Shown here in pieces: positions 1 through 64,000 of a stretch of DNA of 64,000 nucleotides. Location: positions 1,240,001 to 1,304,000 of the forward strand of contig NC_016051.1 in NCBI RefSeq assembly GCF_000151205.2. Direction: 5' to 3'. Made by a program: the position numbers and the translations under genes. The stretch is from Thermococcus sp. AM4. GTDB taxonomy: Archaea; Methanobacteriota_B; Thermococci; Thermococcales; Thermococcaceae. Position 1 is the stretch's first letter, and each line of letters starts with the position of its first letter. The notes under the pieces were generated by a model. The model ran no database searches, had not been told where the DNA came from, and saw nothing but the letters and a program-made list of their open reading frames with translations.

Positions 1-878
1 TCAATGGCTTTGGCGACTTCCTCCTTAACTTTCTCGTCGTGGATGAGAGCATCGCCCTTAGCGTCACCGGCGTACTTGCCGAAGACCTTCAGGAACTCGG
101 CCTTGTCCTCCTCACTCGCGTGCTGGAAGAAGTGGCTGACTATAAGGGTTTTCTTGCCCTTCCTTATGTCGCTTCCGACGGGCTTCCCGAGCTTCTCCTC
201 GTCGGCAATCAAATCGAGAACGTCATCCCATATCTGGAAGGCTATTCCCACGTTCCTTCCCCACTTCGAGAGGGCCCTTATGTACTCCTCATTGTCGGTG
301 CCGACGATTGCGCCTATCGTCGCCGAGCCGTCGAAGAGCGCCCCGGTCTTGCCGCTGATCATCTTGAGGTACTCGTCAACGGTAACCTCGTCCTTCGTCT
401 CGAACTCTATGTCGAGTGCCTGACCCTCGCAGAGCTCGTTTGAGGTCTTCACGAGAACCTCGAGGATTCTCGCCTTCTTCTCGGGGCTTACCTCAGCCTT
501 GGCTATCGCCTCAAAGGCCTTTGAAAACAGCAAATCGCCAGCTAAAATGGCCATGTTGACGCCCCAGACCTTGTGGACGGTCGGCCTTCCGCGCCTCAGC
601 TCGTCCATGTCCATTATGTCGTCGTGAACCAGCGAATAGTTGTGAATGAACTCCACAGCGGCCGCTGGATAGAGAGCCTTCTCGGGGTCGCCGCCAACGG
701 CCTCCGCTGCCCTGAGAACGACGAAGGGGCGAACCCTTTTGCCGCCGGCGAGCGGGTAGTGGCGGGCGGCCTCGTATAATTTCTTCGGGTCCTTTTCGGG
801 AACGAGTTCGAGGATAATTTTATCGACGTCCTTCGCGAGGTTTTTGATCCGCGTGAAGAGTTCCTTGTAGTCCGTCAT
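1..878 (-). CDS. idsA: Polyprenyl (farnesyl/geranylgeranyl) diphosphate synthase, 3' end outside window
   Basis: Condenses isopentenyl diphosphate with allylic diphosphates to make the C15-C20 chains of archaeal lipids. I translated it from the ATG at 876-878; 292 residues are visible and the frame stays open to base 1, so the C-terminus lies outside. The first aspartate-rich motif DDIMD is near residue 86, GKT near 177 and the second motif DDVLD near 218, with GGKRVRP near 45. It is followed upstream by RNase J and IPP isomerase on the same strand, the usual Thermococcales isoprenoid neighbourhood. Chain length of the product cannot be read from the sequence with certainty. Confidence 0.93.
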   Translation of the reverse strand, partial: MTDYKELFTRIKNLAKDVDKIILELVPEKDPKKLYEAARHYPLAGGKRVRPFVVLRAAEAVGGDPEKALYPAAAVEFIHNYSLVHDDIMDMDELRRGRPTVHKVWGVNMAILAGDLLFSKAFEAIAKAEVSPEKKARILEVLVKTSNELCEGQALDIEFETKDEVTVDEYLKMISGKTGALFDGSATIGAIVGTDNEEYIRALSKWGRNVGIAFQIWDDVLDLIADEEKLGKPVGSDIRKGKKTLIVSHFFQHASEEDKAEFLKVFGKYAGDAKGDALIHDEKVKEEVAKAI

Positions 879-946
879 ACTATCACCTCATCGGGATCTA
901 AAGCTGAAGGGAAAAGGGTGAAAACCTTTATCAGTTTTTTGGAGGA

Positions 947-2281
947 TCACTCGATTTCCACGGTGTAACCGTTCCTTGAAACGAAGACGTCTCTGCCGAT
1001 CAGATAGCCTTCCTCCTCAGCCAGCTCCGCGTACTGTGTGAGCATCTGGAACTCTCCATGGGCCGGGACGATGTTCTCGGGGTTGAGCATCCTTATCAGG
1101 TAGCGGTGGTCCTCCCTGCTCGCATGGCCTGAAACGTGCATGTCCTTGATCATCCTCACACCCTTCATCCTGAGCTTGGTTTCCAGGATGTAGCGCTGGG
1201 CCCTGTTGAGGGGGTTTGGTATTGTTCCGGCCGAGAACACGACGGTGTCGCGCTTCCCGATGTCGTAGAGCTCCCCGTTGGCCATCCTCGTTAGCACCGC
1301 ACCCGGTTCACCCTGGTGACCAGTAACGATGAGCAGGTAGTTCTCCCTCGCCTGCGAGACCTCGGCAAGAACCTTCTTTATCGCGTTTGGGCTCCTCAGA
1401 ACCCTCGAGCCCTTCATCTTTATTAGCCCGAGCTGCTTCGCTATTCCGGTGTACTTGGCGAGGGAACGGCCTATGAAGACCGCCTGCCTGCCCATTCTGT
1501 TGGCTATCCATATGAGCTCCTGAAGGCGGGCGATGTGGCTAGCGAAGGTAGTGGCGATGAGACCATCGGCCTCCATGCCTTCGTAGAGAAAGAAGTCCTC
1601 GAGGAGCATCTGGGCAACTGCCTCGCTCGGGGTCTTCGTTGGCTCTCCAACGCGGGTCGATTCCGGTATGAGGACTTTAACGCCCTCCTTGCCGAGCTCC
1701 TTCAGCCTCTTGTAATCGGGTCTCTCGCCCAGGGGGCTGTTGTTGTCGAACTTGAAGTCGCCGGTGTGAACGACGGCGCCATCGGGCGTGTGCACAACCA
1801 CCATGGCCGCCTGGGGGATGGAGTGGGTGGAGCGGACGAACTCTATCGCGAGGTTCTCGCTGACCTGCACTATCTCCCCGAACTCGGTCTCGTACATGGG
1901 GTTCTTTACGTCGAAATACTTCTCGCTCTTAACCTCGCTCTTGGCGAGCTTCACGGTGTATGGAGTCCCGTAAACGGGAACGTCGGGGTAGTGGGGGGCT
2001 ATTTTCCCTATGGCCCCTATGTGATCGAGATGCCCGTGGGTCAGGGCTATAGCAACGACGCGTTTGTTCCGTATGATGGAATCGTCGGGGATGGCACCGA
2101 GCTTCTGGAGCTCCTTGGTGGGGAACTCCTGGATGTTAACGTCCTCATGAATGAGAACGCGATCGAGCCTTATTCCAACGTCGATTATAACGATCTCCTC
2201 TCTCTTGCCATCGGAGTAGCCGACGGCGGTCATGTTCTTACCCACTTCCTCGTAGCCGCTGATGGTGTAAACTCGTATCAT
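947..2281 (-). CDS. Ribonuclease J (metallo-beta-lactamase/beta-CASP family)
   Basis: Predicted 5'-3' exoribonuclease of the archaeal RNase J group, 444 residues. The zinc motif THGHLDHIG is near residue 81, a HTGDF motif lies mid-protein, and the beta-CASP signature SGHAS followed by a C-terminal VPAHGEF gives the remaining metal and phosphate ligands. The ATG at 2281 is preceded by GGGAGGCG. It lies between the polyprenyl synthase and the isomerase in one strand-consistent cluster, a placement conserved in this order. Its short leader contains a strong hairpin (2297-2322). Confidence 0.92.
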   Translation of the reverse strand: MIRVYTISGYEEVGKNMTAVGYSDGKREEIVIIDVGIRLDRVLIHEDVNIQEFPTKELQKLGAIPDDSIIRNKRVVAIALTHGHLDHIGAIGKIAPHYPDVPVYGTPYTVKLAKSEVKSEKYFDVKNPMYETEFGEIVQVSENLAIEFVRSTHSIPQAAMVVVHTPDGAVVHTGDFKFDNNSPLGERPDYKRLKELGKEGVKVLIPESTRVGEPTKTPSEAVAQMLLEDFFLYEGMEADGLIATTFASHIARLQELIWIANRMGRQAVFIGRSLAKYTGIAKQLGLIKMKGSRVLRSPNAIKKVLAEVSQARENYLLIVTGHQGEPGAVLTRMANGELYDIGKRDTVVFSAGTIPNPLNRAQRYILETKLRMKGVRMIKDMHVSGHASREDHRYLIRMLNPENIVPAHGEFQMLTQYAELAEEEGYLIGRDVFVSRNGYTVEIE

Positions 2282-2296
2282 GTTTTCGCCTCCCGT

Positions 2297-2322
2297 CCCC
2301 GAGCCTCTCCTGAGGCACGGGG
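2297..2322 (-). promoter_or_regulatory. Hairpin in the leader just ahead of the RNase J start
   Basis: Two nested arms, CCCCG/CGGGG and GCCTC/GAGGC, are separated by a single A-A mismatch and close a four-base loop. The element sits 16 bases upstream of the RNase J start codon and ends next to its ribosome binding site. A structured leader next to a nuclease gene could be a self-cleavage or translation-control site; that role is inference. Confidence 0.4.
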
Positions 2323-2333
2323 CTGCGTTGCTC

Positions 2334-2645
2334 TCAGTTGTCCCGAGGGTTTAAAAAGGTGTGCATCATTCCAGCGAGAACGGCCAGAACGAAGGCCAAG
2401 GGAATCAGCCCCCTGAAGCCCCAGAGCGAGAACCAACTACCTCCCCATAGAAAGAGGGCCACGGCCGAGCCCGATACGGCACCGAGCAGAAAAGCCGGCC
2501 CGTCCGTTCTCGGCTCCCATACCTTGAACAGAGAGGCCAGAAAGGAGAGGATTATGCCCGCGACCGCCGTCAGGGGCGTTAGCACTATGAGAAAACCCTC
2601 AAGGAAGGAAAAGATACCAGAAAGGAGACGGCCCACAGTCCTCAC
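2334..2645 (-). CDS. Small hypothetical membrane protein
   Basis: A 103-residue protein with four hydrophobic stretches (about residues 8-40, 50-66, 70-78 and 80-95) and no motif that I recognise. The GTG at 2645 overlaps the isomerase stop as GTGA, so the two are translationally coupled; a second GTG at 2636 is an alternative start. It lies between IPP isomerase and RNase J in the same transcription direction. Function unknown. Confidence 0.7.
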
Positions 2646-3751
2646 CGGGCGCGCAGATATGCGGAAAGGTCAATCCTCTGCTCCAGCCACTCCCTCGTGA
2701 AGCCCGTGATAACGAGAGGAACCCTTCTCAGCTCTTCGACGTTTCTCGCACCCACGAGGAACATCGCGTTCCTTATCTCCTCGATGTAGCGCCTCAGGAT
2801 TTTGATGACGCCCTCGACGTCTCCCTTCACCGCGGGCTTGAGCAACGGTAATGCCACTCCCGCGAAGGTAGCTCCCATAGCGAGGGCTTTGGCCATCGTT
2901 ATCCCGTCGCGCATTCCGCCGGTGGCTATAATCGGCAGGTCCGTGGAGTAGCGAACCTCGGCAACGCTTATGGCTGTCTTAATCCCCCAGTCCCAGAACT
3001 TGAGCGCGAGGTTCCTGCCGAGCTCGTCCTTTGCGCGGTAGTACTCAACGGCGCTCCAGCTCGTTCCGCCGAGGCCGCCGACATCGATGGCGTCAATTCC
3101 AATGCTCTCAAGCCTGACCGCGACTTCCTTGGAAACCCCCGCGCCGGTCTCCTTCGCTATTATCGGGTATGGAAACTCCGCCTTGAGCTCTGCCAGAGCT
3201 TTGAGAACGCCCCTGTACTGCGTGTCCCCCTCGGGCTGGACGCTCTCCTGGAGTGGGTTCATGTGTATCGCCAGAGCGTCCGCCTCAATCGTCTCGACGG
3301 CCTTCAAAGCCTCTTCAATGCCGTAGCGCTCCGGAATTGTTTCGGAGAACTGGGGAGCGCCAAGGTTGCCGACGAGGAATACGTCTGGAGCCACATCTCT
3401 AACGTAGTAGCTCTCCCAGGTTTCAGGTTTCCGTATCATTGCCCTCTGACTGCCGACGCCCATCGGTATGTTGAGCTCCTGAGCGGCCTTCGCGAGGGTC
3501 TTGTTTATCCTTCCGGCGAGCTGTGAGCCCTTCGTTCCACCGGTCATTCCCGCTATGAAAATCGGGTAGTCAAAGCGCCTCCCGAGGAACTCGACGCTTA
3601 AGTCGATTTCATCCTTGTCGATCTCGGGCAGGCTCATGTGGACGAAGTGCACGTCCTCAAAACCATTGCTCACGTGGGCCTGAACGTTGCGCTTTAGGCA
3701 GTGCTCGATGTGCTCGAACTTCCTGATGATAGTGAGCTCTTCCCTATCCAT
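2642..3751 (-). CDS. fni: Isopentenyl-diphosphate delta-isomerase, type 2 (FMN)
   Basis: Interconverts isopentenyl and dimethylallyl diphosphate using reduced FMN, providing the starter for the neighbouring polyprenyl synthase. The translated protein of 369 residues carries GMTGGT near residue 68, GSQRAM, a GGLGGTSW glycine motif and ATGGMRDG, all typical of the TIM-barrel type 2 enzyme. I start at the ATG at 3751 (MDREELTI). A GTG at 3760, with GGTGGTGAT one base ahead of it, is a real alternative adding three residues. Confidence 0.93.
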
Positions 3752-3830
3752 CTGCTCCACAATCACCACCGATGAAAGAAGGGGGGAAACGTTAATAGGT
3801 TTTCGGGAAAAGCATTCTGGGGGTGAAATC

Positions 3831-4997
3831 GTGAAGGGGGAGGTAATCCTTCTAACGGGCCCACCGCTCAACGGGCGCGATGAGTACCTGAGTGAAGCCC
3901 TCAAAAAGGCCAGCGGGGAGAGCTACGCCTACTACCACGTCTTCGAATACCTCCGCGAGGTCGGGAAGGAGAGGGGAGTTAAGATAACCCGCAAGAACGT
4001 CCTCGACTTCGCGATAAACCATCAAGACCTGATGAACGAGATTCGAGATGAAGCCTTCGAGAGAATCAGGCGGGAGATAGACGGGAGCGACAAAAGGTTC
4101 CACCTCGTATCGACGCCGAGCCTCTTCCGCTGGGGGAGCGGGAGCGTTATAGGATTCACCCTTAGCAACCTCAAGCTCCTCAAACCGGACAGGGTCATTA
4201 TCGTCCTCGACGACGTGCTCTCGGTCAGGAGGAGGATAATAAACGACCCGGAGTGGTTCGAGCGCTTCGGCAACGATCCGGACAACATAAAGCTCACCAC
4301 CCTCGTCATGTGGCGTGAAGACGCCATAAACCACGTGAAAACCCTCGTTCACGAGCTCAAGAAGGAGGGGATAAACGTCCGCTACATCCTGCAGTTCGGC
4401 ATAAGGCACCCGCCGGAGGTGTTCCTCGATCTCGTTTTCAGGGAGAAGGAGAAACCGCTGGTTTACCTCAGCTACCCGATGACCGGCCACGAGGAGGAAT
4501 ACTACCACCGCGTCAGGGGCTTCTACGACAAGCTGAGCGAGCACTTCACAGTCCTCGATCCCGGAGCTTTGGACGACTGGTGGGTGGTGGCTGAGTACGA
4601 CAACCAAGTCGCCAAGAACCCCAACGTGAAGAGGATTAGGATAAAGCACCTCTTGGACGGAAACGAGGTGGATGAACTGGACAGGGAGGACATAGAGCAG
4701 GCGACGGAGATACTGAGGAGACAGCTCGTCGAGAGGGACTTCAACCTCGTCGATGTCAGCAGGGCGATAGCGGTTTATCACTACGCGGAGGGCGTTTCGG
4801 CGGGGGTTATAAGTGAGATGGCCGAGGCCTACAGGACGCTCGCTGCAATATACCTCTACTACCCGTTCGAGAGGCGTCCAAGTCCGTTCATGGAGTTCTA
4901 CGGCATGCAGAACCCGTCGAGAAGAACTATGTTCAGGGACGAGGACGAGATGGTCAGGGCAATGGTCGAGGAGAAAGAGTACTGGACCAAAGCATAA
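3831..4997 (+). CDS. Two-domain nucleotide-binding protein: degenerate P-loop kinase-like plus nucleoside deoxyribosyltransferase-like
   Basis: A 388-residue protein starting at GTG 3831 behind GGGGGTGA. The N-terminus reads [16 protein letters not shown], the shape of a P-loop kinase start but with Arg-Asp where GKS/T is expected. From about residue 204 a second domain begins [10 protein letters not shown] and ends with [17 protein letters not shown] and an EMAEAYRT helix, an arrangement seen in the nucleoside 2-deoxyribosyltransferase-like fold. It is divergent from IPP isomerase across an 80-base gap. Nucleotide binding is a fair inference; the reaction is unknown. Confidence 0.65.
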
Positions 4998-5011
4998 AAT
5001 TGAAATCGAAG

Positions 5012-5344
5012 TCAGAGAGCATTATCAAAGGCTTCCTTGATCTCTTGGTATTTATCTCCGCTACGTTTCCTGTCGAAGTCACAGGGAAGGACCTCCTCAA
5101 AACCGGGCCCTCCAAAAAGGGGCCTCTCGTTGGTCGCAAAGCCTGTGTACCGGTTAACATGGTACTGGAAAGACGCGTACTGATTTGCAAACCTCGCCAT
5201 ACCCTCATGACGCCTTCCCAAAATCAACGTGTGGAAGAACTGGAGGAAGACTACTATCCCAACAACAATATTCAATATGTACAGGATTATCCCGTACAGG
5301 ATCCCGAGTGGTATCCTTAAAAGCGCCTCTATTCTTTCTCCCAT
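5012..5344 (-). CDS. DUF4389-type membrane protein
   Basis: A 110-residue protein with one long hydrophobic segment (about residues 9-40) followed by LILGRRHEG, an aromatic FANQYASFQYHVNRYTGF stretch and ERPLFGG, which matches the DUF4389 pattern. I use the ATG at 5344 because GGAGGTGA lies seven bases ahead. It converges on the gene ending at 4997. The cellular role of this family is not established. Confidence 0.7.
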   Translation of the reverse strand: MGERIEALLRIPLGILYGIILYILNIVVGIVVFLQFFHTLILGRRHEGMARFANQYASFQYHVNRYTGFATNERPLFGGPGFEEVLPCDFDRKRSGDKYQEIKEAFDNAL

Positions 5345-5453
5345 CAGTGTCACCTCCAATACAAATACGGGGAGTATATCATGAAGTCCTTTAAAAAGTT
5401 AGCGGCGGGAATTTAATGCCCAAGGGGATTGAAGATCAAGATAGCCAGATAAC

Positions 5454-6041
5454 TTAACCGCAGGCTCCCCAGAGCCCCAGTCCCCTCTCCATGGCTTCCC
5501 TCTGGTACCTCAGGTACTCCTCCTTTTTCTCGAAGGTTCCCTCGACGTAAACCCTTGCGTAACCCTTCTTTACAAGCTCCGCCGTGAAATCGGTGCCGTT
5601 GATGAGGTACACGTAGGCCAAGAGCCTTCCGAAGTAGCCCCTCCTCGGGGAGATCGGATCGAAAACGAGATAGACCTGCCTGTGCTCGATGGAATCCCTC
5701 GTGAACTGTTCGGCCTTCAGCCCCCATATCGTCAGGCACCTGAGGTCGGTAATGTGATCGTACTCGTTCGGCCGGTTTCTGTCCTCTTCAGTCTCCGGGG
5801 TGTCCACTCCAAGGAACCTCACCTTCTCTTCCGTGCCGTTTGGAAAACGGACCCAGGCGGTGTCCCCATCAACGACGTGGGTAACGTAGACCAAAACCTT
5901 CTGAGAAGAGTTACCAGCGGGCACGTACTCCCCGGGCTGTCCCCGACTCAGAGTGCTGTGGGATACGGTATAAGCCCCCGCCAGTATGAGAACCGAGATC
6001 AGGATGACCGAGATGTAGATCGCCAATGGCTTTCTCTCCAT
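5454..6041 (-). CDS. Secreted or membrane-anchored thermonuclease (staphylococcal nuclease family)
   Basis: A 195-residue protein with an N-terminal hydrophobic anchor or signal (about residues 7-25), then the nuclease fold. Family active-site motifs are visible: VVDGDTAWVRF (calcium-binding Asp), RFLGVDTPE (catalytic Arg, Asp, Thr and Glu), and RRGYFGRLLAYV (second catalytic Arg). It should cut DNA or RNA outside the cell or at the membrane, with nutrient scavenging a likely role. It stands alone on the minus strand between the DUF4389 gene and glutamate dehydrogenase. Confidence 0.88.
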   Translation of the reverse strand: MERKPLAIYISVILISVLILAGAYTVSHSTLSRGQPGEYVPAGNSSQKVLVYVTHVVDGDTAWVRFPNGTEEKVRFLGVDTPETEEDRNRPNEYDHITDLRCLTIWGLKAEQFTRDSIEHRQVYLVFDPISPRRGYFGRLLAYVYLINGTDFTAELVKKGYARVYVEGTFEKKEEYLRYQREAMERGLGLWGACG

Positions 6042-6130
6042 GCGATCACCAGCCGACCGTTGCAGATCGTCTGAGAAGAGGAACTCACGATTTAAACTTT
6101 ACTGAAGGAATAGAAAGAAGGGAGAAGGGA

Positions 6131-7390
6131 TCACTTCTTGACCCATCCGCGGTCGAGCATGGCCTGGTAAACCCTCTGGACGGCAACGACGTAAGCACCG
6201 TCACGCATGTGGATGTTCTTCTCCTTGGCGGTGTTGTAGACCTCCCAGAAGGCCTTTGTCATCTTCTTGTCGAGCTTCTCGCGAACTTCCTCCTCGGTCC
6301 AGTAGTAGCCGTTTATGTTCTGGACCCACTCGAAGTAGCTGACGGTGACACCACCGGCGTTACAGAGGAAGTCCGGAATCTGGAGGATGCCCTTCTCGCG
6401 AAGTATGTCGTCGGCCTCCGGGGTAACCGGACCGTTAGCAACCTCGGCAACAATCTTGGCCTTGATGTTGTCGGCGTTCTTCTCGGTGATGACCTCCTCG
6501 ATTGCCGCGGGGGCGAGGACGTCGACCTCGAGCTCGAGGAGCTCCTCGTTGGTGATGTTGGTAGCTCCCGGGAAGCCCTTAACTGAGCCGTGCTCCCTCT
6601 TCCACTTGAGGACCTCGTCCGGGTCGAGGCCATCGGGGTTGTAGATACCACCCTTGCTGTCGCTGACGGCGACGACCTTCATGCCGAGCTGCTCCTTGGC
6701 GAGCTTGGCGGTGTAGTAACCGGCGTTACCGTAGCCCTGGACGGCGATGGTCTTGCCCTTGAGATCGATGCCGAGGGCCTTGGCGGCCTCTCTGATGGTG
6801 AAGATAGCACCCTGGGCGGTGGCGGTGCCCCTTCCGAGGGAACCGCCGATGCTGAGCGGCTTGCCGGTTATGACACCAAAGGCCGGACCCTTGCGCCTCA
6901 TTATGGTCTCGTACTCGTCCATCATCCAGCCCATTATCTTGGGGTTGGTGTAAACGTCCGGGGCAGGAATGTCGGTCCACGGGCCGATGACGTCGTAGAT
7001 GGCCCTTATGTAAGCGCGGGCGAGCCTCTCCTGCTCCCTCTCGGAGAGTTTCTTCGGGTCAACGATGATGCCACCCTTACCGCCACCGTAGGGGAGGTCA
7101 ACAACGGCAACTTTCCAGGTCATCCAGGTGGCGAGGGCCTTAACGGTGCTGAGGGTCTCGGCAGGGTGCCACCTTATACCACCCTTGGTTGGGCCGCGGG
7201 CCCAGTTGTGCTGAACGCGGAATCCCGTGAAGACTTTAACAGAACCGTCGTCCATCTCGATGGGAACGCTAACTTCAACAATCCTCATGGGCCTCTTGAG
7301 CCACTCAAGGGCCTCCTCACTTATATCCATGTACTGGGCAGCCCTCTCGAGCTGCTTAACGGCCATCTCAAAGGGGTCGATCTCGACCAT
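6131..7390 (-). CDS. gdhA: Glutamate dehydrogenase
   Basis: Converts glutamate and 2-oxoglutarate with NAD(P), the central ammonia-handling enzyme of Thermococcales and typically very abundant. The 419-residue protein shows [11 protein letters not shown], the catalytic lysine region [23 protein letters not shown], and the nucleotide-binding [10 protein letters not shown] near residue 220. The ATG at 7390 follows GAGGTGATAGAG; an upstream ATG at 7399 overlaps that site. A strong TATA/BRE promoter sits about 50 bases upstream. Confidence 0.97.
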
Positions 7391-7441
7391 CTCTATCACC
7401 TCAGGTTTCGGTAATTTGCGATAGGGGTTACGACCTTTGCG

Positions 7442-7457
7442 TATATAAACCTTTCGA
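7442..7457 (-). promoter_or_regulatory. Core promoter of gdhA
   Basis: On the minus strand the sequence reads CGAAAGG (BRE) then TTTATATA (TATA box), a near-consensus archaeal promoter. It would start transcription near 7420, giving a leader of about 30 bases before the gdhA ATG. This fits the high expression known for the enzyme in this order. Confidence 0.8.
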
Positions 7458-7630
7458 AAAAAGGAGGCAGGAAAACAGTCCGTTCAAAACAAAAAGTTTA
7501 CTACCAAAATTTTTAGGACAACAGCCCGATTAGGGCAAAGATCTGGCCAAATGGGGGGATGTGCATCGAGAATTTTGTATACATTGAAGAACACTAAAGG
7601 CCATTGAGGTATGAAGAATGAACTAACCTT

Positions 7631-7690
7631 GGTCCTCAGCGAGAAGTCGGTCATCACCCGTCAGCTCACTCTCGTTCCAATCATCGGACC
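7631..7690 (-). ncRNA. Probable C/D box guide sRNA directly downstream of tRNA-Thr
   Basis: Reading the minus strand: GGTCC, GATGA (C core), 16 bases, CTGA (D'), CGG, GTGATGA (exact C'), 11 bases, CTGA (D), GGACC. The ends GGTCC and GGACC pair as a terminal stem, giving the kink-turn layout of archaeal 2'-O-methylation guides, and the 60-base length is typical. The D guide would pair with CGAGAAGTCGG and the D' guide with CTCACTCTCGTT; targets were not identified. It begins six bases after the tRNA-Thr CCA end, so the two are probably one transcript. Confidence 0.75.
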
Positions 7691-7696
7691 AGAATA

Positions 7697-7773
7697 TGGA
7701 GCCCCGGGCGGGATTTGAACCCGCGACCGGCGGATTACAAGTCCGCCGCCCCGCCAGGCTAGGCTACCGGGGC
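7697..7773 (-). tRNA. tRNA-Thr (UGU anticodon)
   Basis: On the minus strand the acceptor stem GCCCCGG pairs with CCGGGGC, the anticodon loop is CTTGTAA (TGT anticodon), the T loop is GTTCAAATC and CCA is encoded. There is no intron. A TATA box (TTTATAA, 7799-7805) with BRE CGAAAGG lies 26 bases upstream. Confidence 0.95.
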
Positions 7774-7798
7774 ACCAATCTAAAGGAAAGGCCGAAAA

Positions 7799-7813
7799 TT
7801 ATAAACCTTTCGT
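7799..7813 (-). promoter_or_regulatory. Promoter of tRNA-Thr and the downstream sRNA
   Basis: The minus strand shows CGAAAGG then TTTATAA, ending 26 bases before the tRNA 5' end, the standard archaeal spacing. No separate promoter is seen between the tRNA and the sRNA. Confidence 0.75.
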
Positions 7814-7864
7814 TCCCCGAAAGTCTTTTAATGTTTGACGTTTTGTTAAACTCTGGTGTTTAAG

Positions 7865-8305
7865 ATGTCATCCAAGAGCTTCCTCACCGATCAGCAGATT
7901 AAAATACTCAGGTTGAGGGCGAGGGGGTTGAGGCAGAGCGAGATCGCGGAACTCCTCGGCACGAGCAGGGCCAACGTGAGCATACTCGAAAGGAGGGCCC
8001 TCGAAAAGATTGAGAAAGCAAAGAACACGCTCCTCCTCTGGGAGCAGATCAACTCAAAGGTGAGCGTTGAAGTGAGAAGGGGAGACGACATTTTCCAAAT
8101 CCCCGAGAGGCTCTTCAGGAAGGCCGACGAGATCGGCGTGAAAGTCCCCTACAGCACGGCCGAGATAATAGCGTTTCTCGTTGAGCACGCCCCCGTAGAG
8201 GACAGGCTCGCCAAGAGGGACTTCACGCTCTTCCTAGACTCGAACGACAGGCTCCGCGTCAGCGAGTGCATTCTAGAGGATTTCGATGAGATAAGGAAGG
8301 ACTAA
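7865..8305 (+). CDS. Tfx family DNA-binding regulator
   Basis: A 146-residue transcription regulator. Residues about 8-55 form a helix-turn-helix (LTDQQIKILRLRARGLRQSE, then LLGTSRANVSILERRA), the hallmark of the Tfx family; the C-terminal part is the acidic Tfx-type domain. I start at the ATG at 7865, six bases after GGTG. The last 33 bases overlap, on the opposite strand, the 3' end of the LrgB gene, so the two transcripts are antisense to each other. The target genes are unknown. Confidence 0.85.
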   Translation: MSSKSFLTDQQIKILRLRARGLRQSEIAELLGTSRANVSILERRALEKIEKAKNTLLLWEQINSKVSVEVRRGDDIFQIPERLFRKADEIGVKVPYSTAEIIAFLVEHAPVEDRLAKRDFTLFLDSNDRLRVSECILEDFDEIRKD

Positions 8306-8944
8306 AGCTGTAAAAACCCCGTTCAGGGCCATTGCCAGCCCGCTGACGGCACCGGCAAGCTCGTCCTCGGTTATTATCCTCGCCGTTCCAAGGCCGTGGG
8401 AGCTAACGCCAGTTGCCAAACCCCTCGCTATTCTGTCCCTCACCCGGAAGAGGTCCAGCAGTTCCGGGGCGAAGGCGTTGCCCAGCAGTCCGGTCGTTAT
8501 GACGAGGACGGCCGTTAAAGCCGGTATTCCCCCGATTTTGGCGCTTATCCCTATCGCTATTGCCGTTGTGACGCTCTTCGGAGCTATGCTCCTCAGGACG
8601 GTTCCGGTCGCCCCGAGAAGCTCCGCTATCCAGTAGGCGGTGAGCATCGCGGTGGTTCCGCCAACGACGATTCCAACGGCAATCTCCCGCGAGTACCTTG
8701 CTATTAATGCTCTGTTCTTGTAAACGGGAACGGCAAGGCTCACAACGGCAGGCCCGAGGAGGAACTTCAGGAAGACCGCACTCTCCATGTATGAAGAGTA
8801 GGAAAACTCGCCGAGCCTCAGGAGCAGTGAAATGGCAACTATAGAGAGCAGAACCGGGTTCGTGTAGACTGCCTTCTTCCTCCGGTGGAGCTCGGAGAAG
8901 GCGTAGAAGACTACCAAGGTGAGGGTTATGCCGTAGGGGTTCAT
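8273..8944 (-). CDS. LrgB/CidB family membrane protein
   Basis: A 223-residue integral membrane protein with about six hydrophobic segments. The LrgB core is visible as LGPAVVSLAVPVYKNR and the conserved APKSVTTAIAIGISAKIGG and SSHGLGTARI motifs. LrgAB-type proteins act in bacteria as holin/antiholin-like or pyruvate and metabolite transporters. Its start overlaps the LrgA-like stop, so the pair forms an operon. In an archaeon without murein a transport role is more likely; that is inference. Confidence 0.88.
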   Translation of the reverse strand: MNPYGITLTLVVFYAFSELHRRKKAVYTNPVLLSIVAISLLLRLGEFSYSSYMESAVFLKFLLGPAVVSLAVPVYKNRALIARYSREIAVGIVVGGTTAMLTAYWIAELLGATGTVLRSIAPKSVTTAIAIGISAKIGGIPALTAVLVITTGLLGNAFAPELLDLFRVRDRIARGLATGVSSHGLGTARIITEDELAGAVSGLAMALNGVFTALVLPYLIEIL

Positions 8945-9279
8945 CGCCTCAGCACCTCGACGGTCTTTGCAGTAACGAAGAGCGTGATTACGAAGCTGAG
9001 AGCCAGGGCCAGGGAAATCGGAACGAGCTGGGCCCTTATCAGGCCAAGGTATGTGACTATCCCAACTCCCGGTGGAATGAAGAGGATGCTCATGTTCTTA
9101 ACCAGAAACTCGGCCTCGTTCTCAACCCATTCGAGCTTTACGGCACCGCTCAGGAGGGCGGAGAGGAGGAAGAGCATTCCGAGGACGCTACCAGGAACGG
9201 GAAGGTGAAGGCCCGAGCTGACCATCTCACCGAGCGCGTAGAAGCCGAAGATGACCGCGAGTCCTCGGTAGGGTCTCAT
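8941..9279 (-). CDS. LrgA/CidA family membrane protein
   Basis: A 112-residue protein with four hydrophobic segments and the LrgA-type GLHLPVPGSVLGMLFL and ILFIPPGVG motifs. It is the first gene of a two-gene operon with the LrgB homologue, overlapping it by four bases. A TATA-like TTTTAAAG lies about 25 bases upstream on the minus strand. Confidence 0.87.
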   Translation of the reverse strand: MRPYRGLAVIFGFYALGEMVSSGLHLPVPGSVLGMLFLLSALLSGAVKLEWVENEAEFLVKNMSILFIPPGVGIVTYLGLIRAQLVPISLALALSFVITLFVTAKTVEVLRR

Positions 9280-9358
9280 GATATGACATAGCCGCTTCGC
9301 CCTTTAAAACCTTCGAGAACTCTATAAAGGCTTACGTTGTAGAGTTACTGGTGGTTTC

Positions 9359-10786
9359 ATGCTCCTGCCGAATTATCGCTTTCCAGGAAGGTACGGCCCC
9401 GAGTGGGGCAGCGGGGGAATCTTTGGCCTCAGGTACAACAACGGCTTTCTCTACTTCAACCTCGCGTTTGAAGGAGAGGCGCATTTTATCGACGTGAAGA
9501 GTGGAGAAGAAAAGGTCTACGACTTCACGCTGGTTGGCCCGGGGCCGACGAGCGGAGGGGACACCTACAACGCCGTCGAAACCGTGGACGAGTTCATATA
9601 CTTCGGCGGCTGGGTTCACGCACCGGCCGTCTACCGGAGGGATCGCAGGATCCTCTTCACCAACAAGTACTCCCACGTTCACGCCTACGACACCAAGGAG
9701 GGAGAGGTAAAACTGCTGTGGAAGGAGTCGATCCACCACGAGACTGACTGGGCCGGGGAGGTGAGCGAAATACTCTACGACCCCTACAACGACAGGCTCC
9801 TCCTCGCGAGGGAAGACGGCCACGTGAACCTCGGTGTCTACTCCCTCGACAGGGAAAACGGGGAGATCAAAAGGCTCCTCAACGAGCCCTCGCCAAAGGG
9901 CACCCTCGTTCACGATGTGGCGGTCTTTGGGCTGGGGAGCAACTTCTCGTGGGGCGTGGGGAAGTTTGGAATACTCGACCTCCAGGAAAACAGGTGGGAG
10001 CTCATAGAGCCGGGCCCCACTGTGGATTCTCTCCCCTCTGTAAGACCGGAACTGGGGGCGATGGCCTCTGCCTACAACAGGGCCTTCGCCTTCGTCAGGG
10101 GCGGGCTCTTCGTTGGCAGTCCCTTCCTCCACGAGGAGTTCACTTTCTACCGCCTTTTCGACTTCCCGACGTTCTACGCTCCCTTCAGGGTAAACGCCCT
10201 TCCCCTGGGCGGGGGCGTGCTCATAGCCTACAACTCCTACCACGACGTCTCCTTCGAGGATTCCCGGTGGGGCAGGTTCACCCACCTTGTTGCGGGGCCA
10301 AGCGTTCTCCTCTACATCTCCCCTCCCACGGTAAGGATCGTCGGGGCGTTCGGTGCAAGGGTCACGAGCATCGAAAAGTTAGGAGGCAAACTGCTCATAG
10401 CGACCAACACCGCCCCCAACACGGGCGCGAGGGAGGCGACTCCCTTCGATACCGGGACGAGGGATCTTGTTCTTCTCGACGAGGGCATAATTAGGGAACG
10501 CTCCCCGCCGGTCAGCTTTCTGCTCCCAACCCTTGGAGAACGGCCATTGGGCGGAATCCCCCTCGACGGCTATCGCGAGCCGAGAATGATCCTGCACCTG
10601 GGACGGAGCAACAGGATAAGGGTACTTGAATACGACCTCTCCCTTCCACCCTCCGCCGCCGTTGAGGAGACCTTCGAGCTGGAACCCGGCAGGAACGTCA
10701 TCGATCTGAGTGCCTTCAGCGGGATCGTGAGCTTTGAGCTTGAGAAAAGTGACGAGAAAGGAAGAATAAAGATAGACCTGCGCTAG
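9359..10786 (+). CDS. DUF2139 family protein
   Basis: A 475-residue soluble protein rich in repeated aromatic beta segments (YFGGWVHAPAVYRR, NKYSHVHAYD, YDPYNDRLLLAREDGHVNLG), consistent with a beta-propeller and with the archaeal DUF2139 family. The ATG at 9359 follows GGTGG, and CTATAAAG lies about 35 bases upstream. It is monocistronic; the next gene converges and overlaps its last four bases. I know no assigned function. Confidence 0.75.
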   Translation: MLLPNYRFPGRYGPEWGSGGIFGLRYNNGFLYFNLAFEGEAHFIDVKSGEEKVYDFTLVGPGPTSGGDTYNAVETVDEFIYFGGWVHAPAVYRRDRRILFTNKYSHVHAYDTKEGEVKLLWKESIHHETDWAGEVSEILYDPYNDRLLLAREDGHVNLGVYSLDRENGEIKRLLNEPSPKGTLVHDVAVFGLGSNFSWGVGKFGILDLQENRWELIEPGPTVDSLPSVRPELGAMASAYNRAFAFVRGGLFVGSPFLHEEFTFYRLFDFPTFYAPFRVNALPLGGGVLIAYNSYHDVSFEDSRWGRFTHLVAGPSVLLYISPPTVRIVGAFGARVTSIEKLGGKLLIATNTAPNTGAREATPFDTGTRDLVLLDEGIIRERSPPVSFLLPTLGERPLGGIPLDGYREPRMILHLGRSNRIRVLEYDLSLPPSAAVEETFELEPGRNVIDLSAFSGIVSFELEKSDEKGRIKIDLR

Positions 10787-11091
10787 GCCTTTGCGTTTTT
10801 CATCACGTTGTTCCAGCTCATGCTCCTCTCGATGAGCTCGGCGACCGTGAGTTCCTCCCTGGACTTTACCTCGGGTTGCAGTCCCTCAAGGGCCTCGAGT
10901 ATCTTGTCCTCTGAAAGAACGGAGGGATCGAAAACGACGAAACCGTTCCTGGCGTAGCCGTTGAGGAAGATCCTCCAGACTGCCTCCTCCTTCTCCAGCT
11001 CGTACTGCTTTACGGTTGCTCTCTCCCAGTCGATATCACCGAACCTCAGGTTGAGCCTCACGAGCTTCTTGTTGAGTACGGCCTCGCTCAT
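10783..11091 (-). CDS. Small protein coupled to the tetraether synthase candidate
   Basis: A 102-residue protein, mixed charged and hydrophobic, with no recognised motif; it includes VWRIFLNGYARNGFVVFDPS and a helical C-terminus. The ATG at 11091 lies two bases after the radical SAM gene stop and its GGAGGTG site is inside that gene's end, so it is translationally coupled. The tight pairing suggests a subunit, chaperone or regulator for the radical SAM enzyme. Confidence 0.7.
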   Translation of the reverse strand: MSEAVLNKKLVRLNLRFGDIDWERATVKQYELEKEEAVWRIFLNGYARNGFVVFDPSVLSEDKILEALEGLQPEVKSREELTVAELIERSMSWNNVMKNAKA

Positions 11092-11093
11092 GC

Positions 11094-12866
11094 TCACACC
11101 TCCTTAACCCCGAAGTAGTCCTCTATGTCGATGTAGGTCTTCCGGTAGAGCTCGCTGTTCCTCATCTTCTCGACGAACTCCCTGCTCCTGAAGTACTTGT
11201 CCTTCTTGTACTCCCAGTCAGGATGGAGCTTTTTCCACTCCTCCCACGTGTAGCTGAACTGGGCCTGCACCTTGTCGCGGTAGAGCTCGGGGATCACGTT
11301 GAAGGTACAGAACGGGACGATCCTGCCGTCGGGCATCGCGTAGTGAATTACACAGCGCTCAACGCGCTCGACGTCGTAGTTGTACTCGTCCATGAAGTGC
11401 ATCATTCCAAGGAAGAGGGCGTTCTCGTGGAACTTTCCGAGGGCGTCGTAGTTGCCGTGCATGAAGGCGTTCTTTATGAGCTCGAGAACGCTCAGACCCT
11501 TGGGGGCGTACCTCTCATCGTAGAAGCTCTTGAATTTGATGAATATCTCGGCACCGAGCTTGAGCTTCTGGAGCTTGCCTAGGTGCTTCCACTGCTCTAT
11601 CTCCTCCGCCTTGCTCTCGAGGTATTCCACGAAGCCCTCGACGTCGAGGAACCTGCTTATCGGAACAACTTTCTTGTTTTCGCGGTCGAGGAAGACGTAG
11701 GTAGCTGCCCCACAGGAGAAGTGGCTGGTCATGTAGTAGCGTGAGCCCGAGAAGACCTCGAAAAAGCGCGCTATATGCCCTGCTATTGGAATCGGGTACC
11801 AGTCGTCCCTCGTTATGACGCCGTTGGTCTGCTCCTCTATGCGCTTTATCGCTCCAGGAATCGTTATCCTGAACCTCTGGCGCTCCTTCTTCGGAACCCT
11901 GCCGACCTGGGAGAGCGGCTGGAAGTTAACACCCCTGACTATGTCGAGGTGGTTGAGGCCGAAGTTGATTATAGCCCCAAGCTCGTGGTCGTTGACGTTC
12001 CTGATCGTTGTCGGCACGAGGACTATTCCCGGCCCTCCGGCCTTCCTCACGTTCTCGAAGATGAGCGGGATCTCCCAGTGGTTCTTCCAGTTGGTCTGGG
12101 GTGTCATTCCGTCGTAGCTCAGGTAGAGGGTGTTGGTTCCGGCCTCGCGGATCTTCTTCACGAGCTCGGGCTCGAAAGCGAGCTTTATTCCGTCGGTGTT
12201 GAGCTGTATGTGGTCGTAGCCTTCCTCCTTCGCGATCTTGATTATCTCGATCAGGTCGTCGCGGAGCGTTGGCTCTCCTCCGGTGAACTGGACGGCGTTG
12301 GCACCGATTGGGTACTCCTTCTTCGCGTTGCGGAGCATCATTCTAATCTGCTCCAGCGTTGGCTCGTATATCGGCTGGCCTTCTTTGGCGTAGAAGAAGC
12401 AGTACCAGCAGCTCAAATTACAGCGGTTCGTCAGGACTATGTTGAGCAGGCTCGTGTGTGAGCGGTGCCTCGGACAAAGGCCGCAGTCGAGGGGGCAGTT
12501 TACGCCGGAGTTCTCAACGTTGGTGGAGAAGAGCTCCTTTTCCTCCCAGCGCCAGACCTTAAAGCGGTAGTACATCTCGACGTCCTCGTAGTAGAGGTCG
12601 GTTATCATGCCCTCGGGGCACTTCTTGGTTATCCAGACCTTTCCGTCCTTCTCCCACACGAGGGCCGGAACTATTCTCCTCGTCTCGGGACAGAGGGAGT
12701 ACGTCCTGTGGGGCAGGTCACCACCGTAACCCCTGCTCGCGGTCTTCAAAAGCTCGTAGAATTCATCCTCGCTGATTTCCGGAAACTCAACTATATCCCG
12801 TATCCTCTTGGTTGATTCGGCGAATTCCTTCTCCCCGCTGGGGATTTCACCCAAACTTTCAGCCAT
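11094..12866 (-). CDS. Radical SAM protein, candidate tetraether lipid synthase (Tes)
   Basis: A 590-residue radical SAM enzyme. The SAM cluster motif is CNLSCWYC (near residue 152), preceded by a second cysteine cluster NCPLDCGLCPRHRSHTS (near 125), followed by the glycine motif QFTGGEPTLR and QLNTDG; a C-terminal CTFNVIPELYRD region follows. This architecture fits the Tes/GDGT-MAS group, which joins two C20 chains tail to tail to make C40 tetraethers. The ATG at 12866 follows GGTGAT; TATA AGTATAAAAG lies at 12915. The Tes assignment rests on motif layout only. Confidence 0.75.
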   Translation of the reverse strand: MAESLGEIPSGEKEFAESTKRIRDIVEFPEISEDEFYELLKTASRGYGGDLPHRTYSLCPETRRIVPALVWEKDGKVWITKKCPEGMITDLYYEDVEMYYRFKVWRWEEKELFSTNVENSGVNCPLDCGLCPRHRSHTSLLNIVLTNRCNLSCWYCFFYAKEGQPIYEPTLEQIRMMLRNAKKEYPIGANAVQFTGGEPTLRDDLIEIIKIAKEEGYDHIQLNTDGIKLAFEPELVKKIREAGTNTLYLSYDGMTPQTNWKNHWEIPLIFENVRKAGGPGIVLVPTTIRNVNDHELGAIINFGLNHLDIVRGVNFQPLSQVGRVPKKERQRFRITIPGAIKRIEEQTNGVITRDDWYPIPIAGHIARFFEVFSGSRYYMTSHFSCGAATYVFLDRENKKVVPISRFLDVEGFVEYLESKAEEIEQWKHLGKLQKLKLGAEIFIKFKSFYDERYAPKGLSVLELIKNAFMHGNYDALGKFHENALFLGMMHFMDEYNYDVERVERCVIHYAMPDGRIVPFCTFNVIPELYRDKVQAQFSYTWEEWKKLHPDWEYKKDKYFRSREFVEKMRNSELYRKTYIDIEDYFGVKEV

Positions 12867-13015
12867 AGGCATCACCTTTAACAACTCCTCCCTCTGGCGG
12901 GTGTTCAATCTAAGAGTATAAAAGCTTTTGCGTAAATATGAAGATTTTCCTGCATAGGTATGAGCGCCGGCACAAGCGTTAAAAACGGGAGCGTGAACCC
13001 TTCCAGGGGTTGAAG

Positions 13016-13366
13016 ATGCCGGCGAGAGAGATGAGGATGGAGATGTTCCTCAGGGCGCTCCTCAGGAGGGACTTCTCAAGGGCTAAAGGGCACATGGAAA
13101 AGCTCCAGAAGATAGCGGGAAACGACGAGTGGGGCAGGGGCTACTCAAAGGCCGTCACCGGGTTCCTGAGTGCCATTCAGGACAACGACCCCGACTCCCT
13201 CGTGGTCCAGCTCCTCAAGGAGCACGATCGAAAGAAAGCAGAGGAAGTGCTCGAACGCTTTGAGCAAATACTGAGGCAGGAGTTCAGAGACGAGTACGAG
13301 AGGGGCTACTTCACGGCATGGGTCGAGTTCCTGAAGGCCTACCTGAGCCAGAAAACCCTCGCGTGA
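13016..13366 (+). CDS. Hypothetical helical protein upstream of uracil-DNA glycosylase
   Basis: A 116-residue charged, largely helical protein that looks like two related halves: both contain a ...RGYSKAVTGFLSAI or RGYFTAWVEFLKAY segment at their end, suggesting an internal duplication of a helical hairpin. The ATG at 13016 follows AGGGGTTGA. Its stop overlaps a possible start of the glycosylase gene as TGATG, so the two are coupled. Function unknown; a DNA repair link is only by context. Confidence 0.65.
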   Translation: MPAREMRMEMFLRALLRRDFSRAKGHMEKLQKIAGNDEWGRGYSKAVTGFLSAIQDNDPDSLVVQLLKEHDRKKAEEVLERFEQILRQEFRDEYERGYFTAWVEFLKAYLSQKTLA

Positions 13367-13371
13367 TGCCT

Positions 13372-13956
13372 ATGGGGAAGGAAGAGCTCATGAAAAAGCT
13401 GGAGGAGAGGATCAGGAACTGCCGGAAGTGTCCCCTGGGCCAGCTCAGGACCAACGCCGTTCCCGGCTCCGGAAGCTACGACGCCAAGGTCATGTTCGTT
13501 GGGGAAGCCCCGGGTTACTGGGAGGATCAGAAGGGCCTTCCCTTCGTCGGCAGGGCAGGAAAGGTTCTCGACGAGCTCTTGGCGGGAATAGGGCTCAGCA
13601 GGGACGACGTCTACATAACGAACATCGTCAAGTGCCGCCCACCGGAGAACCGCAACCCAACGGAAGAGGAGATAAGGGCCTGCTCCCCCTACCTCGACAT
13701 GCAGATAGACATCATAAGGCCCAGGGTGATAGTTCCCCTCGGGAGGCACTCAATGGGCTACATCCTTAGGAAGTTCGGATTCGAGCCGGAACCGATAAGC
13801 AAGATCCACGGGAAGGTTTTCAGGGCCAACACCCTCTTCGGAAGGATCCTCATAATGCCCATGTACCATCCAGCGGCGGCCCTCTACAAGCCTCCCCTCA
13901 GGGAAGAGCTGAGAAAGGACTTTGAAAAGCTGGGGAAGATCCTGAACGAGCTCTAA
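13372..13956 (+). CDS. Type 4 uracil-DNA glycosylase with [4Fe-4S] cluster
   Basis: Removes uracil from DNA, important at high temperature where cytosine deaminates quickly. The 194-residue protein shows the cluster cysteines NCRKC near the N-terminus plus KCRPPENR and ACSPYL, motif A GEAPGYWEDQKGLPFVG and the motif B MYHPAAALY of family 4 enzymes. I prefer the ATG at 13372 with GTGAT four bases upstream; an ATG at 13366 overlaps the preceding stop. It is coupled to the hypothetical gene before it. Confidence 0.93.
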   Translation: MGKEELMKKLEERIRNCRKCPLGQLRTNAVPGSGSYDAKVMFVGEAPGYWEDQKGLPFVGRAGKVLDELLAGIGLSRDDVYITNIVKCRPPENRNPTEEEIRACSPYLDMQIDIIRPRVIVPLGRHSMGYILRKFGFEPEPISKIHGKVFRANTLFGRILIMPMYHPAAALYKPPLREELRKDFEKLGKILNEL

Positions 13957-14412
13957 TCACTTCTTTGACCCCGCGGAGGACACGAACCCCACTGAAAAGC
14001 CGACCCACGCCAGCAGGTAGCCGGTTCCGACGCTGAGCGTGTCCTTTCCACTTCCCCACTGGAGCAGGCCAACGGTCAGGAGGACCATGCCCACCAGCCC
14101 AACCCCGTGGCCGAGTTTTCCGTTGAAGAGCCCTATTACCGCCCCGAGAAGGATCAGGGGAACGGACACTATCGAGAGGAGCTCGTTGATTGAGGTCTCC
14201 TTTGCCTTGAGGTGGAGGTAGCTCCTTACCTCCTTCTCGTTGAGGTACAGGCCCTTTACAACGTCCAGGAAGCTGAGGGAACGATTTGAGGATGAGCCGT
14301 TGTGGTCAATGGCGTAGGCCACGACTCCACCGGAGGCATGCTGGGACGTGAACCACGGCATGCCCATTGCCACGAGGACGAGGAGCGCGGCCAGGAATGG
14401 AATCGGTCTCAC
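13957..14412 (-). CDS. Hypothetical membrane protein
   Basis: A 151-residue protein: a first hydrophobic segment (5-20), an exterior asparagine/serine-rich loop (about 25-70), then three further membrane segments to the C-terminus. No family recognised. It converges on the uracil-DNA glycosylase gene with no gap between stop codons. Confidence 0.65.
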   Translation of the reverse strand: MRPIPFLAALLVLVAMGMPWFTSQHASGGVVAYAIDHNGSSSNRSLSFLDVVKGLYLNEKEVRSYLHLKAKETSINELLSIVSVPLILLGAVIGLFNGKLGHGVGLVGMVLLTVGLLQWGSGKDTLSVGTGYLLAWVGFSVGFVSSAGSKK

Positions 14413-14594
14413 CTTTCTACACCCAAGACCACTCCAACGGCCCCTTTATGAGTTTTTCGGCCCAAAATTACTCGGAATCCATAATCCCATGTACTCTTTC
14501 TTTTAGTTTGGAAACGGCATCTTTTCTGCATCTTTTTTCACCACCCGGTCAAAACCCTTTTATCCACCCTTGAAGAGTGAATGTGGGGACGGAA

Positions 14595-15017
14595 ATGGAG
14601 CGGATAAGAAAGGCCACAATGGAACTCGTTTCGCTCTTCAACGAGGAGAACGGCGAGCCCCGCCTGGTGGGCATCCTCGTGGCTAAGGCGGGCAGGAGGA
14701 GCTACAACTTCTCGCTCTTCGACATAACGGAGAACGAACTCGTCCTCCAGCTCCACATTGGAAGGACCCTCGTGTACCTAGCCTTCGAGAGCCAGGAGGA
14801 GATAGAGGAAGACGAATACCCGGAACTCGTGGAGGGGATCCTCAGAAGGGCCGTTCCAGCGGTCAAAGAGCTGATAAAGGCTATAGAGGCCGAAAACCTT
14901 GAGGAGCCGGCAATACTCTACGATGAGATGAGTCCGGACGTTAAGGAGTTCGTCTACGACCTGCTGATCCGGCACAGGAGGGGAGCCTCTCCATACGACC
15001 AGACCGAGCCGGCTTAG
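14595..15017 (+). CDS. Hypothetical acidic protein
   Basis: A 140-residue acidic protein with a beta-rich first half (LVGILVAKAGRRSYNFSLFD, LVLQLHIGRTLVYLAF) and a helical second half. No known motif. The start is uncertain: I use the ATG at 14595 with GGGG ahead, but in-frame GTGs at 14577 and 14583 are possible. It is followed by the promoter region of trpB2. Confidence 0.6.
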   Translation: MERIRKATMELVSLFNEENGEPRLVGILVAKAGRRSYNFSLFDITENELVLQLHIGRTLVYLAFESQEEIEEDEYPELVEGILRRAVPAVKELIKAIEAENLEEPAILYDEMSPDVKEFVYDLLIRHRRGASPYDQTEPA

Positions 15018-15081
15018 ATGAATGACGATCTCCGCCCCCATTCCCCCGGAAAAATCGTCGCAAATCCCAATTTTCCGCCGA

Positions 15082-15095
15082 AACTTATTTAAACA
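15082..15095 (+). promoter_or_regulatory. Likely promoter of the trpB2 leader
   Basis: The sequence CCGAAAC followed by TTATTTAAAC has BRE and TATA character and would start transcription near 15115-15120. This gives a long (about 220 base) leader before trpB2, which is unusual for this order, where leaders are normally short. Confidence 0.5.
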
Positions 15096-15135
15096 AAGAC
15101 CCACTCCGAGTATCGATGCGCCATGATGGTCAGGA

Positions 15136-15233
15136 GTGATTGTTTTTGGCTTTGAAGGTCGCTTCTCGAGCCCCGGCATAGCAGTTAGGCGGGATTGTTT
15201 TTGGCGCTGATATGAGGGGGGATTGCTTTTGGC
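15136..15233 (+). repeat. Three imperfect GATTGYTTTTGGC repeats in the trpB2 leader
   Basis: Copies of a 15-base unit, GKGATTGYTTTTGGC, lie at 15136-15150, 15191-15205 and 15219-15233 (55 and 28 bases apart). The stretch is otherwise gene-free between 15018 and 15340. Each repeat can be read in one frame as Asp-Cys-Phe-Trp within a short open frame: ATG 15123 (MMVRSDCFWL), a frame ending RRDCFWR, and ATG 15212 (MRGDCFWPRPSVT). Whether these are leader peptides, protein-binding sites or a dispersed repeat is open. Confidence 0.55.
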
Positions 15234-15340
15234 CGCGCCCTTCTGTCACTTAAACGCTCCGGTTTAGTTCTCACGCTCTTATTCCCTCACCCTTTGGGAC
15301 CTTTCTCGAACGGATTAAAGGAATTGGAGGAGGTGTTAGA

Positions 15341-16669
15341 ATGAAAGCCGTTCTGCCCGATTCGAAGATACCAAAGAGATGGTACAACATACTGCCCGAT
15401 CTGCCAGAGGAGCTGGCTCCGCCCCTCGACCCGGAAACCGACGAGCCGATGAGGCCGGAGAAGCTGTTGAGGATTTTCGCAGAGGAGCTGGTAAAGCAGG
15501 AGATGAGCACGGAAAGGTACATCGAGATTCCGAAGAAGGTTCGCGAGCTCTACGCCAAGATAGGCAGGCCCACACCGCTTTTCAGGGCGACAAACCTTGA
15601 GAAGGCCCTTGGCACACCGGCGAGGATTTACTTCAAATACGAAGGCGCCACTGTAACGGGGAGCCACAAGATAAACACCGCTTTAGCTCAGGCCTACTAC
15701 GCGAAGGAGCAGGGAATAGAGAGGCTCGTTACTGAAACGGGAGCCGGCCAGTGGGGAACCGCTTTGAGCCTGGCCGGTGCTCTTCTCGGGTTAAAAGTTC
15801 GCGTTTACATGGCGCGCGCCAGTTACTTCCAGAAACCATACAGGAAGACGATAATGCGCCTCTACGGGGCCGAAATCTATCCCAGTCCAAGCGACAGAAC
15901 GGAAATCGGGAGGAAGTTCCTGAGCGAGGATCCCAACCACCCCGGAGGGCTGGGAATAGCGATAAGCGAGGCGATTGAAGACGTTTTGAGGGACGAAAAA
16001 GCCCGCTACGCCCTCGGAAGCGTTTTGAACCACGTGCTCATGCACCAGACCGTCATCGGCCTCGAAGCTCAGGAGCAGATGAAGGAGTTCGAGGAGCCGG
16101 ACGTTATAATCGGCTGTGTAGGCGGTGGGAGCAACTTCGCTGGCCTTGCGTATCCCTTCGTGAGGGACGTTCTGAGCGGTGAAAAGGAGTACGAGTTCAT
16201 AGCGGTCGAGCCGAAAGCCGCCCCGAGCATGACGCGCGGTGTCTACAAGTACGACTTCGGCGACTCCGGTGGTTACACCCCAAAGATGAAGATGCACACC
16301 CTCGGCCACACCTACTACGTCCCGCCGATTCACGCTGGAGGGCTTCGCTACCACGGCTTAGCTCCGACGCTGAGCGTCCTCATAAACCACGGAATAGTCA
16401 GGCCAGTAGCTTACCACCAGAACGAGGTCTTCCAGGCGGCGGAGCTGTTCGCGAAGACCGAGGGCATAATCCCAGCACCCGAAAGCGCCCACGCGATAAA
16501 GGGCGTCATAGACAGGGCGTTAAAGGCGAAGGAAGAAGGAAAGGAGGAGGTCATACTCTTCAACCTGAGCGGCCACGGCCTGCTCGACCTGAAGGGCTAC
16601 GAGGACTACCTGGACGGGAAGCTCGAAGATTATGAGCCGGACTACTTCCCGGCTCTGGAGGAGCCTTAG
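15341..16669 (+). CDS. trpB2: Tryptophan synthase beta chain, TrpB2 type
   Basis: PLP enzyme that condenses indole with serine to give tryptophan. The 442 residues match the longer TrpB2 class (extended N-terminus and [10 protein letters not shown] with the PLP lysine near residue 110; [25 protein letters not shown] near the C-terminus). GGAGGAGGTG precedes the ATG. No trpA or other trp genes are adjacent, in line with the stand-alone nature of many TrpB2 genes. The leader carries unusual repeats. Confidence 0.95.
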
Positions 16670-17313
16670 TCCAGTTTTTTCAAAATTTTTCTCGGGTGGA
16701 AGTTCAGGCTCGCCCTCGCCTCTGGAATCTCCATCCCGATGTTTATCCCGAGGCTCATCAAGTCCCTCGGCCCGCGAACCTCCCACCTGCTCTCGGCGGA
16801 GCTCGTGATGAAGCGCGGAACGCGATACTTCTTTGTTAATTCCCAGACCTTGGCCATGAAGCGGAGCGTTAGGGCCCTCTCGTAGGGGTTCGCCCTCAAA
16901 AGGGGTGAGAGGGAAAACCCTATCGCGACGCCCCTCCTGCCGGCCATTCCCGCCAAGGTGTGGTCGAAGCCGTAGTCCTTCCTCCCGAGCCAGGGGCTTA
17001 TCAGCGCGTCCGCCTTTGCCTCGATTGCCATCCTGTTGACCCTCATGTCGCCTCCCTGAACGTAGAGCAGAGCCCTGAGGTTTCTCGCTTTAAAGGCCCT
17101 TATCAGGCTCGGCTTTCTCGTTACGAGCAGGAGTGCAACCTTTCCGTAGGTCCTTCTGAGTTCTCGGAGTTCTTCCTTCAACGAGTCCCAGTCGGGCTCG
17201 GCGTCGAGGACGAGCTTTTTGGTGAAGACTACCTCGTCGAACCACTCCTTAGCTAACTCGTAGGCTTCCGCATTCCTGACGTCCATCTCGACGAAGTAGT
17301 CCCTCCCGCTCAT
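16666..17313 (-). CDS. rnp3: RNase P protein subunit Rpp30 (Rnp3)
   Basis: Protein subunit of RNase P, which matures tRNA 5' ends. The 215-residue TIM-barrel-like protein shows [37 protein letters not shown] and a C-terminal [12 protein letters not shown] motif seen in archaeal Rpp30. I start at the ATG at 17313, which overlaps the upstream stop as ATGA. It forms an operon with the COG1325 RNA-binding protein, and its end overlaps that of trpB2 on the other strand by four bases. Confidence 0.93.
16672..16692 (+). terminator. Possible T-run terminator of trpB2
   Basis: Two oligo-T tracts (six and five T) follow directly after the trpB2 stop, lying within the 3' end of the convergent Rpp30 gene. 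Oligo-T tracts are the usual archaeal termination signal. No hairpin is needed or seen. Confidence 0.4.
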
Positions 17314-17768
17314 TCCTTCTCCTCCAGCCACTCCCTCACGGCCTTCACAACGGCCTCTTTCCTCATCGGGAAGGCCTTGACCTTAATTCTGACCTGTATC
17401 ACGTCGGCTCCCTCGTCAACCTCAACGTCGCCGAGGTAAGCCTTCTGCTTGTTGAATCGGACGTAGAGCGTTCCCTCGTCGTCGACCTTCTCGTCGAGGT
17501 TTTCCAGTATGTAGCGCCTCGCGTTCTCGTCAAGGAGCTCCCTGAAGTGCTTGAGGAACGCCCTCACCGCTTTGCTCCTTTTTATCTCAACGTTAACGAC
17601 CTTAATCGGGTTGCCGAAGAAACCCTCGGTCTCAACGACCTCAAAGTGAATGTCCTCGTCGTCTATCTCCTCCGGAATGAAGGTTCCTATCGCCTCTAAG
17701 ACCTTGTCCTCGTCCTCGGTCGCGTGAATGAAAGTCGTAAGCCTGACGTGGTGCGCCCTGAGCGTCAT
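17310..17768 (-). CDS. RNA-binding protein, COG1325 type (predicted exosome-associated)
   Basis: A 152-residue protein starting MTLRAHHVRLTTFIHATED, with DIHFEVVETEGFFGNP and a C-terminal KAFPMRKEAVVKAVREWL, matching the archaeal COG1325 family often listed as exosome- or ribosome-linked. It is upstream of, and overlaps, the RNase P Rpp30 gene, which supports an RNA-processing role. Confidence 0.85.
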   Translation of the reverse strand: MTLRAHHVRLTTFIHATEDEDKVLEAIGTFIPEEIDDEDIHFEVVETEGFFGNPIKVVNVEIKRSKAVRAFLKHFRELLDENARRYILENLDEKVDDEGTLYVRFNKQKAYLGDVEVDEGADVIQVRIKVKAFPMRKEAVVKAVREWLEEKE

Positions 17769-17863
17769 CTTCTCTCACCCGAACTCCTTTGGAGGAGGGA
17801 TTTAAAAAAGTGAGTGGGGGAAAACCATAAGTATGTTCCCATCTAAACCCCTATGGTGGGAAA

Positions 17864-18094
17864 ATGCTGGCCAGAGTGGACTCGCGGGGGAGGCTCTACA
17901 TACCCAAGGAGCTCAGGAAGAACCTCTCGGGTGAGGTTTACCTCGTTAGAGTAGCGGAGGGTATTCTCATAGTGCCCAAGCCGGAAGACCCGCTGGGGGA
18001 GCTTGAAGAGCTTGGAAAGAAGCTCCCGGACGTTTCCCTCGAAGAGCTGAGGAGGGAAATCCTGAAGGAGGCAGAGAAGCTCGCGGGTGAGTGA
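17864..18094 (+). CDS. VapB antitoxin, AbrB/SpoVT type
   Basis: A 76-residue protein with the AbrB swapped-hairpin pattern MLARVDSRGRLYIPKELR at the N-terminus and a helical tail that should neutralise the toxin. The ATG at 17864 follows GGTGGG. It directly precedes a PIN-domain gene, forming a standard VapBC pair. Confidence 0.88.
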   Translation: MLARVDSRGRLYIPKELRKNLSGEVYLVRVAEGILIVPKPEDPLGELEELGKKLPDVSLEELRREILKEAEKLAGE

Positions 18095-18095
18095 A

Positions 18096-18467
18096 ATGGT
18101 CTACGCGGACACGGATTTTTTCCTCGCCCTTCTCAAACCCAACGACTGGCTGAAGGAGAACGCCAGAAAGCTTTACGAAAAATATAAAGGGCGGATAACG
18201 ACCTCGGAGGCAACCTTCCTCGAGCTTTTGATACTCTCAAAAAGGTTCAATCTCGACCCCCTCAGGCTTCTGGCGGCTGTGATGGCGATAATCGAGGAGG
18301 AAAACGAGGACTACCTCCGGGCAGCGTACTACATGAAGGAGCACAATCTCAATCCCTTCGATGCAGTTCACGCGGCGAAGTGCGGAGGGGTGATAATCAG
18401 CTCGGATAAGGCCTTCGACAAGCTCGGAATCAAGAGGATAAAGCTCGAAAAGCCGGAAGAAGAATAA
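18096..18467 (+). CDS. VapC toxin, PIN-domain ribonuclease
   Basis: A 123-residue PIN nuclease with the acidic residues at the expected places: VYADTDFFLAL (first Asp), TFLELL (Glu), NPFDAVHAA (Asp) and ISSDKAFDKL (last Asp). I start at ATG 18096, one base after the antitoxin stop. The partner VapB should bind and inhibit it and repress the operon. The RNA target is unknown. Confidence 0.88.
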   Translation: MVYADTDFFLALLKPNDWLKENARKLYEKYKGRITTSEATFLELLILSKRFNLDPLRLLAAVMAIIEEENEDYLRAAYYMKEHNLNPFDAVHAAKCGGVIISSDKAFDKLGIKRIKLEKPEEE

Positions 18468-18472
18468 AAGGC

Positions 18473-19057
18473 TCACTTGGTCTTGCCCTTATTAGCTCTA
18501 ACGCTGGGCCTGACCTTTTCAGCGCCCTTGCCCTTGTTCCTCAGGCCGCGGCCCTTCTTGCCGGCGCTCGTGAGACCGCGGAAGACCCTACCCTTGTGGG
18601 CTTTACCAGCGATCCAGGCTATCTTCGGGTCGCTCTTTATGACCGGGTGGTGCGGGTCAACCATTATGACCTCGAACCACTTGTACATTCCGTCCTCGCC
18701 GACCCAGTAGGAGTTGAGGACCTCGAGGTTCGGGAACTTTCTCGCGGCCTTCTCCTCGGCTATCCACTGGAGGCTCTTCTTCGGGCTGTATTTAACCATA
18801 CCCATCTTGCTCGGCTTCCTTCCGCCCTTCCACCTGGGCCTCTTCCTTCCACCGCGCCTGACCCTAACGCGAACGACGACGTAGCCCTGCTTGGCCTGGT
18901 AGCCGAGGTTCCTCGCTCTATCAAGCCTCGTCGGCCTCTCGACGCGAACGACGACCGGCTCTCTCCTCCACTTTATCATCCTCTTCTTGAGGAGCTCTCC
19001 CACGTAGCTCTTCTTGGGGCTCTTCCAGGCTTCCCTTATGTACTTGTACATTCCCAT
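18473..19057 (-). CDS. rpl15e: 50S ribosomal protein L15e
   Basis: Archaeal/eukaryotic-type large subunit protein, 194 residues, very basic, with [34 protein letters not shown] and a C-terminal [11 protein letters not shown] tail. GGAGGG precedes the ATG at 19057. It is transcribed alone from a promoter near 19150 with a structured leader. Confidence 0.97.
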
Positions 19058-19069
19058 TTCAATTCCCTC

Positions 19070-19118
19070 CCACGTTTGTGGTTCTCCGCAGAGCGGAACA
19101 TCCCGCGGGCGAACCCGC
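19070..19118 (-). promoter_or_regulatory. Hairpin-rich leader of the L15e mRNA
   Basis: Three hairpins lie between the presumed transcription start (about 19120, 25 bases after TTTTTAAG at 19146-19153) and the L15e ribosome binding site: CCAC/GTGG (19070-19081), GTTC-CCGC/GCGG-AAC with a bulge (19081-19099), and GCGGG/CCCGC closing a UUCG loop on the mRNA strand (19105-19118). Such a leader may serve feedback control by a ribosomal protein; this is inference. Confidence 0.4.
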
Positions 19119-19160
19119 CTAGTCGGTCGGGTTTCGAGGGTTGGTTTTTAAGGGTTGCGC

Positions 19161-19721
19161 TCACCCAACCGGATGAACACCGTTTTCCCTGATCATTTCC
19201 TCGAGCTCCTGAATCGTCACCAGCTTGTAGTCCTTCTCGGGGGAAGGCGCAACGTAAACGGCCGACAGATTGTCGAAGAACTGCCACGTTCCGAGCAGCC
19301 GGAAGTAGACGTTGGAACCGTCCTCGGAGAGCTTGCCGTTCCACACCTGAATTGAAAGGGACTCGAGTTTCTGGTCGAACTGAACCTTCAGCGTTCCCTC
19401 TATGAGCTCATCCGAACACGCTCCCACCGTGCCGTTGCCCGTGAGAGCCCGGTACGTTGCAGCGTCGAGCTCGTAAACTTCCACTTTGCCCTGCTCCGGC
19501 AGGAGGTACGTGAACGCGACCGTGCAGTTCGAGAGGACGTTGCCCTGAACGTAGTAGGTTCCGTCATCCTCGGGGCCCGGAACTATCCCCCTGCTCAGCT
19601 CAACGTCCACGAGCTTCGGGGGGGAAGGATTGGCCTTTTCGAGGATGTCCCCCCAGAAAGCCCCAACGAGAGCAACGGAGATGAACAGTAACACCACGAT
19701 GATCGTGATCTTCCTGTCCAT
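19161..19721 (-). CDS. Hypothetical exported or membrane-anchored protein
   Basis: A 186-residue protein with a single N-terminal hydrophobic segment (MDRKITIIVVLLFISVALVG), then a beta-rich exterior domain containing two cysteines (SNCTVAF and ACSDEL) that could form a disulfide. I use the ATG at 19721 behind GGTGGTGGT. The longer open frame upstream has no ribosome binding site. It is divergent from the PrsW-like gene. Function unknown. Confidence 0.65.
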   Translation of the reverse strand: MDRKITIIVVLLFISVALVGAFWGDILEKANPSPPKLVDVELSRGIVPGPEDDGTYYVQGNVLSNCTVAFTYLLPEQGKVEVYELDAATYRALTGNGTVGACSDELIEGTLKVQFDQKLESLSIQVWNGKLSEDGSNVYFRLLGTWQFFDNLSAVYVAPSPEKDYKLVTIQELEEMIRENGVHPVG

Positions 19722-19856
19722 ACCACCACCTGATGAGAAAGTTAAACCCCGGAGTTGATATATTTTTTGTGCAGGTGGTAACGTCCACTCGTGGTAACCA
19801 CCCGAAACCGTGAAAACATTAAAAAGATCGAACTCCCAACTGTTGAGGGTGGTGGC

Positions 19857-20567
19857 ATGAACGTTATAGCGTCGATAGTGTTCTTCGCGTACGTGCCGGC
19901 CTTGATACTCTTGTGGTACTTCTATCACGAGGACAAACTGGAACCGGAGCCAAAGAGGTACGTTATCATGACCTTCCTCCTAGGGGCAAGCCTCTCGGTA
20001 ACTGTAGCTTTTGTCATAGAGGCCCTCCTGACCCCCAGGTGGGGCTACGCCAACTATCTCCTCCCCGCGAGTGCCTTCTACATGGCCCTTGTTGCAGGGG
20101 TTGTGGAGGAACCGGCTAAGGCCCTGGCGATACTGTACCCGTTCAGGGCCGGCCAGATGGACGGAATAATGGACGGGGTCGTCTACGGCGTTGCAGCAGG
20201 ACTCGGATTCGCGGCAACCGAGAACTTCCTCTACGGTCTGGGGTACGGCCTCCCCACGACGGTTTTCAGGGCGTTTTTAACACCCTTCGCCCACGGAACG
20301 TGGAGCGCGATAGTCGGAGTTGGATACGGGCTCGTCTCGGAGGGAAAAGCCGATTCAGTCGGAAGCTTCCTCCTTACGGCGATGTTCCTCCACTTCCTCT
20401 GGGACTACTTCGCGTTCCTGAGCGAAGCGGTTCCGGCCTACAACATACTCCTCATCTTCCTGCTCCTCCTCAACCTGGCGATCCTCAGGTACCTCATACT
20501 CCTCGGCCGTGCCGAGGACGAGCAGAAGAGGTGGTACTACGCCCTCAGGGGCATGTGGAGGTGGTGA
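19857..20567 (+). CDS. PrsW-family intramembrane protease
   Basis: A 236-residue membrane protein with about eight hydrophobic segments. The PrsW/CAAX-like active-site pattern is present: VVEEPAKA (EExxK), FAATENFLYGLG, FAHGTWSA and LHFLWDY. Bacterial PrsW cuts anti-sigma factors; archaeal members are uncharacterised. The ATG at 19857 follows GGGTGGTGG. It heads a three-gene operon whose third member is exported, so processing of a neighbour is possible. Confidence 0.87.
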   Translation: MNVIASIVFFAYVPALILLWYFYHEDKLEPEPKRYVIMTFLLGASLSVTVAFVIEALLTPRWGYANYLLPASAFYMALVAGVVEEPAKALAILYPFRAGQMDGIMDGVVYGVAAGLGFAATENFLYGLGYGLPTTVFRAFLTPFAHGTWSAIVGVGYGLVSEGKADSVGSFLLTAMFLHFLWDYFAFLSEAVPAYNILLIFLLLLNLAILRYLILLGRAEDEQKRWYYALRGMWRW

Positions 20568-20569
20568 GC

Positions 20570-20794
20570 TTGAAGGAACTCAGGAGCATCGTTGAGGAGG
20601 CCCTGTTTGAAGCCCGGCCCTACGTCGAATACCCCGACCGGCTGAGGGAGCTGGTGCTCGGCTTTCTTGACGGAGCCGAAAGCGTTGAGGACCTAAAGAA
20701 ACGCCTCGAGGAGGAGATCGCGAGGGCGGACGAGCCCTTTAAGACCGATCTGAGAATATTCCTCCAGAAGCTCGAGGCGGTGGAGGGATGGTGA
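20570..20794 (+). CDS. Small acidic helical protein in the PrsW operon
   Basis: A 74-residue, highly charged helical protein (KELRSIVEEALFEARPYVEY...LKKRLEEEIARADEPF) without known motif. I use the TTG at 20570 because GGAGGTG ends six bases before it; a GTG at 20564 overlapping the PrsW stop is an alternative. It sits between the protease and an exported protein, overlapping the latter by seven bases. Confidence 0.6.
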   Translation: MKELRSIVEEALFEARPYVEYPDRLRELVLGFLDGAESVEDLKKRLEEEIARADEPFKTDLRIFLQKLEAVEGW

Positions 20795-21414
20795 GCTTTC
20801 TCCACAAGTTCGGGATTCTATTCGTTCTTTTTCTCCTGCTCTTCGTCTACCCTGACGGGATCAACGACACGGGATATTCCTACAGGTACACCCGGCACGA
20901 TAGTGGGTTCATGTCGTCCCAGTCGAAGGGCTACGGCGTGATATGCCCCGGCCAGTTCGGCGCGTACTACGAAAGCCGTGATTGGGATAGAGAGATCTTC
21001 GTCAGATCCTTCAATCTAAACCAAGATACCCTCAGGAGGCTCAACGATCCCTACACGTTCATGAGCGACATGAGAAAAAGGGCCACCTCCGTGAGCCTCA
21101 CGAGGAAGGGAAACAGATCGATCCTGATCCTCAAATGGAAAAGAGGGGACGAGTACACCACAACCTACTACCGGCTCGTTGCGGTCTACGTGAACGACGA
21201 ACTGAGGGAGGTCTCGTACGACACATCAACCTCCCTTAACTACGATCCGAGGAACTCCACGGTTCTCGTTGATTACATCGACGTGCACATAAAGTACAGG
21301 ATCCAAAAAACCCGCTGCTGGATCAAGGCCATAAGCTGGTGGAAATCGGCGCTGAGAGACTACCTCAGGAGCATGGCCGGCCAGGTTGAGAGACACGGCA
21401 ACGAGCCGTGGTGA
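20788..21414 (+). CDS. Hypothetical exported protein
   Basis: A 208-residue protein with an N-terminal signal or anchor (FGILFVLFLLLFVYP) and a tyrosine-rich exterior domain with beta strands (SILILKWKRGDEYTTTYYRL) and two cysteines. No known family. Its start overlaps the preceding small gene, so it belongs to the PrsW operon. Confidence 0.6.
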   Translation: MVSFLHKFGILFVLFLLLFVYPDGINDTGYSYRYTRHDSGFMSSQSKGYGVICPGQFGAYYESRDWDREIFVRSFNLNQDTLRRLNDPYTFMSDMRKRATSVSLTRKGNRSILILKWKRGDEYTTTYYRLVAVYVNDELREVSYDTSTSLNYDPRNSTVLVDYIDVHIKYRIQKTRCWIKAISWWKSALRDYLRSMAGQVERHGNEPW

Positions 21415-21523
21415 ACTTTCCACTTTTTGCACACTATTCTCAGTGGTATGTGAAATTTGAATACAAAACATATTTAAAGGCTGGTGCGTTTCTACTCGTG
21501 TAAACTGCACGGGTGTGGTAAAG

Positions 21524-22324
21524 ATGAGAAGACTCCTTGCAGTGCTGTTGATCCTCGGGGTTGTTATAGCCGCCGGCTGCATCGGCGACCAGGTCGGCCT
21601 GACGAAGGAGAAGGTTCTCAACGCGATAAACAGCATCGAGCGCGGTGAATACACTACGAACGCCAGCGTCGTCGTCAGGGCCTTTTCCGATAGACTCAAC
21701 AGCACGATGAAAATCGAGGAGTACATCCAGGTAAATGGTGCCTTCGACAACAGGAAGAAGCTCGAAAAGGGCCACCTGAACGTCCGTGTTAAATACCTCG
21801 GAATAGAGACCAAGGTGAACTGGCCCTACTTCGCCAACGGCTCCGACGTTTACTTCAACATCAACGGCAAGTGGTACTCCATGCCCCTGGACAACGAGCT
21901 CACGGAGTTCGCCAACAGCAGCCTGAACGTTGACTTCATCGAAAAGCTCCTCTCCAATAAGGAGATCGAGATGAAGAGGATCAAGGGAGGCTACTACTTC
22001 AAGACCAACATCACGTTTGGAGAGATCCTCAACGCCACCGGGAGGGAGTTCATCAACACGCTTCTGAAGAACAGCGACATAGCGAACATAACCACGAAGA
22101 GCGGCTACATCGAGGTGAAGATCAGGGGCGACGGCATGCCCTACTGGATCCACGAGTACCTCAACGTGGTTGTCTCGATCAGGGATCCGATCAAAGGGGA
22201 CACCGCAAACATGTACTTAACAATCAACGAAACCACAGAGCTTAGGAACATAAACGGCGACGTCATAATCACCACCCCGAAGGGGATAGAAGAGGCAAAG
22301 CCCCTCGACGATGTTCTTGGCTGA
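21524..22324 (+). CDS. Putative lipoprotein
   Basis: A 266-residue lipoprotein: MRRLLAVLLILGVVIAAGC is a signal with lipobox ending at Cys 19. The mature part is beta-rich with many Asn-X-Ser/Thr sites, repeated NST-type stretches and a YFNINGKWYSMPL segment. I start at ATG 21524 after GGTG. The promoter ACATATTTAAAGG lies at about 21468-21480. It is related in layout to the following lipoprotein, suggesting a tandem duplication. Function unknown. Confidence 0.72.
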   Translation: MRRLLAVLLILGVVIAAGCIGDQVGLTKEKVLNAINSIERGEYTTNASVVVRAFSDRLNSTMKIEEYIQVNGAFDNRKKLEKGHLNVRVKYLGIETKVNWPYFANGSDVYFNINGKWYSMPLDNELTEFANSSLNVDFIEKLLSNKEIEMKRIKGGYYFKTNITFGEILNATGREFINTLLKNSDIANITTKSGYIEVKIRGDGMPYWIHEYLNVVVSIRDPIKGDTANMYLTINETTELRNINGDVIITTPKGIEEAKPLDDVLG

Positions 22325-22360
22325 CCCCCTTCTTTTATTGTCTCCACCGGGGGTGTAACC

Positions 22361-23143
22361 GTGAAACGTGCCCTGCTCGCGCTTCTGCTGTCGGCTGTAG
22401 TGCTGCTGTCCGGGTGCATCTCCCGCGGCCCCGGGCATGAGGGCAAAGAAGCGACCTCATCAACGCCGACAATCGAGGAAAAGCTTCTCCAGGGCATCGA
22501 CAATCTGACAAAGTACAACCTCTCGATGGTCGAGAGGGTTGAGTTCAACCTCTCAGAGATGACAATGCTCCCCACGAATCCCGCAATGGGGTTCATGATC
22601 ACTGGCCTCGTCGACGAGGAAAGGGGAGTAATCCTCGCAAACGTGTCCCTGGAACCAATCGACCCCTTCGGCATGACCGGACAGAAGTACATCCTCTACG
22701 TCAACGGCTCAAATGCCAGGCTCGAACCTGCAGGAGGTCTCATTTCCGGCCTCCCGGATTCTGTGACCACAGACCCCATGCTCTTCAAGGGATACATCGA
22801 GCAGGCCAAGCACGCGCTCAAACTCATGCTGTCCTCAAAAAACGTCTCGATAACCAAGAACGGAAGCGTCTACGTAGTCCGGGGCAGTTTGAGCAACGGA
22901 AGCATCGAAAAGCTTCCGAACGCCAAATTTAGCGTCTCCTCAGCGGGATCAAGCCAAAGAATGAGGGTGAAGAAAGCGTACTTCGAGGCCACAATAGCCG
23001 ACACCTTCGGAAGCTTTGCCTACACCATTCACGTTGAGTACGAAAACCCCGCAGGAAAAGCAGTGTATGAACTCCACGTTGAACTCAAGAAGCTACCGAA
23101 GGATTTCAGAATAAAGGTTCCGGAAAAGGAAGGGGCGAGCTAA
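22361..23143 (+). CDS. Putative lipoprotein, second of a tandem pair
   Basis: A 260-residue lipoprotein, GTG start behind GGGGGTG, with signal RALLALLLSAVVLLSGC (lipobox Cys at 21). The exterior domain is rich in Asn-X-Ser/Thr and beta strands, with the same size and organisation as the preceding lipoprotein. Its last four bases overlap the convergent DUF1667 gene. Function unknown. Confidence 0.72.
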   Translation: MKRALLALLLSAVVLLSGCISRGPGHEGKEATSSTPTIEEKLLQGIDNLTKYNLSMVERVEFNLSEMTMLPTNPAMGFMITGLVDEERGVILANVSLEPIDPFGMTGQKYILYVNGSNARLEPAGGLISGLPDSVTTDPMLFKGYIEQAKHALKLMLSSKNVSITKNGSVYVVRGSLSNGSIEKLPNAKFSVSSAGSSQRMRVKKAYFEATIADTFGSFAYTIHVEYENPAGKAVYELHVELKKLPKDFRIKVPEKEGAS

Positions 23144-23484
23144 GCCCCCCTCGTCGCCACTATTTTTATCCCTTCCCACTCCGCAACAGTTTCTCCGACC
23201 TTCACCGGCGCTTTGAGTCTGAGCTTCGCCAGAAACTTCATGAGCTCCGGTATCTTCTCCTTCGGAACAGGCTCGGCCGTCTTGACGCTCACCGTGGGCA
23301 GGGCTCCCCCTTCAACGGGCACGACGCTCATCACGACCCTCTTCGGGTTCGTGACTTCCTGAATAGCCCACTCCTCACCGCGCGGGCAGGTGCAACCGCG
23401 AACTTCCTTGACCTTCCCGTCCTCCATCTCGACCTCGATTGAACATCCAAGGGGGCAGACGATGCATGTGAAGCGGTATATCAT
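23140..23484 (-). CDS. DUF1667 protein, small subunit of the glycerol-3-phosphate oxidation module
   Basis: A 114-residue protein with four cysteines arranged CIVCPLGC and GCTCPRG near the N-terminus, enough for an iron-sulfur or metal centre, as in DUF1667/COG3862. It overlaps the FAD oxidoreductase stop as ATGA and is last in a three-gene operon with two flavoproteins. It probably passes electrons from the flavoprotein pair. Confidence 0.85.
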   Translation of the reverse strand: MIYRFTCIVCPLGCSIEVEMEDGKVKEVRGCTCPRGEEWAIQEVTNPKRVVMSVVPVEGGALPTVSVKTAEPVPKEKIPELMKFLAKLRLKAPVKVGETVAEWEGIKIVATRGA

Positions 23485-24737
23485 GCCTTCACCACCTCCA
23501 CGGTGAGCTTCTCGGCCTTCCTGATTTCTCCTGCCTTCAGTTTTATCCTCAGCATCTCGGCAGGCTTGACCACCGGGAGCTTCATCCTCTTGCCTATCTC
23601 CGGAATTCTGAGCTCGACGTCCTCCATCGGTCTGGCAACGCGAAGGTAGAGGTAGACGTCTCTATCTCCACTGAGGTAGTGGGGAACAATCAGGCGGACG
23701 TTTTCGCCCTTCTCCACCTTAACCCACTTCCTGCTCTCGATTCCCCCGTTCTCGATGAACTCCTTGGCTCCCTCCACCGCCAGCTCACCCTGCTCCGCGA
23801 CGTAGTCAACGAGGTCGTTTATCAGGAGTGAGTTCCCGGCAACGAATATTCCCGGGACGCTGGTTTCCAGTCTGTCGTTCACGACCGGTCCGCCTGTTGC
23901 CGAGTCAATCTCAACGCCTAGGGCTTTCAATTTTTTAACACTCGGGACGAGGCCGGCCGATATTATCAACGTATCCGCCTCAATCCAGAACTCGCTTCCG
24001 GGGATTTCGTTGAGGTTTTCGTCGACCCTGACGACCTTTACCCGCTCGACGCGACCCTTTCCGCGGACTTCCACGACCTTGTGGCCCAGGTAGAGAGGAA
24101 TATCAAAGTCCCTGAGAATCATCACGTTTCTCGCCAGTCCCCCTGGATAGGGCATCAGCTCGACAACGGCCTTAACCTTCGCACCTTCAAGGGCGAACCG
24201 GCGCGCCATTATCAAGCCAACGTCGCCGGAACCCACGATGACTATCTCCTTACCGGGCATTATCCCGTAGATGTCCATCAGCGTTTGGGCCTCCCCGGCC
24301 GTGTAGATTCCAGAAACCCTGTCGCCGACGATTCCAATCTCGAAGGCATGCCTTTCCCTCGCTCCCGCGGCGTAGATTACCGCCTTCGCCCAGGCCTGAT
24401 AAGCCCCGCTCGGCGAGGTGAAGATTACGACCTTCTCGAGGTCTGAGTAGTTCCTAATCTCAAGAACCCTCGCGGCCGTTCTGTACTCCACCCCAAGCTC
24501 GACCAGCCTCTTCGCGAGGCGCGAGGCAAACTCGGGCCCTGTCAGCTCTTCTTTGTAGTAGTGCAGGCCAAAGCCTGGGTGAATGCACTGGGGGAGTATT
24601 CCTCCAAGGTAGTCGTTCTCGTCGAGGAGCAGGACGTTTAAACCCAGCTCCTTGGCCCTAATCGCGGCCGCCATTCCCGCAGGACCGCCACCGACCACAA
24701 CGACGTCGTAGCTCAGCATCGGAATCCTCGGGAACAT
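23481..24737 (-). CDS. FAD-dependent NAD(P)-type oxidoreductase of the glycerol module
   Basis: A 418-residue flavoprotein with two dinucleotide folds: DVVVVGGGPAGMAAAIRAKE at the N-terminus and IVIVGSGDVGLIMARRFA mid-protein, plus GIFVAGNSLL near the C-terminus. It lacks a redox CxxC thioredoxin-reductase pair but has LPQCIHPGFGLH, common in this GlpB-like group. Start and stop overlap both neighbours. It likely accepts electrons from the glycerol-3-phosphate dehydrogenase. The ATG at 24719 is an alternative start. Confidence 0.87.
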   Translation of the reverse strand: MFPRIPMLSYDVVVVGGGPAGMAAAIRAKELGLNVLLLDENDYLGGILPQCIHPGFGLHYYKEELTGPEFASRLAKRLVELGVEYRTAARVLEIRNYSDLEKVVIFTSPSGAYQAWAKAVIYAAGARERHAFEIGIVGDRVSGIYTAGEAQTLMDIYGIMPGKEIVIVGSGDVGLIMARRFALEGAKVKAVVELMPYPGGLARNVMILRDFDIPLYLGHKVVEVRGKGRVERVKVVRVDENLNEIPGSEFWIEADTLIISAGLVPSVKKLKALGVEIDSATGGPVVNDRLETSVPGIFVAGNSLLINDLVDYVAEQGELAVEGAKEFIENGGIESRKWVKVEKGENVRLIVPHYLSGDRDVYLYLRVARPMEDVELRIPEIGKRMKLPVVKPAEMLRIKLKAGEIRKAEKLTVEVVKA

Positions 24738-26224
24738 CAGGCATCCCCCCTGAGGAGAACCTTGACGTCTCCTATTCCAATCTCGCTTCCCTTACCTTTC
24801 AGCGTAACTTTCCAAGGTTCTACTCCGTATTCCTTCGCCAAAAGCTGGACAATCTTCGGCCTGCAGAAGCTTCCCTGGCAGGTTCCCGTTGTGGCTTTGG
24901 TCCTGAACTTGACGGAATCAACGCTCGGCGTTTTAACGCCTATGAACTTCATCCTCTCAATCGCTTCGAGTATGTCGCCCTCGCTGACGGAGTTACAGCG
25001 GCACACTATCTTTCCGTAGGCGGGGTTCTTCTTCACGGCTTCGTTCACCTGCTCGGGCGTCATCATGAAGAAGTGGCTGATTTCCTTCCTGTAGGGGTTC
25101 CACTTCTCCTTTTCCTTCAGCTCGATTCCAAGGTCGCGCTCGATTATCTCGGCAACCTCGTAGGCTATCGCCGGGGCGCTCGTCAGGCCGGGTGAGCGTA
25201 TTCCAGCGACGTTGATGAAGCCCCAGACCTCTTCCTCCGCCTTGATTATGAAGTCCCCTCCCGTCGGCTCGGGCCTTAGACCGGCGAAGGTTCTGATTAC
25301 CTTGCTCCTTGGGGGCAGTTGTGGCCATAGCTTCTTGGCCCCTTCCCAGACCTGCTCAAGGCCCTCCCTCGTGGTGGCGAGGTCTTCCTTCTCCTCGGGC
25401 GGTAAGTCCTGGGCGTTCGGCCCTATCATCAGATGGCCGGAAATCTCGGTGGTTACAACTATTCCCTTGCTTATCGGCGTCGGCGTCGGGAAGAGGACGC
25501 GCTTCGGCCCGGGAACGTCGTCGTCAAAAATCCAGTACTCACCTTTCCTCGGGTGGATTTCGAAGTAGTCTATGCCTGCCATTCTCGCTATTCTGTCCGC
25601 GTAAAGACCCGCTGCATTGATAACGATGTCCGCCTCGATGGAGCCATCCTTTGTCTCAACACCCTTAACCTCACCGTTCTCGACCTTTATTCCAGTAACC
25701 TCCGTCTCGAGGTGCGTCTTCACGCCGTTCGCAACGGCGTTCTCGGTTATCGCGATAACGGCCGGAATCGGCCCAATCTGACCCACTATTGGAACCCACA
25801 GCGCTCCAATCGCTTCCCTCGTGAGGTTGGGCTCAAGGTGGAAGAGTTCGTCCCTATCGACGATTCTCATCTCCGGAACGCCGTTCTTCCTCCCGCGCTC
25901 TAAGAGTCTCTCGAGCTCGTCGAAGTCCTCCTCCTTCGTCGCGACTATTAACGCCCCGTTCCAGACGTGCGGAATCTCAAGCTCCTTGGCCCACTGGTGC
26001 CAGAGCCGGTTTCCCCTTATGCACAGCCTGGCCCTCGTTGGGTACTTCTCGGGGTCGTCATCGTAGCCGCCGTGAATTAAAGCCGTGTTGGCCTTGCTCA
26101 CCCCCCAGCCTACGTCCGGAGCTTTTTCTATCAGATGAACCTCGAGGTTCTCGTACCTGCTGAGAACCCTCGCTATGCTCGCCCCGCTAATTCCTGCCCC
26201 TATTATGGCCACCTTCGTCTTCAT
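24737..26224 (-). CDS. FAD-dependent glycerol-3-phosphate dehydrogenase-like protein with BFD-type [2Fe-2S] domain
   Basis: A 495-residue enzyme of the DadA/GlpA flavoprotein group. The N-terminus KVAIIGAGISGASIARVLS binds FAD; AGIRSPGLTSAPAIA is the second FAD motif. The C-terminal part has CRCNSVSEGDI and TGTCQGSFC, a BFD-like ferredoxin domain. I start at ATG 26224 behind GAGGTG. It precedes two accessory redox genes and lies 0.8 kb from glycerol kinase, which supports oxidation of glycerol 3-phosphate. Confidence 0.88.
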   Translation of the reverse strand: MKTKVAIIGAGISGASIARVLSRYENLEVHLIEKAPDVGWGVSKANTALIHGGYDDDPEKYPTRARLCIRGNRLWHQWAKELEIPHVWNGALIVATKEEDFDELERLLERGRKNGVPEMRIVDRDELFHLEPNLTREAIGALWVPIVGQIGPIPAVIAITENAVANGVKTHLETEVTGIKVENGEVKGVETKDGSIEADIVINAAGLYADRIARMAGIDYFEIHPRKGEYWIFDDDVPGPKRVLFPTPTPISKGIVVTTEISGHLMIGPNAQDLPPEEKEDLATTREGLEQVWEGAKKLWPQLPPRSKVIRTFAGLRPEPTGGDFIIKAEEEVWGFINVAGIRSPGLTSAPAIAYEVAEIIERDLGIELKEKEKWNPYRKEISHFFMMTPEQVNEAVKKNPAYGKIVCRCNSVSEGDILEAIERMKFIGVKTPSVDSVKFRTKATTGTCQGSFCRPKIVQLLAKEYGVEPWKVTLKGKGSEIGIGDVKVLLRGDA

Positions 26225-26379
26225 AACCTTCACCTCAATCTGACTCCAGAAACGGTGTCATGTGTTTTAAAGCTTTCCTTAACCTTTAGTTTGGCGAAAA
26301 GGCAAGGAAAGAACTCTTTGAGGCATTAAAAGAAAGGACAGGGCAGGACAGGATTTGGATGGACGAAGATGTTCATTTA

Positions 26380-26844
26380 TCATGGCAGGGTCTCAATGTT
26401 TGGGACCTTCTTAAAATCAGAGTCGAAGGTGGCAATCCTCTTAATCCCGTACTGAATACATGAGGCGAGAATCATAGCGTCGTTGGGAAGCAGGTTGTGT
26501 TCTTCAATTAATCTCCGTGCAATTTCCACGGTTCTTTCCGTTATCTCAACCACTTCAAGCTCTGGAAGTGCACTAAAGAACTCATCGGCCACGTTGATGG
26601 CCTCTTTAATTTCTCCAACTTTTTCTCTTATGCCGTAGGTTGAGTACCTTCCATGCTTTTTTACGTACTCGTTAGCCATGAGCTGAAACCAGACCTCACC
26701 GATGACTGTTGGGTTGAGGTAGAACCTCGTTCCTTCGTCAATCATTTTTTCAAGCGCGACCACAGCCCTCTCGTCTCCGAAAAGGAAATTCAAGATGAAA
26801 GAGGTATCAAGGAAGACCCTTTCCCCTGTGGAGAACGTACTCAT
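26380..26844 (-). CDS. VapC-like PIN-domain toxin
   Basis: A 154-residue PIN nuclease: FLDTSFILNFLFG (first Asp), VIGEVWFQLM (Glu), LLPNDAMILASC (Asp) and IATFDSDFKKV (last Asps). I use the ATG at 26844 behind GGAGG, which places the start inside the end of the antitoxin gene. The pair interrupts the glycerol gene cluster, as expected of a mobile module. Confidence 0.87.
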   Translation of the reverse strand: MSTFSTGERVFLDTSFILNFLFGDERAVVALEKMIDEGTRFYLNPTVIGEVWFQLMANEYVKKHGRYSTYGIREKVGEIKEAINVADEFFSALPELEVVEITERTVEIARRLIEEHNLLPNDAMILASCIQYGIKRIATFDSDFKKVPNIETLP

Positions 26845-27010
26845 GATAAGCCTCCTCCAGCTCCTCAACGCTAACGGCTCTCTTAACACTTCCTGCAAGC
26901 TTCAGGACGTCCCGCTTTATGACAACGGTTACTTTCTCACCTTCCTTGAGATTCACCCGTTTTAGGGGTTTTAGAACACCGTTCTCATAGACGGCCTCGA
27001 CGGTTTCCAT
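26807..27010 (-). CDS. VapB-like antitoxin (DUF104/AF2212 type)
   Basis: A 67-residue protein starting METVEAVYENGVLKPLKRV, the signature of DUF104-type antitoxins, with a short beta N-terminus and a helical tail. It overlaps the PIN-domain gene by 38 bases, an unusually long overlap that would keep their translation linked. GGTGGG precedes the ATG. Confidence 0.85.
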   Translation of the reverse strand: METVEAVYENGVLKPLKRVNLKEGEKVTVVIKRDVLKLAGSVKRAVSVEELEEAYHEYVLHRGKGLP

Positions 27011-27055
27011 GCTCCCACCTGAAAATAATTGGAGGAAACAGTAATAACCCTTTCG

Positions 27056-28537
27056 TCAGACCCCAACGACCTTCGCCCAGCCCATGGCCCTCTTTACCGC
27101 CTCCTTCCAGCCGTGATAGAGCTTTCTCCTTGTTTCCTCGTCCATCCCCGGCTCGAACACCTTCTCCGCCTTCCAGAGGCTCTCTATCTCCTCAAGGCTC
27201 TCCCAGTAATCGACGGCCAGTCCGGCCAGATACGCCGCGCCGAGCGCGGTGGTTTCCTTGACGACGGGCCTGACAACGCGCCTGTTCAGTATGTCCGCCT
27301 GGAACTGCATCAGGAAGTCGTTCGCCGTGGCCCCGCCGTCAACGCGGAGCTCCTTTATCCCGACGAGCTTCTCCATCTCCTCTATGACGTCGCGCGTGAG
27401 ATAGGCTATCGCCTCCAGAGTTGCCCTTGCGAGGTGCTCCCTGCCGGTTCCACGCGTTATACCGATTATCAGCCCCCGTGCGAACTGGTCCCAGTACGGT
27501 GCTCCAAGGCCGACGAAAGCCGGGACGAAGTAGACTCCTTCGTTGCTCTCGAGCTTCCTCGCGAGTTCCTCGGTTTCGGAGGCGTGCTTGATAATCTTTA
27601 TTCCGTCGCGGAGCCACTGAACCGCTGCTCCCGTTACAAAAACGCTTCCCTCGAGGGCATAGGTAACCTTTCCGTTGAGTCCCCAGGCTATTGTCGTGAG
27701 CAGATTATCGGAGTAGCGGACGGTCTTTCCGGTGTTTGCTAAAATGAAGCTTCCCGTTCCGTAGGTGGCCTTCACCATTCCGGTCTCGAAGCCCGCCTGC
27801 CCGAACAGAGCCGCCTGCTGGTCTCCTGCATCGCCGCTCACCGGAATCTCCGTCCCGAGGAGTTCCTTCTTCGTGTAGCCGTAGACCTCGCTCGACTCCT
27901 TCACTTCCGGCAGAACCTCCTCCGGGATCCCGAAGATTTCAAGGAGTTCGTCATCCCAGTCGAGCCTCTTTATGTTGAAGAGCATCGTCCTTGAGGCGTT
28001 GGAGTAATCGGTTACGTGCTCTCCAGTGAGGCGGTAGATTAAGAAAGTGTCGACGGTTCCAAAGAGGACTTCGCCCTTCTCCGCCTTCTCCCTTAAGCCT
28101 GGAACGTTGTCGAGGAGCCACTTGAGCTTGCTCGCGGAGAAGTAAGCGTCGGGGACGAGGCCGGTCTTCTGCTTTATCATATCCCCGTATTCGCGCTTTA
28201 TCTCCTCGATAAGCTCGGCCGTTCTCCTGCACTGCCAGACTATCGCGTTGTAGAGCGGTTTTCCGTCGCGGTCAAAGACTATCGTAGTTTCTCTTTGGTT
28301 AGTAACGCCAATCGCCGCTATTTGACTTGGCTCTATTTTCGCCCGCTCAAGGGCAGTCTTTATGGCCCTGAACTGCGCGTCCCAGATTTCCTCCGGATTG
28401 TGCTCCACCCAGCCGGGCCTCGGATAGTGCTGGGGAAACTCGTACTGACCGAGGCCGATGATGTTGCTCTCCCTGTCGAAGATTATCGCCCTCGCGGAAG
28501 TAGTTCCCTCGTCGAGTGAGAGGATATAGCGCTCCAT
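27056..28537 (-). CDS. glpK: Glycerol kinase
   Basis: Phosphorylates glycerol with ATP, feeding the nearby glycerol-3-phosphate oxidation genes. The 493 residues show the FGGY-family start [18 protein letters not shown], the substrate-binding [20 protein letters not shown] and the C-terminal [12 protein letters not shown] motif. I start at ATG 28537 behind GGTGGG; the longer frame upstream lacks a signal. An arm pair CTGCCCA/TGGGCAG flanks the promoter region (28540-28593). Confidence 0.96.
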
Positions 28538-28682
28538 ACTGCCCACCAGATAACTTAGGGAAGAAAGGGTTAAAGGTTTTCCCATTCTGGGCAGCTAAAC
28601 TGCTTGTATCCGGGAGAGGCCATAATAACACGGACATGGCGTCGGTAGGGGGCATTTTTAGATGATTTTCAGGCCTTTTGTT

Positions 28683-29417
28683 TCACTCGTCCTTGATTAC
28701 TATCTCTATCCTCCTGCCCTCGCGGTAGCCCTTCATGGCCGAGAGCATGCCCTTTATCGTCTTCTCGACCAGCTCCTGCACCCAGTCCTTCATCGGTAGA
28801 ACCTGGCCGTCTATCTTGACCGTGACTCTGGGCTTTGAGCTCAGCACAACGCAGTCCCTCAGAGTTTTCTCGCCCCTAACTATCATCCTCGCCATTTCAG
28901 CACAGCGGAAGCCGCAGAGGCCGCAGTCTATGTTGGGGAGCATGAAGGCTTTTTTCTCTACCAGGTCGGCGAGCCTCTCGGGTTCCTTAGTTGCGTCGAT
29001 TACAGGAAGGCCGTTAATTTCTTCAACACCCGTCGAAGCTATGACACCGCTCACCGCTATGGCTAAGCCGTCGTTGAGCTCCCCAACTTCATCCTCGCTT
29101 TTGGCACAAACCACCTTGGGGACGTGCTGGATTGATTTAAAGCCCTCAAGCAGGAGGAAATCGGCCGAAACCATCGAGAAGAGCGCGTTTACGTCCTTTG
29201 CCTTAAACAGGAGCGCGTCGGTGTCGCGGGCTCTGACGAGAACCGAATCGGCTACTTTCGAAAACCGCCAGGTATCGCTCCCTTCCCTGTCGAAGTCGGC
29301 GTGCATGCTCTTCGCTATCGCGACGCGGTAACCGCGTTCCTTCAAAACCCTTGCGACGGCCTCAACCGTCGTCGTTTTACCGCTCTTCTTGAAGCCAACG
29401 AAGGCAACGGCGCGCAT
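28683..29417 (-). CDS. mobB: Molybdopterin-guanine dinucleotide biosynthesis protein MobB with added Fe-S-type domain
   Basis: A 244-residue protein. Residues 1-155 are a MobB P-loop GTPase (GFKKSGKTTTVEAV; HADFDREGSDTWR; LLLEGFK). The C-terminal part has a cysteine cluster DCGLCGFRC plus Cys at RDC, suiting a [4Fe-4S] centre, as seen in some archaeal MobB proteins. It would help insert guanine nucleotide into molybdopterin or tungstopterin cofactors. I start at ATG 29417 with GAGGTG five bases upstream. It follows the LSm-like gene. Confidence 0.87.
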   Translation of the reverse strand: MRAVAFVGFKKSGKTTTVEAVARVLKERGYRVAIAKSMHADFDREGSDTWRFSKVADSVLVRARDTDALLFKAKDVNALFSMVSADFLLLEGFKSIQHVPKVVCAKSEDEVGELNDGLAIAVSGVIASTGVEEINGLPVIDATKEPERLADLVEKKAFMLPNIDCGLCGFRCAEMARMIVRGEKTLRDCVVLSSKPRVTVKIDGQVLPMKDWVQELVEKTIKGMLSAMKGYREGRRIEIVIKDE

Positions 29418-29426
29418 GGCCACACC

Positions 29427-29648
29427 TCACAGCAGGGTTATCCAGTTTATGTCGTCGATCTTCGCTATGAGCTCCTTCGTCCTGTTCCCTGTGTAATCCG
29501 TCACGTCCTTCAGCAGGATTACCTCTTCGTCGAAGTCCGCAAGAACGCCTGAAAAGCTCGTCTCGCTGCCGATTCCAACGGCAACCCTCTTTCCCTTCCA
29601 CCGCTCCAGGGTTCTGTCGAGGAGGTACTGCTTTCCGTCTCCGCTCAT
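29427..29648 (-). CDS. LSm-like small protein
   Basis: A 73-residue beta-rich protein whose pattern WKGKRVAVGIGSETSFSGVL, then DEEVILLKDV, then IDDINWITLL resembles Sm folds: a small ring-forming RNA-binding domain. It has GGGGTGAG ahead of the ATG and lies ten bases before mobB. It is distinct from the canonical archaeal Sm proteins, so RNA binding is likely but not proved. Confidence 0.65.
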   Translation of the reverse strand: MSGDGKQYLLDRTLERWKGKRVAVGIGSETSFSGVLADFDEEVILLKDVTDYTGNRTKELIAKIDDINWITLL

Positions 29649-29709
29649 CCTCTCACCCCAAATCCAAAAGTCTATAAGGCTTTTTAGCCTTTACCGAGGC
29701 GGTGATGGT

Positions 29710-30540
29710 ATGAGGCTTTCGACAAAGAGTCCCGCCCTAAGAGACGCTTTCTCCGCCGACCTGAGGGGAGAGGGAGTGGACTTCAAAGTTGTTGAAAAGC
29801 AGTCCCACGAGACCTTCGTTGGGTACATAATCGAGGGAACCCTCGAGGAGATAAGGGCGAAGATCGAGGTTATGGAGGGCGTTGACAGGGAGGCCCTGAT
29901 GGAGGGCTTCAACTCGTTCCGGGAGAGCATAAATCACATCCTCGACCACCTGAAGGCGGGAGAATCTGCGGACAAACTGCTCTCCGAGGGGCTCTGGGTG
30001 GCGGACGTTCTGGACCAGCTGTACAACGCGGGGGCGCTCGACTACAATCCCGAGGAGAACACCCTGAGGTTGAAGGAGGGAATCGACCCCCTCACGCTGA
30101 GGTTCCAGTTCAAGTTCCCCTTCAACCTGGTGACCAACCCCGAGGGACTTGAGAAGGTCGCCAAACAGTTCGTTTTTACCGACCTCACGCCAGAGTGGGA
30201 GTTCGAGGTTCAGGAGCTGAGGATGGAGAAGATAAACGCCTTTGGGAGGATCGCCAGCAAGTACTTCCCGGAGGAGGACGTTCTTAAGGCCTACTTCGCC
30301 CTCGTTGGGAGGTCCATACTGGCGGGGGAGATCCTGAAGGCCCTTGGAGATAGAAAAGTCGACGTTGAGGAGTTCAAAAGGAGCTTCCTCAGGGCCCTTC
30401 CCCTGCAGATACCAACCGAGAAGGGGACGCTGGTCGTTCACGCGTCAAAGGAAGCCTTCGACGAGCTACTTCGCTTCCTCGAGAGGAAGGGGTACCTCCA
30501 GATAAAGGCCGGAAAGATGAAGAAGCTCAGGGATCTGTGA
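29710..30540 (+). CDS. Hypothetical protein
   Basis: A 276-residue soluble acidic protein with mixed helix and strand. The middle (LSEGLWVADVLDQLYNAG) and the C-terminal FERKGYLQIKAGKM-like segment look like small helical domains, but I recognise no family. The ATG at 29710 follows GGTGAT. It is the last GC-rich gene before an AT-rich patch. Confidence 0.65.
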   Translation: MRLSTKSPALRDAFSADLRGEGVDFKVVEKQSHETFVGYIIEGTLEEIRAKIEVMEGVDREALMEGFNSFRESINHILDHLKAGESADKLLSEGLWVADVLDQLYNAGALDYNPEENTLRLKEGIDPLTLRFQFKFPFNLVTNPEGLEKVAKQFVFTDLTPEWEFEVQELRMEKINAFGRIASKYFPEEDVLKAYFALVGRSILAGEILKALGDRKVDVEEFKRSFLRALPLQIPTEKGTLVVHASKEAFDELLRFLERKGYLQIKAGKMKKLRDL

Positions 30541-30663
30541 GCAATCGTTCGTCAATTTTACCTAATCATTTTTATGGGGTGTTAGAACGAGTGTTTAGAA
30601 GGTAGCAGTTCAGAAGATTGGGCAGAGTATCATAACGCAGAATTATCATAAAAAACTAACAAA

Positions 30664-30695
30664 AACTATTTATGAACGCTTAGTTCCAAATAGTT
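30664..30695 (+). promoter_or_regulatory. Nested inverted repeat over the TATA box of the AT-rich nuclease gene
   Basis: Outer arms AACTATTT (30664-30671) and AAATAGTT (30688-30695) pair perfectly, and inner arms GAAC (30674-30677) and GTTC (30683-30686) pair around GCTTA. The left arm covers the likely TATA box CTATTTATG, and the gene start is 15 bases beyond the right arm. A repressor bound here would block transcription. Confidence 0.55.
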
Positions 30696-30709
30696 ACTGG
30701 GTGATGTAC

Positions 30710-31516
30710 ATGAAAGGGTTTCTTATAGACATTCCGTCTCTGTTTGATACGACATCCGAAAAAGAAAGTAAAGACCACAGACAAAAAGTGCTTGAAACAA
30801 AACGAAAAATCTTGTCCAGGTTTTCACAAAAACAGCTAGAAGACATCAAATCTAGGCATCTTTTGATAGGACCTTTTGGTATACTAAACCCAACGAAACA
30901 TGATTTGATAGAGTATCTCGCTTCTAATCTTAGCTTAGATACAATCATAGATGAGGCTAAGAGATGTATGGTTGAATATAGGGATTTAATTGACGAATTA
31001 GAAAAGTTCGAACCTAGAGAAAATCCAAGACTAGAAACCGTAATTAAAAACAAAAAATTAGTCAACGAAATTAGCATATCAAAAATATTGGAGATATTGG
31101 AGGATTTTAAGCCAGATCCTGTTGAAAATGAAAGAGAGCTAAAGGATCAGCTCTACTACTTTTTGAATGGTGCATTAAGGAAAAAGGGAGTTAAAGTTAG
31201 AAGAGAAAACAGTATCCGAAATGGAAGAATTGATATTTTGATAGAAAGAGAGAATGACAGACCAATAGGAATTGAATTGAAAATAGCCAGATCAAGAAAT
31301 AAATTAGACGAACTTATCGGCCAAGTTCGCAGATACAAAAAAGCAAATCCTTCTGTTGAGATTATTGCGGTCATATTAGATATTGGATACAACCTTGGGC
31401 TTGATGAATATATAGAAATGCTCGAAGAAGAAGGTGTCAAAGTCAAGATACTAAAAGGGTATCTAAGACGAATACAGAGAAAAACCAGAAAGAAGACAAT
31501 CATAATAATAAAGTGA
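30710..31516 (+). CDS. AT-rich PD-(D/E)XK nuclease-like protein
   Basis: A 268-residue protein with strongly AT-rich codons, unlike all neighbours. Near the C-terminal half it has NGRIDILIERENDRPIGIELKIARS, that is Asp then Glu-X-Lys in beta-strand context: the active-site layout of restriction-like nucleases. The first half is helical and charged. The ATG follows GGGTGATGTAC. It stands between an ordinary gene and two tRNA genes, so it was probably acquired by transfer. No methyltransferase partner is seen nearby. Restriction-like activity is inference. Confidence 0.7.
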   Translation: MKGFLIDIPSLFDTTSEKESKDHRQKVLETKRKILSRFSQKQLEDIKSRHLLIGPFGILNPTKHDLIEYLASNLSLDTIIDEAKRCMVEYRDLIDELEKFEPRENPRLETVIKNKKLVNEISISKILEILEDFKPDPVENERELKDQLYYFLNGALRKKGVKVRRENSIRNGRIDILIERENDRPIGIELKIARSRNKLDELIGQVRRYKKANPSVEIIAVILDIGYNLGLDEYIEMLEEEGVKVKILKGYLRRIQRKTRKKTIIIIK

Positions 31517-31623
31517 CGAGTATACGGCAAAGAAATCGACAACAGTAAGCTAGTGAGGTGCTTAGACATTTCTCAGATTTTTGTTAGGGAGGACTGGAGT
31601 AAGAGAATACTCTGAGAAGACGC

Positions 31624-31701
31624 TGGTGGGCCCGCGGGGATTCGAACCCCGGACCTCCACCTTGTCAGGGTGGCGTCATAACCAGTCTAGACCACGGGCC
31701 C
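31624..31701 (-). tRNA. tRNA-Val (GAC anticodon)
   Basis: On the minus strand the acceptor stem GGGCCCG pairs with CGGGCCC, the anticodon loop is CTGACAA (GAC), the T loop GTTCGAATC is intact and CCA is encoded. It lies ten bases downstream of tRNA-Ala and probably shares its transcript. Confidence 0.95.
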
Positions 31702-31711
31702 AACCCAAGGA

Positions 31712-31789
<78 letters not shown>

Positions 31790-31822
31790 ACTCGACACGC
31801 CGTTATCTCCTTTCTGGGCGGG

Positions 31823-31830
31823 TTTATAAA
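31823..31830 (-). promoter_or_regulatory. TATA box of the tRNA-Ala/tRNA-Val unit
   Basis: TTTATAAA, 34 bases ahead of the tRNA-Ala 5' end on the minus strand. No other promoter is visible in the ten-base gap between the two tRNAs. Confidence 0.6.
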
Positions 31831-31861
31831 TTTTGCGGTCGATGAAAAGGGAAAGATGGGG

Positions 31862-33373
31862 TCAGATGTTTCCGATTCGCTGGAGGACCATTCCCTCGAT
31901 CCTGATGGGCTCGGTTCTCCGGGCGAAGACGATCGCCTGATCGAGCCTGGCCTCGCTCTCGGCGTGGATCGTGAAGAGGGGATCGCCCTCCTTGACCTTC
32001 TCGCCGACCTTGACGTAGAGCTCCAGCCCGGCACCCTTGTCCTCAGGCGCTCCGGCGGCCCTGGCTATTCCCGTTATGGCCCTGTTGTCTATCCCAGTTA
32101 CGTAGCCGCTCGTCGGGGCGGTGAAGGTGTAGGTCTTGTCGCCTATCTGTATGTCCTCCGGCTTGATGTTCGGATCGCCGCCCTGTTCCTCGATGATCTC
32201 CTTCATCTTCTCGTAGGCCTTTCCGCTCTCGAGGATCTCCCTGGCCATCTTCTTACCCATTCCAGCTGGGGCAACGCCGCCCATCTCGAGCAGAATTCCC
32301 GCAAGGCCGAGGGCCTTCTCAATCAGGCTTCCCGGTCCCTTGCCAGTCATCAGGGCGGAGAGTGCCTCCCTCGCTTCCAGAGCCGGCCCGACGGTGTGTC
32401 CAATCGGTTGGCCGCCGTAGGTTATCGCCACCTCGACGTACTGGCCGAGCCTCTTGCCGAGCTCTATGAAGTCCCTCGCGAGGGCCCTAGCCTCGTCCAT
32501 CGTTTCGACCTTAACGCCCTTGCCCGTCGGTATGTCTATGAGGACGTACTGGCTGCCCATTGCGTACTTCTTGGACATTATGCTAGCGAGCATCAGCCCC
32601 GGCGGATCAACGCTGAGGGCGCGTTCGGCCTTTATTGTTATGTCATCGGCGGGCGCGAGGTTTAAAGCCCCTCCCCAGACGAGACAGGCCCCGACCTTCT
32701 CAACTATCCTCTTGATCTCGTCGAGCGAGAAGCTGACGTTGGCGAAGACCTCGACCACGTCTGCCGTTCCCGCGGCGCTGGTTATGGCCCTCGAGCTGGT
32801 CTTCGGTATCGTCAAACCCGCGGCGGCAACGATCGGAACGACGAGGATGTTGGTCTTGTTTCCGGGAACGCCACCGATGCTGTGGACGTCCATGATCGGC
32901 TTCCTGTCGATGTCGAGCATGTCTCCGGTCTCGGCCATCGCTATGGTCAAAGCGGCTATTTCGTCCATGTCGAGGCCGTTTATCTCAAGGGCGGTGACGA
33001 AGGAGCTTATTTCGATGTCCCTCAGCTTTCTGTCAACGATGTCCCTGACTATCGCCTCGATCTCAACCTTGCGGAGCTTTTCTCCGTGCATCTTTTTCTT
33101 GATGTACCTGACGCTCTCGGGGGTACCAACGGGCGTCAGGGTTACGACCTCTCCCTCCGAGAGGCTGTGGAGCTGCAGGACGTCCCTGCTCACGCCGACC
33201 TCGCCCGGCCCAACGAGGTTGCTTATGACCAGACTCCCGTAGATCGTCTTTTTCCCGGACTCCACCTTGACCAGGTCATCCGGGTGGAGTTTGGCCTTCT
33301 TCGCCTCCTCCTCGTTTATGAAAACCGAATACCTGCCGCTGAACACGTCCAGTATTCTGACCTTTGCCCTCAT
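31862..33373 (-). CDS. deoA: AMP phosphorylase
   Basis: Splits AMP and phosphate into adenine and ribose 1,5-bisphosphate, the first step of the archaeal nucleotide-degradation route ending at type III RuBisCO. The 503 residues include an N-terminal archaeal extension (about 1-85) and the phosphorylase core with [30 protein letters not shown] and [15 protein letters not shown] use the ATG at 33373 behind GGAGGG. Confidence 0.96.
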
Positions 33374-33468
33374 GTCCAACCCTCCTAAGTTTTAGCTGGC
33401 ATAAAAATAGGATGGATCGGTTTTTAACTCCTTCGCTCTAATCGGGAAGCCTAACTGGAGAAAGGTGG

Positions 33469-33717
33469 TTAGGCGTAGATTGTCTGCCCCGAGGGGCCCC
33501 TTGTGGTGCTCCCATCGTTCAGGTTTGGCAACGCCTCAAAGATCCTGGCGACGTCGCCGGCTATCTCCCTGATCTCCGGAGGAACCAGGCCGTCTCCAGA
33601 GTACGCCGAGCGCAGAACCTCATCAAGTGGGGCGCTGTACAGCCTTCCGCGGAACAGGTAGACACGCCCGCCATCAACGTAGACCACCTTGTCCCTGTAA
33701 CCCAGCCTCACCACCAT
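33469..33717 (-). CDS. Hypothetical small protein
   Basis: An 82-residue protein with a short beta-rich N-terminus (MVVRLGYRDKVVYVDGGRVYLFRG) and a helical C-terminus (PPEIREIAGDVARIFEALP). No family recognised. The ATG at 33717 follows GTGGTGGGG; an in-frame start at 33741 is less likely. It lies between AMP phosphorylase and the MinD operon. Confidence 0.6.
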   Translation of the reverse strand: MVVRLGYRDKVVYVDGGRVYLFRGRLYSAPLDEVLRSAYSGDGLVPPEIREIAGDVARIFEALPNLNDGSTTRGPSGQTIYA

Positions 33718-33796
33718 GCGCCCCACCACTTTTAGAAACAAGAGGTAACTTTAAAAACTTAATGGGCCAGAGAAGGGTAATGAAGAACAGAAACGG

Positions 33797-34045
33797 TCAG
33801 AGGTTCCTGACCTCTTCCTCGATGCTCTCCTCGAGTTCCCTCTCCCACTCCTCGACGTCGAAGTCCACGAGCTCCTCCTCGAGCTCCTCCTTGAGGTTAG
33901 TAACACGGCGCTTTAATGCCGACTTCGTCTCCTCGTCGTAGACCACGTAGTAGGGGTTCTTCTTGGCCGAGAGGTAGAGCAGGAGAAGCATGAGGTTTAT
34001 GAAGCCGAGGACTATGATGAAGACGTAGAGTATCGTCGCTGCCAT
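33797..34045 (-). CDS. Small membrane protein downstream of MinD-like ATPase
   Basis: An 82-residue protein: one membrane segment (ILYVFIIVLGFINLMLLLLYL) followed by a strongly acidic coiled-coil-like tail (LKEELEEELVDFDVEEWEREL). GGAGGTGAT lies just before ATG 34045, inside the end of the MinD gene. Coupling with a MinD ATPase suggests a membrane partner for it. Confidence 0.7.
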   Translation of the reverse strand: MAATILYVFIIVLGFINLMLLLLYLSAKKNPYYVVYDEETKSALKRRVTNLKEELEEELVDFDVEEWERELEESIEEEVRNL

Positions 34046-34050
34046 CGGCA

Positions 34051-34830
34051 TCACCTCCTGCCGCCGAATATTGCCTTAAAGACCCTCTTGATTGGACTCT
34101 CTGGCTGCGGTGGCTCCCACTTAATGCCCGCGAGCTTTGCCGCCAGCTGCTTGATCGCTATCGCCGCCGGGCTGGTGGGATTCTTGATAACGAGGGGCAC
34201 ACCGTAGGCGCTGGCCCTCTTTACCTCCGGATCCTCGGGGATAACCGCAAGAACCGGCACCTCAAGGATAGCCTCTATCTCCTCCTGGCTGAGCTCGGTC
34301 TTCTCGTTGGTTACCCTGTTGAGCACGGCACCGAGCGGGAGCGTTCCAAGCTTCTCGGCTATGAGTTTGGTCTTGAGCGAGTCGGTTATTGCCGAGATCT
34401 CCGGGTTCGTGACGATTATAAGCTCCTTACCGATGAGCAGGGCCGTAACCGATGTCATCTCCAATCCGGCAGGGGCATCAATGAGGATGAAATCGGCCAT
34501 CTGGCTTATCTCCCTGATGACCTCCCTGAGCCTCTCGGGCTTTGCCTTCTTGATCTTCTCGAGGCTGAGTCCACCGGGGATCACCTTAACGCCCGCCGGC
34601 CCCTCGTAGATCGCGTCCTTTAGATCCGCTTCCCTCGCCAGGACGTCGTGCAGGGTTATCGGAATGTCCTCCATACCGAGGACGAGGCTGAGGTTTGCCA
34701 TCGTGATGTCAGCGTCAATCAGGATGACCTCCTTTCCGAACTGGGCCAATGCAACGCCCAAGTTTGCCACGGTGGTCGTTTTTCCAGTACCTCCCTTTCC
34801 AGACGCAAAAACTATGGAGCGGCCCTCCAA
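34051..34830 (-). CDS. minD: MinD/ParA-family ATPase
   Basis: A 259-residue ATPase with the deviant Walker A FASGKGGTGKTTTVANLG, a DADITMANLSLVLG motif and the Walker B ILIDAPAGLE. Start is TTG 34830, six bases after GGAGGTG; there is no in-frame ATG near it. A C-terminal IKRVFKAIFGGR helix could bind membrane. Archaeal MinD homologues position cellular structures such as motility and chemotaxis arrays; the role of this paralogue is not clear. Confidence 0.9.
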   Translation of the reverse strand: MEGRSIVFASGKGGTGKTTTVANLGVALAQFGKEVILIDADITMANLSLVLGMEDIPITLHDVLAREADLKDAIYEGPAGVKVIPGGLSLEKIKKAKPERLREVIREISQMADFILIDAPAGLEMTSVTALLIGKELIIVTNPEISAITDSLKTKLIAEKLGTLPLGAVLNRVTNEKTELSQEEIEAILEVPVLAVIPEDPEVKRASAYGVPLVIKNPTSPAAIAIKQLAAKLAGIKWEPPQPESPIKRVFKAIFGGRR

Positions 34831-35001
34831 GAGTTACACCTCCTGCGCTGTGATTTAACTGCGGAATTCTCGTGCATAGAGCGACCTATCCACAGCCCCT
34901 TTACGAGGTTAAAGCTTTTATCTTTTGTGGTTCCGATTTCTCCTTTCCAAATCCGCCCGGATGGGATAAGATTTTAAAAGCAAAGCCCGGAGGGTTAGTA
35001 G

Positions 35002-35358
35002 GTGAGAGAATTGAAACCGGAGAACAAGTTCGCCCTTACCGTGTACCTGTGGGGAGCGATCACCGGGGTAATCAGCGGTGCACTTTCCGTCCAAAACAGG
35101 GCCGCGTGGGTTCTCGGGGCTCTGATGTTCCTGATCACGGACGTGTTCGTCAGGGCGATTCTGAAGGACGACCTTCCAGAGGAACTGAAGGGCCTCGAGG
35201 GAAAAGAGCTGAGGGGAGCGATCCTCAGAAAAGCCTTCTGGGGCTGGTTCCTCTTCTGGCTGTACTTCACGATGCTCGTGTATACTGTAGGAATAGACTT
35301 CAAGCCGGTGCCGTACAGCAACCAGAGCCTGCTCGCCCAGATGATGAACTCAACATGA
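35002..35358 (+). CDS. Hypothetical membrane protein
   Basis: A 118-residue protein with three or four hydrophobic segments (about 10-28, 33-50, 76-96) separated by a charged loop. No known motif. GTG start at 35002 after GGAGGG; the TATA GATTTTAAAAG lies at about 34972. It ends ten bases before rpiA and is probably cotranscribed. Confidence 0.65.
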   Translation: MRELKPENKFALTVYLWGAITGVISGALSVQNRAAWVLGALMFLITDVFVRAILKDDLPEELKGLEGKELRGAILRKAFWGWFLFWLYFTMLVYTVGIDFKPVPYSNQSLLAQMMNST

Positions 35359-35367
35359 GGTGGGAAC

Positions 35368-36048
35368 ATGGAGGAATTAAAGAAGGCCGTCGCCAGGGAG
35401 GCGCTGTCCTTCGTTGACGACGACATGGTTATAGGCCTCGGAACCGGCTCCACTACCGCCTACTTCATAAAGTTCCTTGGAGAGCTCATCAGGGAGGAGG
35501 AACTCGAAATTTACGGCATACCCACCTCCCATCAGTCAAGACTCTTAGCGATTGAGCACGGGATACCCCTCCTCTCCCTAGACGAGGCGGACGCAATTGA
35601 CATAGCGGTTGATGGGGCGGACGAGGTCGATCCCGCTTTGAACCTCATCAAGGGGCGCGGAGCGGCGCTGACCATGGAGAAGATAATCGAATACCGCGCC
35701 GGCACCTTCGTAGTCCTCGTAGACGAGAGCAAGCTTGTAAAGCGCCTCGGCGAGAGAATGCCCGTTCCGATCGAGGTCATTCCGGCAGCGTGGCGCGCCA
35801 TCGCCGAGGAGCTGGAGGTCTTCAACGCCAGAGCGGAGCTGAGGATGGCGGTAAAGAAGGACGGGCCCGTGATCACGGACAACGGAAACTTCATACTCGA
35901 CGCCCGGTTCGAGAGGATAGACGATCCCCTCGACATGGAGATAGAGCTCAACACGATTCCAGGAGTCGTGGAAAACGGCATATTCGCGGATATAGCCGAC
36001 GTTGTGCTCGTTGGGACACGGGAAGGCGTCAAAAAGCTTGAACGTTAA
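35368..36048 (+). CDS. rpiA: Ribose-5-phosphate isomerase A
   Basis: Interconverts ribose 5-phosphate and ribulose 5-phosphate for nucleotide synthesis. The 226 residues show GLGTGSTTAYF, the catalytic DIAVDGADEVDP, KGRGAALTMEKI and DESKLVKRLG, all typical of RpiA. The ATG follows GAGGTGGG. Its stop codon overlaps the promoter of tRNA-Leu. Confidence 0.96.
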   Translation: MEELKKAVAREALSFVDDDMVIGLGTGSTTAYFIKFLGELIREEELEIYGIPTSHQSRLLAIEHGIPLLSLDEADAIDIAVDGADEVDPALNLIKGRGAALTMEKIIEYRAGTFVVLVDESKLVKRLGERMPVPIEVIPAAWRAIAEELEVFNARAELRMAVKKDGPVITDNGNFILDARFERIDDPLDMEIELNTIPGVVENGIFADIADVVLVGTREGVKKLER

Positions 36049-36049
36049 A

Positions 36050-36057
36050 TTTATAAA
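36050..36057 (+). promoter_or_regulatory. TATA box of tRNA-Leu
   Basis: TTTATAAA, 25 bases before the tRNA-Leu 5' end, starting directly after the rpiA stop codon. Confidence 0.75.
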
Positions 36058-36081
36058 CATCCAACTCCTCCCATCTCTTGC

Positions 36082-36169
36082 GCGGGGGTAGCCGAGCCTG
36101 GCCAAAGGCGCGGGATTCAGGGTCCCGTCCCGTAGGGGTTCCGGGGTTCAAATCCCCGCCCCCGCACCA
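36082..36169 (+). tRNA. tRNA-Leu (CAG anticodon)
   Basis: Acceptor stem GCGGGGG pairs with CCCCCGC; the anticodon loop is TTCAGGG (CAG); a long variable arm and encoded CCA are present, as expected for leucine. The region beyond its 3' end holds several inverted repeats and degraded sequence. Confidence 0.95.
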
Positions 36170-36188
36170 GAAACTTTTGCCAAGCCAG

Positions 36189-36211
36189 GAAACTTTGCCC
36201 GGCAAAGTTTC
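36189..36211. repeat. 23-base inverted repeat downstream of tRNA-Leu
   Basis: Arms GAAACTTTGCC and GGCAAAGTTTC pair perfectly around a single C. A partial direct copy of the left arm, GAAACTTTTGCC, lies just before it (36171-36182). It could be a terminator-like hairpin, a protein-binding site or part of an old integration boundary next to the tRNA. Confidence 0.5.
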
Positions 36212-36296
36212 ATCAAAGCCAGCATGCCCCTTGAATGGCTTGTTCTCACGGGTTTACTTCCAAACACACAAGTTTTGAACGTGTTTTCCTCCCATT

Positions 36297-36313
36297 AGCG
36301 CCCTCCGGGCGCT
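36297..36313. repeat. Short perfect hairpin in the gene-free stretch after tRNA-Leu
   Basis: Arms AGCGCCC and GGGCGCT close a TCC loop. The surrounding stretch (36212-36394) holds no gene that I can support; its last part carries a stranded copy of an ATPase 3' end. Confidence 0.4.
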
Positions 36314-36394
36314 GTTTAAAACTAAAACTAAGTTACTTGTACCCCCACAGATTAGAGCCCCTCTATCTCCCTCAGCCTCTCAAAGTCTCCGCGG

Positions 36395-37780
36395 TTACTG
36401 GTCTCCTGACAACTGCCCCTCAAAGTCATCCAAGTCCCAAACTAAAAAGCCCTCTCCCCTCAGCTCCTCTTTCCCTTCAACCTTCCTGGCCACAAGCCCG
36501 TAGCTCTTCCTCCAGCCTTCCAGCTCGACTAGCTCTGCTTTCCGCTCCAAGTCCTTCAGAATCCCCCGCGCTTCTCGCTCGCTCAAATCCTTCCACTTTA
36601 CCTCAACGAAGAGAGCATTCTTCCCCCTCTCTTTGAGGGCGACGAGATCAATTTCCTCTCCTTTCTTCCACCATCTGCCAATTTTCGTGAACTTAAAGGG
36701 TAGCTTTCCACCCCTGTTCAGCTCGATGAGGAACTGCCTGGCAATCTCCTCGAACGCAAAGCCGAGATAGCAGTTGAAGTCCCGCTCGAACTCTTCGAGC
36801 GCCCCCTCCGGAAAACCGCTCTCGATTTCCTCGAAGTACGGTGCGACAAACCGGAACCAGAAAGCGAAGTAAAGATCTTTAAAACGGTAAATCCCCCTCT
36901 TTGCCTTCCTCCCAACGGGCAGTTCCCTTTTTAGAATCCCAAGGTCTTCGAGAATCCGCAGATAGCGCGCCGTGTTCTTCGGCTCGATGAAAGAATACCC
37001 CGCGATTTCATTGACGCGCGTTTTTCCCCTCGCGACCGCCTCAAGTATAGTGTAATATGTCTCTGGCTCTCTAAACTCCTCCTCAAGAAGTTCCTTCGCC
37101 TCGCGGAAGAGGAAGGCGTTCGGGTCGAAGAAGTTCCGCGTTATCTCTTCCTCGACGTTCCTTCCGCTGAAGAGCTCAAGGTACCTCGGAACACCAGAGG
37201 TCACCGCGTAGAGCTCTACCGCGTCTTCTGGAACCAAGGCCGAAAACCATTCGAAGAGGTGCCTGAAACGAAGGGGCTGAAGGTTGAGCGTCGCGTCGCT
37301 CCGGCCGTAGAGCGGGCTTGAGTAGTCGAAGAAGCTCCTCTTCAGCAGTCCGACAGAGGAAGCCGAAAGAATTAGCATGACGTCGCTTTCGGGAAGAACT
37401 TCATCAACGATGCTCTGAAACTCCGCCTCAACTTCGGAATAGCGGAGCAGATAGGAGAACTCGTCGAGGAACACAACAAGTCTGCCCTCAGCTTGGGACG
37501 CGATGAAGCGGAACGCGTCGGTAAACGTTGTGAAGTTCGGAATGGGAATCTTAAAGTGCTCCCCGATGGCCCGGTTGAGCTTCGCGAGGTTGTACTCCCA
37601 CACCCTCTTTTCGAACTGAACAGCTATGGCATCCTTGTCCTTCAAGAACTCCCTAACGAGGCGGCTTTTCCCGATTCTTCTCCTTCCCGTGACGAGAACG
37701 AGTGTGAAGTCGTCTTCGTTATAGAGCCTTTCGAGTGTTTTAAGCTCCCATTCCCTGTTTACAAATTTTCGAATCTTCAT
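36395..37780 (-). CDS. AAA ATPase with DUF234 nuclease-like C-terminus (copy A)
   Basis: A 461-residue protein of the archaeal ATPase-DUF234 family. Walker A is GRRRIGKSRLV near residue 27 and Walker B VVFLDEFSYLL near 100; a winged-helix-like region follows, then a C-terminal domain with GEEIDLVALKE and ALFVEVKWK, an Asp...Glu-X-Lys nuclease layout. I use the ATG at 37780 (MKIRKFVNR). Its end differs from the paralogues: it stops after FEGQLSGDQ, and a typical paralogue ending lies stranded just downstream. Confidence 0.85.
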   Translation of the reverse strand: MKIRKFVNREWELKTLERLYNEDDFTLVLVTGRRRIGKSRLVREFLKDKDAIAVQFEKRVWEYNLAKLNRAIGEHFKIPIPNFTTFTDAFRFIASQAEGRLVVFLDEFSYLLRYSEVEAEFQSIVDEVLPESDVMLILSASSVGLLKRSFFDYSSPLYGRSDATLNLQPLRFRHLFEWFSALVPEDAVELYAVTSGVPRYLELFSGRNVEEEITRNFFDPNAFLFREAKELLEEEFREPETYYTILEAVARGKTRVNEIAGYSFIEPKNTARYLRILEDLGILKRELPVGRKAKRGIYRFKDLYFAFWFRFVAPYFEEIESGFPEGALEEFERDFNCYLGFAFEEIARQFLIELNRGGKLPFKFTKIGRWWKKGEEIDLVALKERGKNALFVEVKWKDLSEREARGILKDLERKAELVELEGWRKSYGLVARKVEGKEELRGEGFLVWDLDDFEGQLSGDQ

Positions 37781-37848
37781 AATATAATCTGGCATCGAAA
37801 TCAATAAAAGGGTTTCGCCGGACTCATAACTCACTAATCCCCTCCGCA

Positions 37849-38991
37849 TCAATCCACGAACGCCAGGCCGTTCCAAAGCTCCCTTATCTCGCGCGTTGCG
37901 TCCGGATAAACGCGCTTGAAGGTTATCCTCCAGTAGCCGTTTCCGAGGTCCTCGATGTCCTCGATGTGGATCTTAACTCCGAGCCTCTCAAAGTGGGTAA
38001 CCATCCTGTGGGCGGTGCTCACGTTCTTCACCCTGACCCGGAAGGTCTCCTCCACCTCCCCCCCGCCGGCAACTTCGTGAATGCTCTCGACGAAGGGCTG
38101 GAGAAGGGCCCTACCGAGGGCCTTCGCGTATTCGTCGAACTCCTCGCCCCTGATGCGCTTTTCAGCCAGATAGAAGGCCAGCCTCTTGATCCTCTGCATG
38201 AAGTAGCCGTGGGGCAGATCAAAGAATATGTGGGAGCCTATCCTGATGTCGTTGATGTTGGCGTAGGGCGTCACGTACTTCGCTATCCTCCGCATATCGG
38301 GCGTCTTCATCACGATGCCCTCTCTGCCCTCCCCGCTCAGCCTCTCGATGAGGTCGTAGAGCTCATCCATCCTCGAGCGGTCGTAGAGACCGAAGACCTC
38401 CACGTGATCAATGCCGTACTCCTCCGCAAGTTTGAGCCTCTCCTCAACTGGAACGCTCCTGCCGGTTCCCTTTTCCTGAACGTCGAACAGGAAGAACTTG
38501 ATGTCCTCTTTGACGTAGGGCGGTCCCTCAACGAGGTAAGGGCTCTCCGGCCCGGCCATCTCGCCAACGAGAATCAGGTTGGGGTAGTCCCTGAAGAACT
38601 CCTCATTAACGAAGTCGAGGATCCTCTCGGTCGTGAAGGGACAGACGAAACCGCCCCTCGTGAGCGCCAAAATCCTGCCCCTGACCTTGACGACGCGAAC
38701 GTTGTAGCCGTCGACCTTCTCCTCGACGTAGAAGGGTCTGCCCTTGAAAACCCGCCTTATCCCGTTCTCAAGCTGGACGATCCTCTTTATGTGCGGAAAA
38801 CCCGCGACGACGGTGCCGTCCTCGAATACAACGGTCCCCCTCCTGAACCCCCTGGCCGAATCGCGGAAGCGGAGGTATCTTATGCCCTCGAACTCGTCTT
38901 CCATAAGGCCGCCCTTGCCCTCAAGGATTTCAAGCCTCTCCTCCGGGAGGCCGAGTTTCAGGAGGAGGTTTCGAAACGTCGAACCGACCAT
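37849..38991 (-). CDS. ATP-dependent RNA ligase (Rnl3 family)
   Basis: A 380-residue nucleotidyltransferase. The ligase lysine motif is YVEEKVDGYNVRVV near residue 97; LVGEMAGPES, FFLFDVQ and GREGIVMKTPDM form the later nucleotide-binding motifs, with KYVTPYAN as the distal one. The C-terminal domain resembles the Pyrococcus dimeric ligase that circularises RNA ends. It lies between the STAND regulator and ATPase copy A, on the same strand. Confidence 0.92.
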   Translation of the reverse strand: MVGSTFRNLLLKLGLPEERLEILEGKGGLMEDEFEGIRYLRFRDSARGFRRGTVVFEDGTVVAGFPHIKRIVQLENGIRRVFKGRPFYVEEKVDGYNVRVVKVRGRILALTRGGFVCPFTTERILDFVNEEFFRDYPNLILVGEMAGPESPYLVEGPPYVKEDIKFFLFDVQEKGTGRSVPVEERLKLAEEYGIDHVEVFGLYDRSRMDELYDLIERLSGEGREGIVMKTPDMRRIAKYVTPYANINDIRIGSHIFFDLPHGYFMQRIKRLAFYLAEKRIRGEEFDEYAKALGRALLQPFVESIHEVAGGGEVEETFRVRVKNVSTAHRMVTHFERLGVKIHIEDIEDLGNGYWRITFKRVYPDATREIRELWNGLAFVD

Positions 38992-39021
38992 TCTCCCACC
39001 GGAGAAAATAGGGGGCCATCG

Positions 39022-41295
39022 TTAATAATCGTTATGAATAACCCTCAGGTCAAAGACCCTGCCCAGCTCGTGGAGAACCGCATCGTACAGCCATTCGTAC
39101 TTCCCCAGATGCTCCCTCCCCCTGCGGAAGTACTCCCCTCCGTCGTCGCCCATCAGCTCCCTCACCGCACCGAGGAAGAGATAACCAGCCCACGCGAGGG
39201 GATAGTTCGTGCTCTGGGCCAGCGCTATCATTTTTTCGGCGTTTCTCTCAGCCTCCTCCAGCTCGCCGAGCCCTATGAGGGCAACGGTCATGTAGGCAAG
39301 GGAATCAACGGCCCTGCGGTAGTTCTTGATCCTGAGGAAGTACTCCGAAGCCTCACCCGCCAGCTCCGCGGCCTTTCCGTAATCGCCCAGGTTGTAGTAA
39401 GCCTTTGAGAGCTCAAAGCGGGCCATGCTGGCGCTGAAGGTCAGACCGCTGGCGAGGGAGAACTCGAGGGCTCGAAGGTAGTAGTCAACGCCCTTGCCGC
39501 ACTCGCCCATCTCGCAGTAAACGTCACCAACGTGGAAGAGCACCTTAACTTCCCGCTCCGGATCCGGCGGGAGGAGTTTTAAGACCTCCATCTCCCGCAC
39601 GGCGCTCCTCAACGCCCCCTCCAGATCGCCGGTGTAGTAATCGTACTTCGTCCGCTCCATGTGGTACCAGAGCCAGACGAGTGGATCGTTCAGGGTCTCG
39701 GCTATGGCCTCGGTCCGTTTGAGGTATTCCCTGGCCTTCTCGAACTCGTTCCTTTCGATGTAGAGGTCGCTGAGGTAGCTAAGCACGTTGGCGAGGTGAA
39801 TTCCGTCCAGCCCATCGAGGGCCTTCAGCCACAGCTCCTCCGCCCTGTCGAAGAAGCCCCTCTGGAAGTACACCTCCGCGATTTCGGAATCAACGTAGGG
39901 GCTTTCCTCGGCCTCGCTTAAAACCCTCAGATAAGCAGTTGGAAAGTCGGCTATGAGGTGGTTGAACCTCCGTATCCTCGTCTCCGTCAGATCCCTAAAC
40001 CTCTCAAACCTTCCCGACCGGATCGTGTACCTGAACGCCCTTATGAAGTCTGTGGGGGAGTTCTTAGAGAGCAGATACTCGGCGTACTCAAGGTAATAAT
40101 CCCGCTCGTCCCCGTGAAAGCCCTTCCTCGCGAGGCTTCGCACCAGATCGTGGAGGAAGTAGCTTTCACCGCTCCGCTCCACCAGCCCCTTCCTCAGGAG
40201 GGAGTAGAGGACGGGAAAGGTGTTTCTCCTCCCGTAGAGGCGCTTGATTGCATCGTATTCGAGGGGCTCCTCAAATAGGGCCATGAGGGAGAGCATCTCC
40301 CTCTCATCTTCCGTCAGGGAACCGTAGGCCTCCGCAAAGATAGCATCGAAGAAGTTCCCGATGTCACCACGGGTTCCGCCCCCAGCCTCGGCGTAGAGGT
40401 TGAGGGCGAGGGGATGCCCTCGCGTCACGCCGTAGAGCTTCGCAAACTCATCCGGCTCCATCTCGACGCCCCGACTCCTCAGGAGCTCGTAGGCGTCCTC
40501 GGGTTCAAGGCCCCTGAGGTGGAGGTAAAGGAGGTTGTCCCACAGACCGAGGTTGGGCCTCTCGCGCGAGAGGAGCACGAGTTTTCCGTTCCTCAGCCTC
40601 GACGACAGGAAGGAAACGAGCCTCAGGATAACGTCATCCCGGCACTTGTGAAGGTCATCGAGGACTATCTTCGCCCCGGTTTCCTCAATTCCCTCAAGGA
40701 TGAGCTCAAAGATAGCCCTCTCCTCCCTGCCACCTCCCCGGAGGTAGTCGAGGAGGAGCGAGTAACCCCTCGTGTTCAGGAAGAGCCCGAGCTGCCAGGC
40801 CAGGTAGTCAAAGCCCTCCACCCCGGTCATCTGGTACCAGAAGGCGTCTCCAAAGACCCTGGCGGCGAGGCTGGTCTTCCCTATGCCCGCCATTCCATAT
40901 ATCACTATAACGCTCTCCTCCGCCGAGACCAGCCGAGAAACCTCCAAGCTTCTGCCAACGAAGAGGCCAACCCGGGGAAGCCTCTCCTCGAGCAGGGGAA
41001 CTTCGTAGCGAACGCGGTTCGACGTCTGGAGAACCACGCCGCCGGGTTCAAAGCTTATCCGGAGTTCCCCAACTTTGAGGGAGTAGACCCTAACGTTCCT
41101 CCCCCTTACCCTGACCCATCTGCCCTCCACGAGCCCGAGGCGCTCCATGAGTCGAAGCCGCCTCGACACGTCGGTCTCGTCCCTCTGGAGGATGCGGGCG
41201 AGCTCGCGAGGATTAAAGGAGCCCGACTTGAGTACGGAGAGTATCTGAAGGTTCGTCTCGTTGGAGATGATCCTCAGCATCTTCACCGTGTCCAT
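39022..41295 (-). CDS. STAND-type ATPase regulator: winged helix, NTPase, TPR repeats
   Basis: A 757-residue protein: an ArsR/MarR-like helix-turn-helix (FNPRELARILQRDETDVSRRLRLM) at residues 10-60, a STAND NTPase with IVIYGMAGIGKTSLA near 131 and IVLDDLHKC Walker B, then from about residue 430 a run of TPR-like helical repeats (RGFFDRAEELWLKALDGL; LGDYGKAAELAGEA). It should switch transcription upon sensing a ligand. I start at ATG 41295 behind AAGGTG. An inverted repeat overlaps the start. Confidence 0.87.
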   Translation of the reverse strand: MDTVKMLRIISNETNLQILSVLKSGSFNPRELARILQRDETDVSRRLRLMERLGLVEGRWVRVRGRNVRVYSLKVGELRISFEPGGVVLQTSNRVRYEVPLLEERLPRVGLFVGRSLEVSRLVSAEESVIVIYGMAGIGKTSLAARVFGDAFWYQMTGVEGFDYLAWQLGLFLNTRGYSLLLDYLRGGGREERAIFELILEGIEETGAKIVLDDLHKCRDDVILRLVSFLSSRLRNGKLVLLSRERPNLGLWDNLLYLHLRGLEPEDAYELLRSRGVEMEPDEFAKLYGVTRGHPLALNLYAEAGGGTRGDIGNFFDAIFAEAYGSLTEDEREMLSLMALFEEPLEYDAIKRLYGRRNTFPVLYSLLRKGLVERSGESYFLHDLVRSLARKGFHGDERDYYLEYAEYLLSKNSPTDFIRAFRYTIRSGRFERFRDLTETRIRRFNHLIADFPTAYLRVLSEAEESPYVDSEIAEVYFQRGFFDRAEELWLKALDGLDGIHLANVLSYLSDLYIERNEFEKAREYLKRTEAIAETLNDPLVWLWYHMERTKYDYYTGDLEGALRSAVREMEVLKLLPPDPEREVKVLFHVGDVYCEMGECGKGVDYYLRALEFSLASGLTFSASMARFELSKAYYNLGDYGKAAELAGEASEYFLRIKNYRRAVDSLAYMTVALIGLGELEEAERNAEKMIALAQSTNYPLAWAGYLFLGAVRELMGDDGGEYFRRGREHLGKYEWLYDAVLHELGRVFDLRVIHNDY

Positions 41296-41304
41296 CGAGG
41301 ACAC
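41288..41304 (-). promoter_or_regulatory. Inverted repeat across the start of the STAND regulator
   Basis: Arms GTGTCC (41288-41293) and GGACAC (41299-41304) separated by five bases, covering the start codon and the ribosome binding site. It may be a site for the regulator's own helix-turn-helix; this is inference. Confidence 0.4.
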
Positions 41305-41353
41305 CTTAATCCCTCTACGCGCCCGAACTACTTATGGGTATCGAAAAAGAAAA

Positions 41354-41500
41354 TCAGCGGGGGCGCTCCTTCATCGCCTCACTGATCTGTTTCATTATGA
41401 AGCTCTCCTCAGCCCGGAGCACCTTGATGACGGTTTCTCTGTTGAGGTTTGTTTCCTTCACTATGTAATCCACAAGCTCCCTCCTGACCCTCGCGAGCAT
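41354..41500 (-). CDS. 48-residue protein, end of the exported transglutaminase operon
   Basis: A short frame from ATG 41500 to TGA 41354, found by reading the minus strand: 48 residues, basic and helical (MLARVRRELVDYIVKETNLN at the start). GGGGGTGA lies just before the ATG, overlapping the stop of the upstream gene, which argues that it is translated. The pattern suggests a small helix-turn-helix-like or membrane-peripheral peptide. No family is known to me. Confidence 0.6.
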   Translation of the reverse strand: MLARVRRELVDYIVKETNLNRETVIKVLRAEESFIMKQISEAMKERPR

Positions 41501-41502
41501 GT

Positions 41503-42111
41503 TCACCCCCTCTTGGGGAAGTTGAGGACGACGAGGCCAACGAGGGAAACCGCAACGAGGCCGAGGTAGACGGGGTTCCTTCCTCCCCCAGATGGAAGCT
41601 CGTACTTGACGATCCCGTCCTCGAACCTGATGTTCTTCGCCCCCTTCGGCAGGACCAGGGTTATCGTCTCAACGAGCCTGCCCTGACCGCCGAGTATGGG
41701 CTCAACGGTCGTCAGCACCAGCGTGTTCCCGTTCTGGGCTGAGAGGGTGGTGTCCTTGCCGCCGACCTTTATCTCCCAGTGGGATCCCCTGTTTATGGCC
41801 GCCCCAAGCATCGTGTAAGTTGAGGTGATCCTGTTGTTCGTGTCGTCCCACTCGATCTTCATCCCCTCGTACTGAGTATCGGTTCTCTTGTTCTCGAACT
41901 CCCTTTTCAGCATGTACGTGGTCGGGTAGCTCTGCTTCATCTGGAGGTAGAGGTTCGGGGTGAACTTCCAGACCTCCTCAACCTGCGCGTTGCCGGCCTC
42001 GTCCACGACCATCTTCATCGTGCCGTCTATCTTGTACTCGACGATCTTAACGTCCTGGGCAACCGCGAGGGGAACGATCAGGAGCAGGAGTAGAGGAACG
42101 AGCCACCTCAT
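41503..42111 (-). CDS. Hypothetical exported protein with C-terminal membrane anchor
   Basis: A 202-residue protein with a signal peptide (RWLVPLLLLLIVPLAVAQ), a beta-rich exterior domain (KIVEYKIDGTMKMVVDEAGN) and a C-terminal membrane segment (VYLGLVAVSLVGLVVLNF) ending KRG. I start at ATG 42111 with GGTGAT ahead. It overlaps the upstream transglutaminase-like gene stop and belongs to the same operon. Confidence 0.68.
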   Translation of the reverse strand: MRWLVPLLLLLIVPLAVAQDVKIVEYKIDGTMKMVVDEAGNAQVEEVWKFTPNLYLQMKQSYPTTYMLKREFENKRTDTQYEGMKIEWDDTNNRITSTYTMLGAAINRGSHWEIKVGGKDTTLSAQNGNTLVLTTVEPILGGQGRLVETITLVLPKGAKNIRFEDGIVKYELPSGGGRNPVYLGLVAVSLVGLVVLNFPKRG

Positions 42112-42116
42112 CCCCA

Positions 42117-43724
42117 TCACCCCAGCCTGAAGGTGCTCACGATCTCCTCGCCGAGCTGGTTGTACTCCTCGTTGTTCCTCGGGAAGGCGTAGACGACGGC
42201 AAAGCCAAGGCCGTTGGCGGTGAAGTAGCGAGCAACCGCTGCGTAGTCACCCTGTCCAGAGGAGAGCGAGTAGAGAACAGTGTAAACGTCCATACCCGCA
42301 ATCGTCGAGTGCGTCTCCTGCCGGGCGTTTATCTCAACGCCGCTCTGGGCGAGGCTGTTCTCAAAGGCGCTCACCATGTCCTCCACACCAACCCCCTGGG
42401 AGTAGAGCACCATGAACTCGAAGTTTCCGTCGGGGCTGGAGAGATAGACCATTCCCTCGTACTCGTCCGGGGCATTCCAGCCGGCCGGGTACTGGAACGA
42501 GAAGTACTGGCCCCTGTAGGCTACCCATTCCCCTCCGTTGTTTCCGCCGTTGCCCCCGGTATTCCCCCCGGTGTTGCCCGCGTTTCCATTGTTCTGGTTT
42601 CCCGCGTTTCCGCCGTTGTTCTGCGGGAGGCTTATCCCCCACTTGGTCAGCACGTCCGCCGGAAGCTCCGGGAGCTCCGGGGGAACGACGCCCGAGGCGT
42701 GAAGGGACGCGACGTCTATTATGATGTGGGGCCCGCTCATGGCCATCTGCCAGCTCTTCTGAACGCCGACCTGAACTGCCTCCTGGAAGGACGCGCCGTC
42801 GTTTATCGCCGTCGTTTCCACAGGTATTATCGTTCCGCTCGGGAGTTCGATGAGGGGGAAGGCATGCCCCGGGATCAGAACGATGTAGGCCTTTAAACCC
42901 TGGGACATGGCCAGCGAGGAGAACCACAGCGCGAGGTCTATGCACGTTCCGCTCTTGTCCCGTATCACGTCCCTGGGAAACATTATGTGCTCGGAGAACT
43001 TTCCGGTCCAATAACCTTCGGCCTCAGTCTTGTATGAAAAACCGTTCAACCTCGCCAGCTCCCACATGCCGCTGAGACTCTTTATGGCCTCCTCATCGCT
43101 CAGGCTCGCTCCGGCTCCACCGGCCAGTTTGTTCCCCAGATCCGCGAACTCCCTCACCACAGGATCGCTCGGCGTTACCCACGCAGCCAGGAGGGGGGCG
43201 TTGCTGAAGGTGTCGTAAAAACTCCCCGTGCTCTCCTCGGGCGCGAGGGAAGAGAAGACGAAGTCGTTTACCCCCAGTATCGTCAGGGATTTTGTTACGC
43301 TTTCCTCCCTGGTTTTCCCGTTCACCTCGTAGGTTATGGTTATCCTGAGGTTCGAGGGGGTCGCGGCCGTTAGCTTCGTGACCTCACTCGACAGTATCGG
43401 GTAATAGAGGTCAACGATAGCTCCCCCTGGCACGAGAACGGGATAGCTCTTCACCGTTTCGGGGGCGTAGTTGTCTATCGAGTACCTGATCCTGATGTTC
43501 CTTATCGGCCCGTTTCCGGTGTTCCTGAGGAGGACCTTGGCAACCCAGAAACCGAGCTTCGGATTGCCGTAGACCTTGTAGGCACCAGAGGTTATCTGCT
43601 CGATCGAGTAGACCTTGTACTCAAGCCTTCCCTCTCCCTTTCCCCCAAAGGCGCCGACGTAGCCTGCCAGCCCAAAAACCAAGAGGATTACCAGAGCAAC
43701 CGAACCTATCACTCGGGGGTTCAT
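42117..43724 (-). CDS. Exported transglutaminase-like protein with N/G linker and PsbP-like end
   Basis: A 535-residue protein: N-terminal anchor (VALVILLVFGLAGYVGAF), a beta domain with conserved tandem-repeat features (KVLLRNTGNGPIRNIRIRYS), a transglutaminase-like core (DKSGTCIDLALWFSSLA, with Cys, then PGHAFPLIE and PVETTAIND giving His and acidic residue), an Asn/Gly-rich linker of about 30 residues, and a final domain (YFSFQYPAGWNAP) like PsbP. It would act outside the cell. I start at ATG 43724 behind GGTGAT. Confidence 0.8.
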   Translation of the reverse strand: MNPRVIGSVALVILLVFGLAGYVGAFGGKGEGRLEYKVYSIEQITSGAYKVYGNPKLGFWVAKVLLRNTGNGPIRNIRIRYSIDNYAPETVKSYPVLVPGGAIVDLYYPILSSEVTKLTAATPSNLRITITYEVNGKTREESVTKSLTILGVNDFVFSSLAPEESTGSFYDTFSNAPLLAAWVTPSDPVVREFADLGNKLAGGAGASLSDEEAIKSLSGMWELARLNGFSYKTEAEGYWTGKFSEHIMFPRDVIRDKSGTCIDLALWFSSLAMSQGLKAYIVLIPGHAFPLIELPSGTIIPVETTAINDGASFQEAVQVGVQKSWQMAMSGPHIIIDVASLHASGVVPPELPELPADVLTKWGISLPQNNGGNAGNQNNGNAGNTGGNTGGNGGNNGGEWVAYRGQYFSFQYPAGWNAPDEYEGMVYLSSPDGNFEFMVLYSQGVGVEDMVSAFENSLAQSGVEINARQETHSTIAGMDVYTVLYSLSSGQGDYAAVARYFTANGLGFAVVYAFPRNNEEYNQLGEEIVSTFRLG

Positions 43725-43828
43725 AGCATCACCGATCAAGAATAGGGCGAGGAGATACTTACGGCGTTGGTTTGAGAGAAATCGTCAAACCCGAACAAAC
43801 GGGGGACAAAGAAGCAAAAGGAAAACCT

Positions 43829-44377
43829 TCAGCGCTTCATCGTGGAGAGAACCTTGGTGGTGACGTCGTTGCCTTCCCTGTCGTAGATCCTGTAGTAGGC
43901 GCTGTAGGGAAGCTTCATCTTGGCCCTGTGCATGGCACCGAGGGCGAACTTGAGGTGGTTCTCGTTGACCCAGACGGTGAGTATCTTCTGGTCCTTCTTG
44001 ACGCGAGCCGCCAATCCAATCGGCTTTCCGAAGGGCCTGCGCATACCGTTTCCGTAACGGTCGGCCTTCCTTCCGGTGGCCATCGGGTTCTCCCTGAGAA
44101 CCTGGAACGGGTAAACGCGGATCTTGAAGTGGTAGTTGCTCCTTCCAACGTTCTTCTGGAGGTACCTGTTGACCTGAATACGAATCGCCTCAAGGGCGTT
44201 CTGCCTTATCTGCATCGCCTGCTCGGCGTGGAGGCTGACCTCGTACTGGAACTCGGCAGAGAGGTTGCCCATGTCGAATATCGTTATCTTCGGTCCCGGA
44301 GCACCGCGTATGTATTCCCTCCTCGTGTAAGCGGGCTTGTCAACGTCCCTATCAATCTTCGCTGGTCTAAGTCCCAT
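43829..44377 (-). CDS. rpl10e: 50S ribosomal protein L10e (L16 family)
   Basis: Large subunit protein of 182 residues with [25 protein letters not shown] and [20 protein letters not shown], typical of archaeal L10e/eL16. GGAGGTGAG precedes the ATG at 44377. A TATA box (CTTATAAAAG, 44430-44439) lies 53 bases upstream. It is monocistronic. Confidence 0.97.
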
Positions 44378-44429
44378 AATCTCACCTCCAAATGAGCGTA
44401 ACCGGTCTGAACTTAAGCCGTTTGAGCCC

Positions 44430-44439
44430 CTTATAAAAG
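44430..44439 (-). promoter_or_regulatory. TATA box of the L10e gene
   Basis: On the minus strand CTTTTATAAG, giving a leader of about 27 bases before GGAGGTGAGATT and the start codon. Confidence 0.65.
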
Positions 44440-44449
44440 TTTTGGACTT

Positions 44450-45610
44450 TCACCCATCTTTCACCCTCGTCCCCTCGATTATCAGCCCGAGCGAAAAGGG
44501 CAGGAAGGTCAGGAGCGCGAGGTGGAGGGTTAGTCCAAAGTGGACCTCCCCGAGCGAGTAAGCCAAGCCGAAGAGCATTCCGCCGATGAAGGTCGAGAGG
44601 TTCTGAACCGCGTTCACGCCGCCTATCGCGAGCGAGGAGCGGTGGTAGGAAGCTAAAACCTTCCGCGAAATCGGCCTGAAGCTCTGGAAGGCGAAAAGGG
44701 CCAGAAAAATTCCAAGGAAAACTGTCGGTGCGGTCTTTATCGACGCTAAAATCGGCGATATTCCCGCGAGCAACGCTGTGAGTTTCACCATCCTCGCCTC
44801 GCTCCTCACATCGGCGAGCCACGAGACGAAGTAGCTGAGCAACGCCGAGAGGAACCCCGTCCAGCCGAGCAAAACTGCGGTTCTCTCCTTGCTCAGCCCC
44901 AGAGCCTCCGAGACGTAGACGTAGGTTATCTCGCCCGAGGTGAAGGCCACTATAACCGCCATCAGCGAGGCAATCGTTAGAACCCTCTTCGGGTTCAGGC
45001 TCGGGCTCTCGCCGTCCGGCGTTTTCTTCTTCCTCGGCGTTATCAGGTCGAAGAGGAGGTAGTAGCTGAGGAGCATTATAATGCCCGTCAGGACGAAGAA
45101 CGCCGAGGAAATCCACATCTGGCCGGCCAAACCGAGCCCAACCGTGTAGGCGTAGACGTAGTTGCCGAGGAGAGACGCTATACTTCCGAAGAAGAAGTAA
45201 ACCGCGGTAACGCGCGCCCTTATCTCCTTCGGCGTCGTTACGGCTAAAACGAACTGGGCCATCGGCCAGCTTATTCCGTTGAGAAAGCCATTGAGGAGCT
45301 TTATTCCAACGACCTGAAGCCAGCTCGACGTGAGCGGGTAGAGCTGAACGGCTACCGCGTTCCCCATCATCGCTATCGCTCCGAGGTAGACGAGTTTCTT
45401 GCCCCGCTCAAGGACGAGACCGCCGAGGACGGACGAGAAGGCCCTCGCAAGCACAAAGGACATCGAGACGAGGGAAACCGCGAGCATGCTCGCCCTTAGA
45501 ATGTCTCGCGTGTAGAATGCTATGGCGGGGGTTGCGAGGCGAAATGCAATCGTTCCCGTGAAGGCCGAGGCGATGAGGAGCAGAATCCCGGCGAGCCTTT
45601 TGCGCTCCAC
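44450..45610 (-). CDS. Major facilitator superfamily transporter
   Basis: A 386-residue membrane protein with about twelve hydrophobic segments and a mid-loop LITPRKKKTPDGESP between halves. The MFS signature is loose: SSVLGGLVLERGKKL after segment 2 and SWLADVRSEARM after segment 8. GTG start at 45610 behind GGTGGTCTG. Substrate unknown; it is single and divergent from the aminotransferase gene. Confidence 0.87.
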   Translation of the reverse strand: MERKRLAGILLLIASAFTGTIAFRLATPAIAFYTRDILRASMLAVSLVSMSFVLARAFSSVLGGLVLERGKKLVYLGAIAMMGNAVAVQLYPLTSSWLQVVGIKLLNGFLNGISWPMAQFVLAVTTPKEIRARVTAVYFFFGSIASLLGNYVYAYTVGLGLAGQMWISSAFFVLTGIIMLLSYYLLFDLITPRKKKTPDGESPSLNPKRVLTIASLMAVIVAFTSGEITYVYVSEALGLSKERTAVLLGWTGFLSALLSYFVSWLADVRSEARMVKLTALLAGISPILASIKTAPTVFLGIFLALFAFQSFRPISRKVLASYHRSSLAIGGVNAVQNLSTFIGGMLFGLAYSLGEVHFGLTLHLALLTFLPFSLGLIIEGTRVKDG

Positions 45611-45772
45611 CAGACCACCTTCTGAACGTTACGCACTTGACTTAAAAGGGTTTGGCCCCCGAAAGTTTTTCGAAAGCCGAACCGATGGGTGCGTTTAGTT
45701 TCAGATTTTTCATGCAATTGTCGAGCGAAGACTTTTTACCGTCTTCCATCAACACGCTTCGAGGTGATTGGA

Positions 45773-46930
45773 ATGGAGCTCCGTTTCGACATGGAGTATG
45801 AGAACGCTTACAGGGAAGTCTACGAGATGGTGAAGCCGAAGTACAAGCTCTTTACGGCCGGACCGGTTGCGTGCTTCCCAGAGGTTCTCGCGATAATGAG
45901 CGTGCAGATGTTCAGCCACCGCTCGGCCGAGGCGAAGGCCGTTCACGTTGACACCCTCGAGAGACTCAAGAAGTTCCTTGAGGCCGACAAGGGCGAGATA
46001 ATACTCTTCCCGAGCTCGGGAACCGGCTTCATGGAGTCGGCCGTTAGAAACACCGTCCCGCGCGGTGGAAAGGTCCTCGTCACAATCATCGGCGCCTTCG
46101 GAAAGCGCTTCGCAGACGTCGTCGAGGCCAACGGAAGGAAGGCAGTAATCCTCGAGAAGGAACCCGGCTACGCGATAAAGCCCGAGGAACTGGACGACGC
46201 CCTCAGGAAGAACCCCGACGTCCACGCGGTCACGATAACCTACAACGAGACCTCGACCGGTGTTCTTAACCCGCTTCCCGAGCTGGCCAAAGTGGTCCAC
46301 GAGCACGATAAGCTCCTCTTCGTTGATGCGGTTTCCGCAATGGGCGGAGCTGACATAAAGTTCGACGAGTGGGGCATCGACCTCGTCTTCGCGAGCAGTC
46401 AGAAGGCCTTCGGCGTCCCGCCGGGACTCGCGGTTGCGGCTGTGAGCGAGCGCGTTTTTGAGATAGCCGAGAAGATGCCCGAGCGTGGCTGGTACTTCGA
46501 CCTGCCTCTCTACAAGAAGTTCAACGAGAAGAAGAAGGGAACGCCGTCAACCCCACCGCTCCCGCAGATATTCGGCCTCAACGTCGTTCTCAGGATAATC
46601 GAGAAGATGGGCGGAAAGAAGGAGTGGCTCGACATGTACAGGAAGAGGAGCGAGATGATACGCGAGGGCGTCAAGGAGATGGGTCTCGGAATCCTTGCTG
46701 AGCCCGGCTACGAGAGCCCGACGATAACGGCCGTCGTCGTCCCCGAGGGAATGAAGGGAGTTGACGTCTACAACGCCATGCGCGAGAGGGGCTTTGAGCT
46801 CGCCAAGGGCTACGGAAGCGTGGCGGAGAAGACCTTCAGGATTGGAAACATGGGCTACATGACCTTCGACGACATCCGCGAGATGCTCGACAACCTCAGA
46901 GAGGTTATAGAAGAGCTGAGGAAGAAGTGA
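45773..46930 (+). CDS. Class V aminotransferase (serine/alanine-glyoxylate aminotransferase group)
   Basis: A 385-residue PLP enzyme: the N-terminus KYKLFTAGPVACFPEV, the SSGTGFMESAV phosphate pocket, FVDAVSAMGG and the Schiff-base lysine in FASSQKAFGVPPGLA near residue 205. ATG 45773 follows GAGGTGAT. Members convert alanine, serine and glyoxylate or act on phosphonates; which substrate applies here is not clear from context. Monocistronic. Confidence 0.93.
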   Translation: MELRFDMEYENAYREVYEMVKPKYKLFTAGPVACFPEVLAIMSVQMFSHRSAEAKAVHVDTLERLKKFLEADKGEIILFPSSGTGFMESAVRNTVPRGGKVLVTIIGAFGKRFADVVEANGRKAVILEKEPGYAIKPEELDDALRKNPDVHAVTITYNETSTGVLNPLPELAKVVHEHDKLLFVDAVSAMGGADIKFDEWGIDLVFASSQKAFGVPPGLAVAAVSERVFEIAEKMPERGWYFDLPLYKKFNEKKKGTPSTPPLPQIFGLNVVLRIIEKMGGKKEWLDMYRKRSEMIREGVKEMGLGILAEPGYESPTITAVVVPEGMKGVDVYNAMRERGFELAKGYGSVAEKTFRIGNMGYMTFDDIREMLDNLREVIEELRKK

Positions 46931-46932
46931 AA

Positions 46933-47514
46933 TCAGAGCAGGGGCTTTAACTCCCCGTTCTCTATTTTGTAAATCCTGTTTATCTTCTTCATTCCGGTTC
47001 TCCAGTCCCTGCTCAGCTCGACGAGAACGTCGAAGCGGTCGAAGGTCTTCTCGTCTATCCCGAGCCAGTGCATGACTTCGGCCTTTAAGTCGTCGCTCAT
47101 CGCCAGCGAGGTGACGATGAAGGCGTAGTCGTCTATCAGCTCATCGAGAATCCTCGGGACGCTGACGGTGTGGAGGGTGTCTATAACCACGTAGTCCGGG
47201 TTGAGTTTCTTCAGTCTCTCTATTACCTCCCCAGTCCTCTCGTCGGTGGAGCGCCGGTCGAAGGCGGTATCAATGACCTCGATGTTCGGCTTGAAGGGCT
47301 TGAACTCGCCGTAGGCAGTAACAACGGCCACCTTCCAGTCGTCTGGGACGTAGTGGAGTAACGCCTCCACGAGCTTCGTCTTTCCGCTCCTGCTCGTTCC
47401 AGCGATTAGTACGTCGTTCTTTCCGAGGACCTCTTCCTTCAGGAGCTCCATCTGCTCAGGCCTTGCCGAGCCGTAGCGTATCAAATCCTCGGGCTTGAAG
47501 ATGTAGACGCCCAT
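46933..47514 (-). CDS. P-loop ATPase related to secretion/pilus ATPases
   Basis: A 193-residue protein with Walker A VLIAGTSRSGKTKLVEALL near residue 37 and Walker B YVVIDTLHTVS, an arrangement seen in reduced GspE/VirB11-like ATPases, but shorter than these (usual 350-500). ATG 47514 follows GGTGAACC. It converges on the aminotransferase gene. No pilin or secretion genes are adjacent, so its role is unknown. Confidence 0.7.
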   Translation of the reverse strand: MGVYIFKPEDLIRYGSARPEQMELLKEEVLGKNDVLIAGTSRSGKTKLVEALLHYVPDDWKVAVVTAYGEFKPFKPNIEVIDTAFDRRSTDERTGEVIERLKKLNPDYVVIDTLHTVSVPRILDELIDDYAFIVTSLAMSDDLKAEVMHWLGIDEKTFDRFDVLVELSRDWRTGMKKINRIYKIENGELKPLL

Positions 47515-47568
47515 TCGGTTCACCGTAAGTATTTCTCGCAGGGGGTTATAACGGTATCTTTTGATGGG

Positions 47569-48951
47569 CTAAAGCTTCTCCACCTCCCTCAGCCTCTCGA
47601 AGTCTCTCAAATCCCATACAAGCCAGCTCTCTTTCCTCAGCTCTTCCTTTTCTTCAACCTTCTTAGCTACAAGTCCGCAGGTCCTTTCCCAATCGTCCAA
47701 CCCTACAAGCTCCGCCTTCCGTTCCAAGTCCTTCAAAATTCCCCTCGCTTCCCTCTCACTCAAATCCTTCCACTTAACCTCGACAAACAGGGCCTTCCTC
47801 TCCCTCTCGTTCAAAGCGACCAAATCGATTTCCTCACCCTTCCGCCACCAGCGGCCGATTTTTGTAAAGCGGAACGGCAGTTTTCCAGCTTTATTCAGCT
47901 CGATTAAAAACTGCCTGGCAATATCCTCAAAGACCCAGCCGAGGTAGCGGTTGAAGTTCCTCTCAAAGTGCTCCAGCGCTTCATTAGGCATTCCAATCTC
48001 TATCCCCTCCTTGAACGGGTAAACGAACGTGTAGTAAAAGGCGAAGTAGTTGTCCCGTATGAAATACCGCGAGTTCCTTGCCCGTTTCTTCGGCTTTTCC
48101 GTAACGGGGGCTTCCCTGCCAACGATGCCAAGGTTCATGAGTATGCTGAGGTAGCGCGTCAGCTTCGAGCCGTCGAGCCCCGTCGCGTTCTTCAGCTCGT
48201 TGAACGAGCGGTGGCCATAGCTTATCGCCTCCAGAATCGTGTTGTAGGTGCTCAGGTCCCGGAGCTCGTATCGGAGCAGGTATTCGGCTTCATCGTAGAG
48301 GAAGCCCCTCCCGAAGAACTCCTCCCGCGCGTTCTCCTCCGGGGAAAGAGACGGGTCGAGGCGAAGCAGGTACTCAGGGATTCCATCTACCATGCCGTAG
48401 ACCTTGACGAGGTCTTCGAGGCTGTAGTTCGGAAAGAACTCGCCGATGTGGCTGAACTTCAGGGGCTCGACCTTGAGCGAGAGAGTTCTCCTCCCGTAGA
48501 TTGGACTGCCGTAGGAAACGAGCTCCTCCATCATCGAGACGCTCGAACCGCAGAGGACGATGCTCCCGCTTCCCCGGAAGTCAAGGTGCTCCTGAAGGAC
48601 GCCAAGGATTCTGGGGTGGTTTTTGACCAGAATCTGGAATTCGTCAAAGATTACCACGACGTCCTCCGGCAGTCTCTCGAAGAACTCATCGAATGAGCGT
48701 ACTGGATGCCTCAGCAGTGATTCATCGCCCGTGAGTGAGAAAAGCTTTGCGTTGAGCGTTCTCAGGGTCTCACTAACTTCTTCCTCCTTGCAGAGGTGGT
48801 AAAGGGTTCTGAACCCCCTGGAAGCCTCAACGAGGAGTCTCGTCTTTCCAACCCTTCTCCTGCCGTAGACGATAATCAGCGCGCCCTTTTTGAAGACTTT
48901 CCGCAGGGTCGTTAACTCCGCCTTTCTGTCAACGAACTTTTGTGTAATCAT
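47569..48951 (-). CDS. AAA ATPase with DUF234 nuclease-like C-terminus (copy B)
   Basis: A 460-residue paralogue: Walker A YGRRRVGKTRLLVE near residue 30, Walker B VVIFDEFQILV, sensor GSSVSMMEELVSYGSPIYGRR, then winged-helix region and the nuclease-like end GEEIDLVALNE and ALFVEVKWKD. The C-terminal part is almost identical at DNA level to copy C. The ATG is at 48951; an inverted repeat TATAAT/ATTATA lies 6-21 bases before it. The TATA CTTTAAATAG is about 25 bases further upstream. Confidence 0.85.
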   Translation of the reverse strand: MITQKFVDRKAELTTLRKVFKKGALIIVYGRRRVGKTRLLVEASRGFRTLYHLCKEEEVSETLRTLNAKLFSLTGDESLLRHPVRSFDEFFERLPEDVVVIFDEFQILVKNHPRILGVLQEHLDFRGSGSIVLCGSSVSMMEELVSYGSPIYGRRTLSLKVEPLKFSHIGEFFPNYSLEDLVKVYGMVDGIPEYLLRLDPSLSPEENAREEFFGRGFLYDEAEYLLRYELRDLSTYNTILEAISYGHRSFNELKNATGLDGSKLTRYLSILMNLGIVGREAPVTEKPKKRARNSRYFIRDNYFAFYYTFVYPFKEGIEIGMPNEALEHFERNFNRYLGWVFEDIARQFLIELNKAGKLPFRFTKIGRWWRKGEEIDLVALNERERKALFVEVKWKDLSEREARGILKDLERKAELVGLDDWERTCGLVAKKVEEKEELRKESWLVWDLRDFERLREVEKL

Positions 48952-48956
48952 AATTA

Positions 48957-48972
48957 TATAATCGCAATTATA
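48957..48972 (-). promoter_or_regulatory. Inverted repeat ahead of ATPase copy B
   Basis: Perfect arms TATAAT and ATTATA with a four-base spacer, 6-21 bases before the ATG and about 10 bases after the likely TATA box. It covers the expected transcription start. Being AT-rich, chance formation is possible. Confidence 0.35.
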
Positions 48973-48999
48973 CTATTTAAAGGTTTTTCATTGTTCCAA

Positions 49000-50343
49000 T
49001 TAGGGAAACTCCTCCAAGTCCCAGACAAGCCAGCTCTCCTTCCTCAGCCCTTCTTTCTCCTCAACGTTCTTTGCCACCAGTCCATAGAACCTTTCCCAAT
49101 CGTTCAACCCTACAAGCTCTGCCTTCCTCGCCAGGTCCTTCAAAATTCCTTTCGCTTCCCTCTCACTCAAGCCCTTCCACTTGACCTCAACAAACAGGGC
49201 CTTCCTCTCCCTCTCATTCAAAGCGACCAAATCGATTTCCTCACCCTTCCGCCACCAGCGGCCGATTTTTGTAAAGCGGAACGGCAGTTTTCCAGCCCTG
49301 TTCAGCTCAATGATGAACTGTCTGGCAACATCCTCGAAGGCTCTCCCCACGTAGGTGTTGAATTCATCCCAGTCCATCTCAAAGGTTCCGAGCTCTATCT
49401 TCCCCCTGTTCGGCTTAACAAACCTGAACCAGAAGGCGAAGAAGTTGTCGTTGAGGTAGTAGCGCGCCTTTTTGCTCCTCTCCGGCTCGGTAACAGGAAC
49501 CTCGCGCCTCACGAGTTCGAGGAAGATTAGGGTTCTCAGGTACTTCGGCATGTCCTTGGCCTCGATTCCCGCGAAGCTGGCAATCTCGCTGACCCTGTGC
49601 CTCCCGAGGGCAATCGCCTCAAGAATCAGGTAGTGGCGGTGGACGTCGCCGAGCTCCTCCCTCAAAATGAACTCTGGCTCCTCGTAGAGGATTGACGTCG
49701 GCGAAAAGGCCACCTTCAGGAGCTCCTCCTCGAAGTTTCTCCCCTCAAAGAGCCTGAAGTACATGGGAACGCCGCCGGTGACCGAGTATATCTTCACGAC
49801 AGTCTCAATCGGTGAGTTTTTGAAGTACTCGCGGACGTGGAAGAAGTTGAGGGGCTTAAGCTTGAGCTGTGCCGTTCTCCTGCCGTAGAGGGGGTTGCCG
49901 TACTCCATAAGTCCCTCCATCAGGCCGATTATCGACCCGCTCAGAATGAGGAAGAACCCCTCGTCAAGGATTTCGTCTATGACGTGCTGGAAAACCGCCG
50001 GGGCGTTCTTATCGGTAAGCAAAAGGTACGAAAACTCGTCTATAACGACGACGAGCCTTTCGGGAGCCTTGAGCTTCAGGAGTTCAAAGGCCTCCCTGAA
50101 GTCCCTAACTTCAACCTTTGGCAGGTCAAGAACCTCGGCGGCTTCCCTGTAAAACCTCCTCGCGTTCGACTCCAGCCCGTCCCTGTCGGCTAAGAAGTAA
50201 ACTGCATTTTTCCCTTCAATGAACCTTTTCACGAGCTCGGTCTTCCCAACGCGCCTGCGCCCGTAGAGGATCAGGACCTCCTTTTTTCCTGAGCGGTAGA
50301 GCGAGTCGAGGAACTTTAGCTCATCTTTTCGGTTGACAAACAT
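49000..50343 (-). CDS. AAA ATPase with DUF234 nuclease-like C-terminus (copy C)
   Basis: A 447-residue paralogue: MFVNRKDELKFL start, Walker A YGRRRVGKTELVKRF near residue 28, Walker B VVVIDEFSYLL, GSIIGLMEGLMEYGNPLYGRR, then winged-helix, and the nuclease-like end GEEIDLVALNE ... ALFVEVKWKG. The start at ATG 50343 follows GGTGAGG. Its promoter carries a nested inverted repeat. It is 657 bases from copy B's nearest shared block in the same orientation. Confidence 0.86.
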   Translation of the reverse strand: MFVNRKDELKFLDSLYRSGKKEVLILYGRRRVGKTELVKRFIEGKNAVYFLADRDGLESNARRFYREAAEVLDLPKVEVRDFREAFELLKLKAPERLVVVIDEFSYLLLTDKNAPAVFQHVIDEILDEGFFLILSGSIIGLMEGLMEYGNPLYGRRTAQLKLKPLNFFHVREYFKNSPIETVVKIYSVTGGVPMYFRLFEGRNFEEELLKVAFSPTSILYEEPEFILREELGDVHRHYLILEAIALGRHRVSEIASFAGIEAKDMPKYLRTLIFLELVRREVPVTEPERSKKARYYLNDNFFAFWFRFVKPNRGKIELGTFEMDWDEFNTYVGRAFEDVARQFIIELNRAGKLPFRFTKIGRWWRKGEEIDLVALNERERKALFVEVKWKGLSEREAKGILKDLARKAELVGLNDWERFYGLVAKNVEEKEGLRKESWLVWDLEEFP

Positions 50344-50352
50344 TATCCTCAC

Positions 50353-50365
50353 CAAGATAATCTTG
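50353..50365 (-). promoter_or_regulatory. Inverted repeat ahead of ATPase copy C
   Basis: Arms CAAGAT and ATCTTG meet around one base; outer arms TTATCC and GGATAA (about 50343-50375) nest around them. The element covers the likely transcription start and touches the ribosome binding site GGTGAG. The same nested layout is seen at copy D, with different arm sequences. Confidence 0.5.
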
Positions 50366-50471
50366 AGCGGGATAATAATTTAAGCTTTTCCCCATCTTTG
50401 GTAGTTGGTGCACAATCTGTCAATAAATTCAAGAAAACTCGTCTAATTTCCAAAATATCTTAAAAACTCAT

Positions 50472-50484
50472 GTCAAAATTTGAC
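50472..50484 (+). promoter_or_regulatory. Inverted repeat ahead of asparagine synthetase A
   Basis: Arms GTCAAA and TTTGAC around one base, 70 bases ahead of the start and just downstream of an AT-rich element ATATCTTAAAAA (about 50455-50466) that may be the TATA box. A regulator site is possible. Confidence 0.35.
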
Positions 50485-50553
50485 TTCCGTCCCAAAATTT
50501 CTGCACAAAGGCAATAAACCCGAAGGCACTCTGACGAAAATTGGGTGATTGAT

Positions 50554-51456
50554 ATGAACGCCCTCCAAATCGTAAGCAGGAAACTTGACCCTATTGCCGA
50601 GGTTCAGACGAGGGCAGTAGCTTACCTCACGGGCGAGCTGTCCAAGAAGGGCTTCCGCTGGTTGCTGCCTATAGTGCTCAGCTCGATAACCGACCCCCTC
50701 TGGCCGGACCCCGCCGCCGAAGAGGCATTAAGGCCACCTGAGGTCGAGGTCTACGGGGAAAGACTTAGACTGACGCACAGCATGATACTCCACAAGCAGA
50801 TGGCCGTTGCGATGGGAATAGATAAGCTCTTCGTCCTCTCGCCCAACATAAGGCTCGAAGGAAAAGAGGCGGACGACGGAAGGCACGCCTACGAATTCAC
50901 CCAGCTCGACATGGAGATTGCCCATGCGAGCATGGACGACGTTATGGGCCTAATCGAGGAGCTCATCGTCGGCCTGTTCCGCGAGCTCAGACCGGTAGTC
51001 TGGGAGTCCTTCGAGAGGGAGCTTCCGAAGCCCAAGAGGCCCTTCAAGCGCTTTACCATTGAAGAAATCCGTGAGGAGTTTGGAAGCGAGGAGGAAGCCA
51101 GCAGAGCCCTTGAGGAGCCCTTCTGGATAACTGGAATCCCGAGGGAGTTCTACGACAGGGAAGTTGACGGAACCTGGAGGAACTACGACCTCTATCTCCC
51201 GGAAGGCTACGGCGAGGTCTCGAGCGGTGGGGAGAGGGAGTGGGAGTACGAGAAGATACTGGCCAAGATACGCTCGGCCGGTCTGAGCGAAGAGGCCTTC
51301 AGGCCCTACCTTGAGGTGGCAAAAGCCGGTCTGCTGAGGCCAAGCGCCGGGGCAGGGATAGGAATCGAGAGGTTAATCCGCTACATCGTCGGGGCGGAGC
51401 ACATAGCAGAGGTCCAGCCCTTCCCGAGGATTCCGGGCGTTCCGGCTGTTATTTGA
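50554..51456 (+). CDS. Archaeal asparagine synthetase A (AsnRS-related)
   Basis: Makes asparagine from aspartate and ammonia with ATP; it is a class II aminoacyl-tRNA synthetase-like core without anticodon domain, as described for Pyrococcus. The 300 residues show motif 2-like HSMILHKQMAVAMGIDKLFVLSPNIR, EFTQLDMEIAHAS, and motif 3-like GAGIGIERLIRYI near the end. ATG 50554 follows GGTGAT. Neighbouring ATPases are unrelated. Confidence 0.92.
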   Translation: MNALQIVSRKLDPIAEVQTRAVAYLTGELSKKGFRWLLPIVLSSITDPLWPDPAAEEALRPPEVEVYGERLRLTHSMILHKQMAVAMGIDKLFVLSPNIRLEGKEADDGRHAYEFTQLDMEIAHASMDDVMGLIEELIVGLFRELRPVVWESFERELPKPKRPFKRFTIEEIREEFGSEEEASRALEEPFWITGIPREFYDREVDGTWRNYDLYLPEGYGEVSSGGEREWEYEKILAKIRSAGLSEEAFRPYLEVAKAGLLRPSAGAGIGIERLIRYIVGAEHIAEVQPFPRIPGVPAVI

Positions 51457-51466
51457 TGCCCCGACT

Positions 51467-52600
51467 TCATCTCTTCTCAATTTCTGCGGTACTCAGGTAC
51501 TTGGCCGCCTCCCGATACAGCTCATTAACGAACTCGTAGGTTACGTTGGCTCGATTCAGCTCGTTTTTCTTTAGGACGCCGAGTTCCTCAGTGAGCTGTT
51601 CCAGAACCTCGGAGAGGGCTGGCTCGGACAGTCTGCTAACGGCCTTCAGTTCACTCCACCTCTTCGGGCCCTCTGAGAGGGACTTTAGGAGCTTTATAGT
51701 CTTGTAAGGCTCAGTTCTCGTTGAAACATAGTTTATTAGCTCCCTCTTTGCCTTCAGGACCGCTTCATCTCTTACAAGGCGCTTTGCACGCTCGTGAGGT
51801 TCTCCCCTGCATCTCTTGTAGCCGTAGAGGGTGAGCCAGCCGGGAAGCGTGCCGAGTGTCATTATTGCGTCGGCAATCTCCGAGTGCCCGTATTCTATCC
51901 CGCATTCCTCAAAGCCCTTTAACAGGTACTCCTCCGCAGTTTTAACGGGCCATGGGCTAAGAACCAGCTGCTCTGGGGGTCTGCCGAACATCGCCTCTTT
52001 CTTCCCTGCTGTAAACAGGGCCTTAAGAACCCCTGAGTATGAACCCGTAAAGATTATCCTCAAATCGGGCCTTTCGTTGTAGATTTCCCACAAACTCCTT
52101 AGGAGAATGTCTTTTCTGTTCCTCACTTCCTGTATCTCATCGAGGATAATAACGGTGTCTGGGGGCAGTGAGTTCACAGCCGACACGAAGTTCCTAACGG
52201 CACTCCTTCCCCGCTCAAAGTCCACGTTGAATTGAATTCCGGTCTTCAGTATGCCTCCAGGGTCAGAAATATAAACGCCCAAACTAATACTTTTCAGCCT
52301 CCTTTGGGATTTCATGGCCTTAAACGCGGTTTCTATGCTATCCACCACCTTGCGAGAAAATTCTCCAAAGCTACCGCAACTTGCAACGTTTATGTAAATG
52401 CCCATTGAGTTTTTATCTTGTACATACCTCCTGACCGCGGACTTGGCGAGGCTCGTTTTACCCACCATTCTCGGGCCAAGAACCGCGACCCACACACCAT
52501 CGTGGAGATAGGAGAGAAGTTTTTCAAGCTCTTTGTTCCTACCGAACAGGTTATCGTCCCTTGGTTTGGGCGTGAAAAATATCTCTCTACCTCTTCCCAC
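51467..52600 (-). CDS. AAA ATPase without the DUF234 nuclease-like part
   Basis: A 377-residue archaeal ATPase: NLFGRNKELEKLL, Walker A VLGPRMVGKTSLAKS near residue 43, Walker B VIILDEIQEV, then IIFTGSYSGVLKAL and a winged-helix-like C-terminus (KRWSELKAVSRLSEPALSEVLEQL). It ends without the Asp/Glu-X-Lys domain of the four paralogues. The likely start is GTG 52600; its binding site AGGTGG is inside a 26-base perfect palindrome. Confidence 0.83.
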   Translation of the reverse strand: MGRGREIFFTPKPRDDNLFGRNKELEKLLSYLHDGVWVAVLGPRMVGKTSLAKSAVRRYVQDKNSMGIYINVASCGSFGEFSRKVVDSIETAFKAMKSQRRLKSISLGVYISDPGGILKTGIQFNVDFERGRSAVRNFVSAVNSLPPDTVIILDEIQEVRNRKDILLRSLWEIYNERPDLRIIFTGSYSGVLKALFTAGKKEAMFGRPPEQLVLSPWPVKTAEEYLLKGFEECGIEYGHSEIADAIMTLGTLPGWLTLYGYKRCRGEPHERAKRLVRDEAVLKAKRELINYVSTRTEPYKTIKLLKSLSEGPKRWSELKAVSRLSEPALSEVLEQLTEELGVLKKNELNRANVTYEFVNELYREAAKYLSTAEIEKR

Positions 52601-52602
52601 AC

Positions 52603-52628
52603 AACCCACCTAAGTACTTAGGTGGGTT
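52603..52628. promoter_or_regulatory. Perfect 26-base palindrome over the start region of the 377-residue ATPase
   Basis: Each half is AACCCACCTAAGT read inward, with no spacer. It begins two bases upstream of the GTG start and contains the ribosome binding site AGGTGG. The likely TATA (CTTTTAAG, near 52633) lies just beyond, so the palindrome also covers the transcription start. It could act as a DNA operator or as an RNA hairpin that hides the binding site. Confidence 0.75.
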
Positions 52629-52699
52629 CTGCACTTAAAAGGGTTTCGAACATGACAATCCTTTAAATCCTGTTCATTGAATCTTAGACGGCGATACCC

Positions 52700-53884
52700 A
52701 TGATGCGGAACCTCTTTCCGGCCCTTGAGAAGTTCAAAGCCTACCTCAACACCGCGAGCACCGGATTGATGCCCTCGACGGCCCTTCTTGAAGCGACAAA
52801 GCTCCTGAGCGACGTGATAGAGTTCAACGGGGAGGTGAACTCCGTTGACTACATGGACGAGCTTGTCTTAAAGCCCCTCCAGAGGGAAGCTGGAAGACTA
52901 ATGAAGGTCAGGCCCGAGAACGTCGGCCTCTCGATTCAGACCACAGAGGGGCTGAGGAGAATCCTGCTGGCCCTCGAGCCGAAGAGGGGGCAGAACTTGG
53001 TTTCCCTCGACACCGAGTTCCCCACGATTCCAGCGCTTCTCAAGAGCTATGCCAAACGATTCGGCCTCGAGCTCCGCGTTGTTGAGAACAGGAACGGCCT
53101 CCACAGCCTTGAAGATATCGAGAAAGCTATAGACGACAACACCTTCGCGGTCGTCCTCAGCTCCGTAAACTGGGTCATCGGCGAGCGGATTGATTTGAGC
53201 GAACTCTCAAAAATCGCCCACGAACACGGCGCGTGGCTGATAGTTGATGCCGTTCAGCACCTCGGCTCGCTGAGGCTCTTTCCTGAGAAGGAAGGCGTGG
53301 ACGCCCTCTCCGCCGGCTCGGAGAAGTGGCTCATCAGCCCGGACACCGGGGCGGGGTTAATCTACGCCTCTGATGAACTACTTGAGGAGGCCAAGCCAAT
53401 AGCGGGGTTGCTCAACAACGAACCGCCAACAGGGGACTGGGGCAGCTGGTGGGGACTGCCGGAGAAGGACCCCTGGGGCGAGCTGAGGCCCGCGAAAGGA
53501 ATCAGAAAGCTAGACTTCGGCGGAGGACCTCCGTACCTAATCGCCTCGGCACTTCTCGCGTCGCTCCGGCTGATTAACGGACTGGGAATCGATAGGATAG
53601 AGCGCCACAACACCAAGCTCGCAAAGATTGTCGCCGATGAGGTTAGGGCCCTTGGCCTCGACGTCTTCTCGACGGACTCGCCGATAGTGACGATAAAGAC
53701 CGGGCTGGACTACAGCGCGGAGGATGCGCTCTACCAGAGGCTCGTCGCGGAGGGAATTTCCGTCAGCCACCGTGGTGTTCTCGGCCACTACGGGATAAGG
53801 GTTTCCCCTCATCTCTACAACGAGAGGGAAGACGTGGAGCTGTTCCTCGAGGCGCTGTTTGAGGCCATGAGAGCCGGAGCGTGA
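52700..53884 (+). CDS. Class V aminotransferase (cysteine desulfurase-like)
   Basis: A 394-residue PLP enzyme: YLNTASTGLMP start, SIQTTEGLRRIL, LIVDAVQHLGS and the Schiff-base lysine region ALSAGSEKWLISPDTGAG near residue 215, then HRGVLGHYGIRVSPHLYN. The family includes cysteine desulfurases and related lyases. It starts at ATG 52700 (or 52703). It is divergent from the ATPase gene, with about 100 bases between the two starts. Confidence 0.88.
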   Translation: MMRNLFPALEKFKAYLNTASTGLMPSTALLEATKLLSDVIEFNGEVNSVDYMDELVLKPLQREAGRLMKVRPENVGLSIQTTEGLRRILLALEPKRGQNLVSLDTEFPTIPALLKSYAKRFGLELRVVENRNGLHSLEDIEKAIDDNTFAVVLSSVNWVIGERIDLSELSKIAHEHGAWLIVDAVQHLGSLRLFPEKEGVDALSAGSEKWLISPDTGAGLIYASDELLEEAKPIAGLLNNEPPTGDWGSWWGLPEKDPWGELRPAKGIRKLDFGGGPPYLIASALLASLRLINGLGIDRIERHNTKLAKIVADEVRALGLDVFSTDSPIVTIKTGLDYSAEDALYQRLVAEGISVSHRGVLGHYGIRVSPHLYNEREDVELFLEALFEAMRAGA

Positions 53885-54403
53885 CTATAAGCCCCGCAGA
53901 AATTCCTCAGCCTTTTCGATTTCTCCCTTCTCGGCGAGCTTCAGGACGGCGGTGTAGAGGCCTATGAGTTCGAGGTTTTCTTCGGGGTTCTCGATTAGTC
54001 CGTCGATGCGCCTCTCAAGCTCCAGCCTGAGGTTCTCCAAGGCATTTTCGGAGTAGCCGGCAAGCTTCAAGCCGGAGAGCAGGCCGAGGAGCTCGCGGGC
54101 GGCGAGGGTAAGATTGATTTTTACTTTTGTTGCCCTCCTTGGCTCCTCAACTATCTTCTTCGTCTCCGGGAAGGTTGGTTTCTTTGGTGGTCCTAAGTAT
54201 TCTTCCGGCATCATTTTTGCGATCATGCGAATTGTCTCAGTGAATTCTGGAATCTTTTCTAAATCCCCATCAATTGGTTGGAATCCTGTTCCGCTCGCTC
54301 TTCTTTTCTTTTCTTCTACGATCTTTTCGGCGGCATCCGCCGCCTTTTTTACAAATTCTACAAATTCTACTGGACTGATATCTTTGCCCAGGTGGTCTCT
54401 CAA
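53885..54403 (-). CDS. Part 3 of the frameshifted gene: charged helical C-terminal segment
   Basis: 172 residues from TTG 54403, though the frame is open upstream to 54514 without an ATG, supporting its origin as a C-terminal piece. The text is helical and acidic (VEFVKKAADAAEKIVEEKKR; LAEKGEIEKAEEFLRGL), with a LTLAARELLGLLSGLKLAGY hydrophobic helix. Function unknown. Confidence 0.5.
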   Translation of the reverse strand: MRDHLGKDISPVEFVEFVKKAADAAEKIVEEKKRRASGTGFQPIDGDLEKIPEFTETIRMIAKMMPEEYLGPPKKPTFPETKKIVEEPRRATKVKINLTLAARELLGLLSGLKLAGYSENALENLRLELERRIDGLIENPEENLELIGLYTAVLKLAEKGEIEKAEEFLRGL

Positions 54404-54432
54404 TTCGCTGTATATATTTTTGGCGGCCTGCT

Positions 54433-54702
54433 CTAGCGCCTTTTCTTTGAACTCTTCGAATGGGAGCAGAGAATACCCCGTGTATGTGTATATCGTTTTT
54501 TCATTTTTTTCTCAAGATTTGGTTCCTCATCAACTCCAACAATTATTTTTGGGTCTCCTCTCCTATCAACGGCCGGCCACATGGCGTGTTTGAGGGCGAC
54601 GGATGGTTTTGTATGGCTTTTAGTTCTTGCTGCCAGCGGGATCGAAATTATCTGGAGGAGTGTGGTGTATTTTGCGGCATCTTCTTCTGTGGGTGCAGCC
54701 AC
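54433..54702 (-). CDS. Part 2 of the frameshifted gene
   Basis: 89 residues from GTG 54702: APTEEDAAKYTTLLQIISIP and HAMWPAVDRRGDPKIIVGVD are its most informative stretches; after VDEEPNLEKK the frame runs into A-runs and then becomes basic nonsense (KKRYTHTRGILCSHS), while the other frame continues sensibly. No homologue known to me. Confidence 0.4.
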   Translation of the reverse strand: MAAPTEEDAAKYTTLLQIISIPLAARTKSHTKPSVALKHAMWPAVDRRGDPKIIVGVDEEPNLEKKMKKRYTHTRGILCSHSKSSKKRR

Positions 54703-54721
54703 TCTGATTTTCGTTTCATAT

Positions 54722-54979
54722 TTATTGTATGGGTTTTTGCCCGGGTGGTGAAGAGAATATATATATGGGCTCCTCTATTGCTTTTTCGAGATTTTTATCA
54801 ACATTTATTCCGTGTTTTTCCAGAAGAGCACGCAAATGATCTTTCTCTGCGAGTAGCGTCGCATCCTCTCGCACGCGTTTCGTCACATGTACAGTCGCTT
54901 TTTTCTTCTTTCTTCCGAGGATGCCCTCAGGTACGTGGAGCTTTCGCTCATAGGACCTTGCGATATGTTTGCTTACCAT
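54722..54979 (-). CDS. Part 1 of the frameshifted gene: N-terminal segment
   Basis: 85 residues from ATG 54979 with GGAGGG ahead. Basic and helical (KHIARSYERKLHVPEGILGR; LAEKDHLRALLEKHGINVD), ending soon after SSPPGQKPIQ, where one extra base shifts the frame; the alternative frame continues GKNPYNKYETKIRVAAPTEE into part 2. Confidence 0.5.
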   Translation of the reverse strand: MVSKHIARSYERKLHVPEGILGRKKKKATVHVTKRVREDATLLAEKDHLRALLEKHGINVDKNLEKAIEEPIYIFSSPPGQKPIQ

Positions 54980-54998
54980 CTTGTTATCCCTCCACAGT

Positions 54999-56393
54999 CT
55001 ACCTGTTTACGGATTTACCAATAAGCCTTTCGAAGTCCTCCAAGTCCCAGACCAAAAATCCCTCTTCCCTCAGCTCATCTTTCCCCTCAACGCTCTTAGC
55101 AACCAAGCCGTAATAGTGCTCCCAGCCTTCCAGCCCAACAAGCTCCGCCTTCCTCTCCAACTCCTTCAAAATTCCCCTCGCTTCCCTTTCACTCAGTTCT
55201 TTCCACTTGACCTCAACAAAGAGCGCCCGCCTTTCCCGCTCGTTCAAAGCAACCAAATCAATCTCCTCTCCTTTTCTCCACCACCTGCCTATCTTCGTGA
55301 ACCTGAAAGGCAGTTTTCCAGCCCCCTTCAGCTCGATTAAAAACTGCCTGGCAATATCCTCGAAAACCCAGCCGAGATACTCGCTCAGGTTCTCCATCAC
55401 AAGCTCCACCAGAAAATCTCCCTGTCCGGTCTCTATCAAGTCCACGTTCGGGTGGACGTAGCGGAACCAGAAGGCGAAGTAGGGGTCGGCTATGTAGTAC
55501 CGCCCCTTCCTGCTCTTTCTGCTCGCGGTAACGGGAAGCTCGCGCCTCACGAAGCCCAAATCAATCAAAACGCTCAGGTACTTGGCCACGGTTCCGCGCT
55601 CGAGGCCGGTCTCGTTGATTATCTCGCCGAGCGTCGTCTTTCCCCCCGCTACCGCTTCCATAACCGCGAAGTAGTTCCTAGGCTCCTCAAGCTCCTCCAT
55701 GAGGACGAAGCGCGCATCGCCGTAGAGGAACGAATCCGGGCGGAAGTAGGCCCTGAGGTTCTCCTCGATGGTCTTTGAGTCGTCGAACTCAAGCAGGTAA
55801 GCCGGCGTTCCCCCGAGGATTCCGTAGGCCTTAACGAAGTCCTCAAGCGAATACTTTGGCAGGAAACCCCTCGCCTTGAAGAAGCCCAGGGGAGACACCT
55901 TCAGCTGTGCGGTCCTCCTGCCGTAGATTGGGCTTTTGTATCCGAGTAGCTTCTCCATCATCGAGACGCTCGAACCGCAGATTACGAGGAAGATTCTGCC
56001 CCGCGAGAGCTTCAAATCCCAGTACTCCTGAAGAATCGAGGGCAGGGCGGGGTTCGCATTCACCAGATACGGGAACTCGTCAATAACGACCGCAAGCCTC
56101 TCAGCGCTTTTTTGAGCGAGGTACTCGAAGAGGGCGTCCCAGCTTTGGAAGGGGTTCTTGGCGAGAAAGCCGTCGTTAAAGTGCTCCGCCATTCGTTGGG
56201 AGAAGCGTTTCAGGTTCTCGGTCTCACTGGTTTCCCTCGCGAGAAGGTAGATTCCGCCGTTCCTCCTCAGGAACTCGAGGAGAAGGGCCGTCTTCCCAAC
56301 CCTTCTCCTCCCGTAAACTACGATGAACTCCGCTTTGTTTCCCCCAAACCTCTCCTCCAGCAGGGACAGCTCGGCCTCCCTGTTGATGAACAT
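54999..56393 (-). CDS. AAA ATPase with DUF234 nuclease-like C-terminus (copy D)
   Basis: A 464-residue paralogue: MFINREAELSLLEE start, Walker A YGRRRVGKTALLLEF near residue 30, Walker B AVVIDEFPYLV, GSSVSMMEKLLGYKSPIYGRR, then the winged-helix region and GEEIDLVALNE ... ALFVEVKWKE. It starts at ATG 56393 behind GGTGAG and inside a nested inverted repeat. It lies directly upstream of the frameshifted gene in the same direction. Confidence 0.86.
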   Translation of the reverse strand: MFINREAELSLLEERFGGNKAEFIVVYGRRRVGKTALLLEFLRRNGGIYLLARETSETENLKRFSQRMAEHFNDGFLAKNPFQSWDALFEYLAQKSAERLAVVIDEFPYLVNANPALPSILQEYWDLKLSRGRIFLVICGSSVSMMEKLLGYKSPIYGRRTAQLKVSPLGFFKARGFLPKYSLEDFVKAYGILGGTPAYLLEFDDSKTIEENLRAYFRPDSFLYGDARFVLMEELEEPRNYFAVMEAVAGGKTTLGEIINETGLERGTVAKYLSVLIDLGFVRRELPVTASRKSRKGRYYIADPYFAFWFRYVHPNVDLIETGQGDFLVELVMENLSEYLGWVFEDIARQFLIELKGAGKLPFRFTKIGRWWRKGEEIDLVALNERERRALFVEVKWKELSEREARGILKELERKAELVGLEGWEHYYGLVAKSVEGKDELREEGFLVWDLEDFERLIGKSVNR

Positions 56394-56395
56394 TA

Positions 56396-56422
56396 TACTC
56401 ACCAGTAATTTACTTGTGAGTA
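56396..56422 (-). promoter_or_regulatory. Nested inverted repeat ahead of ATPase copy D
   Basis: Outer arms TACTCAC (56396-56402) and GTGAGTA (56416-56422); inner arms AGTAA and TTACT around one base (56404-56414). The outer arm contains the ribosome binding site GGTGAG. A TATA CTTTTAAATAA lies about ten bases upstream, so the repeat covers the expected transcription start. Confidence 0.6.
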
Positions 56423-56453
56423 AATTATTTAAAAGTTGCGAGAAAAGAGGGAA

Positions 56454-59303
56454 TCACGAGAAAAGCCCCAGCGGGGAGTAGCCTTCCCTCACTTTCTCAA
56501 CCTTCAGCTCCATTCCGAGGGCGTTGGTGACCGTTCCGCCCTTCTCGGCCCACCTGCCTGCAGGAATAACGAGGGTCTCGCCGGGCAGCTCAACGGGTTC
56601 GTTCGAAACGACCACGTAGCGTTCTGCCTTCGGTATTCCAGTCACCCATGCCCTTATCAGCCCCTCCGCGTTCGCTCCCTTCCTGAGTACCAGTGTCGGG
56701 ACGTTCAAAGCTTCGCCGTCCTCAGTTACGGCCAGCTCGTAGTCCTTCTCAACGATTTCCTTGCCCCTCAGCAGTATCTTGAGGAGCGGGAACTTCTCCG
56801 TGTCTGCCCTGAGCAGGACGCGTTTTGCCTTTCTGACGTTGTCGAGGGTCGCCGTTGATGGACTTCCGCTCACGGTCGAGCCTATCGGAACGCCCTTACG
56901 CTCGGCGAAGGCCTTGAGGGCTTCTATCTCCTCGTTGGTCAGGTCGGGCGTTAGAACAAGGGCGTAGTTTCCGCTCTCGATGAACTTCTTCGCCTCTTCC
57001 CAGCTTACCGGCTTTCCGTTGAGGAGCAGTCCGCTGAGGGTCTTTTCCCAGGGCCTCTCGAAGCGACAGACATCGCAGAGGTATTTGTTCCACGAGTCCT
57101 CGACGCTCGAAGCCCTCACGAGAGTTCCTGCGTAGACCTCAACCGCCATCTCACAGGCGAGGGAACAGCCGTTGCAGACGGTTTTGATTTTCTCGGTCTT
57201 CCACGGGCCGGGCTTCGTGAGTGGTGGCCTCTCCACTATCGCGCCGACGGGACAGACGTCGGCCAGCTCGCCGATGAACTTCCCATCAACGTCGGCTATG
57301 GTGTCGCCGAGCGGCGGTCCAACCCTCGTGTTGTAGCCCCTGAAGAGGTAGTCTATCACGCCCTCTCCGGCAATCTCGTGGGTGAAGCGGACGCACAGAC
57401 CGCAGAGGACGCACTTGTTGGGGTCGAGCGTAATTCTCGGGTGGCTCTCGTCAATCTCAAAGCGCTTTTCGCCCCTTCCGAGTTCGGGCTTCACGCCGTA
57501 CAGCGTCGCGTACTCCCTCAGCCTGCAGTCGAAAACCGCCAGACAGCCACAGCTCATGCACCGCGAAGCCTCGCTCCTTGCCTCACGTTCGCTCAGCGTC
57601 TTCTCGACCTCCTCAAAGCCCTTCGCCCTCTCCTTCGGGTCGAGGAGCTTCGGCCTGACCCTCGGCCTCCTCGGCGTCTCGCGGTAGTCCTCCTCCGTAA
57701 CGTCCCTCCAGTGGTTGTATGGTCTTAGGTCGAGCAGGAGTTCGTACAGCTCTCTATCCTCGGTCAGCTCCCTGATGTGCTTCTCGGGGTTTGCGAGGAC
57801 TTCTCTGGCCTTCTCAAGCCTGCCCCTGAGGTAGAGGTCTATCATCAGTGCGCCCCTTCTCCCGGTTGCTATGCTCTCTATTACCGTTGACGGCCCGAGA
57901 ACGAGGTCTCCGCCCGCGAAGACGCCGGGCACGTTAGTCTGAAGTGTAATCTCGTCAACAACGGCCCTTCCGCGCCTCGCCTCTATCCCAAGACCCTTCA
58001 GGAACTCCTCGTCGCAGTACTGGCCGATAGCCAGAATGACGTTGTCGGCCTTAACCCTGAACTCGGAACCCTCTATCGGAATTGGCCTCCTCCTTCCGCT
58101 TGAATCTGGCTCGCCGAGGCGCATTTTGATTAGCTCCACCTCCTCGACCCGGCCGTCGCCGATAATCCTCACCGGGTTGGCCAGGAAGAGGAACTCAACG
58201 CCTTCCTCGATTGCTTCTTCTACTTCGCGTTCGTTGGCGGGCATCTCGGCCTTTGAACGGCGGTAGACGACGGTGACCTTCGCGCCGAGCCTTAGAGCGG
58301 TCCTCGCGACATCCATCGCTGTGTTTCCACCGCCGACCACTATAACGCGCTCGCCGAGCTTCACTTCCTCGCCCGTGTTCACCTTCCTCAGGAACTCTAT
58401 GCCGTGCATCACTCCCTCCAAATCCTCTCCGGGAATCCCCATCTTCCTGCTCTTCCAGGCTCCAACTGCTAGGAAAACGGCGTTGTACTTCTCGCGCAGT
58501 TCCTCCAGAGTAACGTCCCTGCCGAGAGCGGTGTTGGTTCTCACCTCGATGCCCGTGTTTATCACGGTCGCTATGTCCTCGTCTAAGAGGTCCCTCGGGA
58601 GCCTATATTCGGGAATGCCGTAGCGGGTCATTCCTCCGAGTTCGGGCATCGCCTCGAAGATTGTAACCTCGTGGCCCTTCAGCCTCAGGTAGTAGGCGCA
58701 CGCCAGTCCTGCAGGCCCTCCCCCGACGACGGCAACGCGCTTCCCGGTAGACGGCGGTATCTCGGGCATCCATGGGCCGTTCTCGAGGTCGTAATCGGCA
58801 GCGAAGCGCTTCGCGAGCCTTATGCCGACAGGTTCATCGACGAGGTTCCTCCTGCAGGCTTCCTCACAGAAGGCCGGGCAGACCCTTCCGAGAACTGCCG
58901 GCAGGATGTACTTCTCCTTCATCAGCTTGACGGCCTCGTGGTACTTGCCCCTCGCTATCAGCGCGAGGTAGCCCTGTATGTCGGCGTGGGCGGGACAGGC
59001 GTCCTGGCACGGACCGATGCAGTCACCGTAGTGGCTCGAAAGGAGAAGCTCAAGGGCCGTTTTGCGCATCTCGATGACCCTATCGCTCAGGGTCTCGACT
59101 TTGAGGCCCTCCCTGGGCTTCAGCGTACAGGCCGTCGTTACTCCCCTCTCGGTCTCGACGAGGCAGAGCCTGCACGAGCCGTAGGGTTCGAGCTCCTCGG
59201 TATAGCAGAAGCCGGGAACGTGGCCAATCTCGCGCAGGAACTCTATGAGTGGCTTATCCGCCGGAGCGTCAACTTCCTTTCCGTCAACGATGAGCTTGAC
59301 CAT
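56454..59303 (-). CDS. NuoG-like/GltD fusion: multi-cluster iron-sulfur flavoprotein subunit
   Basis: A 949-residue fusion. Residues 1-75: NuoG-type [2Fe-2S] (GFCYTEELEPYGSCRLC). About 95-170: GltD-like Fe-S region (GPCQDACPAHADI, GRVCPAFCEEAC). About 185-500: GltD FAD/NADPH folds (VAVVGGGPAGLACAYYL; VIVVGGGNTAMDVARTA) and FAGGDLVLGPSTV. About 620-720: further clusters (NKCVLCGLCVRF, DVCPVGAI). About 730-790: VCNGCSLACEM plus C-term CDVC, molybdopterin Fe-S style but no cofactor-binding body. It starts at ATG 59303 behind GGTGAG and is third after NuoE and NuoF. It is likely the NAD(P)H-side subunit of an electron-transfer complex. Confidence 0.85.
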   Translation of the reverse strand: MVKLIVDGKEVDAPADKPLIEFLREIGHVPGFCYTEELEPYGSCRLCLVETERGVTTACTLKPREGLKVETLSDRVIEMRKTALELLLSSHYGDCIGPCQDACPAHADIQGYLALIARGKYHEAVKLMKEKYILPAVLGRVCPAFCEEACRRNLVDEPVGIRLAKRFAADYDLENGPWMPEIPPSTGKRVAVVGGGPAGLACAYYLRLKGHEVTIFEAMPELGGMTRYGIPEYRLPRDLLDEDIATVINTGIEVRTNTALGRDVTLEELREKYNAVFLAVGAWKSRKMGIPGEDLEGVMHGIEFLRKVNTGEEVKLGERVIVVGGGNTAMDVARTALRLGAKVTVVYRRSKAEMPANEREVEEAIEEGVEFLFLANPVRIIGDGRVEEVELIKMRLGEPDSSGRRRPIPIEGSEFRVKADNVILAIGQYCDEEFLKGLGIEARRGRAVVDEITLQTNVPGVFAGGDLVLGPSTVIESIATGRRGALMIDLYLRGRLEKAREVLANPEKHIRELTEDRELYELLLDLRPYNHWRDVTEEDYRETPRRPRVRPKLLDPKERAKGFEEVEKTLSEREARSEASRCMSCGCLAVFDCRLREYATLYGVKPELGRGEKRFEIDESHPRITLDPNKCVLCGLCVRFTHEIAGEGVIDYLFRGYNTRVGPPLGDTIADVDGKFIGELADVCPVGAIVERPPLTKPGPWKTEKIKTVCNGCSLACEMAVEVYAGTLVRASSVEDSWNKYLCDVCRFERPWEKTLSGLLLNGKPVSWEEAKKFIESGNYALVLTPDLTNEEIEALKAFAERKGVPIGSTVSGSPSTATLDNVRKAKRVLLRADTEKFPLLKILLRGKEIVEKDYELAVTEDGEALNVPTLVLRKGANAEGLIRAWVTGIPKAERYVVVSNEPVELPGETLVIPAGRWAEKGGTVTNALGMELKVEKVREGYSPLGLFS

Positions 59304-59304
59304 C

Positions 59305-61104
59305 TCACTCACCCCCGGTAACGATTTCTATCGCGTTGAACCGGCACACCTCGTAGCAGGTTCCGCACTTGATGCAGGCAGATTGGTCTATCTCGTGGGG
59401 CTTGAGCTTCTCGCCGGTTATCGCGTTGGCCGGGCAGAAGATTGCGCAGGCGGTGCAGCCGGTGCACTTTTCTGGGATTATGACGTACCTTATGAGGGGC
59501 TTGCAGACCTTGGCCGGGCACTTCCCCTCGATATGGGCGAGGTATTCGTCCCTGAAGTAGCGGAGCGTTGTTAGGACGGGGTTCGGGGCGGTCTGCCCGA
59601 GACCGCAGAGTGAACCGGCCTTGACCTGGTGGGCGAGCTTCTCGAGCCTCTCAAGGTCCTCCTTCGTGGCCTTGCCTTCGGTGAACCGCTCGAGGATTTC
59701 GAGCATCCTCTTCGTTCCGACCCTGCAGAAGGTGCACTTACCGCAGGACTCCTTGACAGTGAAGTCGAGGAAGAACTTGGCGACATCGACCATACAGGTG
59801 TCCTCGTCCATGACGACCATTCCACCGCTCCCCATTATCGCGCCGGTCGCGTTCACGCTCTCGTAGTCAACGGGCGTGTCGAAGAGGTACTCCGGGATGC
59901 AGCCTCCCGAGGGTCCGCCGAGCTGAACTGCTTTAATCCTCTTCCCGGTCTTCGTTCCACCGCCTATGTCGTAGAGTATCTCCCTCAGCGTCGTTCCCAT
60001 TGGAACTTCGACGTTTCCGCCGTGCTTTATCTTGCCCGACAGCGCGAAGACTTTCGTTCCTTTGCTCTTCTCGGTTCCTAGCGAGGCAAAGGCCTTCCAG
60101 CCGTGCCTTATTATCCACGGCACGTTCGCCCACGTTTCAACGTTGTTTATGTTGGTCGGCTTCCCGAAGAGGCCCTTCTGGGCAGGGTAAGGAGGTCTCG
60201 GCCTCGGCATTCCGCGCTTGCCCTCTATTGAAGCTATCAAAGCGGTTTCCTCACCGCAGACGAACGCTCCGGCGCCTTCCTTTATCTCGATGTCAAAGGA
60301 GAAGCCGGAGCCAAGTATGTTCTCACCGAGGAAGCCCCTCTCCTTAGCTTGCTTCAGCGCTATCCTCAGCCTCCTTATGGCGAGCGGGTACTCGGCGCGA
60401 ACGTAGATGAAGCCCTTCGTCGCCCCAATCGCGTAAGCCCCTATTATCATTCCCTCTATTACCCTGTGCGGGTCGCCCTCAAGGACGTTCCTGTCCATGA
60501 AGGCTCCGGGGTCGCCCTCGTCTGCGTTGCAGATGATGTACTTCTCGTCGCCCTTCGCCTCCCTCGTGAACTTCCACTTCAGGCCGGTCGGGAAGCCTGC
60601 TCCACCCCTTCCGCGAAGCCCGGATTTCATAATGATATCTATGATTTCCTCGGGCTCCATACTAAGGGCCTTCTTTAGAGCCTCGTAACCACCGACGGTG
60701 ATGTACTCGTCTATGTTCTCGGGGTCTATGTAGCCGGAATTTTCGAGCACTATCTTCACCTGCTTGGCGAAGTAGCCGTCAACGTCCCACGTCTTCCTCT
60801 CGCCGTTCTCCCACCAGTCGCGCTTGACTATCCACTCCTCGACGGGCTTCCCGTTTACCACGTGCTCCTCTATAATCCTCGGAACCTTCTTCGGGTCGAC
60901 GTGGCCGTAGGTGATAATCTCGTCCTCGGTGATTATGTCAACGAGGGGTTCGCGGTAGCACATGCCGACGCAACCAACTATCTTGAGCTTCACGTCGAGG
61001 TTTCTCCTCTCAAGCTCGGCCTTTATTGCCTCGTAGGTTTCCCTCGCGCCGGCAGCAATCCCGCAGGAGTTCATGCCGACCGCTATGGCCTTTATCTCAG
61101 ACAT
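59305..61104 (-). CDS. NuoF-like NADH/flavin subunit with extra ferredoxin domains
   Basis: A 599-residue FMN protein: N-terminal thioredoxin-like [2Fe-2S] (MNSCGIAAGA, KIVGCVGMCYREP), NuoF core (SGLRGRGGAGFPTG for FMN/NADH, CNADEGDPGAF), GPSGGC, the [4Fe-4S] ESCGKCTFCRVGT, then two C-terminal 4Fe-4S motifs (CTGCTACAIFC, CIKCGTCYEVC). It overlaps NuoE by eight bases. It should bind NAD(H) and pass electrons to the other subunits. Confidence 0.93.
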   Translation of the reverse strand: MSEIKAIAVGMNSCGIAAGARETYEAIKAELERRNLDVKLKIVGCVGMCYREPLVDIITEDEIITYGHVDPKKVPRIIEEHVVNGKPVEEWIVKRDWWENGERKTWDVDGYFAKQVKIVLENSGYIDPENIDEYITVGGYEALKKALSMEPEEIIDIIMKSGLRGRGGAGFPTGLKWKFTREAKGDEKYIICNADEGDPGAFMDRNVLEGDPHRVIEGMIIGAYAIGATKGFIYVRAEYPLAIRRLRIALKQAKERGFLGENILGSGFSFDIEIKEGAGAFVCGEETALIASIEGKRGMPRPRPPYPAQKGLFGKPTNINNVETWANVPWIIRHGWKAFASLGTEKSKGTKVFALSGKIKHGGNVEVPMGTTLREILYDIGGGTKTGKRIKAVQLGGPSGGCIPEYLFDTPVDYESVNATGAIMGSGGMVVMDEDTCMVDVAKFFLDFTVKESCGKCTFCRVGTKRMLEILERFTEGKATKEDLERLEKLAHQVKAGSLCGLGQTAPNPVLTTLRYFRDEYLAHIEGKCPAKVCKPLIRYVIIPEKCTGCTACAIFCPANAITGEKLKPHEIDQSACIKCGTCYEVCRFNAIEIVTGGE

Positions 61105-61561
61105 CGAGCTTCCCCTCCCTGAGTTTCCTTATGAGCTTCCTAACCTTGTCCGGCGTGAGCTTTCCAAACACCTTGTCGTTTATCATGACCACCGGTGCCA
61201 AACTGCAACAGCCGAGGCAGGCCACCCTTTCGAGGGTTATCAATCCGTCCTCCGTCGTCTGGCCCTCTTCTATGCCGAGCTCCTCCGTTATCGCCTGGAC
61301 AATGGTTACCGCTCCGTTCACGTGGCAGGCCGTTCCGTGGCAGATTCTCACAACGTACTTTCCCAGTGGCTCGAACCGGAACTGCGCGTAGAACGTCGCG
61401 ACGCCGTAGACCCTGCTCAGGGGAATTCCGAGGTACTCGGCGATTCTCTCAAGGACTTCCCTTGGAAGGTAGCCGAAGCGCTCCTGAGTCCGCTGGAGAA
61501 GGGGGATTAGCGAGCTCGGCTCGGGGGGATACGAGGTCAGGTAATCGACTTCCGCCTCCAT
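61097..61561 (-). CDS. NuoE-like [2Fe-2S] subunit
   Basis: A 154-residue thioredoxin-like ferredoxin with four cysteines at CHGTAC and ACLGCC, the NuoE/HydA-type layout. ATG 61561 follows GGTGGTG. It is the first gene of the minus-strand NuoEF-G operon and shares the promoter region with the hydrogenase operon on the plus strand. Confidence 0.93.
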   Translation of the reverse strand: MEAEVDYLTSYPPEPSSLIPLLQRTQERFGYLPREVLERIAEYLGIPLSRVYGVATFYAQFRFEPLGKYVVRICHGTACHVNGAVTIVQAITEELGIEEGQTTEDGLITLERVACLGCCSLAPVVMINDKVFGKLTPDKVRKLIRKLREGKLDV

Positions 61562-61599
61562 GAGCACCACCACTTATGGGCGATAGTTGGTTTGCCGTG

Positions 61600-61608
61600 C
61601 TTATAAAT
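61600..61608 (-). promoter_or_regulatory. TATA box of the NuoE operon
   Basis: The minus strand reads CATTTATAAG, giving a start near 61575 and a leader of about 15 bases. The SurR motif array lies 17 bases further upstream, the position expected for an activator. Confidence 0.6.
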
Positions 61609-61624
61609 GTGCATTGAAGCACAA

Positions 61625-61655
61625 GTTTGTAACAAAAGGTTCCCAACCTCCGGTT
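61625..61655. promoter_or_regulatory. Tandem SurR-type motif array between the two redox operons
   Basis: The consensus known for the Pyrococcus sulfur regulator SurR is GTTn3AACn5GTT. Here it runs in phase: GTT-TGT-AAC (61625-61633), five bases, GTT-CCC-AAC (61639-61647), five bases, GTT (61653-61655), a 14-base period. In P. furiosus, SurR activates the sulfhydrogenase I operon from such sites. The array lies between TATA boxes of both divergent operons. Confidence 0.85.
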
Positions 61656-61684
61656 TGAAAAATCCTTAAGGGAATCTTTACAAA

Positions 61685-61696
61685 CTTAAAATTATA
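61685..61696 (+). promoter_or_regulatory. TATA-like element of the hydrogenase operon
   Basis: CTTAAAATTATA, 30 bases past the SurR array, would start transcription close to the hydB start, giving a very short leader. Confidence 0.5.
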
Positions 61697-61718
61697 GCCC
61701 GATAGGGGCGTGGTCGAG

Positions 61719-62723
61719 TTGAGATATGTAAAGCTACCCTCCGGGAACTTTGAGGACTTCTTCAATTCACTGAAGGGGATAGGCCAAATCTACGGGCCGG
61801 TTAAAGAGGGGAAGACCCACCACTTCCGAAGGGTCGAGGAAGCCGGTCAGATGGACCTGAAATACACCAGAACGATGCTCCCTCCCAAGAAGTTCTTCGT
61901 CAGGCCGAGGGAGAGACTCTTCAGCCTCGAGGACGGCTGGTGGAGGAAGGAAGGGGACGGAAAGCCCTTCGTGCTCTTCGGCGTCCACTCATGCGACGTT
62001 CACGCCCTCAAAATCCTTGACAGAGTCTACCTCTCCGAGCCGGTTGACCCCTACTACGCGAGGAGAAGGAAGAGCGCTTTCATCGTCGGCATAAGCTGTC
62101 TCCCCGACGAGCTGTGCTTCTGCAAAAGCCTTGGAACGCACTTCGCGATGGACGGCTTTGACCTATTCCTACACGAGCTTCCCGATGGATGGCTCGTCAG
62201 GATAGGGAGCGTGAGGGGACACGAGGTGGTCTGGGAGAACGCGAGGCTATTCGACGAGGTGAGCGATGAGGACATAGCCAACTTCAAGGCCTTCGAGGAG
62301 AGGCGCGCTGAAGCCTTCAAGAGGGAGCTCCGCTCGGAGGGCCTCGCAGACACGCTCGATTTGGCCTACAACAGCCCGGTCTGGAAGGAGTACGCCGAGA
62401 AGTGCCTCGCCTGCGGGAACTGCAACCTCGTCTGTCCGACGTGCCGTTGCTACGAGGTCTGCGACCGCTGGGTCGATGCCTACAGGGCCGTTCGCGAGAG
62501 GCGCTACGATTCCTGCTTCATGGAAAGCCACGGCCTCGTCGCGGGCGGTCATAACTTCAGGCCCACACGCTTGGACCGCTTCAGGCACCGCTACTACTGC
62601 AAGAGCTACTTCGACCCCTCAGCGGGCTTCAACTGCGTCGGCTGTGGCCGGTGCGACGAGTTCTGTCCAGCTGGTATAGAGCACGTTAAGGTTCTCGACG
62701 AGATAAGGGGGTCGCTGGAATGA
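61719..62723 (+). CDS. hydB: Sulfhydrogenase I beta subunit (HydB)
   Basis: A 334-residue iron-sulfur subunit of the cytosolic [NiFe] hydrogenase that uses NADPH. Two ferredoxin-like motifs are visible: CLACGNCNLVCPTC (near residue 228) and CVGCGRCDEFC (near 308). The TTG at 61719 gives MRYVKLP at the N-terminus, the usual HydB start; a GTG at 61710 is possible. It is first of hydB-hydG-hydD. Confidence 0.93.
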   Translation: MRYVKLPSGNFEDFFNSLKGIGQIYGPVKEGKTHHFRRVEEAGQMDLKYTRTMLPPKKFFVRPRERLFSLEDGWWRKEGDGKPFVLFGVHSCDVHALKILDRVYLSEPVDPYYARRRKSAFIVGISCLPDELCFCKSLGTHFAMDGFDLFLHELPDGWLVRIGSVRGHEVVWENARLFDEVSDEDIANFKAFEERRAEAFKRELRSEGLADTLDLAYNSPVWKEYAEKCLACGNCNLVCPTCRCYEVCDRWVDAYRAVRERRYDSCFMESHGLVAGGHNFRPTRLDRFRHRYYCKSYFDPSAGFNCVGCGRCDEFCPAGIEHVKVLDEIRGSLE

Positions 62724-63586
62724 ATCCCTACGAGAGCCATCCGGCGAGAATCCTTGAGGTTAAGGACCTGACCCCGAGGGAGAAGCTCTTTACACTCCGC
62801 TTCCTCGACGAGAAGCTCAACGAGGAGTTTACCTTCCGGCCGGGACAGTTCGTCATAGTGGACGTTCCCGGCTTCGGCGAGTTCCCGATAAGCCTCTGCT
62901 CGTCCCCGACGAGGAGTCCAATCCAGCTCTGCATAAGAAAGGCCGGCAGGATGACGAAGTTCATACACGGAATGAAGGAAGGCTCGGTCGTCGGAATCCG
63001 CGGGCCGTACGGCAACGGCTTCCCGATGGAGGACATGGAGGGCTCGAACCTAATCCTCGTGGCCGGCGGCCTTGGAATGGCGCCCCTGCGCTCGGTTCTC
63101 TGGTACGCCCTCGACACCGGCAAGTACGAGCACGTCTGGCTCTTCTACGGCACGAAAGCCTACGAGGAGGTACTCTTCCGCGACGAGGTTCTCCACCTCC
63201 TCAAGCACGGGAGTGCGATGAACTGCACCGTCAAGCTCGCCTACGAAATCGAGAGCCCCTCGTGCATCTACCTTGAGCAGGGCTTCTCCGACAGGGTCTG
63301 CAGGGGAGTGGTTACCGACCTCTTCAGGGGCGAGAACTTCGACGTCGAGAACTCCTACGCCCTAATCTGTGGCCCGCCAATCATGTACCGCTTCGTCATA
63401 AGGGAGCTCCTCAACAGGAAGCTCTCACCGGGGAGAATCTACATGACACTCGAGAGGCGCATGCGCTGTGGAGTCGGCAAGTGCGGCCACTGCGTCGTCG
63501 GAACGAGCGTCTCGATGAAGTACATCTGCAAAGATGGGCCGGTTTTCACCTACTGGGACGCCCTCTCGACGAGGGGGTTGATATGA
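62720..63586 (+). CDS. hydG: Sulfhydrogenase I gamma subunit, FAD/NAD(P)-binding (HydG)
   Basis: A 288-residue ferredoxin reductase-type subunit: FRPGQFVIVDVPGFGEFPIS (FAD), ILVAGGLGMAPLRSVLW (nucleotide-binding) and a C-terminal [2Fe-2S] site RCGVGKCGHCVVG with distal Cys YICKDGP. It overlaps hydB by four bases and hydD as ATGA. It passes electrons between NADPH and the hydrogenase core. Confidence 0.95.
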   Translation: MNPYESHPARILEVKDLTPREKLFTLRFLDEKLNEEFTFRPGQFVIVDVPGFGEFPISLCSSPTRSPIQLCIRKAGRMTKFIHGMKEGSVVGIRGPYGNGFPMEDMEGSNLILVAGGLGMAPLRSVLWYALDTGKYEHVWLFYGTKAYEEVLFRDEVLHLLKHGSAMNCTVKLAYEIESPSCIYLEQGFSDRVCRGVVTDLFRGENFDVENSYALICGPPIMYRFVIRELLNRKLSPGRIYMTLERRMRCGVGKCGHCVVGTSVSMKYICKDGPVFTYWDALSTRGLI

Positions 63587-64000
63587 TGAAGCTCGGCGTG
63601 TTTGAGCTTACCGACTGCGGTGGTTGCGCCCTCAACTTCCTGTTCCTCTACGAGAGGCTCTTCGACGTTCTTGAGTTCTACGAGATAGAGGAGTTCCACA
63701 TGGCGACCAGGCTTGAAGGGAGGCACTTCGATGTCGGCCTCGTCACGGGAACAGTCTCAAGCCACCGCGACCTTGAAGTCCTCAGGGAAGCGAGGAACCG
63801 CTCCGACTACCTCATAGCCCTCGGAACCTGCGCCACCCACGGTTGCCTTCAGGCGAGCGTCGAGCTTCCGCTTAAGGAGAAGTTGAAGGCCGTTTACGGC
63901 GACGAGGGGAATCCGATGAGGGCGCTCGACCCCAAGCCCGTCGTCGAGTACGTTACCGTCGACCTCGCCATACCCGGCTGTCCCTACGACAAGAACGAGC
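63583..64000 (+). CDS. hydD: Sulfhydrogenase I delta subunit (small hydrogenase subunit), cut by window end
   Basis: The first 139 residues of the small [NiFe] hydrogenase subunit. The proximal-cluster motif ELTDCGGCALNF is at the N-terminus, then LGTCATHGCLQ and IPGCPYDKNE. ATG 63583 overlaps hydG stop. The large catalytic subunit hydA is expected just beyond. Confidence 0.93.
   Translation, partial: MMKLGVFELTDCGGCALNFLFLYERLFDVLEFYEIEEFHMATRLEGRHFDVGLVTGTVSSHRDLEVLREARNRSDYLIALGTCATHGCLQASVELPLKEKLKAVYGDEGNPMRALDPKPVVEYVTVDLAIPGCPYDKNE

Follow-up and report, generated by a model that had tools for sequence, protein, structure and literature searches.

Two redox operons diverge from a short gap in the genome of Thermococcus sp. 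AM4, and the sequence of that gap raises the question of whether one regulator serves both. The gap holds a phased repeat, GTTtgtAACaaaagGTTcccAACctccgGTT, at positions 61625-61655 of the window, by which is meant the whole stretch of 64,000 nucleotides that was analysed, itself part of a closed genome of 2,086,428 bases.

The divergent operons

The minus-strand operon encodes a NuoE-like subunit, a NuoF-like subunit and a GltD-NuoG fusion (Table 1). This is the architecture of Nfn-Bfu in T. sibiricus (PMC9304861) and, likewise, of Nso in T. litoralis and Stn in Sporomusa (PMC7483475), going by the passages of those papers that deal with the enzymes. Judged by subunit architecture the product is an Nfn-Bfu/Nso/Stn-type transhydrogenase, and for simplicity the operon is called here Nfn-Bfu, or nuoE after its first gene. 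On the plus strand the family models for ShyB, ShyC and ShyD match in that order, which identifies sulfhydrogenase II. Translation of shyB probably starts at TTG 61719, with GTG 61710 as the alternative; counted from GTG, the match to the NF040829 profile starts at residue 4.

Table 1. Features of the locus, and one gene elsewhere in the window (window coordinates)
Feature	Position	Strand	Remarks
GltD-NuoG fusion subunit (BfuA/StnC/NsoC type)	56454..59312	-	Pfam PF07992, PF14691, PF13510, PF22117
NuoF-like subunit (BfuB/StnB/NsoB type)	59305..61104	-	Pfam PF01512, PF10589
NuoE-like subunit (BfuC/StnA/NsoA type)	61097..61561	-	Pfam PF01257; NCBIfam NuoE; start ATG 61561 after GGTGGT
nuoE (Nfn-Bfu) TATA box, ATTTATAA on the minus strand	61601..61608	-	fixed distance in 44 loci
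Inverted-repeat-like conserved block, GTGCATTGAAGCAC	61609..61622		between nuoE TATA box and array
Five-half-site array, GTTn3AACn5GTTn3AACn5GTT, 14-bp period	61625..61655	+	pattern match; kept at register level in 44/44 nuoE loci
Palindrome 1, GTTtgtAAC, nuoE-proximal	61625..61633		17 bp to nuoE TATA box
Palindrome 2, GTTcccAAC	61639..61647		matches place of lone SurR palindrome in NfnI-neighbour lineages
Fifth half-site, GTT	61653..61655	+	adjoins BRE-like block of sulfhydrogenase II
Probable sulfhydrogenase II BRE/TATA, GAAAAATCCTTAAGG (relatives GAAAAATTCTTAAAT)	61658..61672	+	kept across genera; predicted position
shyB, sulfhydrogenase II beta subunit	61719..62723	+	NCBIfam NF040829, 665 bits, just below cut-off 690
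shyC, sulfhydrogenase II gamma subunit	62720..63586	+	NCBIfam NF040830, 623 bits, over cut-off
shyD, sulfhydrogenase II delta subunit	63583..63999	+	NCBIfam NF040831; runs off window end
Glutamate dehydrogenase gene	6131-7399	-	

Geometry of the array

The half-sites are GTT (61625-61627), AAC (61631-61633), GTT (61639-61641), AAC (61645-61647) and GTT (61653-61655). These coordinates bear out the initial annotation, according to which GTTn3AAC occurs twice and is followed by a third GTT, at an exact 14-bp period, to give two overlapping GTTn3AACn5GTT sites; a third such site is read on the minus strand at 61647-61631. With about 1.33 helical turns to a period, neighbouring palindromes lie on different faces of the helix, a phasing which is compatible with cooperativity present or absent and neither proves nor excludes it.

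The spacings and half-sites are those of the SurR operator, GTTn3AAC or GTTn3AACn5GTT, of P. furiosus, T. barophilus and T. piezophilus. As with the known operators of the Thermococcales, the array lies upstream of a hydrogenase promoter in a genome that encodes SurR. Unlike the known operator, which has two or three half-sites, it has five in one unbroken phase. Though GTTn3AAC by itself turns up in about 8% of shuffles of the gap, so that a chance arrangement in AT-rich sequence might be thought of, none of 40,000 dinucleotide shuffles of the 148-bp gap yielded the array, its analytic expectation is about 4e-7, and its register is kept in 44 loci; the probability of mere coincidence is negligible. 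Genome-wide there are 36 copies of the extended motif GTTn3AACn5GTT against 4 of the reversed control, while the full array occurs once, at 61625-61655 (reversed control 0). It is present in 44 of 94 Thermococcaceae genomes, none of which has a six-half-site chain (GTT...AAC).

The two promoters

The array had been placed 17 bp from the nuoE TATA box, which is correct, and 30 bp from a sulfhydrogenase TATA box at about 61686, which is probably not. Directly past the third GTT, at 61658-61672, is a BRE/TATA-like block, GAAAAATtCTTAAat, conserved across genera. A TATA box at 61686 would put the transcription start about 3 nt before TTG 61719, over the conserved ribosome-binding GGTGAT. In T. kodakarensis the median distance from TATA to start is 23 bp and the median leader is 16 nt (PMC4247193); by these values, transcription from the block at 61658-61672 would begin near 61695, and the leader, of about 24 nt, would include the ribosome-binding site (in relatives, GGTGAT). 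For this reason 61658-61672 rather than 61686 is probably the sulfhydrogenase II BRE/TATA.

By sequence and conservation the array is then upstream of the BRE/TATA of both operons, 17 bp away on the nuoE side and about 9 bp from the probable sulfhydrogenase box. Such unequal distances could mean that SurR bound there is an activator for one operon only, with the other repressed or left unaffected. This is unlikely, however, as a position upstream of both TATA boxes is the arrangement that has been described for activation (PMC12162507).

Between the nuoE TATA box and the array, the block at 61609-61622 is conserved in nuoE loci and is retained where sulfhydrogenase II has been lost. These two features could be explained by a second factor that acts with SurR at this block (GTGCAYTRAAGYAC) in the control of nuoE, or by some other regulator altogether that reads GTTn3AAC-like repeats. 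Either is quite improbable: the array is an exact match to the published SurR motif, and the block, which recurs nowhere else in the genome exactly and just three times with one mismatch, does not resemble a regulon site. It was rejected as a regulon motif for want of a second exact copy, and may be part of the core promoter.

Conservation at nuoE loci

Regions upstream of shyB and of nuoE were gathered across the Thermococcaceae. The nuoE set comprises 44 loci from 43 genomes, with G003 (a 43% identical paralogue) and G081 excluded. The expectation that the phasing would be conserved in relatives holds throughout: every one of the 44 loci keeps the GTT-14-GTT-14-GTT register, and the distance to the first base of TTATAA is always exactly 24 bp. 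Among the 30 distinct arrays just one of the 15 half-site bases varies, between A and C, the other 14 being invariant, while each of the 16 spacer positions shows variation. The array is exact in 36 loci. In the other eight, mostly of a T. litoralis-like group, CAC replaces the second AAC; palindrome 1 is perfect in that group and palindrome 2 reads GTTn3CAC. Two perfect palindromes are thus dispensable in some loci, a point against the shared-operator reading. In all 43 shyB-linked cases AAG stands to the left of the array at n5 and AAA to its right at n3; these are either degenerate continuations of the same phase or pieces of the two promoters. In one genome (G076, L104 1240-2200) about 1 kb of unrelated DNA splits shyB near codon 12, with a CAC-form array intact upstream.

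The partner opposite sulfhydrogenase II

Wherever the neighbour could be read in the Thermococcaceae, sulfhydrogenase II diverges from either NuoE of Nfn-Bfu or the NfnI small subunit. NfnI is found in 25 genomes and NuoE in 45 (one of these being a distant paralogue), and genome-wide they never co-occur. The exact array is present at 36 of 44 nuoE loci versus 0 of 23 NfnI loci, counts in which related genomes are not independent. Most NfnI loci do carry a SurR site. In four of them, which belong to the T. litoralis-like group, the array takes the CAC form, so lineage matters besides the neighbour, and a rule that the array register is present if and only if nuoE is present was discarded on their account. 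Other NfnI lineages (e.g. L059, L086) have a single palindrome with half-sites on both sides, AACn5GTTn3AACn5GTT, in the position of palindrome 2, 83-88 bp before shyB. One palindrome suffices for sulfhydrogenase II in lineages with an NfnI neighbour, which counts against the array being a shared operator.

Retention of the array after loss of sulfhydrogenase II

Five genomes (G018, G024, G027, G049 and G057) have nuoE and lack an intact sulfhydrogenase II. All 15 half-site bases beside nuoE are kept in each of the five, from which it appears that the Nfn-Bfu promoter uses the array independently of sulfhydrogenase II and, with even the last GTT kept, that the nuoE promoter alone holds the whole array. 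In G018 the deletion starts directly past the last GTT and is followed by a shyB remnant, and in G027 part of the region around the shyB start survives. Losses that have left such remnants may in some cases be recent, which weakens the argument from the retention of palindrome 2.

These natural deletions bear on whether the array is one operator or two. Palindrome 1 could serve nuoE, and palindrome 2 with the last GTT could serve sulfhydrogenase II, as independent overlapping sites that do not cooperate. The position of the lone palindrome in L059 and L086 fits such a division, as does the T. litoralis-like form with its perfect palindrome 1 and altered palindrome 2. On the other hand, palindrome 2 and the last GTT persist in the five genomes just described (subject to the reservation about recent loss), and the exact spacing is never relaxed in the 44 nuoE loci. 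Two separate sites are a possibility to be taken seriously, but not the one to which the evidence as a whole leans.

One of the five genomes, G024, differs from its relative G028 at none of the 15 half-site bases, at 11 of 16 spacer positions and at 3 of 90 flanking positions. However, 18 bp of the G024 nuoE array, spacers included, are identical to a second SurR-type array in that genome, the two arrays being those at L112 3298-3328 and L124 1620-1650. Exchange between the two is possible, and so purifying selection cannot be gauged cleanly from this comparison. It is odd that the spacers have changed so much more than the nuoE flank, which is nearly unchanged.

SurR and the proposed switch

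The genome encodes a SurR (NCBIfam NF047699, 396 bits versus a cut-off of 250; 302 bits to the solved PF0095). It is intact, its CxxC pair reads C-T-E-C, and its gene is beside that for Pdo (surR/pdo, at L023). It has been reported that reduced SurR binds DNA, that its sites have an activating effect when upstream of a TATA box, and that SurR is oxidised by sulfur, comes off the DNA and in this form does not bind (PMC12162507). If binding, redox switching and activation from upstream carry over from that literature, on which this part of the reading is based, then with no elemental sulfur SurR with a reduced CxxC pair would bind the array, upstream of both BRE/TATA elements, and would activate the Nfn-Bfu operon on one side and sulfhydrogenase II on the other. 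With sulfur present SurR would be oxidised and leave the DNA, and expression of both operons would fall. The position of the array upstream of both promoters thus predicts that the operons are on together without sulfur and off together with it. The five alternating half-sites make up two full palindromes plus a further half-site and, at the same time, two overlapping extended sites sharing one half-site, so that at least two SurR units would be expected on the array.

The initial annotation had proposed that one regulator, SurR, could drive both operons. In favour of this are the match to the published motif, the presence of SurR in the genome, the conserved phasing and the position of the array upstream of both TATA boxes, and it is likely, as judged from sequence, that the array is a SurR operator common to two divergent promoters and co-activates both operons when sulfur is absent. 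Counting against a shared switch, expression in T. barophilus under sulfur and pressure has no simple on/off pattern (PMC12162507). We infer SurR binding to the array and the co-activation of Nfn-Bfu, and also the number and cooperation of the bound SurR units. A more specific form is tentative, and rather doubtful as a whole: that SurR assembles cooperatively on the 14-bp-phased half-sites, the middle one being shared by neighbours, in a single bidirectional switch that ties sulfhydrogenase II to the bifurcating transhydrogenase opposite, and that this operator stayed in place while NfnI and Nfn-Bfu were swapped.

Other SurR-type sites

A five-half-site array is also found before sulfhydrogenase I in L120, and in several further genomes by sequence likeness; in L118 one precedes the gene for an Nfn-like small subunit. 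A second sequence type of it, GTTATAAACCTAyCGTT... (L117 1546-1576), recurs in G018, G019, G025 and G061; in G019 one is near a sodium/proline symporter-like gene. Elsewhere in the window, at 7474-7498, a symmetric four-half-site SurR-type site, AACn5GTTn3AACn5GTT, is about 75 bp upstream of the glutamate dehydrogenase gene. A double palindrome, GTTn3AACn5GTTn3AAC, at G000:C1:129505-129527 (L016 1501-1523) is beside a gene of the proteasome-assembly-chaperone family, which is not evidently a sulfur gene; that neighbour, and the location of surR/pdo at L023, led to its rejection as the surR/pdo promoter.

Relation to known operators, and significance

To the initial annotation an overlapping array serving a divergent pair looked new. 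The sharing of a site had in fact been tabulated, and the array is at other promoters too. In T. piezophilus the divergent sulfhydrogenase II and NfnI operons have one extended motif between them (PMC8595942 Table 2); the present locus is like that one in that a SurR site is common to sulfhydrogenase II and a divergent bifurcating ferredoxin:NADP oxidoreductase, and unlike it in having the NuoE/NuoF/GltD-NuoG enzyme as partner and a second palindrome in the site. At the T. barophilus surR/pdo divergent promoter SurR sites also serve two divergent genes (PMC12162507 Table 2), though there the two sites are separate and here they form one phased array. The passages on the enzyme in PMC9304861 and PMC7483475 contain no description of SurR control of Nfn-Bfu, Nso or Stn. 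SurR, the extended motif and one site common to divergent operons are therefore already known. What is new, as far as the surveyed literature shows (the original SurR papers and the 2017 Thermococcales survey being outside its scope), is that five half-sites form a fixed array, that this array outlasts the loss of sulfhydrogenase II and that NfnI and Nfn-Bfu strictly alternate at this locus. The array elaborates a known switch and does not represent a new kind.

Archaeal activators of known geometry are few. Half-sites fixed over dozens of genomes, together with natural deletions of one target operon, make it readily testable in what arrangement SurR units bind and whether half-sites can be shared. 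For the Thermococcaceae, the strict either/or of NfnI and Nfn-Bfu suggests that regulation couples sulfhydrogenase II to a single electron-bifurcating partner.
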